A DNA stretch of 41,419 nt from NCBI GenBank assembly GCA_944387055.1, contig CALXDL010000064.1, positions 1 through 41,419 of the forward strand. The letters run 5' to 3'. The translations under genes were made by a program, and so were the position numbers. The first letter of the stretch is position 1. Every line of letters starts with the position of its first letter. This document shows, piece after piece, positions 1-41,419 of this stretch. The DNA comes from an uncultured Oscillospiraceae bacterium (lineage in GTDB: Bacteria > Bacillota > Clostridia > Oscillospirales > Oscillospiraceae). Below the pieces are notes generated by a model. That model was not told the origin of the DNA and searched no databases. It saw nothing but the letters and a program-made list of their open reading frames with translations.

Positions 1-2
1 TG

Positions 3-359
3 ATGAACTTGATGAAGGAAAACGAAGAAAATAGGAAAAGAATGGCGTTGTGCATCATTACCGTCGCAATCACGGCCATCGCTGTATGCGCCCTGATAGT
101 GATAGCATCCTATATTGACCTGCCTACAGTGGTACGAATCATATTGATTGTGGGTGCTGTTTTAGTGGCGGTAGCGGGCATAGCAGCGGGCGCAATGCTT
201 GACATTCAGGCTGGCTATTTTGAGTGTCCTCATTGTAAAGAACTTTTTGTTCCGAGCATGAATGAGTATGTAAAAAGCTATCATACTTTTACAAAACGCA
301 GATTGACCTGCCCTAAATGCGGTAAAACGGGAATGTGCAAACATCGTGTCACAAGATAA
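3..359 (+). CDS. Small membrane protein with C-terminal zinc ribbon, function unknown
   Basis: A 118-residue protein. Two hydrophobic segments (about residues 14-37 and 43-66) should form a membrane hairpin. They are followed by a zinc ribbon with cysteine pairs CPHC (C75, C78) and CPKC (C103, C106), probably cytoplasmic. The window opens with TGATG, so the ATG at 3 may overlap the stop codon of an upstream gene (translational coupling); the ATG at 12 is an alternative start. A strong terminator follows at 443-477. The DNA here is clearly more AT-rich than the rest of the window, which suggests an acquired segment. I do not recognise a specific family, and the Zn-binding role is inferred from the Cys pattern only. 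Confidence 0.7.
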   Translation: MNLMKENEENRKRMALCIITVAITAIAVCALIVIASYIDLPTVVRIILIVGAVLVAVAGIAAGAMLDIQAGYFECPHCKELFVPSMNEYVKSYHTFTKRRLTCPKCGKTGMCKHRVTR

Positions 360-442
360 ATATTACTTCTAACGGATAGTAAAGTTAGCCATTTGTCAAA
401 GCAGATTACATACGAGCTATGCTGAGTAGCCATCAAAAGGAC

Positions 443-477
443 AAGGCTCCCTCTGTTATAACGATAGAGGGAGCCTT
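443..477 (+). terminator. Rho-independent terminator
   Basis: A perfect 12-bp stem (443-454 with 466-477, arms AAGGCTCCCTCT / AGAGGGAGCCTT) with an 11-nt loop is followed by GCTTTT. It closes the small zinc-ribbon gene. The opposite strand also has a short T run, so it could act in both directions. Confidence 0.85.
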
Positions 478-489
478 GCTTTTCCATAT

Positions 490-955
490 TCACCAATGGA
501 TTTCAATTTCCCTTGAAATCACTACTTTCCTTAAAAAGGGAGTTCCGCCGTATCCAGTTGTGGAGGCACGTGTGTGTCGGGAACTCCGGCGGTCAGACGA
601 AATAGCAGCCTTTTCACCTAACGTATCCACGAGATATTGGGAACGGACGCCGGTAATCGTGCGAGCTGTACATACGACAGGACATAGGGCCGCGGGGGAT
701 GAGGAGTCTTTTTGCTCGTTCGGGAAGGACGCAGAGGACCCGGGCTTCTTATCAGGGCCTTTGTGAGCTATCTTCGTATCAATGATATCAGTCAGCCTCA
801 AACTGGCGGCAGAGGCAACGGCAAGGGACCCGCAAGACACGGACAAGCTCACCTGAGACGCGTTTTCCTCAGGCAGCGACAAAAAGCCGACTGCCCAGCC
901 TTGGACGAGCAAGCAGCTCTTTAAAACGCAGCGCAGCCATCACAGATCAGCGGGA
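490..955. other. Gene-poor stretch with no supported gene
   Basis: About 470 bp between the first terminator and the RNA candidate. Both strands have open frames (minus 490-912, TTG start; plus 419-766). Neither has a convincing ribosome site or a recognisable domain, and the minus translation is Ser/Ala-rich without a hydrophobic core. An inverted repeat GGAGTTCC / GGAACTCC (539-546, 580-587) with a 33-nt loop is followed on the minus strand by CCCTTTTT. That would suit the 3' end of a minus-strand transcript. It may be a decayed remnant of a mobile element. Confidence 0.4.
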
Positions 956-959
956 AAGA

Positions 960-1150
960 AAAAAGAGCAGAGGAGACCTGCTCTCATCACGACAGAAACG
1001 TACCCCGCGGCGGCCGTGTAGACCTCGTTATAACCTGCACCTTCAAAGTCCAGGTGGGTCGCCTCCAAGACGCTTTATCACTTCCAACTTCCAGCCGCAG
1101 ACGGCAGCCGGGAGGCCTGCGAACCACGCCTTGATCCAGCATCCCTTATA
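960..1150 (-). ncRNA. Structured RNA candidate, possibly 6S RNA (ssrS)
   Basis: No open frame with a ribosome site is present. The minus strand shows RNA-like features: a 5' segment containing GUUCGCAGGCC, a small hairpin CACCU/AGGUG near the 3' side followed by GGUUAUAACG, then GGCCGCCGCGGGG, and a terminator at 964-984. This order resembles 6S RNA, where a GUUCGCA segment sits in the 5' arm and a short hairpin followed by GGUUA-type sequence sits on the 3' side of the central bubble. CGTTATAA near the 5' end is also complementary to TTATAACG near 1027. The length (~190 nt) fits. I could not fold a full closing stem by eye, so the identity is tentative. The 3' neighbour upstream on this strand is DUF1292. 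Confidence 0.4.
964..984 (-). terminator. Terminator of the minus-strand RNA candidate
   Basis: Read on the minus strand: AGAGCAG, 7-nt loop, CTGCTCT, followed at once by a run of T. This is a compact intrinsic terminator and also serves the upstream DUF1292 gene if transcription reads through. Confidence 0.65.
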
Positions 1151-1248
1151 ACGAAATGTGGGTTAAAAAAAGACCTATCACGCACCCCGCAGGGTATATA
1201 TCAAACGTAGCACATTTGACAGCGAAATGCAATCGAAAAAATTACCGG

Positions 1249-1536
1249 TCACTCTTCGTCGTCATCAGCGAAAAGGGACTCCATGAACTGCTCATACACA
1301 GCATCCAGCTCCTCATCAGAGTCCAATGTGGAGAGCAGGTCTTCCCCATCCTCATGGATGACCTTCAAGATCACCAAGCCGCTGTCCGGATCCTCCTCTT
1401 CGCCCTCTGTCTCAGCTGGGAAGAAAGCCTGATACATCTGACCGTCATACTCCAGGGCATCCACGAACTCCAGGACGATCTCCTGTCCGTCTTCGTCCGT
1501 GACTGTGATGAAAGTGGGGCCAAATCCTTCGCTCAT
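1249..1536 (-). CDS. DUF1292 family protein
   Basis: A 95-residue acidic protein of the DUF1292 (YrzB-like) family, which is widespread in Firmicutes and has no assigned biochemical role. The N-terminal core has the family's pattern of short beta strands (ITVTDEDGQEIVLEF, followed by a tyrosine-rich stretch YDGQMYQAFFPA). The C-terminus is an Asp/Glu-rich tail. A longer open frame reaches 1764, but the start at 1536 has a good ribosome site (GGAAAGGAG, about 8 nt upstream) and gives the normal family length. It is divergent from the class A PBP gene, with about 300 bp between them. Confidence 0.85.
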   Translation of the reverse strand: MSEGFGPTFITVTDEDGQEIVLEFVDALEYDGQMYQAFFPAETEGEEEDPDSGLVILKVIHEDGEDLLSTLDSDEELDAVYEQFMESLFADDDEE

Positions 1537-1708
1537 GGCGGGACTCCTTTCCCTGATGGATGTTTTCTTCATTGTACCCGACTTTGCGGCGTATTGCAAG
1601 AGGGACGAATGTGGGAAAAGTGGAAAACAGATGGCTGCGATCGATCCCATTTGGCAAAAAACGAAAAAATTCTCGAAATCGGGAACTTTTTCCTCATAGA
1701 ATCCGACA

Positions 1709-1737
1709 TTTTCAGTGTTGACAGGGGATGATACAAT
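1709..1737 (+). promoter_or_regulatory. Candidate promoter of the class A PBP gene
   Basis: TTTTCA (1709-1714), 17-bp spacer, TACAAT (1732-1737), in the 300-bp divergent gap between DUF1292 and the PBP gene. A TTGACA at 1718 lies too close to the TACAAT to be its -35 box. The gap holds no other gene that I can see. Confidence 0.45.
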
Positions 1738-1838
1738 AGAACATATCCTGGCGTTTTGTGCCATAATGGCTGCTTATGCCCGGAACAGGCGGAGCAGCGT
1801 TTTAGGATGCGATCTCAGAAAGAAGGAGGTGCCCTGCT

Positions 1839-4457
1839 TTGGAACATGGAAAACGACAGCAAACGCCTGAGCCAAGGCCTCGCCGCCGGGAGGGCGGCAG
1901 ACGGCATGGGAGCGGGACTGCGAAGAAGGTCGGCTTCGTCTTTGGGACGGTGCTGTTGATCGGGGTCTGCACTGTGGCCATGATCGCGGGCATATTCATG
2001 ACGTACGTAAAGACCACGCTGGCTCCCTCGCTGGAAGTGGATGCAGATGACTACACCATGAACCTCAGCTCGATCGTCTATTATCAGGACAAGACGAGCG
2101 GGGACTGGATGGAGTATCAGACCTTGTACGGTCTGGAGAACCGTATCTGGGTAGATATCGAGGACATGCCAGACGCCCTGTGGCAGGCGGCGGTGGCCAT
2201 CGAGGATCACCGGTTCTTCGAACATCACGGCGTGGACTGGAGGCGTACCATCGGCGCTACCGTCAATATGTTCTTCGGGATGCGCGACACGTTCGGCGGC
2301 TCCACCATTACACAGCAAGTGCTCAAGAACATCACGAAAGACAACGAGGGCACCGTCAACCGCAAAGTGCGGGAGATCTTCCGGGCCTTGGAGTTCGAGA
2401 AAAACTATACCAAGATGGATATCTTGGAGCTGTATCTCAATACCATCTATCTGGGACAAAGCTGCTATGGCGTACAGACCGCGGCGGAGTTCTACTTTGG
2501 AAAAGATGTCAGCCAGCTGACGGTGGCAGAGTGTGCTTGTCTGATCGCCATCACCAACAATCCCTCGATGTACGGGCCGATGTATGATATCGAGATCACC
2601 GTGACCAATGACGACGGGACCACCTCTGTCAAGACGCCGCGTGAGCTCAACAAGCAGCGTCAAGAACAGATCCTCGATCGGATGGCGGGCCGGCAGGACA
2701 CGGGACTGGACTATCTGACGGAAGAAGAAGCAGACGCGGCCAAGGCAGAGGTACTCCAATTCACGGATGGCACCACTTCCGCTGAAGAGCTGGTGGCCGC
2801 CAAGAGCGGGAACAGCCGGGTGAACTCCTGGTTCGTGGAGCAGGTGTTCAAGGATGTCACCAACGATCTGGCCGAGGCGAGACAGATCAGCGTAGCCAGT
2901 GCCGAGACGCTGCTCTACAATGGCGGCTATAAGATCTATACGACCTTGGATCCCGATATCCAGGAGATCGCAGAATCTGTCTATGAAGATCGCAGCAACC
3001 TGGACGTGACCTCCCGGAACGGACAGAAGATCCAATCCGGTATCACGATCATCGAGCCCTCGACGGGCAACGTTGTGGCTATGGTGGGCGCCATCGGGGA
3101 GAAGCAGGGCAACCTGCTCACGAACTTCGCTACGCTCCAGCGCCAGCCAGGTTCCTCCATCAAGCCGCTGACGGTATATGCCCCTGCGCTGGACGCGGGC
3201 GTCGTGTCGCCCGCATCGACGTTCGACAATTATCCTGTCCGCCTGCTCAACGGCAGCCCCTGGCCGAAAAACTCGCCACAGGGATACAGCGGCTGGGTCA
3301 CGCTGACAGAAGGCGTGCGGCGCTCCCTGAACACAGTGGCGGTGCAGGTGGTGGAGAAGCTCGGTATCTCGGAATCCTATGCGTTCGCCAGGGAGAAATT
3401 GGGACTGGACCTGGTGGCGGACGATATGAACACGGCGGCGCTCGGCCTGGGCGGCCTGACATACGGCCTGAGCACGTTGGAGATGGCGGCAGCCTATGCC
3501 AGCTTCGCCAACGACGGGATCTATACGGAGCCGCGGACATATCTGCGGGTGGAAGATGCCGATGGCAACATCGTCCTGGAGAACGAGGCGCAGAGCCATG
3601 CTGCCATGAAAGAGACCACCGCATACCTCATGAACGACATCCTCAAGCAGGTGGTCACCAGCGGCACAGGTACCAGTGCCAGGTTCAGCGGCATGACCAT
3701 CGCCGGGAAGACCGGCACTACCAGCGACAACTATGACCGCTATTTCGTGGGCTATACGCCTTACTACTGCGCTGCGGTGTGGACAGGCTATCAGTTCAAC
3801 GAGAAGATCAGCTACTCTGGGAACCCGGCCATCACCATGTGGAAAAAAGTCATGCAGCAGATCCACGAGGGATTGGAGAACAAGGACTTCGATACCCCCA
3901 GCAGTGGATTGACGAAAGTGACGGTATGCAGGGACAGCGGCCTGCTGGCCACGGACGCCTGTTCTAACGATGTCCGCGGCAGCCGGGTCATAGAGGTCAC
4001 CGTAGCCAAAGGCACAGAACCGACGACCTCTTGCACCATGCATGTGCTGCGGGACTACTGCACGGAGGGCCAGTGCCTTGCGAGTGAGAACTGCCCGGAG
4101 GAGAGCATCGTACAGCGGGCGTATCTGGACTATGTCCGGACGGACTATGGTCCCAATATCACGGCGGATGACGACGCCTATCTTTTGGAGAACGCAGAGG
4201 CTGCGGCAGCCGAGACAGGCTGCCCGGTCCATACCGCTCCGGTGGCCGATCCGGAGGATCCGATCGACGAGGCATTGGATCCAAACGATCCCAATTACCA
4301 GCCGCCGGCAGAGGGCGAGGTGCCGCCGTCTGACGGAGAGGACTCTGCCGATGGGGAGCAGCCGGAGGACCCCGGCCAGTCGGGAGGGTCTACAGGGGAC
4401 ACCAGTGGCCTTGGAGATGACTGGTGGACCAGCATGTGGGAGGACCAAGGCGCCTGA
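1839..4457 (+). CDS. Class A penicillin-binding protein (PBP1A family)
   Basis: Bifunctional peptidoglycan synthase of 872 residues. A short basic cytoplasmic tail and one membrane anchor (about 32-54) are followed by a GT51 glycosyltransferase domain with EDHRFFEHHG (catalytic Glu near 122) and GGSTITQQ (near 153). The transpeptidase domain has SSIK (active-site Ser near 439), SLN (near 496) and KTGTT (near 624). The last ~85 residues are an acidic Pro/Glu/Asp-rich low-complexity tail, likely disordered outside the cell. The start is TTG at 1839, 9 nt after AGAAGGAGG; the nearby ATG at 1846 is out of frame. It is monocistronic, with a terminator at 4501. Family and activity are secure; its exact role in the cell cycle is not visible. 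Confidence 0.95.
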   Translation: MEHGKRQQTPEPRPRRREGGRRHGSGTAKKVGFVFGTVLLIGVCTVAMIAGIFMTYVKTTLAPSLEVDADDYTMNLSSIVYYQDKTSGDWMEYQTLYGLENRIWVDIEDMPDALWQAAVAIEDHRFFEHHGVDWRRTIGATVNMFFGMRDTFGGSTITQQVLKNITKDNEGTVNRKVREIFRALEFEKNYTKMDILELYLNTIYLGQSCYGVQTAAEFYFGKDVSQLTVAECACLIAITNNPSMYGPMYDIEITVTNDDGTTSVKTPRELNKQRQEQILDRMAGRQDTGLDYLTEEEADAAKAEVLQFTDGTTSAEELVAAKSGNSRVNSWFVEQVFKDVTNDLAEARQISVASAETLLYNGGYKIYTTLDPDIQEIAESVYEDRSNLDVTSRNGQKIQSGITIIEPSTGNVVAMVGAIGEKQGNLLTNFATLQRQPGSSIKPLTVYAPALDAGVVSPASTFDNYPVRLLNGSPWPKNSPQGYSGWVTLTEGVRRSLNTVAVQVVEKLGISESYAFAREKLGLDLVADDMNTAALGLGGLTYGLSTLEMAAAYASFANDGIYTEPRTYLRVEDADGNIVLENEAQSHAAMKETTAYLMNDILKQVVTSGTGTSARFSGMTIAGKTGTTSDNYDRYFVGYTPYYCAAVWTGYQFNEKISYSGNPAITMWKKVMQQIHEGLENKDFDTPSSGLTKVTVCRDSGLLATDACSNDVRGSRVIEVTVAKGTEPTTSCTMHVLRDYCTEGQCLASENCPEESIVQRAYLDYVRTDYGPNITADDDAYLLENAEAAAAETGCPVHTAPVADPEDPIDEALDPNDPNYQPPAEGEVPPSDGEDSADGEQPEDPGQSGGSTGDTSGLGDDWWTSMWEDQGA

Positions 4458-4500
4458 CGGAAGCAGGAGCGGCCCAGATATCCACGCTCGACATATATGG

Positions 4501-4530
4501 AAAAATGACCGCCCACGGGCGGTCATTTTT
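4501..4530. terminator. Bidirectional terminator between PBP and molybdenum operon
   Basis: The stem AAAAATGACCGCC / GGCGGTCATTTTT with a tiny loop has T runs on both strands. It lies between the ends of the convergent PBP gene and mogA and probably serves both. Confidence 0.9.
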
Positions 4531-4563
4531 TTGACGTTTTTTATTTTGAGACGGACAGGAGGA

Positions 4564-5061
4564 CTAGCAGGAGGCTCCGGCACAGTCAGCAGGGTGGCCG
4601 GAGAGCATGTCCAGACCGTGCGAGAGGGCGGGGAGGACTGCTTCTAGATTCTCCTTTGCAGCTTTCGGAGATCCGGGAAGGTTCACGATGAGCGTGCGCC
4701 TCCGGATACCTGCCTGTGCACGGGAGAGCATCGCCCGAGGAGTGATCTGCAGGGAGGCATAGCGCATGGCCTCCGGGATACCGGGAGCCATGCGTTCACA
4801 CACTGCCAGGGTGGCTTCCGGCGTCACATCCCGAGGGGAAAATCCGGTGCCTCCAGTGGTGACGATCAGGTCCACCTGCTCATGGTCGGACCACTGCCGC
4901 AGGGCGGCTTCGATCTGGGACTGCTCATCGGGGACGATGGCGGTCTCCACCACCCCGTATCCTGCGCCTTCCAACAGTTCTCTCACCAGAGGACCGGCCC
5001 CATCGGGCCGTTCTCCACGGGAACTGCGGTCGCTGACGGTCAGTACAGCGGCTTTGAACAT
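4564..5061 (-). CDS. mogA: Molybdopterin adenylyltransferase, MogA/MoaB family
   Basis: A 165-residue MoCF-fold protein that adenylylates molybdopterin before metal insertion. Visible family motifs are TVSDRSSRGE near the N-terminus, the molybdopterin-binding TTGGTGFSPRDVTPE (about 68-82), and VNLPGSPKA (about 125-133). The ATG has GGAGGG upstream. It is the last gene of the molybdenum operon, 15 bp after modC. The C-terminus ends in CAGASC, adding two cysteines outside the normal fold. MogA and MoaB cannot be separated by sequence alone here. Confidence 0.92.
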   Translation of the reverse strand: MFKAAVLTVSDRSSRGERPDGAGPLVRELLEGAGYGVVETAIVPDEQSQIEAALRQWSDHEQVDLIVTTGGTGFSPRDVTPEATLAVCERMAPGIPEAMRYASLQITPRAMLSRAQAGIRRRTLIVNLPGSPKAAKENLEAVLPALSHGLDMLSGHPADCAGASC

Positions 5062-5076
5062 GATCCTAACCCTCCT

Positions 5077-6123
5077 TCAAGTCTCCAGCAGCAGGATGTC
5101 CTGGGGCTGGATGGTGACTGTGAGCTGCGTGTGGCCGGGAAGAGCCTGCCAGGCGTCCTTGCCCAGCTCCATACGCAGCAGCGGCGCGTCTTGCGGCGCA
5201 TCCTCAGGGCGGAGCAAGATCGTGATGGAGGATGCATCGGTCACCACGCGGACGACCCGGCAAGAAAAGCAGTTGGTGTCTCCCGGTACAGCGGGACGGA
5301 CATGACAGGCCCGGATACCGACCCGGCGGATACCGGCTGGGACCCGACGGCCGCAGGAAAGGGTCAGCCCCCAGGCGGGGAGTGAGACGTCGGTCTCACG
5401 GGGCATGGCATCTGCGTAATTCTGACAGCCCGACAGACGGGCGGCCGCCTCTGTACCGGGGGCGTGGAGCAGCTCTTCCGGTGTGGTCACCGGCTGGGAA
5501 CACCCTCGATCGATCACACAGACCCGGCGGCAGTTGCGGAACACCTCGTCTCGGTCGTGCGAGACCCACAGGATGGTCCCGGAGAAACGCTCCAGTGTCT
5601 CTGCCAGCTCGATCTCCAGCTGGGACTTGAGATAGCTGTCCAAGGCAGAGAAGGGCTCATCCAACAAGATGGCCTTGGGCTCGGCTGCCAGGATACGGGC
5701 CAGAGCACAGCGCTGCTGCTGCCCGCCGGAAAGCTGCCAGGGCCGCTGGTCCGCCACGCCCTCCAATTGGAAACGGCGGAGCGCCTCCGCCACGATCGCC
5801 TCCCGCTGCCTCCTATCGCGCACGGCCACCGCGATGTTCTGCCGTGTGGTCATATTGGGAAAGAGGGCGTATTGCTGGAAGAGGTAGCCCACTTGCCGAC
5901 GCTGCGGAGGCAGATCGATCTGAGCCGCGCTGTCGAAAAGGGTGACGCCATCCAGGACGATCTTCCCTTCATCCGGGGATAGGATGCCAGCGATGCAGCG
6001 CAGCGTCACGGATTTCCCGCAGCCAGAAGCGCCCAGCAGGGCCAATGTCTCCTGTTCTGCCTGGAAGCGGACGTCCAGTTGAAAACGCCCCATCCGTTTC
6101 CGGATATCCACGAAAAGCGCCAT
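5077..6123 (-). CDS. modC: Molybdate ABC transporter ATP-binding protein
   Basis: ATPase subunit of the ModABC molybdate importer, 348 residues. Walker A GASGCGKS (31-38), signature LSGGQQQR (131-138) and Walker B ILLDEP (152-157) are intact. The C-terminal ~90 residues look like a degenerate TOBE/MOP-type domain, usual in ModC for sensing oxyanion. The open frame extends to 6216, but the ATG at 6123 shares one base with the modB stop (TGATG), the normal start and a sign of translational coupling. Confidence 0.92.
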   Translation of the reverse strand: MALFVDIRKRMGRFQLDVRFQAEQETLALLGASGCGKSVTLRCIAGILSPDEGKIVLDGVTLFDSAAQIDLPPQRRQVGYLFQQYALFPNMTTRQNIAVAVRDRRQREAIVAEALRRFQLEGVADQRPWQLSGGQQQRCALARILAAEPKAILLDEPFSALDSYLKSQLEIELAETLERFSGTILWVSHDRDEVFRNCRRVCVIDRGCSQPVTTPEELLHAPGTEAAARLSGCQNYADAMPRETDVSLPAWGLTLSCGRRVPAGIRRVGIRACHVRPAVPGDTNCFSCRVVRVVTDASSITILLRPEDAPQDAPLLRMELGKDAWQALPGHTQLTVTIQPQDILLLET

Positions 6124-6797
6124 CAGCGTCGCCCTCCCCTCTGCCGCTGCCGGTCCTCCAGCAGGTTCACCGCCAACAGGAACAACGCTGAGAGCGCGAT
6201 GTTCACCAACACCCACCGCAGAGCGCCGGCGTCGTCATTGGTCCGCCAGAGCTGGTAGACGGTAGTGGAGATGGTAGCAGTGCGGCCAGGCGTATAACCC
6301 GCCACCATGGAGGTGGCGCCGTATTCACCCAGAGCGCGGGCGAAAGACAGTACAGCGCCCGCCAAGATGCCCTGGCGGCAGACGGGCATCTGGACTCTCC
6401 AGAAGATCCAGGTGTTGGACCGTCCCAGAGTGCGCCCGGCATCTGCGAGCGTGTGATCGAAGCTCTCGAACGCGCCGCGGGCAGTACGGTACATGAGTGG
6501 GAAGGATACCACCACTGTGGCGAAGATGGCAGACCACCAGGTCATCACCATCCGCACGCCGAACGTCTCCAGCACCCAGGCACCAAGAGGGCGCCTGGGG
6601 CTCAGCAGTACCAGCAACAGCCAGCCCACTACCGTGGGCGGGAGCACCAAGGGCAGCGTCAACACCACGTCCAGGACACCTTTCACCAGCCGGGGCAGGC
6701 GCGCGATGTAATATGCGGACAGGATGCCAAGGAAGAACACGACCACTGTGGCGATAGAAGCGATGCGCAGAGAATTAAATAGAGGATACCAGTCCAT
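6123..6797 (-). CDS. modB: Molybdate ABC transporter permease
   Basis: Inner-membrane channel subunit of the molybdate importer, 224 residues with about five or six membrane segments. The cytoplasmic EAA-like coupling loop is visible in the middle (DAGRTLGRSNTWIFWRV, then ALGEYGATSMVAG). The ATG at 6797 is preceded by AGGAGGT with 8-nt spacing. It lies 77 bp after modA and overlaps modC by one base. Confidence 0.93.
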   Translation of the reverse strand: MDWYPLFNSLRIASIATVVVFFLGILSAYYIARLPRLVKGVLDVVLTLPLVLPPTVVGWLLLVLLSPRRPLGAWVLETFGVRMVMTWWSAIFATVVVSFPLMYRTARGAFESFDHTLADAGRTLGRSNTWIFWRVQMPVCRQGILAGAVLSFARALGEYGATSMVAGYTPGRTATISTTVYQLWRTNDDAGALRWVLVNIALSALFLLAVNLLEDRQRQRGGRR

Positions 6798-6874
6798 CAG
6801 CGAAGACCTCCTGAACGGAGAGATGAGCGGGAACTGCCACAGAGCGCCCGTCTGCTATGCCAGGGGGTCACATT

Positions 6875-7699
6875 TCAGCTCAGGGGCGTGAAACCGACGC
6901 TCTCGAACACAGTCTTGGCATCTTCGGAGGAGAGGTGATCCAGGAAAGCCTGTGCCGCATCGGGATGCTGGGAAGCGGCCAGCACAGAGGCGGGATAGAT
7001 GACCTGCCCGCACATATCGGCGGTGGCCTCATCTACCACCGCCAGTCCGGCGGAGAAAGCGTCGGTGGCATAGATGATGCCGCAGTCCACCACACCCTCG
7101 CTGACGTGGGTCGTGACTTCTTTCACGTCAGAACCATAGGTCAGGCAGCCGGCGATGGCGGCCTCATCCAGGCCATAGTAGGAGAATATCTTCTGCGTAT
7201 ACTGCCCCACAGGCACATCGCTGTTCCCGATGGCCAGCAGGACACTGCCGCTGTCCAGCAGCTGGGCCAGCTGGTCGAAGTCCTCGATCCCCTTGGGGTT
7301 CCCCTCCGGCACGGCCAGGGTCACTTTGTTCTCCAGCAGATCCAAGCGGCTGCCCTCCAGCAGGGCGCCCTCCTCATCCAGAGCGTCCATCTGCGTAGGG
7401 GCGGCGGAGATGAAGAGATCGCATACAGCTCCCTCCTGGATCTGCGTCAACAGATCGCCGGAGGAGGCATAGCTGGGGACGATGGTGACCTCCGGGGCGA
7501 CGGACGCATACTGCTCGATGATCTGATCCAGCGTCTCCGTCATGGAGGCAGCGGCGAAGACGGTGAGCTCCACCGGCTCGGCGGAGGTCTCTGTGACGCC
7601 GCCGGAGGCATCCTGGCCGTCAGCGGCATCATTACTGCCGCAAGCAGTCAGGGACAGGGCCAGGGAAAGGGCTAGGAGCAGAGAGAGGGCCTTTTTCAT
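6875..7699 (-). CDS. modA: Molybdate-binding lipoprotein
   Basis: Periplasmic-type solute-binding protein for molybdate (274 residues), membrane-anchored in a Gram-positive. The signal peptide MKKALSLLLALSLALSLTAC carries the lipobox LTAC, with Cys20 as the lipidated residue. The ModA fold begins with ELTVFAAASMTETLDQI, including the Ser of the oxyanion site. The open frame runs to 7933, but only the ATG at 7699 gives a signal peptide, and it has GGAAGGA upstream. A hairpin separates it from the moeA-like gene. Confidence 0.94.
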   Translation of the reverse strand: MKKALSLLLALSLALSLTACGSNDAADGQDASGGVTETSAEPVELTVFAAASMTETLDQIIEQYASVAPEVTIVPSYASSGDLLTQIQEGAVCDLFISAAPTQMDALDEEGALLEGSRLDLLENKVTLAVPEGNPKGIEDFDQLAQLLDSGSVLLAIGNSDVPVGQYTQKIFSYYGLDEAAIAGCLTYGSDVKEVTTHVSEGVVDCGIIYATDAFSAGLAVVDEATADMCGQVIYPASVLAASQHPDAAQAFLDHLSSEDAKTVFESVGFTPLS

Positions 7700-7803
7700 A
7701 TGGGATCCTTCCTTTCTTGATGATATACGCCGTTCCGCGGAGGACGGCACTGGAACGATGGGATACGTGATATCTATGTAAGGATAACGAAAAGGGAAGA
7801 CCA

Positions 7804-7828
7804 GCGCCGGTCTCACCGGCACCGGCGC
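7804..7828 (-). terminator. Intra-operon hairpin after the moeA-like gene
   Basis: On the minus strand GCGCCGGT / ACCGGCGC (8 bp, 9-nt loop) begins 4 bp after the moeA-like stop and is followed by TGGTCTTCCCTTTT. It could be a partial terminator or an mRNA-stability hairpin that sets different expression for the moa and mod halves of the operon. No clear promoter was found in the 100 bp before modA. Confidence 0.5.
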
Positions 7829-7832
7829 GGCT

Positions 7833-8852
7833 CTATTTACCAAAGGGACATGTGGGCCAGTGGCAGGGGTCGCAGCCCAGACACAGTCCGCCCTCGCCCA
7901 GGGCCACGATATCCGTTCGCGTGACAGGAACATCCGCTGCTACCCAAGGCAGGACCAAGTCGAAGATCGTGGCACCGGCGTACATGACGCAGCCAGGGAG
8001 GCCCATCACAGGGGTGCCGTCTTCGAAGTATCCCAGCAGGAACATGGCACCGGGCAGCACCGGAGCGCCGTAAGTGACGATCTGAGCACCGCTGAGCCGG
8101 ATGCCGCCGGGCGTATCGTCGTCTGGATCCACGCTCATGCCGCCAGTGCAGAGGACGATCTCCGCGCCGGTGGCCCTGGCTTGTGCCACGGCATTGGCCA
8201 CGTTCTCTGCCCCATCCCCGGAGTAGGTGACAGAGCGGGTCTCGATGCCGTAGGCCGCCAGCTTCTCCATCACCACCGGGGTTAAGGTATCCTGGATCAG
8301 GCCCTTTTTCACTTCGCTGCCGGTGGCCACGATGGCAGCGGTCTTCCGTTTCCAAGGCAGCAGCTCCAGCAGCGGCGCATCGCCCGCTGCAGCCTCTGCG
8401 GCCGTCAACTTCTCCTCTGCGATGATCAGGGGGATCACCCGCATCCCCGCCAGCTTGTCGCCTTTGCGGACGGCAGTGCCGCCCTTGCGGGTGGCGATCA
8501 TCAGTTCGTCGATGGAGTTCACGGCGATAAGCCGTTCTGAACGGACCCGGAAGAGCCCATCACAGGCTGCTCTCAGCTCGATCTTGCCCTCACTGACGGC
8601 GCTGCGGTCCATGTATTCGTTCCTGCACAGCGCATAGAGCCGTTCCGCCGCTTCGTCCTCGTGGAGCATGCCGGGCACCATCTCCCAGACATACAGGTGC
8701 TCTTTGCCCATGGAGAGGAGCACGGGGATATCCTCCGGCTGGACCACGTGGCCCTTACGGAACCGCGCGCCCTTATAGCGATCCTTGATGATCTGGGTCA
8801 GGTCATGACAGAGCACATGGCCCACCGCGTCTTCGGTCCGGATGCATTTCAT
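7833..8852 (-). CDS. MoeA-like molybdopterin-binding protein
   Basis: A 339-residue protein with an N-terminal region typical of clostridial MoeA-like proteins (HVLCHDLTQI, RKGHVV) and a C-terminal MoCF domain containing ATGSEVKKG and CTGGMSVDPDDDTP, the molybdopterin/adenylate-binding motifs. It is shorter than true MoeA (about 400 residues). Proteins of this class occur next to molybdenum hydroxylase genes. The C-terminus ends in a Cys-rich string, CLGCDPCHWPTCPFGK, with four cysteines that may bind a metal or cofactor (inference). The start ATG overlaps the MOSC stop (ATGA) and has GGAGGTGG upstream. A longer open frame upstream is a shadow of other genes. Confidence 0.85.
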   Translation of the reverse strand: MKCIRTEDAVGHVLCHDLTQIIKDRYKGARFRKGHVVQPEDIPVLLSMGKEHLYVWEMVPGMLHEDEAAERLYALCRNEYMDRSAVSEGKIELRAACDGLFRVRSERLIAVNSIDELMIATRKGGTAVRKGDKLAGMRVIPLIIAEEKLTAAEAAAGDAPLLELLPWKRKTAAIVATGSEVKKGLIQDTLTPVVMEKLAAYGIETRSVTYSGDGAENVANAVAQARATGAEIVLCTGGMSVDPDDDTPGGIRLSGAQIVTYGAPVLPGAMFLLGYFEDGTPVMGLPGCVMYAGATIFDLVLPWVAADVPVTRTDIVALGEGGLCLGCDPCHWPTCPFGK

Positions 8853-9292
8853 GCGCCCACCTCCAGGATATCGATCTCGTCGCCCGGGCGGACGGTGCCC
8901 TCCCGGACCACCACGGCGAAGATGCCCTCTGTGGGCATGACGCACTTGCCAACGGCTTCCTTGATGGCGCAGTCGTTGTGACACGCCTTGCCGATCTGGG
9001 TCACCGCCACCTCTGCCTCGCCGATGCGCAGGCGAGAGCCGATGGGCAAGGCTTTCAGATCGATACCGGCAGTGTCGATGTTCTCTGCGAACACGCCGGC
9101 GGGCAGTGGGATATGGCAGGCAGAACGCATGGTGTCGATGCTCTCTTCGGCCAAAAGGCTGACTTGCCGGTGCCAATCGCCGGCGTGGGCATCGCCCACG
9201 ATACCGTGGCGGAGCTTCAGATAGACCTCTGGGACAGGGCGCTTCACCTCGCCCTTGCGTACGCTGATATTGACAGACACCACCTTCGCCAT
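8849..9292 (-). CDS. MOSC-domain protein
   Basis: A 147-residue single-domain MOSC protein. MOSC domains occur in molybdenum-cofactor sulfurases and carrier proteins, and here the context suggests cofactor handling or sulfuration for molybdenum hydroxylases. Visible family features are GIVGDAHAGDWHRQVSLL (about 30-47), the typical GCH-like cysteine replaced by IGKACHNDC (about 100-108), and FAVVVREGTVRPGDEI near the end. A GTG at 9301 is possible, but the ATG at 9292 is better spaced from AGGAGG. It overlaps the moeA-like gene by 4 bp. Confidence 0.88.
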   Translation of the reverse strand: MAKVVSVNISVRKGEVKRPVPEVYLKLRHGIVGDAHAGDWHRQVSLLAEESIDTMRSACHIPLPAGVFAENIDTAGIDLKALPIGSRLRIGEAEVAVTQIGKACHNDCAIKEAVGKCVMPTEGIFAVVVREGTVRPGDEIDILEVGA

Positions 9293-9297
9293 GGGCG

Positions 9298-9786
9298 TCA
9301 CACCTCCTCTGCGGTGTAGTCACCGCTCTTGCCGCCGGATTTGCGCAGCAGGCGGATGTTGGTGATACACATGTCCCGCTGGATGGCCTTACACATGTCG
9401 TAGATGGTCAGGGCCGCCGCGCTGACAGCGGTGAGGGACTCCATCTCCACACCGGTGGGACCGTCGCAGGTCACAGCGGCGCGGATCTCCACCATACAGG
9501 GCTGGTCCGACAGGGAAAACGTCAGATCGATGCCCGTCAAGGGGAGGGGATGGCACATGGGGATCAGCTCCCAGGTCCGTTTGGCAGCCTGGATGCCCGC
9601 CACCTGGGCCACTGCCAGGACGTCTCCTTTTTTCAGTGTGCCGCGCCGGATGGCCTCCAGCGTCTCCGGCTCCAGATGCACTTCTCCGGCGGCCACCGCC
9701 CGCCGGTGCGTGACGGCCTTCTCCGTCACATCCACCATCCGGGCCCGCCCCTGTCCATTGAAATGGGTCAACGCCTCCATACTCAT
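9298..9786 (-). CDS. moaC: Cyclic pyranopterin monophosphate synthase
   Basis: Second enzyme of molybdopterin synthesis, converting the MoaA product to cPMP. It has 162 residues, normal for the family. Hallmarks are [12 protein letters not shown] near the N-terminus, PMCHPL with the catalytic His (about 74-79), [25 protein letters not shown] (about 110-134) and the Lys-containing AIQRDM. The ATG at 9786 overlaps the moaA stop (ATGA). The longer open frame upstream is not coding. Confidence 0.95.
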
Positions 9787-10727
9787 CCTCCGATCTGATC
9801 CATCGTCCTGGGCGTGTCGCTCCGGCGCTCCGCCAAGTGGTGCTTGGCGGGCTTGCATGCGATGCCCTGGCGGATGGCCGCCTCCAGCGCTTCGCCGTGG
9901 AGCCCCCGCAGCGGCAGCTCTTCCCGGCTGTGGAGACAGCTTTTGAGCTTGCCGTCCGCCGTCACTCGGATGCGGCGGCAGTCGGCGCAAAAATCGTGGC
10001 TCACAGGAGTGATGAGCCCCACCGTGCCCTTGGCGCCAGGCAGACGGTATCGCCGGGCCACGCCCTGAGGGGCGATCGGCTCCAGATCTGTCACTCGAGC
10101 CAGCACCGTCTCCGCCGGGAGGAAGCGGTGCGTGTCCCACTCGGCACAGGGGCCCATGGGCATCAGTTCGATGAAGCGCATCTCCCAGGGATGCGTGCGG
10201 CTCAGGTCCGTGAGCGCCTCGATCTCATCATCGTTGAAACCGCCGATGAGGACGGTGTCGAACTTCAAGTCCCGGAAGCCGGCGGCCTCTGCGGCAGCGA
10301 TGCCCGCCCACACGTCGCACAGCCGCCCGCGGCGGGTCATGGCGGAGAAGCGCGCCGGCCGCAGGGTGTCCAGACTGATGTTCAGCCGGTCCACGCCGGC
10401 CTCCCGCAGGGGCGCCGCCAGTCCTGCCAGCAGGCTCCCGTTGGTGGTCAGACACAGCTCCTCTAGACCGGGGATGGCAGCCAGGCCCCGGCAGATATCC
10501 AGGATGCCCCGCCGGACCAGAGGTTCTCCGCCTGTCAAGCGGATCTTCTTCACACCACAGCGGACGGCCGCCCGACCGATCTCCACCAGCTCCTCCACGG
10601 AGAGGATGTCCCGGTGGTCCCGCTTGGGGACGCCCTCTTCCGGCATGCAGTAGCGGCAGCGGTAATTGCACAGATCCGTCACTGACAACCGCAGATAATC
10701 GATCGTACGGCCGCAGCCGTCCAGCAA
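9783..10727 (-). CDS. moaA: GTP 3',8-cyclase
   Basis: Radical SAM enzyme for the first step of molybdopterin synthesis, 314 residues. The SAM cluster motif is C20-x3-C24-x2-C27 (CNYRCRYC). The second 4Fe-4S site uses CADC plus a downstream Cys (KSCLHS). The C-terminus ends in the conserved Gly-Gly needed for activity. The start is TTG, about 8 nt after GGAGGGGG. It is the first gene of the operon, with a 5' leader of only about 45 nt, too short for a molybdenum-cofactor riboswitch. Confidence 0.95.
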
Positions 10728-10776
10728 GAAGATCGCCCCCTCCGTGATCCTCGAACGAGGTCAACGCTTTTTCCTC

Positions 10777-10804
10777 ATGATACCATATCCCCGGGAAAAG
10801 TCAA
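10777..10804 (-). promoter_or_regulatory. Promoter of the molybdenum operon
   Basis: On the minus strand TTGACT (10799-10804), 16-bp spacer, TATCAT (10777-10782). It sits about 50 bp upstream of the moaA TTG and downstream of the terminator hairpin at 10806-10838, so it is well placed to drive moaA through mogA. Confidence 0.65.
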
Positions 10805-10805
10805 G

Positions 10806-10838
10806 GCGAGAGGGTATCCATGAAGGGCACCCTCTCGC
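10806..10838 (-). terminator. Terminator after the dgoD-like gene
   Basis: A perfect 10-bp stem GCGAGAGGGT / ACCCTCTCGC with a 13-nt loop, followed on the minus strand by CTTGACTTTTCC. It separates the dgoD-like gene from moaA. The T-rich tail overlaps the moaA -35 box. Confidence 0.65.
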
Positions 10839-10864
10839 GCTGTGTCTGGAGAGAAGACGGCAGC

Positions 10865-12016
10865 TCACCAAGTAGAGAAAGAACCGTCGTCCGGATCGTA
10901 CCAGTGGTCCAGGTGGCCGGAACCGTCGTCGAGGAGATGGGAGAACTTCTCTTCGTCGATCTCGATGCCCAGGCCCGGTTTGGTGGGCACGTCCACGAAG
11001 CCGTCTTTCTGGACGAAGGGCTCCTTCAGCACGCCCTCGCCCATGTGAGACTGTTCCTGGATCAGGAAGTTGATCGTCCCGGCGTCGCACTGCAAAGAGG
11101 CGGCGAACGCCACAGGGCCCATGGGATTATGGGGCGCCACGGCGCAGTAGTTGACCTCGCCCATGGCGGCGATCTTCTTGAGCTCCAGGATGCCGCCGCA
11201 GTGGCAGACGTCCGGCTGGAGGATGGTGGCGGCCCGCTTCTCGATGACGTCCCGGTATCCCCAGCGGCCGAACAGGCGCTCGCCGGTGGCCAGAGGGATG
11301 TGGGTGCTGCGGGCGATGTCCGCCATGACGTCGTGGTTGCCCGGGAGGATGGCCTCCTCGATGAACATGGGGGAGTACTGCTCCACCTCTTTGATATAGA
11401 GTTTCGCCATAGCGGGGGAGAAGCGGCCGTGGAGATCGATGGCGATGTCGAAGTCCTTGCCCACGGCCTGACGCACCTTGCCCACCCGATCGGCCAGCTC
11501 GCCGACCTTGGCAGGTGTCTCGATGTAGCGCAGGGGCTCATGGCAGGCCAGCATCTTCATGGCGTTGAAGCCCTTGCGCTGACGGTCCAGCGCTCCTTCC
11601 ACATAGTCCTCGTCCTTCTCGCCGAACACCCAGGAATAGACACGGATCTTGTCGCGGACCGCGCCGCCGAGCAGCTTGTAGACCGGCACGCCATACCATT
11701 TGCCGGTGATGTCCCACAGGGCCTGCTCCACACCGCTGACCGCGCTGGCCAGGATCGGGCCACCCCGGTAGAAAGAGCCCTTGTACATGTCCTGCCAGAG
11801 CCGCTCGATGTCCCGCGGGTCCTTCCCGATGATGTAGTCGCCCAGCTCATGGACGGCCGTGGCGACGGTCCGGGCGCGCCCTTCCAAGATGGGTTCGCCG
11901 TATCCGACGATGCCCTCATCGGTGGAGACCTTCAAAAGGTTCCAGGAGAGGGGCTTGTAGGCGATCTTCATGTTGGGGGCGACATAATGCAGTACTTCCA
12001 GCTTCGTGATTTTCAT
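10865..12016 (-). CDS. Galactonate dehydratase-like enzyme (enolase superfamily)
   Basis: A 383-residue member of the mandelate racemase/DgoD group, which dehydrates sugar acids to 2-keto-3-deoxy acids. It keeps the metal ligands and bases expected from DgoD: D194 and H196 (IDLHG), E220 (FIEE), E246 (TGER) and H296 (APHNPMGP). Compared with the dgoD at 13272 it carries about ten extra residues near the N-terminus, in the loop that caps the active site (about 11-26), and FIEEAI instead of FIEEPV. This suggests another hexonate substrate. It lies 103 bp downstream of the GntR gene on the same strand, with a perfect palindrome just before its ribosome site (AAAGGAGG). Confidence 0.88.
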   Translation of the reverse strand: MKITKLEVLHYVAPNMKIAYKPLSWNLLKVSTDEGIVGYGEPILEGRARTVATAVHELGDYIIGKDPRDIERLWQDMYKGSFYRGGPILASAVSGVEQALWDITGKWYGVPVYKLLGGAVRDKIRVYSWVFGEKDEDYVEGALDRQRKGFNAMKMLACHEPLRYIETPAKVGELADRVGKVRQAVGKDFDIAIDLHGRFSPAMAKLYIKEVEQYSPMFIEEAILPGNHDVMADIARSTHIPLATGERLFGRWGYRDVIEKRAATILQPDVCHCGGILELKKIAAMGEVNYCAVAPHNPMGPVAFAASLQCDAGTINFLIQEQSHMGEGVLKEPFVQKDGFVDVPTKPGLGIEIDEEKFSHLLDDGSGHLDHWYDPDDGSFSTW

Positions 12017-12036
12017 AGACGATCCTCCTTTTTAGG

Positions 12037-12050
12037 TTTTAGGCCTAAAA
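12037..12050. promoter_or_regulatory. Perfect 14-bp palindrome, candidate operator
   Basis: TTTTAGGCCTAAAA lies about 20 bp upstream of the dgoD-like ATG, directly before the Shine-Dalgarno sequence. A dimeric regulator such as the neighbouring GntR protein could bind it. No second copy was noticed in the window. Confidence 0.4.
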
Positions 12051-12119
12051 TAAGGATACAAAAAAACGCAGGAGGGCGCAATCGGCTAGCAGCACAAAAA
12101 TGGGATGGAGGATCTGTGC

Positions 12120-12797
12120 TCATTCACGAAAGGGGATGTCGATGTCCGTACAGAGAGAGATGAAGTGGGCACGAAGCGCCTCGAGCGCGTCTGGACTGCC
12201 CGAGGCCAAGGCCTCATGGAAGCGGCGGTGCTCACGGAACGTGATCTCCGCCTCGTGCGGGCCGCGGAGCCGGTAGATGTAAGACATGTAAATGTGCCCC
12301 TGCAGATCCTGATAGATCCGCAGGATATGCGAGCTGTGGACGCCGCTGACCAGGCCGAGGTGGAACGCCCGGTCGAATTCCTGATGGACACGGTATTCAC
12401 TGGCCTCCAAGCTGCTGCCGGCACTGTCCAGGAAACGGCGGTGCGCCTCCAGCGTCTCTCCCATGGCAGAGACGGCGGCCGTGCGGGCCTCTGCGTCCTG
12501 GAGGAGGGAGCGCACACAGTAGCTCTCGATCATGAAACGCGTGCGCAGCAGATCCTGCAGCTCCTCCCGCGTGAATTCCCGCACCCACAGGCCCTTCCCC
12601 CGGATGGCCACCACGAAACCTTCGGACACCAGGCGGTTGAGCGCCTGTTTGATCGGTGTGTCGCTGACGTGATAGCGTTCGCACAGCATCCGGATCACCA
12701 GCTTGTCCCCAGGCTGATAATACCGCGAGATGATGTCGTCTTTGATCGCGTCATAGACCTGCTGCAAAAGAGATTGGCGAACGATCTCATGTCCCAT
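12120..12797 (-). CDS. GntR-family transcriptional regulator (FCD subfamily)
   Basis: A 225-residue regulator with an N-terminal winged helix-turn-helix (about 8-75; GDKLVIRMLCERYHVSDTPIKQAL) and a C-terminal helical FCD effector domain (about 80-215). The FCD domain contains DRAFHLGL and later EHRRFHEAL, whose Asp and His residues usually bind a metal and the carboxylate ligand. FCD regulators typically sense sugar acids, matching the two dehydratase genes that flank it. The start at 12797 is preceded by GGGAGGAG; the open frame reaches 12866 but runs into the promoter. It is divergent from dgoD. Confidence 0.9.
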   Translation of the reverse strand: MGHEIVRQSLLQQVYDAIKDDIISRYYQPGDKLVIRMLCERYHVSDTPIKQALNRLVSEGFVVAIRGKGLWVREFTREELQDLLRTRFMIESYCVRSLLQDAEARTAAVSAMGETLEAHRRFLDSAGSSLEASEYRVHQEFDRAFHLGLVSGVHSSHILRIYQDLQGHIYMSYIYRLRGPHEAEITFREHRRFHEALASGSPDALEALRAHFISLCTDIDIPFRE

Positions 12798-12842
12798 GTG
12801 CTGTGCTCCTCCCTCAAAGGCCCAGAAGTCTTTCCCAATGGG

Positions 12843-12871
12843 ATTATAGCGGAGTGTGAGCGGCACGTCAA
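12843..12871 (-). promoter_or_regulatory. Promoter of the GntR gene
   Basis: On the minus strand TTGACG (12866-12871), 17-bp spacer, TATAAT (12843-12848), about 45 bp before the start. An inverted repeat CCCTGCCG / CGGCAGGG (12873-12880, 12888-12895) abuts the -35 box and could be a regulator site. Confidence 0.75.
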
Positions 12872-13042
12872 ACCCTGCCGTCCCGCTCGGCAGGGCATCG
12901 GCGGTGGCCTCCTGCCGCTCATACGTTATATTTTAATAGGTATTACGGGCTCACTATCAAGTCATCTCCAAAAATCAATCGTCGTCTTGACCAATCATCA
13001 ACACAAAAAAACGTTCAATCTGACGAAACGATAGAGCGGATA

Positions 13043-13071
13043 TTGACAAACCACATTCTATAAGATATCTT
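13043..13071 (+). promoter_or_regulatory. Promoter of dgoD and the downstream hexonate operon
   Basis: TTGACA (13043-13048), 17-bp spacer, TATCTT (13066-13071). It lies in the 475-bp gap between the GntR gene and dgoD, leaving a leader of about 190 nt with a candidate operator at 13162. No gene was seen in the gap. Confidence 0.6.
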
Positions 13072-13161
13072 TGGTACGATATGAACAAAATGTTAAGGCA
13101 ATGTGGAGATCTCCCGCACCCTGGTTCAGCGTTGCCATGATGCTTTTTTTTGCCCCGGATC

Positions 13162-13176
13162 TGAAAAACGTTTTCA
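13162..13176. promoter_or_regulatory. KdgR-like candidate operator in the dgoD leader
   Basis: TGAAAAACGTTTTCA is a 15-bp inverted repeat (TGAAAA-N3-TTTTCA). Its geometry matches the enterobacterial KdgR box (TGAAAC-N3-GTTTCA) and is close to a catabolite-repression cre site. An IclR/KdgR-like regulator is encoded at 22922-23716. Confidence 0.45.
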
Positions 13177-13271
13177 TTATGCGGAAATAGCGGCCGGCAT
13201 GCGCACATCGCAGCCGGCTTATGCTAGGAAGATGGCTGGCAAGATATTTATCAAGAGAGGAAGGAATCATT

Positions 13272-14420
13272 ATGAAGATCACTGCCGTCAATACCTATTA
13301 CGTCCGTCCCCGCTGGGGGTTCGTGGAGATCGAGACGGACGAGGGCTACACTGGCTGGGGCGAGGCCGTCCTGGAAGGACACTGCGACGCCGTGCTGGCC
13401 TGTGTGAAGGAGATGTCCACCTATCTGATCGGCAACGACCCCTCTCGTATCGAGGATTACCAGTCCATGCTGACCCGTGCCGGGTTCTACCGCGGCGGCG
13501 GCGTGCTGATGAGCGCGATCGCCGGCATCGACCAGGCGCTGTGGGACATCAAGGGCAAGGTGCTCAATGCGCCCGTCTATGAGCTGATGGGCGGCAAATG
13601 CCGCGACAGCATGCGGGTCTATTCCTGGATCGGCGGCGACCGTCCCGATGACACCGGCCGCGCTGCCAAGGAGCGCAAGGACGCCGGCTTCACCGCCATC
13701 AAGATGAACGCCACGGAAGAGCTGCAGATGATCGACAGCTATGATAAGATCGACACCGTGCTCGAGCACGTGGCCGCCATCCGCGAGACCTGCGGCAAGT
13801 ATTTCGGGATCGCCATCGACTTCCACGGCCGTGTCCACAAGCCCATGGCGAAGGTCCTGGCCAAGAAGCTGGAGGAATTCGACCCCATGTTCATCGAGGA
13901 ACCCGTCCTGTGCGAGAACATGGAGTGCTTCAAGGAGATCGCGGATTGCTGCAACATCCCCATCGCCACGGGCGAGCGGCTGTTCTCCAAATACGATTTC
14001 AAGCGCCTGCTGCAGGCCGGCGGCGTGGATATCATCCAGCCGGACCTGTCCCACGCCGGCGGCATCACGGAGGTCAAGAAGATCGCCGCCATGGCCGAGG
14101 CCTATGACGTGGCGCTGGCTCCCCACTGCCCGCTGGGACCCATCGCGCTGAGCGCCTGCCTGCAGCTGGACGCCACCTGCTACAACGCCGTCATCCAGGA
14201 GCAGTCCATCGGCATCCACTACAATGTGGGCAAGGAAGTCCTGGACTATGCCCTGAACAAGGAAGATTTCAAGTTCGTGGATGGCTATGTGAAGCTGTCC
14301 ACCAAGCCCGGCCTGGGCATCGAGGTCAACAAGGAGCTGGTCCTGGAGGAGAACAAGACGCCGCATCAGTGGAAGAACCCTGTGTGGCGCCACAAGGACG
14401 GTTCTATCGCGGAGTGGTGA
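13272..14420 (+). CDS. dgoD: D-galactonate dehydratase
   Basis: Enolase-superfamily enzyme (382 residues) that dehydrates D-galactonate to 2-keto-3-deoxygalactonate. It is very similar over its whole length to E. coli DgoD as I recall it, and the catalytic residues fall at the same numbers: D183 and H185 (IDFHG), E209 (FIEE), E235 (TGER), H285 (APHCPLGP). The C-terminus ends in the family's AEW. The start ATG at 13272 has GAGAGGAAGG upstream; the open frame extends a little further 5' without support. It begins a run of plus-strand genes that ends at the terminator at 22086. The product would feed the kinase at 24599 and an aldolase. Confidence 0.93.
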   Translation: MKITAVNTYYVRPRWGFVEIETDEGYTGWGEAVLEGHCDAVLACVKEMSTYLIGNDPSRIEDYQSMLTRAGFYRGGGVLMSAIAGIDQALWDIKGKVLNAPVYELMGGKCRDSMRVYSWIGGDRPDDTGRAAKERKDAGFTAIKMNATEELQMIDSYDKIDTVLEHVAAIRETCGKYFGIAIDFHGRVHKPMAKVLAKKLEEFDPMFIEEPVLCENMECFKEIADCCNIPIATGERLFSKYDFKRLLQAGGVDIIQPDLSHAGGITEVKKIAAMAEAYDVALAPHCPLGPIALSACLQLDATCYNAVIQEQSIGIHYNVGKEVLDYALNKEDFKFVDGYVKLSTKPGLGIEVNKELVLEENKTPHQWKNPVWRHKDGSIAEW

Positions 14421-14460
14421 GCTCCCAGCGCAGACACAGAGATTCGGAGGCAGTGCGAAC

Positions 14461-15426
14461 ATGATCCAAGCGACCCACCTGAGCAAACAGTACGGTGCGA
14501 ACATGGCGTTGTATGACGCCAACTTCCACATCCAAAAGGGTGAGGTCGTGGGATTCCTGGGCCCGAACGGCGCGGGGAAATCCACCACGATGAACATGCT
14601 CTGCGGATATCTCAAGCCCACCTGGGGCGTGGTGAAGATCGCGGGCGTGGACATCGCGGAGGACCCGCTGGAGGCCCGACGGCATATCGGATATCTGCCG
14701 GAGTTCCCTCCGCTGTACATGGATATGACGGTGGAAGAGCAGCTCCGCTTCGCCTGCGCGCTCCGAGGGCTGCCGCTGAAGAAGGCGGCGCTGAAAGACT
14801 ACATCGAATCTCTCTGCCGCAGGACACAGATCCTGGACACCCGCCAGCGGCTGATCCGGAACCTCTCGAAGGGGTACCGCCAGCGCGTGGCCGTGACGCA
14901 GCTGCTGGTGGGCGACCCGGAGATCCTGGTGCTGGACGAGCCCACCGTGGGCTTGGACCCCAGGCAGATCCGGGAGTTCCGGGACCTGTTCCTGGACCTT
15001 GGCAAGGAGCATACCATCATCCTCTCCTCCCACATCCTTTCAGAGATCAGCTCCATCTGCGGGCGCGTCTTGGTCTTCAACGAGGGCGAGCTGATCGCCG
15101 ACGGGAAGCCGGAGCAGCTCCAGGAGATGCTCACTGGGCGCAAGGGCCTGCGGGTGGAGGTGGCCGGGGACCGTCCCGGCGTCCTCGCGGTGCTGCGCGC
15201 CGTGCCGGAGATCCTCTCTGTGGAGACGGTGCAGTCCACGGGGGAGGGCCGCTGGGAGTACCAGGTCGACTATCCCATCGGGAGCGACGTCCGCCCGGCA
15301 GTCTATCATGCACTGAAAGCGACGGAATACGACCTTTTGATGATGAAAGCGGAAGAGGTGTCCTTGGAGAGCATCTATCTGAAGATCACAGAGGCGCAAG
15401 AGGAAACAGCGGAGGAGGACGCATGA
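14461..15426 (+). CDS. ABC-2 type exporter ATP-binding protein (GldA-like)
   Basis: A 321-residue ATPase with Walker A GPNGAGKST (34-42), a signature reading LSKGYRQRV (about 134-142), Walker B ILVLDEPTVGLDP (about 157-169) and the switch His in SSHIL. A C-terminal ~90-residue extension follows. The set of this gene, a membrane permease, a GldG-type protein and DUF4340 is a recurrent bacterial cassette related to the Bacteroidetes GldAFG complex. In Firmicutes its substrate is unknown. The gene starts 40 bp after dgoD with CGGAGG upstream and overlaps the permease by 4 bp. Confidence 0.9.
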   Translation: MIQATHLSKQYGANMALYDANFHIQKGEVVGFLGPNGAGKSTTMNMLCGYLKPTWGVVKIAGVDIAEDPLEARRHIGYLPEFPPLYMDMTVEEQLRFACALRGLPLKKAALKDYIESLCRRTQILDTRQRLIRNLSKGYRQRVAVTQLLVGDPEILVLDEPTVGLDPRQIREFRDLFLDLGKEHTIILSSHILSEISSICGRVLVFNEGELIADGKPEQLQEMLTGRKGLRVEVAGDRPGVLAVLRAVPEILSVETVQSTGEGRWEYQVDYPIGSDVRPAVYHALKATEYDLLMMKAEEVSLESIYLKITEAQEETAEEDA

Positions 15427-16124
15427 GAGCGGTCTACGAAAAAGAGATGCGTCAGTACTTCCACTCGGTGATCGGATATGTGTTCCTGGCGATCTTCGTG
15501 TTCATCAATGCGTATTATTTCCTGCTGCAGAACCTGATGAGCCGCAGCGGGGACATCACGGACTATTTCCAGTCCACCATCACCCTCATGATGTTCCTCA
15601 TGCCCATGCTGACGATGCGGAGCTTCTCGGAAGAGAAGAAGCAGCGTACAGAGATCTTGCTCTATACGATGCCGGTCCGTGAGATTCAGGTGGTGCTTGG
15701 GAAGTTCCTGGCAGCAGAGAGCGTGTTCCTCATCGGACTGGCGGTGACGCTGGCGTTCCCGGTGATCTTGGCGGTGTGCGGCAGCTTCCAGCTGTGGATC
15801 ACCGTGGGCAACTATCTGGGGATCGTGTTGCTGATGAGCGCGTTCATCGCCATCGGGATGTTCGTCTCCGCCCTGACGGAGAACCAGATCGTCTCCGCCG
15901 TGCTCTCCTATGTCGTGATCTTCGCGCTCTGGTATTCCTATGGCCTCGGGTCCACGATCCAGGACCAGACGGCGCTGGAGCTGTTCAACCGGGTCTCCAT
16001 GATGGGCGTATACCATGATCTGATCATGGGCGTGCTGGATCCGGCGGGGATCCTGTTGGAGATCACTGTCACGTTCATCTTCCTGTTCTTGACCGTGGTC
16101 GCGGTCAGGGGAAAGAGAGGGTGA
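15423..16124 (+). CDS. ABC-2 type permease (GldF-like)
   Basis: A 233-residue integral membrane protein with about six hydrophobic segments. An early conserved segment after the first membrane span reads PMLTMRSFSEEKKQRTEILLYTMPV, the signature of the ABC-2 subunit that pairs with GldG-type proteins (residue run described, about 60-84). The ATG overlaps the ATPase stop codon (ATGA), so the two subunits are probably translated together. Confidence 0.88.
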   Translation: MRAVYEKEMRQYFHSVIGYVFLAIFVFINAYYFLLQNLMSRSGDITDYFQSTITLMMFLMPMLTMRSFSEEKKQRTEILLYTMPVREIQVVLGKFLAAESVFLIGLAVTLAFPVILAVCGSFQLWITVGNYLGIVLLMSAFIAIGMFVSALTENQIVSAVLSYVVIFALWYSYGLGSTIQDQTALELFNRVSMMGVYHDLIMGVLDPAGILLEITVTFIFLFLTVVAVRGKRG

Positions 16125-16128
16125 GCGC

Positions 16129-17589
16129 ATGGCACATCAAAGACGGGCAAACGGGAAAAAGATCCCGGAACGAGTCCATAAGCAGCGGCGGCGGGAGCGA
16201 GCCATGCAGCTGGCGTTCGTCGTCTTGTCGATCGCCGTGGCGATCGGCGTATACAGTGTGGTCTCCGCCGCGGTGGACCGCTTCGGCTGGCGGGTGGACC
16301 TGACGGAGGGACGGATATTCCAGATCACGGACACCACTACCTCCATCTTGGAGGAGCTGGACCAGGACGTGACCATCACTTACTGCAACAGCCGGGCAGA
16401 CGCGGACACCAACATCGCGGAGGTGCTGGAGCGCTATGCCGCGGCGTCTGACCACGTGACGGTGGAATACGTGGATCTGACCGCGAACCCCTCGTTCGCA
16501 CAGACCTATGCCCAGCGGGGCGTGACCCTCTCCGATGACGGCGTCCTGGTGACGTGCGGGGAGACTCTGCGCTTCATCTCGTGGAGCGAGCTCTATGAGA
16601 TCAGCACTTACGCCAGCGCCGACGGCGGCCAGCAGTACCAGCTGACCGGTCTCCGGGCCGAGACACAGCTGACTTCCGCCATCGTGGACGTCACCACCGC
16701 GGGGACGACGGGCGTGGCGTTCGTGGCTGGGCATTCCGAAGACGTGCCCCAGGCCCTGGAGGACCTGGTGCGCAACAGCAACTATGAGACCAGCCGGGTG
16801 GTCCTGGGCGTGGATGAGATCGACGAGGACGTCAAGACCTTGGTGATCGCCGGCGCCAAGCGGGACCTCTCCGAACGGGAGCTGGAGATACTCGACGCTT
16901 TCATGGCGGCGGGCGGGAACCTGATGGTCTTCCGGGACCCCACCGTGGAGAGCCTGCCGAACCTGGACGGCTATCTGCAGGAGTGGGGCCTGACAGTGGA
17001 AGATCGCATCGTCCTGGAGCCGAGCCAGCAGATGGATAGCCCCCTGAACATCATCCCGCTCTTCGGCGTGAGCATGATCAACACCTATTTCTCAGAGCAG
17101 TCCACCTATCTGGTCATGCCGGAGAGCCGGCAGATCAGCATCAGCCAGGTCAACGGCTGCCTGACCAATGAGGTCCTCCGCTCCACCTCCAGCTCTTACG
17201 GGAAGGATTTCCAGGAGATGGACAGCCTTGAGCGGGCGGCGGACGATGCGTCCGGTCCCTTCACGGTCGCGGCCACCAGCGAGCGTACCTATGAAGCCGA
17301 AGGGGAGAGCCGTACACAGTACGTCTTCCTGGCGGCCTGTACCGGGATGTACCAGCCCAGCTATCTGGAGACGGACAGCCTGGGCAACGCGGATTTCGTG
17401 CTGCAGGTCCTCTCGTACATGAACGACCACAGCGTGGCGCTGAACATCCCGACGAAGGATCTCTCGGCCAGCGACATCTCCATCTCTTGGGCCTCCACTG
17501 TGGCCTTCGCAGCAGTGTTCGTCGTGGTGCTGCCGCTGGGCCTGCTGGCAGTGGGCGTGGCAGTGTTCCTGAAGAGGAGGCACTCATGA
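16129..17589 (+). CDS. GldG-family ABC exporter accessory protein
   Basis: A 486-residue protein anchored by one N-terminal segment (about 25-45) and one C-terminal segment (about 455-480), with a large extracytoplasmic domain between. The start of that domain (TDTTTSILEELDQDVTITY) and the internal GHSEDVP/LVIAGAKRDLSERELEILDAF parts are typical of the GldG / 'ABC-type uncharacterized transport' family. It begins 5 bp after the permease stop and overlaps the DUF4340 gene. Its molecular job is not known outside gliding bacteria. Confidence 0.87.
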   Translation: MAHQRRANGKKIPERVHKQRRRERAMQLAFVVLSIAVAIGVYSVVSAAVDRFGWRVDLTEGRIFQITDTTTSILEELDQDVTITYCNSRADADTNIAEVLERYAAASDHVTVEYVDLTANPSFAQTYAQRGVTLSDDGVLVTCGETLRFISWSELYEISTYASADGGQQYQLTGLRAETQLTSAIVDVTTAGTTGVAFVAGHSEDVPQALEDLVRNSNYETSRVVLGVDEIDEDVKTLVIAGAKRDLSERELEILDAFMAAGGNLMVFRDPTVESLPNLDGYLQEWGLTVEDRIVLEPSQQMDSPLNIIPLFGVSMINTYFSEQSTYLVMPESRQISISQVNGCLTNEVLRSTSSSYGKDFQEMDSLERAADDASGPFTVAATSERTYEAEGESRTQYVFLAACTGMYQPSYLETDSLGNADFVLQVLSYMNDHSVALNIPTKDLSASDISISWASTVAFAAVFVVVLPLGLLAVGVAVFLKRRHS

Positions 17590-18923
17590 AGGTGACGGGG
17601 AAGACCTTGGCGGCCCTCTCCGGCGCGCTGGTCTTTTGCATCGCGGCGACGCTGCTGCTCACCTTTGCCGGGCGGGAGACCCCTGGCGAGGAGCAGGAGG
17701 CGACCTATTTCTTTACCAATTATACCAGTCCCGACATGCTGTTGGCGGCTGAGATCGAGAACCAGAGCGGCTCTGTGGTGATCGCGCTGATCGACGGTAC
17801 CGCCCATATCGCCGGCGACTGGGACGCCGGGGCGGACACCGGACGGATCCAGGACTTCTTCCAGCAGGCGTACCGCCTGCCGCTGGCAGGACTGGTGGAG
17901 GGCGCCACCGCTTCGGACGGACAGTTCGGGCTGACAGAGCCTCAGGCCACGGTCTTGCTGCAAGACATCGAGGGCGGCGGCGCGCTCTTCGATATCGGCG
18001 CGCTGGCGCCGGATGGGGAGCATTACTATACCTGCCTGACAGGCGATGCGCGCGTGTTCCTGATGGACCGCAGCTATGCGGAGCTGTTCCTGGAGGACGT
18101 TGGATATTATTATGACCTCTCGCTCTATCCGCCTTTGGAAGATGAGCAGGCTCAGATGCTCCAGGCAGTCACCGTCCGCCGGGCGGGCGAGACAGCCTAC
18201 CGGCTGGAGCAGGTGGGCACTTCGGAGAATGGGACGGTCTGCTACTATTCCCTCACAGAACCCTTCTATTTGCCAGTTGGCACGGAGCAGTTCGAGAGCG
18301 AGATCCTCGCGCCTCTGCGGGCGATCACCGGCACCAGCCTGGTGGCCGAGCCGGAGGACCTGGACCGCTATGGAGTCGGGACGGACGCGCCCACGCTGAC
18401 GTTGGAGTATACAGACGGGACCAGCGTCACGCTGCGGATCGGCGCGGCGGCGGACGGCATGACCTATGTCCTCTCAGAGTCTACGGGGATGCTGGTCACA
18501 GTCCCGACCGCAGAGCTGGCTTTCCTGGAGGATACGCCGGCAGAGGTCGTCGGACACACGCTCCTCTCTCTGAACGTCAATTCCATCGAGACCATCGCCC
18601 TGGATGGGCACACCTATCAGGTATCCGGCAGCGCTTCGGAGCTGACGGTGACCGTGGACGGAGCTGAGATGCCGCTGGAGACGTTCCAAGAGGACGTCAT
18701 GGCCCCTCTCAACGAGATATCGATCCAGGACGGCGATACGGGGGACCTCCTTACTGGGGATCCGATCCTCACGGCTGAGATCCAGCTGCGATATGCGAGC
18801 GAGCCGCTCCTGCTGGAGTTCTATGCGGCTGACAGCCGCGGATGTGTGGTCTCCCTGGACGGGACGGCCGCCTTCTGGTGCGACCGGGTCGCCATCGATC
18901 CCTTGGTAACTTCCGCAGCGTGA
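17586..18923 (+). CDS. DUF4340-domain protein
   Basis: A 445-residue secreted or membrane-anchored protein. One N-terminal hydrophobic segment (about 8-28) is followed by repeated beta-rich DUF4340 units. Recurring phrases such as 'TLEYTDGTSVTLRIG' and 'YVLSESTGMLVTVPT' match the family, which is almost always encoded directly after a GldG-like gene. The start ATG overlaps the upstream stop (ATGA). The open frame extends 33 codons further 5' inside GldG, without support. A short GGAT/ATCC hairpin with TTTTT after the gene could be a weak terminator before the TRAP genes. Confidence 0.85.
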   Translation: MKVTGKTLAALSGALVFCIAATLLLTFAGRETPGEEQEATYFFTNYTSPDMLLAAEIENQSGSVVIALIDGTAHIAGDWDAGADTGRIQDFFQQAYRLPLAGLVEGATASDGQFGLTEPQATVLLQDIEGGGALFDIGALAPDGEHYYTCLTGDARVFLMDRSYAELFLEDVGYYYDLSLYPPLEDEQAQMLQAVTVRRAGETAYRLEQVGTSENGTVCYYSLTEPFYLPVGTEQFESEILAPLRAITGTSLVAEPEDLDRYGVGTDAPTLTLEYTDGTSVTLRIGAAADGMTYVLSESTGMLVTVPTAELAFLEDTPAEVVGHTLLSLNVNSIETIALDGHTYQVSGSASELTVTVDGAEMPLETFQEDVMAPLNEISIQDGDTGDLLTGDPILTAEIQLRYASEPLLLEFYAADSRGCVVSLDGTAAFWCDRVAIDPLVTSAA

Positions 18924-19027
18924 CTGCGTGGAGTGATAGATGACACGGATACCCAAGATCCTTTTTGGAGGTGAAGGCCGGCAAAGCGAATCGATCTGAA
19001 TGTGAGAATCAGAAGGAAAGGAAAGTG

Positions 19028-19564
19028 ATGCAAGTAATGAACCTGATCAAAACTGTGAACCACGTGTTGATGACGATCATCAAGTACGCGCTGATCTTGT
19101 TCGGCACGGCCATGACGGTGTTGGTCATCCTCAACGTGATCTTGCGCTATGTGTTCAACTCTGGTCTGACCTGGTCGGAGGAGGCGTCCCGCTTCCTGTT
19201 CATCTGGACGACCTTCATGGGCGCCATCCTGGCCAATGACGTGGGCATCCACGGTGAGCACATGCGCATGGACTTCATCGTCGAGAAGTTCCGCGGCGTG
19301 CCCCGCAAGGTGGTGGAGCTGGTGGCCATGCTGCTGGTCCTGGCGCTGCTGGTGCTGCTGTTCATCGGCAGCCTGGAGCTGGTCATGTCCACCTGGGCGT
19401 TCAAGACGTCTGCGCTGCAGCTGCCCAGAGGCCTGGTCTACATGTGCGCCCCCATCAGCTTCGGCTATATGGCGCTGCAGACGGTGGCCAAGCTGGTGAT
19501 GATCTGCAAGGCCAGCGACGCTGAGCTCAACCATGAAGAGGATAAGAAAGAGGAGGTAGTGTGA
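19028..19564 (+). CDS. dctQ: TRAP transporter small permease
   Basis: A 178-residue four-helix membrane subunit of a tripartite ATP-independent transporter, which imports organic acids using an ion gradient. The family signature FNSGLTWSEEASRFLFIW (about 43-60) and GIHGEHMRMDF (about 75-85) are present. The ATG at 19028 has AAGGAAAGG upstream; earlier in-frame starts lack one. It is followed after one base by dctM. Confidence 0.92.
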   Translation: MQVMNLIKTVNHVLMTIIKYALILFGTAMTVLVILNVILRYVFNSGLTWSEEASRFLFIWTTFMGAILANDVGIHGEHMRMDFIVEKFRGVPRKVVELVAMLLVLALLVLLFIGSLELVMSTWAFKTSALQLPRGLVYMCAPISFGYMALQTVAKLVMICKASDAELNHEEDKKEEVV

Positions 19565-19565
19565 G

Positions 19566-20855
19566 ATGCTGGCTGTATTCCTGGTAGGGCTTTTCGGCCT
19601 GGTCATCATCGGTATCCCCATCGCTTATTCTCTGGTGGGCACCGCGTTCTTCATGATGCTGGCCCGTACCCTTGCGAACCCCAACGCATGGTCCCTGTTC
19701 ACTCTGGCGCAGAAGTTCGTCAACGGCTGCGACAGCGTGCCCCTGCTGGCCATCCCCTTCTTCATGATCGCCGGCGAGATCATGAGCCGCGGCGGTATCT
19801 CCAAGCGGATCGTGGACTTCGCCTACTCCGTGCTGGGCCGTTTCAAGGGCGGTCTGGGCTACGTGGGCATCCTGGCGTCCATGGTGTTCGCGGGCGTGTC
19901 CGGCTCCGCCGTGGCGGATACCACCGCTGTCGGCTCCATCCTGCTGCCCATCATGCAGGGCGGCGGCTATGACAAGGCCAAGTCCACCGGCATCATCTGC
20001 GCCGCGGGCTGCATCGGCCCCATCATCCCGCCTTCCACCCAGATGATCTTCTACGGCGTCAGCGCGGGCGTGTCCGTGTCCGCTCTGTTCCTGGGCGGCA
20101 TCGTCCCCGGCATCCTCATCGGCCTCGGCTTGATGGTCGCATGGTTCTTCCATGTCCGTAAGCGCAACTATCCCATCGGGCCCAAGAGCAGCCTGAAGGA
20201 GATCCTGCATGCCACCCGCACGGCCATCCTGGCCATCCTGCTGCCGGTGTTCATCATCGTCTGCATCATCACCGGTGTGGCCACCGCCACGGAGACCGCT
20301 GCTCTGGCCGTGCTGTACGCGCTGATCGTCTCCGGCCTGATCTATCGGGAGTTCAACTTCAAGGAGTGGCCTGAGCTGATGGCCAACGCCATGAAGAGCT
20401 CCGCCATCATGATGTTCGTGGTGGGCTCCGCCAGCGTGGCCGCTTACATGGTCACCACCTGCGCCATCCCCCAGCTGCTGGCCAGCGCCATCACCTCTGT
20501 CACCAACAGCGCGCTGACGTTCATGATCCTGGTGAACGTCCTGCTGGTCCTGGTGGGCTGCGTCATGGACTCTGGTCCCGCCATCATGATCCTGACCCCG
20601 ATCCTGCTGCCCATCGCCAAGAGCTTCGGCCTGGATCCCGTCTACTTCGGCGTGGTCATGTGCGCCAACCTGTGCATCGGCCTGTGCACGCCGCCGGTCG
20701 GCAACGTGCTCTACTGCGGCGTTTCCATCGGCAAGGTCAAGCTGATGGACCTGGTAAAGGCCAGCCTGCCCTTCGTCGGTGTCATGTATCTGGTGCTGAT
20801 GATCATGACGCTCTTCCCCGAGCTGATCATGTTCGTACCCAACATGATGGGCTGA
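19566..20855 (+). CDS. dctM: TRAP transporter large permease
   Basis: Ion-coupled transport subunit of the TRAP system, 429 residues and about twelve membrane segments. Conserved features include the N-terminal IGIPIAYSL, FAGVSGSAVADTTAVGSI (about 109-126) and PPSTQMIFYG (about 153-162), and near the C-terminus CANLCIGLCTPPVGNVLYCG. The start is one base after the dctQ stop, so the two are translationally linked. Context suggests a hexonate substrate. Confidence 0.95.
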   Translation: MLAVFLVGLFGLVIIGIPIAYSLVGTAFFMMLARTLANPNAWSLFTLAQKFVNGCDSVPLLAIPFFMIAGEIMSRGGISKRIVDFAYSVLGRFKGGLGYVGILASMVFAGVSGSAVADTTAVGSILLPIMQGGGYDKAKSTGIICAAGCIGPIIPPSTQMIFYGVSAGVSVSALFLGGIVPGILIGLGLMVAWFFHVRKRNYPIGPKSSLKEILHATRTAILAILLPVFIIVCIITGVATATETAALAVLYALIVSGLIYREFNFKEWPELMANAMKSSAIMMFVVGSASVAAYMVTTCAIPQLLASAITSVTNSALTFMILVNVLLVLVGCVMDSGPAIMILTPILLPIAKSFGLDPVYFGVVMCANLCIGLCTPPVGNVLYCGVSIGKVKLMDLVKASLPFVGVMYLVLMIMTLFPELIMFVPNMMG

Positions 20856-20929
20856 TCGGACCTCACACCTACATCGTAATGGACCGGCTGATCGCCGTTC
20901 ATTAAATACTTCTCTCAGGAGGAAAGAAC

Positions 20930-22051
20930 ATGAAAAAGAAGATCCTTGCGATGCTTCTGGCAGGGGCTATGTCCCTGTCCCTGGCCAGCTGCGGCTTGGC
21001 TGGTACGGAAGCTCCTGCGGACGATGCGCAGGGCGCCGGTGATACCGCCGGCGATACGTCCACGGAGACCGGTGTCTACACCAACTCCACCCAGACTCAG
21101 GGCAAGACCAATGAGATCGTGGTGAGAGTCTCCAACGGCGCTGCTGAGAGCTCCCCCGGCGTGCAGGCACAGCTGTCCACCTTCGCTCCCCAGGTCGAGG
21201 AGGCCAGCGCCGGCCGCATCGGCGTCGAGGTCTACTCCAACGGCCAGCTGGGCGATGACACCACCGCTACGGAGATGGTGGTCGCCGGTCAGCTGGAGAT
21301 CAACAACACCTCCACCGCTCCCCTGGTGGGCTATGTGCCCGAACTGGCCATCTTCGATATCCCCTTCCTGTTCGAGGATGAGGCTGAGGCCGATGCCATC
21401 CTGGACTCCGAGGTCGGCGACTATCTGAACGCCAAGCTGGAGGAGAAGGGCATCGTCAACCTGGCCTGGAACGAGAACGGCTTCCGTGAGCTGACCAACT
21501 CCGTGCGCGAGGTTGCCACGGTGGACGATGTGGCCGGCCTGAAGATCCGTACCATGGAGAACGAGTTCCATGAGGAGCTGTGGAACTCCCTGGGCGCTGC
21601 TGCCACTCCCATGTCCTCCAACGAGCTGTACACCGCTCTGGAGCAGGGCACCGTGGACGGCGAGGAGAACCCCATCCCCAACCTGTATGCGTATCAGTAT
21701 CAGGAGGTCCAGGACTACATCACCATGACCAACCACATCTACAGCCCCTTCCTGTTCGACATGTCCAAGGCGATCTGGGACACCTATGACGAGGAGACCC
21801 AGACCATCCTGCGCGACGCTGCCGAGGCTTATGGTGTGGAGGAGAGACGTCTGAACCGCGAGGCGGCTGAAGAGAACCTGCAGTCCTGCATCGACGATTA
21901 CGGCATCACCGTGACCTATCTGACCGATGAGGCCAGACAGGCGTTCCTCGACAAGACCGCTCACATCCGTGACATGATCGCCGAGGATACCGGCACGGAG
22001 ATCATGGACCTGCTCGATCAGGCCAAGGCGGACTACGCTGCCAGCAAGTAA
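20930..22051 (+). CDS. dctP: TRAP transporter solute-binding lipoprotein
   Basis: Extracytoplasmic binding protein (373 residues) that delivers substrate to DctQM. The lipoprotein signal has lipobox LASC, Cys21. After a low-complexity linker rich in Ala/Asp/Gly/Thr the DctP fold begins (VVRVSNGAAE). It includes LKIRTMEN (about 203-210), whose Arg normally binds the substrate carboxylate, and a VDGEENPI segment (about 242-249). The ATG has AGGAGGAAAG upstream. A strong hairpin at 22086 ends the operon. The substrate is inferred to be a sugar acid such as galactonate from the enzymes nearby. Confidence 0.93.
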   Translation: MKKKILAMLLAGAMSLSLASCGLAGTEAPADDAQGAGDTAGDTSTETGVYTNSTQTQGKTNEIVVRVSNGAAESSPGVQAQLSTFAPQVEEASAGRIGVEVYSNGQLGDDTTATEMVVAGQLEINNTSTAPLVGYVPELAIFDIPFLFEDEAEADAILDSEVGDYLNAKLEEKGIVNLAWNENGFRELTNSVREVATVDDVAGLKIRTMENEFHEELWNSLGAAATPMSSNELYTALEQGTVDGEENPIPNLYAYQYQEVQDYITMTNHIYSPFLFDMSKAIWDTYDEETQTILRDAAEAYGVEERRLNREAAEENLQSCIDDYGITVTYLTDEARQAFLDKTAHIRDMIAEDTGTEIMDLLDQAKADYAASK

Positions 22052-22085
22052 GCAGGCACCGTACTTTCTACGCAGACTACGCGAT

Positions 22086-22113
22086 GCTGGCCCGGCGATA
22101 CCGCCGGGCCAGC
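22086..22113 (+). terminator. Terminator after dctP
   Basis: A 12-bp perfect GC-rich stem GCTGGCCCGGCG / CGCCGGGCCAGC with a 4-nt loop. The T tail is weak (GTTGGC), so some read-through into the next gene is possible. Confidence 0.7.
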
Positions 22114-22194
22114 GTTGGCATTGGTGTAGGACCGGTCCGAGGACCGCATCCTCGCGCCAGGACACACCGTCAGAACATGTAAGGAGTTGAGGAA

Positions 22195-22839
22195 ATGTTG
22201 CAGCCGATCCATCTGCGGACGGCAGAAGAGATGTACCGCTACAGTTGTGAGCACGAGTTTGGGACGGGGTTCGGCCTCAGATGGGGCCTGCGCAATTTCA
22301 AACTGCTGGAGCAGCGCATGGAGAAGGGGGAATCCGCTTTCCTGACGTTCGTGGGGCTGCACCGCTTCCACAGCATGTCCAGCCACCAGCGGAATTTCGC
22401 CTATGCCATCACGGACCGGCGGATCCTGATGGGGCAGGTGCGTTCTTTCTGGCGCATCCGGTTCCAAAGCGTGCCCTTGAACACCATCATGAACATCTCC
22501 TTCGACAGTGACGACGCCATCGGCGTCATGAAGATCATGACCAGCGGCGATGCCCTGACCATCGGCATGAGCCAGAAGCAAGCGCTCGCGCTGAGCAAGG
22601 AGCTGACAGAGCTCCTGCCCCTGATCCAGGAGTTGGCCCGGAAGATGAGCGGTCTCCCGGACCAGGAGGGGACGGAGAGCAGGGACGAGGAAGCCATGGC
22701 CACCGGATCGGAGGATGCGGGGGAGGCCAGTGCGGCTGAAGCGGAGACGGCGGCGCCATCAGAGGAGAGCGTGACGGCTTCCGGGGAGACCGCGGCAGAG
22801 GACGCTGGGCAAGCGCCCAGCGAGACTGACCAGCCGTAA
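22195..22839 (+). CDS. PH-like domain protein with acidic tail
   Basis: A 214-residue cytoplasmic protein. The middle (about 60-145) matches the bacterial PH-like (bPH) pattern: FAYAITDRRILMGQ, then FRI-type beta strands ending in an amphipathic helix (SKELTELLPLIQELARKM). Such domains are often found in Firmicute proteins of unknown function. The last ~65 residues are Glu/Ala/Ser-rich and low complexity, probably disordered. The start has AAGGAG and lies 80 bp after the dctP terminator. No functional tie to the hexonate genes is visible. Confidence 0.75.
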   Translation: MLQPIHLRTAEEMYRYSCEHEFGTGFGLRWGLRNFKLLEQRMEKGESAFLTFVGLHRFHSMSSHQRNFAYAITDRRILMGQVRSFWRIRFQSVPLNTIMNISFDSDDAIGVMKIMTSGDALTIGMSQKQALALSKELTELLPLIQELARKMSGLPDQEGTESRDEEAMATGSEDAGEASAAEAETAAPSEESVTASGETAAEDAGQAPSETDQP

Positions 22840-22874
22840 GCGTGTCCTGCGTGATGCATGGATGAGCATGGAAA

Positions 22875-22914
22875 AGCACAGCAGACACCCGGAAGGGGGA
22901 CCGTCTGCTGTGCT
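22875..22914. terminator. Terminator between PH-domain and IclR genes
   Basis: A 12-bp stem AGCACAGCAGAC / GTCTGCTGTGCT with a 16-nt loop. The plus strand continues CTTCGCTTTA, the minus strand TTTTCC. It sits between two convergent genes. Confidence 0.75.
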
Positions 22915-22921
22915 CTTCGCT

Positions 22922-23716
22922 TTATCGCACGGGACCTTGGGCAGTGGAGACATGTCCAAGGAGGCTGCTGATCTCCTGCGTGGCGCTCAGGAGCCGTGGG
23001 ACCATCCGCTGGATCGTCGTCTCGTCCATGCGGGACACGGGCGCAGAGATGCTGATGGCGCCGACTGGCTCGTCCTCCCAGTTCCAGATGGGAGCCGCCA
23101 CGCAGCGCACACCATGTTCGTGCTCCTCATTGTCCATCGCGTAACCGGATGCACGGATCCGTGCCATCTCCTGCTGCATGGCGGGCCAGTCGGTGATGGT
23201 ATGACATGTGAAAGCCTGGATATCGGACTGATCCCAGATGCGCGCGGCCTCTGCCTCCGGGAGGAAAGCGAGGATGCTCTTTCCAACGCCTGTGCAGTAC
23301 ATGGGGTTGCGGCATCCCACACAGGACGACATCCGCACCAGCTGCTGGGACGGCTCGGATTTATAGAGATATACGACCTCATCGCTGTCCCGCTCCACCA
23401 GATGGACGGCCTCTTGGGAGAAATCGGCCAGCTCGTCCAGGAACTGCTTGGAAGCGGACAGCAGCCCCAGGACCCTGGAGGCGGAGCTGCCGATCTCGAA
23501 CAAGCGCAGCGTGAGACGGTACTTGCCTCGTCCGGTGTCTTTCTTGGCATAACCGCGGTCGACCAGAGCGGTCACCAGCCGGTGGGCGGTGCTCACGTGC
23601 AGATCGGTCATGGCCGCAAGATCAGAGAGCGACATCCCCTGTGGGGCGGTGGAAAGCGCCTCGATGATGTCGAGGACCCGGTCGATGGATTGCACGGAGC
23701 CGTGGGCTGGAGACAT
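22922..23716 (-). CDS. IclR-family transcriptional regulator (KdgR-like)
   Basis: A 264-residue regulator. The N-terminal winged helix-turn-helix (about 8-70, QSIDRVLDIIEAL ... MTDLHVSTAHRLVTALVDRGY) is followed by the IclR effector domain (about 80-255, with CTGVGKSILAFLP and SISAPVSRM). The closest known roles are KdgR-type repressors of keto-deoxy sugar acid catabolism. The gene is divergent from the KDPG aldolase and KDG kinase genes, and the shared gap contains a promoter for each direction and operator-like repeats. Local control of those genes is therefore a reasonable inference. The start ATG has GGAAGGATGG about 12 nt upstream. Confidence 0.9.
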   Translation of the reverse strand: MSPAHGSVQSIDRVLDIIEALSTAPQGMSLSDLAAMTDLHVSTAHRLVTALVDRGYAKKDTGRGKYRLTLRLFEIGSSASRVLGLLSASKQFLDELADFSQEAVHLVERDSDEVVYLYKSEPSQQLVRMSSCVGCRNPMYCTGVGKSILAFLPEAEAARIWDQSDIQAFTCHTITDWPAMQQEMARIRASGYAMDNEEHEHGVRCVAAPIWNWEDEPVGAISISAPVSRMDETTIQRMVPRLLSATQEISSLLGHVSTAQGPVR

Positions 23717-23754
23717 AAGACATATACCATCCTTCCTATCAAAGCGTTTTCTCT

Positions 23755-23783
23755 AATGTAACATACCTATTGGCCATTTGCAA
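23755..23783 (-). promoter_or_regulatory. Promoter of the IclR gene
   Basis: On the minus strand TTGCAA (23778-23783), 17-bp spacer, TACATT (23755-23760), about 40 bp before the start codon. Confidence 0.5.
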
Positions 23784-23818
23784 CAGTTTCAGCGGATAGA
23801 TTTTGTTGAAATGCCGGA

Positions 23819-23847
23819 TTGACAAGAGAACGAAAAAGCAGTATAAA
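23819..23847 (+). promoter_or_regulatory. Promoter of the eda-kdgK operon
   Basis: TTGACA (23819-23824), exactly 17 bp, TATAAA (23842-23847): a near-consensus sigma-A promoter about 60 bp before the aldolase start. Confidence 0.8.
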
Positions 23848-23878
23848 GTCTATGAAGATATCACGATCTGATAACTGG

Positions 23879-23893
23879 TTTCACATTATGAAA
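23879..23893. promoter_or_regulatory. Candidate IclR/KdgR operator before eda
   Basis: Inverted repeat TTTCA-N5-TGAAA (TTTCACATTATGAAA) between the promoter and the ribosome site of the aldolase gene. It shares half-site letters with the repeat at 13162. Binding there would block transcription just after initiation. Confidence 0.4.
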
Positions 23894-23906
23894 AATGGAG
23901 GCGCTT

Positions 23907-24563
23907 ATGAAAACGGAAGACATCATCGCGATGATCGAGAAGGAAAAGATCATCGCCATCGTCCGCGGGATCGAGGCGGACAAGTGCATGAAGGTGGCTG
24001 ACGCACTGTATGAGGGCGGCATCCGCCTGATGGAGGTGACCTTCAATGCGAAGGATCCCTCTTCCTTCGGAGTGACCACCGGCTGCATCCAGGCCATCAG
24101 TGAGAAGTACGAGGGCCGGATGCTGGTGGGCGCCGGCACCGTACTGACCACCGAGCAGGTGGAGATGACGGCCAAGGCCGGTGGCCGGTACATCATCTCT
24201 CCCAATGTGGACGTGGATGTGATCCGCCGGACGGTGGAGCTGGGCATGGTGTCCATCCCCGGCGCTATGACGCCCACGGAGGTCATCGTGGCTCACAACG
24301 CGGGCGCCGGCTTCGTGAAGGTGTTCCCCGCAGGCAACTTGGGCACGGGCTATATCAAGGCCATCAAGGCGCCGATCAGCCATGTGAAGCTGATGGCCGT
24401 GGGCGGCATCAACGCCGAGAACTTCGGCGACTTCCTGAAGGCCGGCACCGTGGGCGCCGGGATCGGCGGCAACCTGGCCAACAAGCAGTGGATCGACGCC
24501 GGTGAGTTCCACAAGATCACGGAGACGGCCCGGGAACTGGTGGAGATCGCGAAGAACGCGTGA
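23907..24563 (+). CDS. eda: KDPG/KDPGal aldolase
   Basis: Class I aldolase (218 residues) that splits 2-keto-3-deoxy-6-phosphohexonate into pyruvate and glyceraldehyde-3-phosphate. Active-site residues are present: E43 in LMEVTF, GAGTV (75-79), Schiff-base Lys138 in FVKVFPAG, and GGIN for phosphate binding. The ATG at 23907 is chosen over one at 23895 because GGAGG lies between them at good spacing for the former. It is followed 35 bp later by kdgK. With galactonate dehydratase and the kinase it completes a DeLey-Doudoroff-type route. Confidence 0.93.
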   Translation: MKTEDIIAMIEKEKIIAIVRGIEADKCMKVADALYEGGIRLMEVTFNAKDPSSFGVTTGCIQAISEKYEGRMLVGAGTVLTTEQVEMTAKAGGRYIISPNVDVDVIRRTVELGMVSIPGAMTPTEVIVAHNAGAGFVKVFPAGNLGTGYIKAIKAPISHVKLMAVGGINAENFGDFLKAGTVGAGIGGNLANKQWIDAGEFHKITETARELVEIAKNA

Positions 24564-24598
24564 GAGCGGATCATAAAAACGAAAAGGAGAGTTCGAGC

Positions 24599-25618
24599 AT
24601 GAAGGTCATTACGTTTGGCGAGATCATGATGCGTCTGAATCCGGAGGGGTACCTGCGTCTGGTCCAGGCGGAGCGCCTGGAGGCCACTTATGCCGGCGGC
24701 GAGGCCAACGTGGCCGTTTCCCTGGCCAACTACGGGGTGGACGCGGCGTTCGTCACCAAGGTCCCTGCCCATGAGATCGGTCAGATGGCGGTCAACGCGC
24801 TGCGCCGCTATGGCGTGGATACCAGCGAGATCGTCCGCGGCGGCGACCGCCTGGGCGTGTTCTTCGTGGAGAAGGGCGCTTCTCAGCGGGCTTCCAAGGT
24901 CATCTATGACCGCGCCAATTCCGCCATCGCCCTGGCAACGGCTGCGGACTTCGACTGGGAGAAGATCTTCGCCGGCGCAGACTGGTTCCACTTCACCGGC
25001 ATCACCCCCGCTCTGGGCGGTGAGCTGCCCGCCATCTGCCTGGAGGCCTGCAAGGCCGCCAAGAAGCTGGGCCTGACGGTGAGCTGCGACCTCAACTACC
25101 GCAAGAAGCTGTGGACCCGGGAGCAGGCCAACGCCACGATGACAGAGTTGATGCCCTATGTGGACGTGTGCATCTCCAACGAGGAAGACGCCAAGGACGT
25201 GTTCGGCATCGAAGCCAAGGACACGGACCTGAACACCGGGAAGCTGAGCCAGGAGGGCTACGTCAGCGTGGCACGTCAGCTGGAAGAGCGCTTCCACTTC
25301 AAGAAGGTGGCTTTCACCCTGCGCGGCAGCCTCTCCGCTTCTGACAACGATTGGGCCGGCATGCTCTACAGCAACGGCCAGGCCGTGTTCTCTCCCACGT
25401 ACCGGGTACATATCGTGGACCGCGTGGGCGGCGGCGACAGCTTCGGCGGCGGTCTGATCTATGCGCTGCTCTCTGGCTATGATGACCAGAAGGCCATCAA
25501 CTTCGCGGTGGCGGCCTCCTGCCTGAAGCACTCCATCGAGCACGATTTCAACTTGGTCTCTGTCAGCGAAGTGGAGACGCTGGCCAGCGGGAATGCCTCT
25601 GGCCGCGTGCAGAGATAA
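24599..25618 (+). CDS. kdgK: 2-keto-3-deoxygluconate/galactonate kinase (PfkB family)
   Basis: A 339-residue ribokinase-fold sugar kinase. N-terminal MKVITFGEIMMRLNP is typical of KDG kinases, the glycine pair in TYAGGEANVA contacts the sugar, and the C-terminal RVGGGDSFGGGL holds the anion hole and the catalytic Asp. It phosphorylates the product of the dehydratases so the aldolase can cleave it. The start at 24599 has AAAGGAGAG upstream; in-frame codons from 24560 lack such a site. It ends 10 bp before the aldolase-VOC fusion. Confidence 0.92.
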   Translation: MKVITFGEIMMRLNPEGYLRLVQAERLEATYAGGEANVAVSLANYGVDAAFVTKVPAHEIGQMAVNALRRYGVDTSEIVRGGDRLGVFFVEKGASQRASKVIYDRANSAIALATAADFDWEKIFAGADWFHFTGITPALGGELPAICLEACKAAKKLGLTVSCDLNYRKKLWTREQANATMTELMPYVDVCISNEEDAKDVFGIEAKDTDLNTGKLSQEGYVSVARQLEERFHFKKVAFTLRGSLSASDNDWAGMLYSNGQAVFSPTYRVHIVDRVGGGDSFGGGLIYALLSGYDDQKAINFAVAASCLKHSIEHDFNLVSVSEVETLASGNASGRVQR

Positions 25619-25628
25619 GGGGCGTGCT

Positions 25629-26582
25629 GTGGACGTTCTGGAGAGGATCGGCCTTGCGGGGATCGTCCCCCAGGCCGTGATCGAACGCGCAGAGGACGCG
25701 GTCCCCACAGCGGAGGCGCTGCGTTCCGGCGGCGCGGACGTGATGGCGCTTTCTTTCCGGGAGGGCGTGACGGAGGCGCTGGCGGCGATCCGGCAGAGCT
25801 GTCCGGAGATGCTGGTGGGCGTCTGCGGCGTCACGACGCCTGAGCAGTGCGCTCTGGCGGAAGAGGCTGGCGCGGCATTCGTCATGATGCCCGGTTACCG
25901 GGACGATGCGGCGGCATGGTGCGTGGAGCACGGTCTGTGCCTGATCCCCGGCTGCGTGACCCCCAGCGAGATCATGGCGGCCATGGCGCGGGTGCTGCGT
26001 GTCGTGGGCTTTGGCCCCGCCGCTGTCTATGGCGGGCTGGAGGCTCTGCGGGCGCTTTCTGCGGCGTTCCCGGAGGTCCGCTTCCTGCCCACAGGCGAAA
26101 TGGATCAGGAGACGCTGGCCGATCATCTGGCGGCGCCCTTCGTCCTTGCAGTGGCCAGCGGCCGGCTGTGCCCGGAGAAGGCGGTGGCGGCGCATGATAC
26201 AGATGCGATCGCTGCGGCTTGCCGGGCGGGCCGTCAGGCCGCTCTCGGGTTCGAGCTGGCCCATGTGGGCATCAACACCGAGGATGGCGAACAGTCCCTG
26301 GCAGTCTGCCAGGCCCTGGAGGAGGCCTTCGGCTTCCGCACGAAGAAGGGCAACAGCTCCAACTTCGCCGGGCCTGCGATCGAGGTCATGAAGTCCCTCT
26401 ATCTGGGACGCAATGGTCACATCGCAGTCCGCACCAACAGCATCCCACGTGCCATCGCGGAGCTGGGCAAGCACGGCTTCCAGATGGACGAGGGGACGGC
26501 CAAATCCAAGAACGGGAAGATGACGGCCATCTATCTGAAAGACGAGATCGGCGGTTTCGCCATCCACCTGCTCCAAAAATGA
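25629..26582 (+). CDS. Degenerate KDPG aldolase-like domain fused to a VOC-like domain
   Basis: 317 residues. Residues 1-205 align by eye with KHG/KDPG aldolases (MDVLERIG..GIVP, AEDAVPTAEALRSGG). However, the catalytic Glu (EVTFR) is Ala40 in MALSFR, the GAGTV loop is GVCGV, the Schiff-base Lys (VKFFPAE) is Gly127 in VGFGPAA, and the phosphate loop PTGG is PTGE. Residues 206-317 form the C-terminal VOC/glyoxalase-like domain known in longer clostridial aldolases and are well conserved (FELAHVGINTED, GHIAVRTNS, YLKDEIGGFAIHL). A usual aldolase reaction is therefore unlikely. The start GTG at 25629 follows AAGGGG; an earlier ATG at 25593 lies inside kdgK. A strong terminator follows. Confidence 0.82.
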   Translation: MDVLERIGLAGIVPQAVIERAEDAVPTAEALRSGGADVMALSFREGVTEALAAIRQSCPEMLVGVCGVTTPEQCALAEEAGAAFVMMPGYRDDAAAWCVEHGLCLIPGCVTPSEIMAAMARVLRVVGFGPAAVYGGLEALRALSAAFPEVRFLPTGEMDQETLADHLAAPFVLAVASGRLCPEKAVAAHDTDAIAAACRAGRQAALGFELAHVGINTEDGEQSLAVCQALEEAFGFRTKKGNSSNFAGPAIEVMKSLYLGRNGHIAVRTNSIPRAIAELGKHGFQMDEGTAKSKNGKMTAIYLKDEIGGFAIHLLQK

Positions 26583-26586
26583 TCGT

Positions 26587-26617
26587 ACGTGCCCCGGGGA
26601 AAGGCCCCGGGGCACGT
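26587..26617 (+). terminator. Terminator of the eda-kdgK operon
   Basis: Stem ACGTGCCCCGGGG / CCCCGGGGCACGT (13 bp) with a 5-nt loop followed by CTTTTCC. Confidence 0.88.
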
Positions 26618-26657
26618 CTTTTCCGCAGGCGGTATCCCGCCGGCATCTGTCCGCGCC

Positions 26658-26686
26658 TTGACGGAAGATAGGGCAGGTGTTATCCT
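26658..26686 (+). promoter_or_regulatory. Promoter of the yqeC-yqeB-selD operon
   Basis: TTGACG (26658-26663), 17-bp spacer, TATCCT (26681-26686), placed after the terminator and about 40 bp before yqeC. Confidence 0.65.
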
Positions 26687-26724
26687 AGAAAAAAGACAAC
26701 GGTGTGAGACGGGAGGAGGCGCGT

Positions 26725-27390
26725 ATGGGAGCGATAGATCTGTTGGGCATCCGGCCCGGCGTGACCGCCATCATCGGCGGCGGCGGCAAGACCACGCTCC
26801 TGCGGATACTGGGCGAGGCCCTGGCCCGGGAGGGGCGGGTCCTCTTGTGTACCAGCGCGAAGATGCGGCCATTCCCGGATCTGCCCTTGGCCCGGACAGC
26901 GGAGGAACTGGCAGCGCTGGAGGATCTGCGGGTGGTCTGTGCAGGGCGGGACGTGCCGGGGACTGGGAAGCTCACAGCACCGGAGCTCCCTCTGGCGGTC
27001 CTGTCGGAACGGTTCGACTATGTACTGGTGGAGGCGGACGGCTCGGCCGGCCGTCCGCTGAAGGCCCACGCCTCCCATGAGCCGCCCATCCCGCCGGAGG
27101 CGGCATGGACGATCTGCGTAGTGGGGGCATCCGGCTTCCAGCGGCCCATCCGTGAGGCGGCGCACAGGCCAGAGCGATATGCCGCTCTGGCGGGCGTGCA
27201 GGAGACGGCCTTGGCCACGCCGGAGACCGAGGCGGCGGTGCTGCGGACGGAGGCCCTCCAGGACATCGTATACGTCAACCAGGTGGAGACGCCTCGGGCC
27301 GTGGAGGCGGCCTGGGCCTTGGCGGCCCGCCTGGACTGTCCCACAGTGGCAGGCAGCTTATGGAAAGGAGCGTTCTTCCCATGTTGGTGA
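26725..27390 (+). CDS. yqeC: Selenium-dependent hydroxylase accessory protein YqeC
   Basis: A 221-residue P-loop protein. GGGGKTTLL (about 18-26) is the nucleotide-binding loop, and LVEADGSAGRPLKAH (about 102-116) is the family's hallmark downstream. YqeC proteins are found with YqeB and SelD in organisms with selenium-dependent molybdenum hydroxylases; their exact reaction is not established. The ATG at 26725 has GGGAGGAGG upstream. It overlaps yqeB by 10 bp. The hydroxylase itself is not in this window. Confidence 0.88.
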   Translation: MGAIDLLGIRPGVTAIIGGGGKTTLLRILGEALAREGRVLLCTSAKMRPFPDLPLARTAEELAALEDLRVVCAGRDVPGTGKLTAPELPLAVLSERFDYVLVEADGSAGRPLKAHASHEPPIPPEAAWTICVVGASGFQRPIREAAHRPERYAALAGVQETALATPETEAAVLRTEALQDIVYVNQVETPRAVEAAWALAARLDCPTVAGSLWKGAFFPCW

Positions 27391-28232
27391 TCATACGCGG
27401 CGCGGGAGACATCGCCACAGGCATCGCCCTTCGCCTGTGGCGCGCCCATATCCAGGTGATCTTGACGGACCTGGAGCGGCCCACCGCGATCCGGCGCACC
27501 GTCTGTTTCTCTGAGGCCATCGTCCACCGGGAGACGGAGGTGGAAGGCGTCACCGCCCGGCGGGCACAGGGGGCAGAGGAGGCACTGGGGCTATTGTCGC
27601 GCGGCATCGTCCCGGTACTGGTGGATCCGGCGGGCGTCTGGATCCCGCGCCTACGGCCGGACGCGGTGGTGGATGCCATCCTGGCCAAGCGGAACCTGGG
27701 GACCGCACGCACGGACGCACCGGTGGTCATCGGTGTCGGCCCTGGCTTCACCGCAGGGCAGGATTGCCATGCCGTGGTGGAGACTATGCGGGGACACACG
27801 CTGGGGCGGGTCTATTATCAAGGGAGCGCGCTGCCCAACACCGGCGTACCGGGACTCATCGGAGGCTTCGCTGGAGAGCGGGTCCTCCGTGCCCCGGCGG
27901 CTGGGACGTTCCATCCGCTGCTGGAGATCGGTGCCCTGGTGCACCAGGGCGATATCGCGGCCATGGTGGATGGCGTGCCCATGGCCTGCACGCTGGACGG
28001 TGTGCTCCGCGGCATCCTGGCCGACGGCACGCTGGTCCACGCGGGGATGAAGGCTGGAGACATCGACCCCCGCTGCCAGGTGGAACACTGCTACAGCGTC
28101 TCGGACAAGGCTCTGGCTGTCGGCGGGGGAGTCTTGGAGGCTCTGCTGCACCTAACGGAAGCCCTGGGGCCGGAGAAGGGGCGGGGGGACAGGGAGAGAG
28201 GAGGCGGATCCCATTGTCTGAAAGAGATGTAA
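27381..28232 (+). CDS. yqeB: Selenium-dependent molybdenum cofactor protein YqeB
   Basis: A 283-residue protein of the EF2563/YqeB family, thought to act in maturation of the selenium-containing molybdenum cofactor. The N-terminus is a nucleotide-binding-type motif (VIIRGAGDIATGIALRL). The family stretch VVIGVGPGFTAGQDCHAVVETMRGH (about 115-139) carries a conserved Cys-His pair, and GALVHQGD and later GLVHAGMKAGDIDPR-like segments follow. It overlaps yqeC at its start and selD at its end (19 bp), so the three are translated as a unit. Confidence 0.9.
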   Translation: MLVIIRGAGDIATGIALRLWRAHIQVILTDLERPTAIRRTVCFSEAIVHRETEVEGVTARRAQGAEEALGLLSRGIVPVLVDPAGVWIPRLRPDAVVDAILAKRNLGTARTDAPVVIGVGPGFTAGQDCHAVVETMRGHTLGRVYYQGSALPNTGVPGLIGGFAGERVLRAPAAGTFHPLLEIGALVHQGDIAAMVDGVPMACTLDGVLRGILADGTLVHAGMKAGDIDPRCQVEHCYSVSDKALAVGGGVLEALLHLTEALGPEKGRGDRERGGGSHCLKEM

Positions 28233-29254
28233 AACTGACCAAGCTGGCCAGCTGTGCCGGCTGCGGTGCGAAAGTGGGAGCGGGCGTCCTGGCCCAGCTC
28301 CTGGAGGGGCTGCCTGTCCACCGAGACCCAGATCTGTTGGTGGGGTTCGACAAGAGCGACGATGCATCGGTCTATCGTATCAGCAGGGAGTTGGCGCTGG
28401 TCCAGACGGTGGACTTCTTCCCTCCCATCGCCGACGACCCCTATCTCTTCGGCCAGATCGCGGCGGCCAACGCCCTTTCTGATATCTATGCCATGGGCGG
28501 AGAGCCGAAGCTGTGCCTGAACATCATGGCCGTGCCGGAGTCCATGCCCAGGGAGGCGGTCCACCAGCTCCTCAGAGGCGGATATGACAAGGTCTATGAG
28601 GCGGGAGCGCTCATCACCGGTGGCCATAGTATCCTGGACGACACCCCCAAATATGGTCTGGCGGTGACGGGGTTCGTGCATCCGGACCGGCTGCTGACCA
28701 ACAGCGGCGCCCGGCCGGGAGACGTGCTGCTCCTGACGAAGCCGCTTGGCATCGGGGTGCTCACCACAGCGGAGAAGGCGGACATGCTCTCGCCTGCGGG
28801 CGCGGAGTTGGCGCACCGGCTGATGGCCACGCTGAACAAAGCCGCACGGGACGCCATGGTACGCTACCGGGTCCACGCCTGCACGGACGTGACGGGCTTC
28901 GGCCTGCTGGGCCACGCCTGCGAGATGGCACAGGGCAGCGATGTGGAGCTGGATCTGCGGACAGAGGACATCGACTTCATCGCGGAGGCGGGAGCGCTGG
29001 CCCGGATGGGGCTCCTGCCCGCGGGCATGTATCGCAACCGGACGTTCGCGGAGCCGTGGGTGGACCCCGGAGACGTCCCTGTGTGGGTGCAGGACCTGCT
29101 CTACGATCCCCAGACGTCCGGCGGACTGCTCATCGCAGTAGATCCGGCAGATACGGACGCACTGCAGGCCGCACTGGATGGGACGGTCCCCAGCGCCCAG
29201 AGGATCGGGACAGTGGGCGCGTATCGGGGCGGCAGACGCATTTTCCTGCACTAG
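28214..29254 (+). CDS. selD: Selenide, water dikinase
   Basis: Makes selenophosphate, the selenium donor for selenocysteine, selenouridine and the selenium-dependent molybdenum cofactor. 346 residues. The start TTG at 28214 has GAGAGGAGG 8 nt upstream. With this start the catalytic Cys17 and Lys20 (CAGCGAK) match E. coli numbering, and the residue at the non-essential Cys19 position is Ala. It has Cys rather than selenocysteine. Other conserved parts are GFDKSDDASVY, VQTVDFFPPI, LSDIYAMGG and TDVTGFGLLGH. The long in-frame extension upstream lies inside yqeB and is not coding. Confidence 0.95.
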   Translation: MSERDVKLTKLASCAGCGAKVGAGVLAQLLEGLPVHRDPDLLVGFDKSDDASVYRISRELALVQTVDFFPPIADDPYLFGQIAAANALSDIYAMGGEPKLCLNIMAVPESMPREAVHQLLRGGYDKVYEAGALITGGHSILDDTPKYGLAVTGFVHPDRLLTNSGARPGDVLLLTKPLGIGVLTTAEKADMLSPAGAELAHRLMATLNKAARDAMVRYRVHACTDVTGFGLLGHACEMAQGSDVELDLRTEDIDFIAEAGALARMGLLPAGMYRNRTFAEPWVDPGDVPVWVQDLLYDPQTSGGLLIAVDPADTDALQAALDGTVPSAQRIGTVGAYRGGRRIFLH

Positions 29255-29261
29255 TGGAAAA

Positions 29262-29296
29262 AACGCCGCGGACCGGCATTGCCGGTCCGCGGCGTT
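29262..29296. terminator. Terminator between selD and panE
   Basis: A 16-bp perfect stem AACGCCGCGGACCGGC with its complement and a 3-nt loop. The minus strand has a run of six T after it, the plus strand only a weak run, so it mainly stops the panE transcript but should also end selD. Confidence 0.88.
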
Positions 29297-29356
29297 CGTT
29301 TCCAGGGAAGTATCCAAAGGGCATGATCGAGATGGGCGCGGCCCTGTGCTCTCACG

Positions 29357-30274
29357 TCAATAGGCGGCCTCCATCTTTTGGATATCCTCGTACAGCCGGT
29401 CGTTGACCGGGACGGGGATCCCATGCTTGCGGGCCAGGGGACAGATGGTGCCGGCGAACAGCTCGACCTCACTTCTCCGATGGGCGATGCCGTCCTGGCG
29501 CATGGAAGGGGCGAAATCCGGATCCAGGCCGTCGATAACAGCCACCCAGTCCTGCACATCCTGCTCTGTGAGCCCCACGCCCTCTGCATTGGCCACGGCC
29601 ACCACCTCCCGCATGGCGGCGATCATGGTGTCCCGGGCGGGCCCAGGCTGCTGCAGGCCCCGGAAACCACACTGGTACACCAGGGCGGCTTGGTTGCAAC
29701 CGGTATTGCACAGCAGTTTGCTCCACTTGTGGAGGCGGATGTCCGCGGGCAGGGCATAGGCCGCTCCGATCAGGTCGAAGAAAGCCGCCAAGCGCCGCAG
29801 GTGCGCCGCATCCTGCCCGGCGGGGACACCGATGGCCAGCTCGCCGGTCTGTGTGCAGGTGGCATAGTTGCCCTGCTTCTGGGCGGACATCTTCTGGGCC
29901 ACACACCAGACCACCTGCTCCGGCCGGAAGGCGGCGGAGAGGATCTGCTCGCTGCGGATGCCGTTCAGGACGGAGAGGAGGGTGGTGTCCGGGCCAACCA
30001 AATGGCGGCAGGTCGCCACGGCGTCCTCCAGTCCGCCGAACTTCACGGCGAACAACAGAAGATCCACCGGTCCCTTGACGGCAGCGGCGTCCTGATAATC
30101 GAAGTCACACCGGCTGCCGTTGAAGAAGACCCCACTGTCGCGATAACGAGCCGCACGTGCCGCGTCGGCCAGGACCAATACCTGGTCTTTCCCCAGCGCG
30201 CGGGTGAACATGTCCGCATACATCACGCCCAGGGCCCCCAGGCCGATGATGCCTACTTTCTTGATCGGTCCCAT
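29357..30274 (-). CDS. Ketopantoate reductase family protein (PanE/ApbA)
   Basis: A 305-residue NADPH-dependent 2-keto acid reductase. The Rossmann motif GLGALG is at 11-16 with GVMYADMF following. LLFAVKFGGLEDAV (about 73-86) matches the family, and KWSKLLCNTGCNQAALV (about 182-198) contains the catalytic Lys. Many PanE homologues outside coenzyme A synthesis act on other 2-keto acids, and no pan genes are near, so pantothenate synthesis is not assured. The start ATG has GGGAGGGTGA upstream. A terminator separates it from the radical SAM gene. Confidence 0.88.
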   Translation of the reverse strand: MGPIKKVGIIGLGALGVMYADMFTRALGKDQVLVLADAARAARYRDSGVFFNGSRCDFDYQDAAAVKGPVDLLLFAVKFGGLEDAVATCRHLVGPDTTLLSVLNGIRSEQILSAAFRPEQVVWCVAQKMSAQKQGNYATCTQTGELAIGVPAGQDAAHLRRLAAFFDLIGAAYALPADIRLHKWSKLLCNTGCNQAALVYQCGFRGLQQPGPARDTMIAAMREVVAVANAEGVGLTEQDVQDWVAVIDGLDPDFAPSMRQDGIAHRRSEVELFAGTICPLARKHGIPVPVNDRLYEDIQKMEAAY

Positions 30275-30346
30275 CGTCTCACCCTCCCAGATGATCGTCC
30301 TTCCTTTCCCTGCGTCCGATCCCGGATCGGGAGAGGGAAGGGAAAA

Positions 30347-30368
30347 GCGGCGGAAGGAGCTCCGCCGC
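30347..30368 (-). terminator. Terminator after the radical SAM gene
   Basis: On the minus strand GCGGCGGA, 6-nt loop, TCCGCCGC, then TTTTCCC. Confidence 0.75.
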
Positions 30369-30386
30369 CTTGAAGTTTCCTATGGT

Positions 30387-31274
30387 TCACGCGATCCGAG
30401 CCAGCCACTTGAGATCGTAGGGCTCGAAGACCACCTTGGCGTAAGCGTCCACATCCAGGAGCGTGCCGTCCCAATCGGAATGGATGTCACCATTTTGCTT
30501 GATGAGGATATCATAGAGGATATCGTACGTCACGCCGTCGGTGGGGTCCTGCTCCACGATGGTGGAGTAGGGCAGTGTCTTGTGATAGGTCAGCTCCATG
30601 CCCTTGTAGTCGAAGTGGAAGCCGCAGCGCATCCGGCAGCCGTCCAGTCCCGTGTACCGGGCCACCTTCTTCAGATCCTGCAGGATCTTGTCGCCCTCCT
30701 CCTCATAGAGGTTCTCCGGCGTGGTGGCGGTGTAATCGAAACGGAACTGGATGGAGGCACCAGGGATCTTGCGGAAGCGCTCCATATAAGGCACCAGCTG
30801 CTCGGCGGGATAGTTCTTGTACAGTACACAGTTCACCCGGAAAGGCACCGGCAGACGCGCCAGCAGATCGTCATTGGACTCCACCACATAGTGCTGCATG
30901 TGCCGGGAGACGTTGATACAGGTGATCTTATCCTTGTTCCGCTCCGCGAAAGCCAGGATGTCGTCCTCGCTCTGATGCTCAGAGACGGGGAGCGTGGTGT
31001 TGATATAGACCTTGTGGGTCATGGGGATCTGGTCGAGCATCATCTGGAGGGCGCCCAGATCGGCGAAGGGCTCGCCACCGGTGAACACGAAGTCACAGCG
31101 GGGCGTGATAGCGTCCATCCGGCGGATGCTCTCACAGATATTCTCCGCAGAAAAACCTGTCAGATCAGCATATTCACCTTTATTGATACAGAAAGGGCAA
31201 TGGTTCTTGCAGTCATAGGGGACGAAGATCGTTACCGTGGCGCCGCCTTCCCGCGTCTTATAGGGATGTTTCAT
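30387..31274 (-). CDS. Radical SAM protein, substrate unknown
   Basis: A 295-residue radical SAM enzyme. C22-x3-C26-x2-C29 (CKNHCPFC) binds the 4Fe-4S cluster, and FTGGEPF (about 63-69) is the SAM-binding GGE motif. The remaining barrel strands follow (VYINTTLPVSE, VNCVLYKNY). Later cysteines (DGCRMRCGFHFDYKG) could hold part of an auxiliary site, but there is no full SPASM pattern. No precursor peptide or partner enzyme is adjacent, so the reaction cannot be assigned. The ATG has GAAAGG upstream and its own promoter. Confidence 0.85.
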   Translation of the reverse strand: MKHPYKTREGGATVTIFVPYDCKNHCPFCINKGEYADLTGFSAENICESIRRMDAITPRCDFVFTGGEPFADLGALQMMLDQIPMTHKVYINTTLPVSEHQSEDDILAFAERNKDKITCINVSRHMQHYVVESNDDLLARLPVPFRVNCVLYKNYPAEQLVPYMERFRKIPGASIQFRFDYTATTPENLYEEEGDKILQDLKKVARYTGLDGCRMRCGFHFDYKGMELTYHKTLPYSTIVEQDPTDGVTYDILYDILIKQNGDIHSDWDGTLLDVDAYAKVVFEPYDLKWLARIA

Positions 31275-31296
31275 ATCGATCGGCCTTTCAGAGTAA

Positions 31297-31325
31297 AGTA
31301 TATGCGAACGTAAAGATGGCGTTAA
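31297..31325 (-). promoter_or_regulatory. Promoter of the radical SAM gene
   Basis: On the minus strand TTAACG (31320-31325), 17-bp spacer, TATACT (31297-31302). An inverted repeat TATCC-N8-GGATA (31354-31371) lies just upstream and may be a regulator site. The 325-bp gap up to the FtsW-like gene holds no other gene that I can see. Confidence 0.55.
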
Positions 31326-31552
31326 GATCCTATTCTTGATATCTATGCGCAGCTATCCATTTTAAAGGATATCTCGCCGAAGGTCAAGTCCAAACTGGGA
31401 ATTTCCGGTGCCAAAATGAGAAAAAACATGGAGAGATCGGAAAGTGGCCAACAGGCAGCGCCAAAGACCTGGGCGGAGCTGGTCTGAGCCGTCCGGCGGA
31501 TAGAAGCGGACGCCAGGACGCACAAAGTCTGTACACTGGGCGGGAAAAATGG

Positions 31553-31558
31553 TATACT
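31553..31558 (+). promoter_or_regulatory. -10 element of the FtsW-PBP operon
   Basis: TGGTATACT resembles an extended -10 box (TATACT at 31553-31558). The matching -35 region (around TGTACA) is weak. It is about 40 bp before the TTG start. Confidence 0.45.
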
Positions 31559-31599
31559 ACATCCATTCGGATCATGGAGGATGAAAGGAGGGAGAGCGT

Positions 31600-33417
31600 T
31601 TGGGAGGATCGATGGCTCCGATCCAGACACTGCTGGATGGACTGACTGCCGTATTGGCGGCCCATCCCATGATCGAGATCGGATATATGTCCTTCGTCCG
31701 GTTCTTCTTCCCGGTGCTGGCAGTGGCGATCCTTTGGCGGGCCATCCGGTCCCTGCTGCAGATCCCTCACACACCGGAGACTTGGGGACAGCTGAGCCTT
31801 CCCAACGGCACACAGATCCCCCTGACCCATTGGGAGAACATCATCGGCCGCAGCAAGACAGCAGACGTGGAGCTGAACTATCCCAGCATCTCCCGCCAGC
31901 ACGCGGCCATCTGCCGGGGCGAGAAGGACCGCTGGACGGTCTATGACCTGGGCTCCAAGGGCGGTACGATGGTGAACGGACGAGCAGTGGACGGCTCCGC
32001 GCCTGTGGAGCTGGGAGATACCATCACGTTGGGTGGCGTGCCCCTGATCTTCCTGCCGCAGACCGTGGCGGAGCGGGAGGAGCTGGAGAAGCGCCGCCGG
32101 GCGGAACGGCCTGCGGCCATCTGGCCCTCGTTCCTTTGGCTGACCGTGTTCCAGATCCTCGCCTGCATCCAGCTCATCCTAGCTGCGGGGGAGGAGGCGT
32201 CCGCAGCGATCCCGCTGGCTTTCCTGGGCTTGACGGCACTGATGTGGACGTATTTCGCCATCCTGCGGGCGACCCGGTGCGTGGGGTTCGAGATGGAGAC
32301 GATCGCCTTTTTCCTATCGACCTTGTCTTTGTCAGTGACCGCTTCCAGCGCTCCGGGAAGTTTGTTCAAACAGTTCCTGGCCATCTTCTTGGGACTGATC
32401 TTGTTCGTGGTGCTGGGGGTATTCCTGCGGGATCTGAGTCGGGTCCAGCGGATCCGCTGGCTCATGGCCGCCGGTGCCATCGGCCTGCTGGGCATCACAC
32501 TGCTGCTGGGACAGTCGCGATATGGAGCAGTGAACTGGATCTCTATCGGGGGCATGTCGTTCCAACCATCTGAGATCGCGAAGATCTGCTATATCTTCGC
32601 CGGATCCGCCACGCTGGAGCGGCTGTTCCACAAACGGAACCTAGCGCTGTTCATCGTCCTGACAGGGATATGCATCGGCCTGCTGGGCCTCATGAGCGAC
32701 TTTGGTACGGCAGCGATCTTTTTCGTGACGTTCCTCGTGATCGCCTATCTCCGCTCCGGAGATTTCGCCACGCTTTCTCTCATCTGCGGCGCGGCGGTGT
32801 TCGGCGCGGGGATCGTCCTGAAGTTCAAGCCCTATATCCTCAGCCGTTTCGCCGCCTGGGGCCATGCGTGGGAGGCTGCCTCCGGCGCAGGCTATCAGCA
32901 GACCCGGACCATGTCCGCCGCCGCCTCTGGCGGCCTCTTGGGGATGGGAGCGGGGAACGGCTGGCTCCACAGAGTCGCTGCGGCCGATACCGACCTGGTG
33001 TTCGGCATGCTGTGTGAGGAGTGGGGACTGCTCATCGCGATGCTGGCGGTGGCTGCGATCATCACTTTGGCATGGTTCGCGGCCCGGGCCGTGCGGGTGG
33101 GCCGCTCCAGCTTTTATACCATCGCGGCCTGCGCTGCAGGGTCTCTGCTGGTCTTCCAGACCTGCTTGAACGTGTTCGGCTCTGTGGACCTCCTGCCCCT
33201 GACGGGCGTGACGTTCCCCTTCGTTTCCAACGGAGGGTCCGCGATGATGTCGGCCTGGGGCCTGCTGGCGTTCCTGAAAGCCACGGACACGCGGGAGAAT
33301 GCCAGCTTCGCCATCCGCCGGAGCCACCAGAGGCGGCTGACGGCATCGGCCCGGCGCCGGGTGGAGCCAGTGGGCGACCCCTTTGCCAGAGAGGAGGCGC
33401 GGGATGAAGAAGATTGA
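31600..33417 (+). CDS. FHA-domain fused SEDS protein (FtsW/RodA/SpoVE family)
   Basis: 605 residues. One membrane segment (about 30-50) precedes a forkhead-associated domain (about 65-150) with GRS (83-85), SRQH (98-101) and MVNG (124-127), the residues that bind phosphothreonine. A SEDS domain of about ten membrane segments follows (about 172-560), with the family's FQPSEIAK (about 325-332), FGTAAIFF and the C-terminal TFPFVSNGGSAMMSAWGLL. SEDS proteins polymerise peptidoglycan with a class B PBP, here encoded next. The FHA domain suggests control by Ser/Thr kinases. The start TTG follows AAAGGAGGG; the ATG at 31612 is an alternative. Confidence 0.93.
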   Translation: MGGSMAPIQTLLDGLTAVLAAHPMIEIGYMSFVRFFFPVLAVAILWRAIRSLLQIPHTPETWGQLSLPNGTQIPLTHWENIIGRSKTADVELNYPSISRQHAAICRGEKDRWTVYDLGSKGGTMVNGRAVDGSAPVELGDTITLGGVPLIFLPQTVAEREELEKRRRAERPAAIWPSFLWLTVFQILACIQLILAAGEEASAAIPLAFLGLTALMWTYFAILRATRCVGFEMETIAFFLSTLSLSVTASSAPGSLFKQFLAIFLGLILFVVLGVFLRDLSRVQRIRWLMAAGAIGLLGITLLLGQSRYGAVNWISIGGMSFQPSEIAKICYIFAGSATLERLFHKRNLALFIVLTGICIGLLGLMSDFGTAAIFFVTFLVIAYLRSGDFATLSLICGAAVFGAGIVLKFKPYILSRFAAWGHAWEAASGAGYQQTRTMSAAASGGLLGMGAGNGWLHRVAAADTDLVFGMLCEEWGLLIAMLAVAAIITLAWFAARAVRVGRSSFYTIAACAAGSLLVFQTCLNVFGSVDLLPLTGVTFPFVSNGGSAMMSAWGLLAFLKATDTRENASFAIRRSHQRRLTASARRRVEPVGDPFAREEARDEED

Positions 33418-34771
33418 GCGGCGGGCAGTGGTCTGCCGGATCCTGGCGCTGGCGCTGGCGGTGGGCCTTGGCGTGTTCCTCATACGCTATTTCATAGACG
33501 GTGGGAGCTGGGCCTCCTCAGCGTTCAACCGGCACCTATATGACACGAATGGCGTGCTGGCCAGCGGCACTGTGCTCGATCGGGATGGGGACGTGCTGTC
33601 CACAGTAGAGGATGGCCAGCGCACTTATTATGACGACGCTGACGTCCGCAAGGCGACCCTCCATGTGGTGGGAGACCTCCAGGGAAACATCGGTACCGGT
33701 GCGCTGAACGCCTTTGCTGACAAGCTGACGGGATACAGCCTCCTCAACGGCGCATTCGGCGCCCAGCAGGGGAACGATCTGTACTTGACCATCGATGCCC
33801 GGTATAACTATGAGGCGTATCGGGCACTGGGCGGCCATGCAGGCACAGTGGCAGTGTACGATTATCAGACGGGCGACATCCTGTGCCTGGTGTCCGCGCC
33901 CAGCTATGATCCCCTGGCGGTCCCACAGGATATCGAGACCAATGAGCGCTACGAGGGCGCGTATCTCAACCGCTTCCTTTCCTCCACGTTCACGCCGGGC
34001 TCCGTGTTCAAGACCGTGACGCTGGCCGCAGCCATCGAGGAGATCCCTGACCTGGACAGCCGCACATGGACCTGCACCGGGAGCGTGGATATCGGCGGTG
34101 AGACGATCATCTGTTCCGGCACGCATGGGGAGCAGGACATCGGGACGGCGTTCGCCAACTCCTGCAACGTGGCTTTCGCGCAGATCGGCCAGGAACTGGG
34201 TGGCTCTGTCCTGGAACGGTATGCGGAAAAGGCGGGACTGACAGACAGTTATTCGATCGACGGTCTGCCCACCGCCAAGGGGACGTTTTCCCTGGAGACG
34301 CTCACCGACGGCCAACTGGGATGGGCAGCGGTCGGCCAGGGCCAGGATCTGGTGAATCCGGCGGCACTGATGGTCTATATGGGCGCCATCGCCAACGGCG
34401 GCCGGGCAGCGGTGCCGCGGATCATCGAAAGGATCGTCGGGCCGTTGGGACTGCCGTCTCTGCCCCGTTTGACCCATAAGACCGGCACACTGCTCTCCCG
34501 CTCCACGGCGGAGCGCTTGGCAGATATGATGGCAGACAACGTGGAAAAGACATACGGCGCAGGCCGCTTCCCAGGCATGGACATCTGTGCGAAATCTGGC
34601 ACCGCAGAGGTGGGGGACGGGAAGACGCCGCATGCTTGGTTCGCAGGGTTCCTGCGGGATGAGGATGCCCCATATGCGTTCGTGGTCTTGGTGGAGAACG
34701 GCGGCGGAGGGTCCTCTGTGGCCGGCACTGTGGCGAGCCAGGTGCTGGACGTGATCGTGAATGGATATTGA
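33404..34771 (+). CDS. Class B penicillin-binding protein (transpeptidase)
   Basis: 455 residues. An N-terminal membrane anchor (about 9-29) and a short non-catalytic region are followed by the transpeptidase domain with S200-V-F-K203, S253-C-N255 and K397-S-G-T. It cross-links glycan made by the SEDS partner encoded upstream. The ATG at 33404 lies within the last codons of the FtsW-like gene (14-bp overlap) and has GAGAGGAGG upstream. It lacks PASTA repeats and has a much reduced N-terminal domain compared with PBP2/FtsI, like the PbpA-type proteins of Actinobacteria and clostridia. Confidence 0.93.
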   Translation: MKKIERRAVVCRILALALAVGLGVFLIRYFIDGGSWASSAFNRHLYDTNGVLASGTVLDRDGDVLSTVEDGQRTYYDDADVRKATLHVVGDLQGNIGTGALNAFADKLTGYSLLNGAFGAQQGNDLYLTIDARYNYEAYRALGGHAGTVAVYDYQTGDILCLVSAPSYDPLAVPQDIETNERYEGAYLNRFLSSTFTPGSVFKTVTLAAAIEEIPDLDSRTWTCTGSVDIGGETIICSGTHGEQDIGTAFANSCNVAFAQIGQELGGSVLERYAEKAGLTDSYSIDGLPTAKGTFSLETLTDGQLGWAAVGQGQDLVNPAALMVYMGAIANGGRAAVPRIIERIVGPLGLPSLPRLTHKTGTLLSRSTAERLADMMADNVEKTYGAGRFPGMDICAKSGTAEVGDGKTPHAWFAGFLRDEDAPYAFVVLVENGGGGSSVAGTVASQVLDVIVNGY

Positions 34772-34790
34772 CGGAAAGAGAGAGACGACG

Positions 34791-35093
34791 ATGAAAGACA
34801 AGAAGAAGGGCTGGCTGCTGCAGACAGTCCGGCAGATGGACCAGGGAGCGATTCTCTCGGGGATCGGGTTCCTGCTGTATTTGGGAGCTTCTGCCCTGGG
34901 CTGGGAGATGGCGGCCGACCTCCTCGCTATCGTGTTCGGGATCGTGTCCGTGTATGTGTTCCTCTCTGTGGCCGAGGGACGGCGGCAGGACAAAGACAAG
35001 GTGAGTTATAGCCTCCTTTGGGGACAGGGCGCGTTGATGATCCTGTTGGTGAGCTGCGCAGTGCTGGCCATCAAACTGCGTCTGGGGCTCTGA
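34791..35093 (+). CDS. Small membrane protein, function unknown
   Basis: About 100 residues. A charged N-terminus (MKDKKKGW) is followed by three hydrophobic segments (about 21-40, 42-60, 78-95). It lies 19 bp after the class B PBP gene, likely in the same transcript, so it may act with the SEDS-PBP pair. The ribosome site (AGAGAGAG) is weak, and no family is recognised. An earlier in-frame ATG at 34761 falls inside the PBP gene. Confidence 0.6.
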   Translation: MKDKKKGWLLQTVRQMDQGAILSGIGFLLYLGASALGWEMAADLLAIVFGIVSVYVFLSVAEGRRQDKDKVSYSLLWGQGALMILLVSCAVLAIKLRLGL

Positions 35094-35192
35094 ACGCGGC
35101 CGCTGGCCTGCCGGCGGGATCTGGCCGCATGTCCTGATCGAGGACAAGGCGCGTGTGCACATCGATCGAACACGGATCTTGCAGAGCTTTTA

Positions 35193-35222
35193 TTGACATG
35201 CCAGGCAGTTGCGGGGTATCAT
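35193..35222 (+). promoter_or_regulatory. Promoter of the HAD phosphatase gene
   Basis: TTGACA (35193-35198), 18-bp spacer, TATCAT (35217-35222), about 55 bp before the start codon. Confidence 0.65.
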
Positions 35223-35276
35223 GATAGAAACGATCAGTGACGGTGGACAAGGCAGCGGAGCAGATAGGAGTGGGAT

Positions 35277-35960
35277 ATGAAGAGAGACCGGACCATACGA
35301 TTGGTGACGTTCGACTTGGATGGCACGATGCTGGATGACGAATGGGCCCATGCAGAGGCGAACCGCAGGATCAGTGAACGTCTGGGGCTGGACGACACCC
35401 TCCTGGGGAAGATGACGGGTTATCCAGTCCGCCTTCGCTGGAGGGAACTCTGCCGGGCGGCCGGTGTGGAGGCAGACATCGAATCGCTGGCACAGGAGCA
35501 TTTCCGCATCACGGCGGAACTGGTGGAGGAGGCGGGCGTGCCTGCCGCTCCAGGCCTGATGGCGACGATGCAGGCGCTGAAGGAGCAGGGATATATCGTG
35601 GCGGTGGTCTCCTCCTCGGACGGCCCGTTCGTCAAAGCGATGACAGACCGCTTGGGCGTGAGCGCCTACATCGACCACTTCGTCTCCCAGGAACAGGTAG
35701 AGGAGCTCAAGCCGGCACCGGACATCTACTGGAAGGCCCAAGGACTGGCGGGGGTCCGGCCGGAACAGTCCATCGGAATCGAGGACAGTGAGCCTGGCTG
35801 TCTGGCGCTCCGGCGTGCCGGGATGTACACCATCGGATTCCGGGACGAAGGACGCAACCAGCAAGTGCTGGAAGATGTAGATACATGGATCGACCGGATG
35901 GAGGAACTGTTTCCCATCCTGGAGAGATTGCAGGGGAGAGACCTCGTTTCCACCCCTTGA
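35277..35960 (+). CDS. HAD-superfamily hydrolase (beta-phosphoglucomutase-like)
   Basis: A 227-residue phosphatase or phosphomutase. Motif I is FDLDGTMLDDEW (nucleophile and acid/base Asp near 13 and 15), motif II is VVSSSD, motif III is the Lys of KPAPDIY, and motif IV is IEDSEPG. A helical cap domain lies between motifs I and II, as in the PGMB subfamily. The substrate cannot be told. It has its own promoter and a terminator directly after. Confidence 0.9.
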   Translation: MKRDRTIRLVTFDLDGTMLDDEWAHAEANRRISERLGLDDTLLGKMTGYPVRLRWRELCRAAGVEADIESLAQEHFRITAELVEEAGVPAAPGLMATMQALKEQGYIVAVVSSSDGPFVKAMTDRLGVSAYIDHFVSQEQVEELKPAPDIYWKAQGLAGVRPEQSIGIEDSEPGCLALRRAGMYTIGFRDEGRNQQVLEDVDTWIDRMEELFPILERLQGRDLVSTP

Positions 35961-35963
35961 GAG

Positions 35964-35985
35964 AGGACCGGCCAGAGCCGGTCCT
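35964..35985 (+). terminator. Terminator after the HAD gene
   Basis: AGGACCGGC / GCCGGTCCT (9 bp), 4-nt loop, then a run of T. Confidence 0.9.
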
Positions 35986-36226
35986 TTTTTTGCCGACAAA
36001 ACAGCTGCCAATAGAAAACTTTTTCGTGGGAGCCTGCGTCTATAGGGTAGATCAGATCCAGGTCTTCCTGCGGCCTATCCTGCTGCATCAGGAGAAGCTG
36101 CAAGAGCGTCGTATACATATCCGAAGGACCTGGAGGATCGAGAGGGGGCCCCTGCCAAGACATGCCGGTGTGGATGATGGGCGTGTCCACGGATCGGCCG
36201 TCTCGAGGCCGAAAGGAGGAGCGGAT

Positions 36227-37144
36227 ATGTGCGCATATCGTGATCGACCGGAACAAGCTGCAGGGGAGCGCTGCGTCCGGCGCCGTCCGGCACGCAGCCG
36301 GTCTGCCCGGAGGAAACGGAGGTTCCCCCTGTCTTTGCTGCTGGTGGGGATCTTGCTGTTGGGTGGGAACGCTCTTTTGGGCAGTGGTTCCGCTATTTGG
36401 GACATGGAGCTGGGGGAAGGGCAGCAGTCTGAGGTCTCCGAACCAGCCGGCGGCATGGATCCGGGGTCTGAGACTGGTCAGGAACTTGCCCCGCCCACTG
36501 TGGACACGACACAAGAGGATGTGGATACGGAACCGGATGAGGATCGCAGCGAAGAGGCTGCAGCAGAGCAGGACCTGCGTTTGGTGAACAGGGACCATCC
36601 GCTGCCGGAGGACCTTCTCGCCCCTGAGCTGACGTACCTTCGGAATGGACAGGCCATCGACACCCGTGTCTATCCAGACCTGCAGGCGATGATGGATGCC
36701 GCCCGCGCGGAAGGATATCATCCGCTGATCTGCTCGTCTTTCCGTACATGGGACAAGCAGGAGCAGCTGTTCGAGCGGAAAGTCCGTTCCTACCAGGACC
36801 AGGGATATGACAGAGAGGAAGCCGAGGAGATGGCAGCCGTGTGGGTGGCCCGGCCAGGCACCAGCGAACATCAGTTGGGAGTGGCGGTGGATATCGTCTC
36901 TGAGGAATATCAGATCCTCGACGAAGGACAAGAGGACACACCGCTCCAACAGTGGCTGATGGAACATTGCTGGGAGTACGGGTTCATCCTCCGCTATCCA
37001 GTGGGGAGCCAGGAAATCACAGGTGTGGGTTATGAGCCCTGGCATTATCGTTATGTGGGGAAAGAGGCGGCACTGGCCATCCGGGACCAGGGCGTTTGCC
37101 TGGAGGAATATCTGGCTCAGATGGAGATGGACGCAGCAGACTGA
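36227..37144 (+). CDS. D-alanyl-D-alanine carboxypeptidase, VanY family
   Basis: A 305-residue membrane-anchored peptidase that trims D-Ala from peptidoglycan stems. A basic N-terminus and one membrane segment (about 33-53) lead to an acidic linker (60-115) and the M15B domain. Zinc ligands are H215 and D222 in SEHQLGVAVD, and H273 in PWHYRYVG; SSFRTWDKQ (170-178) is also typical. The start at 36227 is chosen for its GAAAGGAGGAG; the frame stays open upstream to 35885 across the HAD gene end, but that part is not protein-like. No vancomycin-resistance genes are nearby, so it is a housekeeping type. Confidence 0.92.
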   Translation: MCAYRDRPEQAAGERCVRRRPARSRSARRKRRFPLSLLLVGILLLGGNALLGSGSAIWDMELGEGQQSEVSEPAGGMDPGSETGQELAPPTVDTTQEDVDTEPDEDRSEEAAAEQDLRLVNRDHPLPEDLLAPELTYLRNGQAIDTRVYPDLQAMMDAARAEGYHPLICSSFRTWDKQEQLFERKVRSYQDQGYDREEAEEMAAVWVARPGTSEHQLGVAVDIVSEEYQILDEGQEDTPLQQWLMEHCWEYGFILRYPVGSQEITGVGYEPWHYRYVGKEAALAIRDQGVCLEEYLAQMEMDAAD

Positions 37145-37177
37145 CTGCGTCAGAGGCTTATCCAGCAGGGAAAGGAA

Positions 37178-37206
37178 GAGCCGGGACCGATGATCGGTCC
37201 CGGCTC
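37178..37206 (+). terminator. Terminator after the VanY-like gene
   Basis: GAGCCGGGACCGA / TCGGTCCCGGCTC (13 bp), 3-nt loop, then TTTT. Confidence 0.9.
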
Positions 37207-37224
37207 TTTTCTGCTGGTCGAAGG

Positions 37225-37246
37225 GGCTCCTGATCGTACAGGAGCC
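37225..37246 (-). terminator. Weak terminator hairpin after the helicase fusion gene
   Basis: GGCTCCTG / CAGGAGCC with a 6-nt loop lies 64 bp downstream of the fusion gene. The T tail on the minus strand is poor (CCCTTCG). Confidence 0.35.
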
Positions 37247-37309
37247 GGAAGCGGCCTTCTGCGCCATCAAGAGGTGGGCCGGAGAAGGAGGCACTGACGG
37301 GCGCATCGC

Positions 37310-40300
37310 TTAGAACAGGCGCAGCTGCTGGGCTGGCCGTTCCCGGCGGGCAAGCGTCTCCCGGACCACGGAGGATGACAGGTCGGAAAGGAAGGGAGAG
37401 GGCGCGGGCCCGCAGGAGAGGATCAGCTCATCCCGGGCACGCGTCATGCCCACATAGAGGAGCCGGCGCTCCTCGGCTAGATCCGCAGAGGGATCCCCGC
37501 CCTCCAGGGGGAGGACACCGGCATCCAGGCCCGCTAGGAACACCACGGGGAATTCCGACCCTTTGGAGGCATGGAGCGTCATGAGGTGCACGGCGCCAGA
37601 TGCCCAGTTCCGGCCGGAAGCCCGCTGCAGGTCCGCCTCACGCCCCAGGGCGATCGTCTCCCACAGCGACTGGAAACTGCTGTGGAACACCGCGATATCC
37701 CGCAAGTGCTCCAATGCGGGCGTGGCTCCATAGGCCTCGCTCCAGCGCTCCACCAGCCTGCGCGGCTTCTCTTTGGATACCAGAGGGCGCCAATGCTCTG
37801 CCCGGACCAGCCAGTCCTCTGGGACGGCGCCGCCGGCTGCTGCCCCAGGGCTATCCTGCTGGAGCGCTTCCCGTACAGAGGTGATCTGGTCGTCCGTGCA
37901 GCCCCAGAGGAGACGCAACGCTGTCTCCAGTGCGGCCGTGTCAGCCGGTTCCGAGAGGGAGCGGAAGAACGCCAGCAGGCCCCGCACTTCCGGGGCGTCT
38001 ATGGATGCTTCCCGGCCGCTGACCACGCAAGGGATGTCATCATGCCGGAGACAGGACTCGATGGCCGTCAGCTGCCGGTGCGTACGGCACAGGACCGCGA
38101 TGTCGGAAAAGGCCCAGAGGGGCCGGCCATAGGCGAGATGCTGTGCCTCCAGCATGTCCACGCCGCCGGTCATGCGGCCGATCTCTTTTGCGATGGCCAC
38201 GGCCTCAGTGAAGCTGTCCTGGGCCTGCAGCAGACGCACGGGGGCACCGGAAGGACGGCGGGGGACGAGGATGCGCGCCTCCCCCGGGGCCCGGTCGATG
38301 ACGGACAGGGCCGCCTGGATGATCTCGGGCGTGGATCGGTAGTCCTCCTCCAGCCGGATAGTCCGGAGCCCAGGGAGATCCTCCGCGAGATGGCGGAAGA
38401 CCTCACCACAGGCGCCCCGGAAACCATAGATGGATTGGTCGCGATCGCCGATGACGAACAAGCTGCGTCCCCTCTGCGCCCAGGCCCGTACAAGGGCATA
38501 TTGGGTATCATCCACATCCTGGAACTCGTCCACCAAGATGTGGCGGAAGCTGCGGCGGCCCGTCGTATCCACGGTGAGCGCCTGGATCACCAGGTCGTCG
38601 AAGTCCAGGACACCCAGGGAACGCAGACGAGCACGATATGCCTCGTATAACGCAAGATCTAGGCCGATGGCCTCCGGTGAGGCACCATTTTTCACTCGTG
38701 AGATATCTTGGAGCAGCTTTTTCCCACTGCCCTTGCGCCCATGGGCGCGGAGCAGCGCTTCAGAGATATCCAGAGCATCACCTGGTGCGAGCAGGTGCGC
38801 GCCTTCCAAGAGACGGAGACAGATGGAATGGAACGTGCCGATGGTGACGGCAGATGCGGCGCGTTTCTTGCCGAGCCTCTGTTCCAGGCGAGAGCGCATC
38901 TCGCTGGCAGCCTGTCTGGTGAAGGTCACGGCGGTGATCTCCCCTGGCTTCACACCGCATGCTTCCACCAGCCAGGCGATGCGGGCGACCAGCGTCCGGG
39001 TCTTGCCGGTACCGGGGCCTGCGATGACGGCCACTGCGGACTCAGGCGCGGTGACCGCCGTTTCCTGAAGGGCATTGAGCGGTGTGTGGACCGGCGGCGC
39101 AGCCAATGGGGAGGAGGTCTTCTCCAACGTTGCGGCGGCCCGCTCCGTTCGGCGGAGCGGCTCTGCACGGAAGAGGGAGATCTGTCCGCTCAAGCGCTGG
39201 ATCTCGCCCGGTGCGAGGAGAGAGATGGTCCCATATTCTCCGTCGAATCCGGCCCGGCGCTCTACCTGACCCGCCCGCAGCCGGCGGATGCCCTCTGCTA
39301 CGCAGGGGCCGGCGATCCGCCGGATGTCTTCTTCCGGCACGTCCCGCAGGATGGAGAACTCTGGCCCGAGCGCCCGGAGCATCTGCTCATAGAGCGCCTG
39401 CGTCTTCTTCCCGGCAGCAGAGGCTCCGGTGGACGCGGCGATGACTTCCGGCAGGGGCGCCAGACTTTCGAAAGGCTTTGCCCCTGGGGGATGGAAGCCC
39501 ACCGGACGGTCTGCCAATATCTCCACGCGATGCTCCACACCGATGGTCAGCCGTTTTCCGCAGACGGGGCAGATGCCGCCGCGTGCCTCCGTCTCAGCCG
39601 GAGTGAGGCATACCCCGCAGTTGCGGTGGCCGTCCAGATGGTATTTCCCCTCCTCTGGGAAGAATTCCACTGTGCCCAGGAACCCATCGCCTGTGCGGAT
39701 CGCGTGTACGAGCTCCGGGTAAGAGAACCCGGTATCCAGCAGGTCGGCTTCCCGGCCCAATTTGGATGGGGAATGGGCGTCAGAATGCGAGACGAGCGTG
39801 AGGTGATCCAGAGCGGAGACGCGCCAGTTCATGGGAGGATCGGAAGAGAGGCCTGTCTCCACTGCGTGGATACAGCCGCTCAAGTCGCCGAAACATTCCT
39901 CTAAGGTATCGAATCCTGAGAAAGCGCCGAACAGGGAGAAATGCGGCGTCCAGATATGGGCAGGGATGAGTTCCGCGTCAGGGACGGCGGTGAGCGTCAG
40001 CTCCAGGAGGTCTCGGCTGTCCAATCCCAGGATGGGGCGGCCGTCAGAGCGGATGTTCCCGATGGCCTCCAGCCTGGCGGCGAGCTCGTCTGCAGCTTCC
40101 AACGAGGGCAGGAGGATGAGATGGTGGACCTTCCGCGTCTTGCCATGGCGCTTATAGATACAGCTGATCTCCCCGGTAATGACGAACCGTGGCGCCGGTC
40201 CAGGACCGTGCTCTGGGAGCCTCAGCTCCTCACGGAGCGCATAGACGCCTTCGCCGGCGGGGACGAGCTGCTCCTGCATCTCCGCCCGCCAGGCGGGGTG

Positions 40301-40429
40301 AGTGAAGTCCCCGGTGCCCAGCAGACGGATGCCTTTGCGGCTGGCCCACTGATCGAGATGAGGCAGGTCACACTCCCGGCTGGTGGCGCGGGAGAAGCGA
40401 GAGTGGATGTGCAGATCGGCGATGTACAA
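37310..40429 (-). CDS. Endonuclease Q-like PHP nuclease fused to UvrD-family helicase
   Basis: 1039 residues. Residues 1-420 form a PHP metallo-hydrolase: DLHIHS (5-10), GTGDFTHP (38-45), HSDAHS (215-220). A zinc knuckle follows with C271, C274, C287 and C290, and a segment ends in GFDGEYGTISL (394-404). This layout matches the TIGR00375/endonuclease Q family, which nicks DNA at deaminated bases in archaea and some bacteria. Residues 450-1035 are a superfamily 1 helicase: Walker A GPGTGKT (471-477), DEFQD (634-638), GDRDQSIYGFRG (661-672) and VGMTRARDE near the end. The start TTG follows GAGGAGG; an in-frame ATG at 40504 lies beyond a hairpin. The nuclease activity is inferred from the family. 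Confidence 0.88.
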   Translation of the reverse strand: MYIADLHIHSRFSRATSRECDLPHLDQWASRKGIRLLGTGDFTHPAWRAEMQEQLVPAGEGVYALREELRLPEHGPGPAPRFVITGEISCIYKRHGKTRKVHHLILLPSLEAADELAARLEAIGNIRSDGRPILGLDSRDLLELTLTAVPDAELIPAHIWTPHFSLFGAFSGFDTLEECFGDLSGCIHAVETGLSSDPPMNWRVSALDHLTLVSHSDAHSPSKLGREADLLDTGFSYPELVHAIRTGDGFLGTVEFFPEEGKYHLDGHRNCGVCLTPAETEARGGICPVCGKRLTIGVEHRVEILADRPVGFHPPGAKPFESLAPLPEVIAASTGASAAGKKTQALYEQMLRALGPEFSILRDVPEEDIRRIAGPCVAEGIRRLRAGQVERRAGFDGEYGTISLLAPGEIQRLSGQISLFRAEPLRRTERAAATLEKTSSPLAAPPVHTPLNALQETAVTAPESAVAVIAGPGTGKTRTLVARIAWLVEACGVKPGEITAVTFTRQAASEMRSRLEQRLGKKRAASAVTIGTFHSICLRLLEGAHLLAPGDALDISEALLRAHGRKGSGKKLLQDISRVKNGASPEAIGLDLALYEAYRARLRSLGVLDFDDLVIQALTVDTTGRRSFRHILVDEFQDVDDTQYALVRAWAQRGRSLFVIGDRDQSIYGFRGACGEVFRHLAEDLPGLRTIRLEEDYRSTPEIIQAALSVIDRAPGEARILVPRRPSGAPVRLLQAQDSFTEAVAIAKEIGRMTGGVDMLEAQHLAYGRPLWAFSDIAVLCRTHRQLTAIESCLRHDDIPCVVSGREASIDAPEVRGLLAFFRSLSEPADTAALETALRLLWGCTDDQITSVREALQQDSPGAAAGGAVPEDWLVRAEHWRPLVSKEKPRRLVERWSEAYGATPALEHLRDIAVFHSSFQSLWETIALGREADLQRASGRNWASGAVHLMTLHASKGSEFPVVFLAGLDAGVLPLEGGDPSADLAEERRLLYVGMTRARDELILSCGPAPSPFLSDLSSSVVRETLARRERPAQQLRLF

Positions 40430-40462
40430 AGCTGGTGCCTCCTCACATGGATAAAATAGAGA

Positions 40463-40490
40463 GGACGCGCGGCGTGGAGCCTGCGCGTCC
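40463..40490 (-). terminator. Terminator after the DtxR-like gene
   Basis: On the minus strand GGACGCGC, 12-nt loop, GCGCGTCC, then TCTCTATTTT. It lies between the regulator and the helicase fusion and argues that they are at least partly separate transcripts. Confidence 0.6.
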
Positions 40491-40508
40491 CAATGGCGGT
40501 CCATGGAC

Positions 40509-40892
40509 TCAGACCGACCGATCGTCCAGGTGTTCCTTGACGAACTGACGGAGCTTGGAGAACGTCTCGTCGCTCAGATCATGCTCGACCTTGCAGGCAT
40601 CCTCGGCAGCGGTCTCCGGAGAGACGCCCAACCAGGTGAAGAGCTTCGTAATGGTCTTATGACGGCTGTAGACGCGGCTGGCGATCTCCATCCCGTTGTC
40701 TGTCAGCGTGATATAGCCATCGGGGGCCATGGTGATATAGCCGTTCTCCCGCAGTTTCTTCATGGCGATGCTGACGCTAGGCTTGGAGTACCCCAGCTCG
40801 TTGACCACGTCGATGGAACGTACCATCCCGCGCCGTTCCTTGAGCATCAGGATAGACTCCAGATAGTCTTCCGCAGATTCATGGATCACCAC
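40509..40892 (-). CDS. DtxR/MntR-family metal-dependent regulator
   Basis: A 127-residue regulator with an N-terminal winged helix-turn-helix (about 5-65, VNELGYSKPSVSIAMKKL) and a metal-binding dimerisation domain, without the SH3 domain of longer members. Likely ligands are D9, E12, H78, C100, E103 and H104. D9/E12 resemble manganese-type MntR, while C100-x2-E103-H104 resembles iron-type DtxR. Its metal is therefore uncertain. The start is GTG (40892 or the next codon) after TGAGGTGA. It is divergent from a 37-codon ORF; the gap contains an ATGAT/ATCAT repeat and a GCAAGG/CCTTGC repeat that could be operators. Confidence 0.9.
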   Translation of the reverse strand: MVIHESAEDYLESILMLKERRGMVRSIDVVNELGYSKPSVSIAMKKLRENGYITMAPDGYITLTDNGMEIASRVYSRHKTITKLFTWLGVSPETAAEDACKVEHDLSDETFSKLRQFVKEHLDDRSV

Positions 40893-40959
40893 AGCGGGTC
40901 ACCTCACTTTCAGGGATCTCTGATGATCAGTATCATGTTAACAAGAACGGGAGAGAATT

Positions 40960-40980
40960 GCAAGGACCTTTTTCCCTTGC
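40960..40980. promoter_or_regulatory. Inverted repeat in the DtxR-like/small-ORF divergent gap
   Basis: GCAAGG-N9-CCTTGC, 21 bp, about 30 bp before the small ORF. It may be a regulator site or a small hairpin in the leader; no target is proven. Confidence 0.3.
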
Positions 40981-41011
40981 CTGATGTGGGTACTCGATAA
41001 GGAGGAGAGCG

Positions 41012-41125
41012 ATGCACATCGTGCCCCAGCAGACGGTTTTTGGCCGGGAAGTCATGGAGATATCGCTGGAGCAGAGAGGACTCCGTACACATATGACGGA
41101 CACCGATCGCATCCGGCTGGGCTAG
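41012..41125 (+). CDS. Candidate small protein of 37 residues
   Basis: ATG at 41012, stop TAG at 41123, preceded by AAGGAGGAG at ideal spacing, one of the best ribosome sites in the window. The product begins MHIVPQQTVFGREVMEIS and ends DTDRIRLG. It is charged and soluble-looking, with no membrane segment. It is divergent from the DtxR/MntR-like gene and could be a metal-related small protein or a leader peptide. I do not recognise a family. Confidence 0.45.
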   Translation: MHIVPQQTVFGREVMEISLEQRGLRTHMTDTDRIRLG

Positions 41126-41213
41126 TGTCCTGCTGTCATGGCAGCTCCGTCGTATGGAGGAGAGGTCCCTGATAGCGGTCGCGAAAAAAATGTAAAAAAT
41201 CGAAAATTTGGTG

Positions 41214-41242
41214 TTGACATTTCTGCTGCCCCTTGCTATACT
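41214..41242 (+). promoter_or_regulatory. Strong promoter of the tRNA region
   Basis: TTGACA (41214-41219), exactly 17 bp, TATACT (41237-41242), with A-rich sequence upstream like an UP element. It is typical of stable RNA genes. Confidence 0.85.
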
Positions 41243-41296
41243 AACAACTGTTCCGAGCACGCTGGCCTCAAGAGGCAAGCTGCTGCAGGACGATTT

Positions 41297-41344
41297 GGGG
41301 GTATAGCTCAGCTGGGAGCCCGGTTGAAGCGGTAAACAACCCCC
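41297..41344 (+). pseudogene. Truncated tRNA-Ala-like fragment (48 nt)
   Basis: The first 22 nt are identical to the 5' end of the tRNA-Ala at 41388, covering the acceptor 5' strand and most of the D arm. After that the sequence differs. It still folds on paper as GGGGG (41297-41301) with CCCCC (41340-41344), an intact D hairpin GCTC/GAGC, and a second hairpin GGTTG/CAACC with a 10-nt loop. There is no T arm, so it cannot be a normal tRNA. It lies directly downstream of the strong promoter. Confidence 0.6.
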
Positions 41345-41387
41345 GTACAGGGAACATAAAAATTAAACATCACAATCTCTCTTATCT

Positions 41388-41419
41388 GGGGGTATAGCTC
41401 AGCTGGGAGAGCGCTTGAA
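41388..41419 (+). tRNA. tRNA-Ala, 5' part only (cut by the window end)
   Basis: GGGGGTATAGCTCAGCTGGG followed by AGAGCGCTTGAA matches the acceptor 5' strand, D arm and the start of the anticodon stem of Firmicute tRNA-Ala. The anticodon lies beyond the window, so the isoacceptor cannot be read. An AT-rich spacer separates it from the fragment at 41297. Confidence 0.8.

Follow-up and report, generated by a model that had tools for sequence, protein, structure and literature searches.

We have identified, on the reverse strand of the 41,419-nucleotide stretch of DNA analysed here (the window), a gene in which an EndoQ-type nuclease, a disordered linker and a UvrD/PcrA-like helicase follow each other in one uninterrupted frame (Table 1). 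Our preferred reading is that this is a chromosomal gene for a DNA repair enzyme, in which an EndoQ of a distinct subfamily is joined to an SF1A helicase of its own; the enzyme would nick and then unwind DNA while tethered to the sliding clamp, and we give this reading slightly less than an even chance (ca. 0.47). We found no report in the literature on the function of an EndoQ-helicase fusion.

Table 1. Position of the fusion gene, its parts and motifs, and its upstream neighbour in the window.
Feature	Position	Strand	Remarks
EndoQ-UvrD fusion gene	37310..40429	-	1039 aa, TTG start
AGGAGG ribosome-binding site	40438..40443	-	8 nt before TTG (40429), read directly
Upstream MntR/DtxR-type regulator	40509..40892	-	same strand, ends 79 nt before TTG
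EndoQ-type nuclease domain, residues 1-410	39200..40429	-	5zb8 match, TIGR00375 below cut-off, 5zb8/7k30 fold match
PHP metal motif D5-L-H7-I-H9	40403..40417	-	D, H, H in 78/80 relatives; other 2 cut by contig ends
S216-D217-A218-H219 metal motif	39773..39784	-	S, D, H in 80/80 relatives
Probable zinc site H268, C271, C287, C290	39560..39628	-	80/80 relatives; C274 not conserved
Junction clamp-binding-like motif QISLF (416-420)	39170..39184	-	end of EndoQ part; 39/80 strict, 73/80 relaxed
Disordered linker (421-447)	39089..39169	-	low pLDDT, poorly conserved
SF1A UvrD/PcrA-like helicase, residues 448-1025, without PcrA C-terminal extension	37355..39088	-	profiles, motifs, tree, fold
Walker A AGPGTGKT (470-477)	38999..39022	-	G, K, T of GKT in 79/79 relatives with letters
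Walker B / motif II DEFQD (634-638)	38516..38530	-	D, E, Q, D in 79/79 relatives with letters
C-terminal clamp-binding-like motif QLRLF (1035-1039)	37313..37327	-	58/80 strict, 75/80 relaxed

The frame can also be read from an ATG (40504-37310, 1064 aa). We favour the TTG behind the AGGAGG, i.e., the start given in the preliminary description, because 9 of 14 related fusion-type frames have their first start codon at that very residue. The source of the fusion is a gut-type bacterium. That an EndoQ-like nuclease and a UvrD helicase share a single polypeptide, as had been proposed, is borne out by profile and sequence matches, by an AlphaFold model of the fusion (pLDDT 86.4, pTM 0.68) and by fold matches, and the E-values, model and fold match together exclude a chance match. 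The model matches the solved structures of EndoQ (5zb8, and 7k30 with dU DNA) with a target TM of 0.85-0.87 over 420-424 columns; for PcrA/UvrD, the DNA complexes that rank highest give 0.70-0.74. With a pTM of 0.68 and a disordered linker, it does not fix the placement of the two halves.

For comparison we used 80 relatives, the best of at least 575 confirmed stretches, which were picked by similarity to the fusion and are uninformative on its frequency; the structure alignment took in 54 of them and the trees 21, plus the window. A single frame longer than 950 aa was present at 78 of the 80 named loci. The distribution is patchy: by hand count, there are 12 uninterrupted frames >1000 aa in 291 genomes of the class, and frames of at least 950 aa, with the helicase content judged by frame length alone, in at least 46 of 398 genomes of the phylum. 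The fusion architecture occurs in several phyla, and homologues are present in cultured relatives such as Anaerostipes hominis (L110) and Neglectibacter timonensis (L059). One genome (at L168) does carry the two parts in neighbouring but distinct frames, as might be expected if an annotation or assembly accident had led to two neighbouring genes being read as one; we reject this explanation, whose probability is negligible given so many independent uninterrupted fusions. Helicase-less EndoQ copies of the fusion clade also exist (L044, L045 and others), so that some lineages do without the helicase, a point against our preferred reading. The junction clamp motif, too, is missing from L044 and L045.

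The N-terminal part aligns end to end (residues 4-409) with PfuEndoQ (5zb8, E 4e-45), so that the match is specific to EndoQ and not one to a generic PHP domain. Its TIGR00375 score (153.8 bits) lies under the curated cut-off of 326.6, and for this reason the fusion is not filed in that family; the cut-off was reached in none of the 291 class genomes. The sequences DLHIHS, HSDAHS and GFDGEYG, singled out earlier, are all present in the translated frame, and the catalytic metal ligands (those of the DxHxH and SDAH motifs and the equivalents of Pfu E76, H84 and H139) are kept throughout the relatives examined (80/80, and for the first motif 78/78 with letters, among the best 80 of at least 575); in the alignment, D217 stands opposite the Asp of Pfu for which chain 7k30 has Asn. 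The zinc knuckle must be redrawn. It had been described as formed by C271, C274, C287 and C290, but position 274 is Cys in only 62 of the 80 relatives and stands opposite a Lys in the PfuEndoQ alignment, whereas H268, opposite a Cys there, is conserved together with the other three in all 80. We therefore reject the four-Cys knuckle in favour of an HCCC site, which by analogy with Pfu probably binds zinc. Thus, of the preliminary interpretation, the two named enzymes in one frame stand, in an architecture that recurs in other phyla, and C274 as a zinc ligand does not.

In Pfu EndoQ, the changes E76A, H84A and H139A are reported to abolish activity, and G169 and S171, with H139, to bar normal bases (PMC8307549). 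Residues equivalent to these five are found in all 80 relatives. By analogy with EndoQ relatives, the nuclease part would nick 5' of dU, dI and AP sites. The conservation of the three base-excluding residues (80/80) also argues against a general recombination or end-processing nuclease-helicase, in which EndoQ lesion specificity would have been lost and the nuclease would be structure- or strand-specific. We regard this reading as quite unlikely, even if nucleases are often paired with UvrD (AddAB, AdnAB and RecBCD appear in the fold list) and the EndoQ domain is only ca. 31% identical to Pfu, as it fits poorly with the absence of any further Pfam domain in the protein and with the far better conservation of the EndoQ part (57-70% identity of the window to 11 further intact fusions) than of the helicase part (39-48%, omitting an 80-residue helicase fragment at L046 with 66%).

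From about residue 450 onward the protein matches PcrA, UvrD and Rep, and the motifs and fold place it in SF1A (UvrD/Rep superfamily); the SF1 helicase claimed earlier is indeed there. The window deviates at two residues of the motif III/IV blocks, R663 (Pro in 75 of the 79 relatives with letters) and D696 (Asn in 78 of 79), and its own motor could be weakened by these departures, which slightly lowers our confidence in the preferred reading. The scores keep the fusion helicase out of PcrA, UvrD and Rep (295.4, 264 and 279 bits against equivalog cut-offs of 911, 1144 and 951), and in the tree 22 fusion helicases fall on one side of a branch with SH-aLRT 98 and on the other 19 rows of separate helicases (18 different, L150 and L164 being one sequence; L163 gave no row). 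L150, a distant helicase of 627 aa in genome G243, was considered as the missing half of the helicase-less EndoQ of that genome. This was unsupported, as it groups with the separate helicases, in a position made unsure by its very long branch. A 3'-5' polarity may be expected of the fused helicase by analogy with UvrD/PcrA.

The helicase part also matches the PADLOC GajB models (best 227.5 bits, E 7e-68), and an antiviral role of bacterial EndoQ has been suggested (PMC8307549). The fusion could accordingly be pictured as an anti-phage, one-gene counterpart of Gabija, with EndoQ in place of GajA, attacking phage DNA with uracil or odd bases. To us this appears very improbable. The PcrA model scores higher than GajB, which makes the latter match look like generic UvrD, and the neighbours that were identified (at a minority of loci) are metabolic, regulatory or repair genes. 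A phage, plasmid or defence gene was left unsupported by the searches with the EndoQ part, which has no PADLOC or PHROG match and no relatives that we could find in phage records, in plasmids or among 15 IMG/VR pattern matches.

In the window the gene has as neighbours an MntR-type regulator and a VanY-type peptidase, the former type being absent from the 25 largest neighbour clusters of the relatives, and no conserved operon partner was found among 95 loci (which include the pairs L036/L071, L038/L080, L042/L103 and L035/L115, each from contigs of equal length). The neighbour genes come from a crude rule, by which the longest frame is taken; it goes wrong in GC-rich DNA and mis-called the window's own neighbours, so that the counts are rough lower bounds: the largest cluster, of ABC-type ATPases, covers 17 of the 95 loci, and the next, yaaA, 7 (L036 and L071 among them, from the same contig). 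Repair-type neighbours, which speak for a repair role, are confined to a small minority of loci: nth lies 9 nt downstream of the fusion at L069, recG upstream at L108, radC at L082, and peroxide-stress yaaA immediately upstream at five distinct loci, which come from few lineages. At the genome level, genes of the UDG superfamily were present in 56 of 56 genomes whatever the EndoQ type, which means that uracil could be repaired independently of the fusion. EndoV was found in none of 15 genomes with the fusion-type EndoQ, in 1 of 24 with the other type and in none of 17 without EndoQ; being rare with or without EndoQ, it gives no sign of having been replaced by it.

The two clamp-binding-like motifs are new here and were absent from the preliminary description. 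The beta-clamp consensus is a pentapeptide, QL[S/D]LF or QxxLF (PMC12309361), and QISLF and QLRLF conform to it in flexible places, the first at the start of a disordered stretch (pLDDT <50 over 416-447) and the second at the C-terminus. The counts in Table 1 compare with 1.2 (junction) and 1.2 (C-terminus) in shuffles for the strict QxxLF pattern and with 6.9 and 6.2 for the relaxed one, which was defined after the tails had been looked at. In the 80 proteins, 97 of 99 strict matches are located at one or other of these two places. Seven of the 80 lack the relaxed junction motif. Leaving out six relatives judged cut or frame-broken (L063, L070, L087, L105, L109, L132), all 74 that remain carry the C-terminal motif by the relaxed pattern and 58 by the strict one, and for the junction motif the figures are 67 and 35. 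By the same strict pattern, nothing was found in the last 30 residues of separate helicases (0 of 19 rows, 18 different) or in the last 22 of helicase-less EndoQ (0 of 26 rows, one masked at the end), and the last 22 residues of the stand-alone EndoQ of the other type had no clamp motif either (0 of 24 rows, one masked there). Archaeal EndoQ is reported to bind PCNA through a C-terminal PIP box, with stimulation by the ring when this is intact, and in bacterial EndoQ motifs for the beta-clamp have been noted (PMC4858679). From the match to the QxxLF consensus we infer that the fusion may bind the clamp (DnaN).

A possible way of working is as follows. The EndoQ part would flip out a uracil, hypoxanthine or abasic site and nick 5' of the lesion, so that the cut has a 3'-OH on one side and a 5'-phosphate, with the lesion, on the other. 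The tethered 3'-5' helicase would then load on the undamaged strand at the nick and peel the lesion-bearing strand off from its 5' end. Through the two clamp motifs, nuclease and helicase would stay attached to the sliding clamp, which is a dimer and offers two sites, while a polymerase extends the 3'-OH and a flap nuclease and ligase finish the repair. The coupling of nick and unwinding, and its direction, are pure inference, and a 3'-5' motor might just as well move off from the nick the wrong way. The same anatomy would serve if the order were reversed, the helicase first opening the DNA behind the clamp or at forks or R-loops and EndoQ nicking deaminated bases in the exposed strand. PfuEndoQ is described as cutting U and Hx in single strands (PMC11354406), and the clamp-like motifs would put the fusion behind the fork. 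On the other hand, the sequence gives no indication of which activity comes first, and the helicase-less copies suggest that unwinding is not required for nicking; we hold this order to be unlikely. For nicking followed by unwinding a bolder version can be formulated, namely a single-protein, clamp-tethered repair by incision and displacement, apart from base and nucleotide excision repair and spread over many Bacillota and several other phyla, in which both sites of one DnaN dimer would be gripped so that nick, peeling and resynthesis take place on one clamp. This we put forward as no better than a doubtful proposal.

For the processing of the EndoQ nick, the discovery paper offers models only: strand displacement by a polymerase together with Fen1, or an unnamed helicase with EndoV (PMC4357722). 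With a helicase of its own and two clamp-like motifs, a bacterial EndoQ of this kind opens nick processing to direct tests with one purified protein plus DnaN. If active, the fusion would be a candidate for hypoxanthine repair where EndoV is not found (55 of 56 genomes, EndoV being the only hypoxanthine enzyme covered).

Among known systems, Gabija (GajB), AddAB and RecBCD resemble the fusion in that a UvrD-type motor is partnered with a nuclease, but they match it more weakly, and their nucleases differ from EndoQ. Gabija is defined by the GajA partner gene adjoining GajB, and here the neighbours are the regulator and the peptidase mentioned above, with nothing detected by PADLOC in the EndoQ part. 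PcrA, UvrD and Rep (1pjr, 2is6, 1uaa) share the helicase motifs and the overall fold; the fusion, in contrast, is far under their equivalog cut-offs, forms a separate tree group and carries a nuclease, and where PcrA has its last about 100 residues, the fusion ends in a clamp-binding-like motif. The stand-alone EndoQ of the other type (DLHVHIGRS-like, in 24 of the 291 class genomes) belongs to the same family, with scores against PfuEndoQ of 169 and 160 bits in the two tested and 157 for the window, but lacks a helicase and is only 27-30% identical to the window in the six measured. The EndoQ of Bacillus pumilus has been reported active (PMC6202378). A close parallel is PfuEndoQ (5zb8, 7k30), with which the fusion shares the full-length fold, the PHP metal ligands, the zinc domain with four probable ligands, the base-excluding residues and a clamp-like motif ending the EndoQ part. 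It departs from PfuEndoQ in its low identity, in a TIGR00375 score under the cut-off, in a His for one Cys of the zinc site, and in that its EndoQ part, instead of ending in a free C-terminus, continues into the linker and the helicase.

The preliminary description had read this gene as an endonuclease Q (EndoQ)-like nuclease and a helicase in one polypeptide, and it had placed the start and end of the gene correctly. An ATG opens the frame 4 nt from the stop of the upstream MntR/DtxR-type gene, and AGGAGG precedes a TTG further in by 8 nt. In 9 of the 14 related fusion-type frames compared, the residue of this TTG is also where the first start codon stands. Because of the AGGAGG and this common start residue, a protein of 1039 aa begun at the TTG is the most likely product, and residues are numbered from it.

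Features of the window and their coordinates
Feature	Coordinates	Strand	Basis or remark
Uninterrupted open reading frame	37310-40504	minus	frame reading
ATG opening the frame	40504	minus	
EndoQ-UvrD gene from TTG	37310-40429	minus	
R663 codon	38441-38443	minus	helicase motif block
D696 codon	38342-38344	minus	helicase motif block
Gene with FHA domain and FtsW/RodA/SpoVE-type cell-shape domain	31600-33417	plus	one frame
VanY-type D-Ala-D-Ala carboxypeptidase gene	35885-37144	plus	convergent with the fusion gene; under the cut-offs of resistance-type VanY models
ABC transporter and solute-binding genes adjoining MoaC and molybdopterin-binding genes	5077-10140	minus	probably molybdate uptake and cofactor cluster

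The nuclease half belongs with EndoQ, as had been proposed. The Pyrococcus furiosus enzyme aligns end to end with residues 4-409 (PDB 5zb8, E 4e-45; 7k30, E 2e-44), and Foldseek matches the AlphaFold2 model to the same two structures at TMt 0.85-0.87. The suggested assignment to TIGR00375 held only in part: nearly the whole model is covered, but the score of 153.8 bits is under the cut-off of 326.6, and for this reason we class the half as a distinct EndoQ subfamily outside TIGR00375. Equivalents of Pfu E76, H84, H139, E167, G169 and S171 (roles in the accessible text of PMC8307549 and PMC4357722) are identical in all of the best 80 of 575 relatives, as are three residues of the SDAH motif (S, D and H); in the first motif, D-H-H is kept in the 78 that have residues there. 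Among the four cysteines first put forward as zinc ligands, C271, C287 and C290 are kept in 80/80 of these best relatives, but C274 is Cys in only 62 and lies opposite a Lys in the Pfu alignment; with H268, also kept in 80/80, the probable zinc site becomes H268-C271-C287-C290.

For the other half, Pfam, NCBIfam and PDB sequences bear out the earlier SF1 call and agree on an SF1A helicase of the UvrD/Rep type. The AlphaFold2 model (window protein and 54 relatives; mean pLDDT 86.4, pTM 0.68) falls below pLDDT 50 at residues 260-262, 416-447 (the linker) and 1030-1032, and it gives the folds of each half without fixing their mutual placement. PcrA/UvrD structures ranked top in Foldseek, the best DNA complexes at TMt 0.70-0.74 and others, DNA-bound or not, at 0.53 to 0.68, a spread of the kind expected of a motor with a mobile subdomain. 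In the 11 motif blocks checked in the best 80 of 575 relatives, GKT, DE.QD, Q665, R671, Y697, R698, R782, H953, K956, G957 and R997 are identical wherever a relative has residues. The window protein departs at R663 (Pro in 75 of 79) and D696 (Asn in 78 of 79), changes that could weaken its motor.

Two putative clamp motifs are present in the same polypeptide, QISLF (416-420), at the boundary of EndoQ part and linker, and QLRLF, the last five residues. The clamp-binding consensus is QL[S/D]LF, more generally QxxLF, and Bacillus subtilis PolC carries a C-terminal QLSLF (accessible text of PMC12309361). Of the best 80 of 575 relatives, 58 have the strict motif C-terminally and 39 have it at the junction, and a relaxed pattern, defined only after the tails had been seen, raises these numbers to 75 and 73 (68 with both sites); shuffled residues gave 1.2 strict matches at each site and 6.2 (C-terminus) and 6.9 (junction) relaxed ones. 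In these 80 proteins 97 of the 99 strict matches are junction or C-terminal sites. The strict motif was absent from the final 30 residues of 19 separate helicase rows and, in 26 EndoQ rows without a helicase (one masked there), from the final 22. In archaeal EndoQ a C-terminal PIP box binds PCNA and is required for stimulation (accessible text of PMC4858679). We consider both window motifs candidate binding sites for the sliding clamp DnaN, given their clamp-binding-like sequences.

We infer an order of nick, directed unwinding and clamp-oriented hand-over. The EndoQ part would nick before the lesion, leaving a 3'-OH. With the intact strand as its track, a 3'-5' motor would have the direction needed to strip off the strand that bears the lesion, beginning at the 5' end of that strand; the nicked strand would lead the motor away from the lesion. 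Something would have to set this choice of strand. A plausible orientation device is the pair of clamp contacts on a single polypeptide, which could plausibly also hand the 3'-OH over to a polymerase. The EndoQ discovery paper, in its accessible text, considers displacement by polymerase, or cutting by both EndoQ and EndoV and then removal by a helicase that it does not name (PMC4357722). UDG-superfamily genes are present in 56/56 genomes examined, and EndoV in one (fusion-type EndoQ 0/15, other type 1/24, neither 0/17), so EndoV speaks neither for nor against a link. The UDG-superfamily match in the window's own genome (G000:C29:6805-7236) lies in a 426-aa stop-to-stop frame; the other listed genomes have shorter ones.

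Counted by hand, 52 of 291 genomes of the class have a match: 24 a stand-alone EndoQ of the other type, 12 fusions of >1000 aa, 2 a fusion-type EndoQ without helicase, one a frame cut by a contig end, one a fragmented match and 12 weak PHP-only matches. In the phylum, also by hand and judging fusions by frame length only, 61 of 398 genomes have a match with at least about 50% identity, 46 of them with a frame of 950 aa or longer. The other-type EndoQs (L003-L026) have a DLHVHIGRS-like first motif; no clamp motif was found in them, and no helicase at the six longer such loci examined (L047-L052).

The named relatives (best 80 of 575) belong to Bacillota or to MAGs that carry the labels Gemmatimonadota, Myxococcales, Deltaproteobacteria and Desulfobacteraceae, with KSB1, Fibrobacteres, Gastranaerophilales and one Treponema as further MAG labels. 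The non-Bacillota rows, Treponema excepted, lie outside the Bacillota group in the EndoQ tree, but the two Gemmatimonadota rows instead adjoin Bacillota in the helicase tree. These positions make simple mis-binning an unlikely account of most such rows, but the fusion may have been transferred between phyla. The helicase-less EndoQs L044 and L045 sit on two different branches inside the fusion clade of the EndoQ tree, so more than one loss of the helicase is probable. Thirteen further stretches were taken around short EndoQ frames. One (L168, 3494-6820, minus strand) has adjacent separate genes for an EndoQ of 457 aa and a helicase of 634 aa ending in QASLF, which we read as a split form of the fusion, and two from different genomes (L175, L176) each hold two EndoQs of this clade no more than about 12 kb apart, one fused and one helicase-less. 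The window's own genome (85% complete) yielded no second EndoQ.

The identified neighbours of the fusion in the window are ordinary genes, and crude gene calling revealed no general operon partner among the fusion loci. A minority of loci have neighbours related to repair. Endonuclease III is encoded 9 nt downstream of the fusion at L069 and also next to helicase-less L044; a related glycosylase, scoring under its cut-offs, lies upstream of L169, and RecG, RadC and topoisomerase III lie upstream of L108, L082 and L033, respectively. YaaA is directly upstream at L034, L036 (L071 is the same contig), L075, L078 and L100 (three HMM-checked), and ThyX is near helicase-less L171 (HMM-confirmed). 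A thymidylate-synthase-like gene, called by HMM for L171 and by similar first residues for L172, L173 and L177, stands two genes downstream of the helicase-less fusion-clade EndoQ at these four loci. Relatives of the EndoQ part were not found in phage records or plasmids, nor fusion relatives among 15 pattern matches in IMG/VR.

Database entries generally label EndoQ-UvrD proteins just as UvrD helicases, and for this reason the architecture is probably already on record, without a function. The accessible text of the open-access EndoQ and PHP-UvrD literature (PMC4357722, PMC8307549, PMC11354406, PMC6202378, PMC4858679, PMC7776575) holds no description of the fusion, which papers on B. pumilus EndoQ or EndoQ structures may mention. 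Against PcrA, UvrD and Rep the fusion helicase scores 295, 264 and 279 bits; judged by the cut-offs curated for them (911, 1144 and 951), it is none of the three. A further PcrA-like gene (>790 bits) is present in 15/15 genomes searched, the window's own included, and in an unrooted tree made by a quick method from related genomes, one branch (SH-aLRT 98) parts the helicases of 22 fusions from 19 rows of separate helicases (18 different). Compared with PcrA, the fusion helicase is without the C-terminal extension, the part that binds RNA polymerase, since the PDB alignment ends at PcrA residue 621 of 724 with 31 residues remaining in the window protein.
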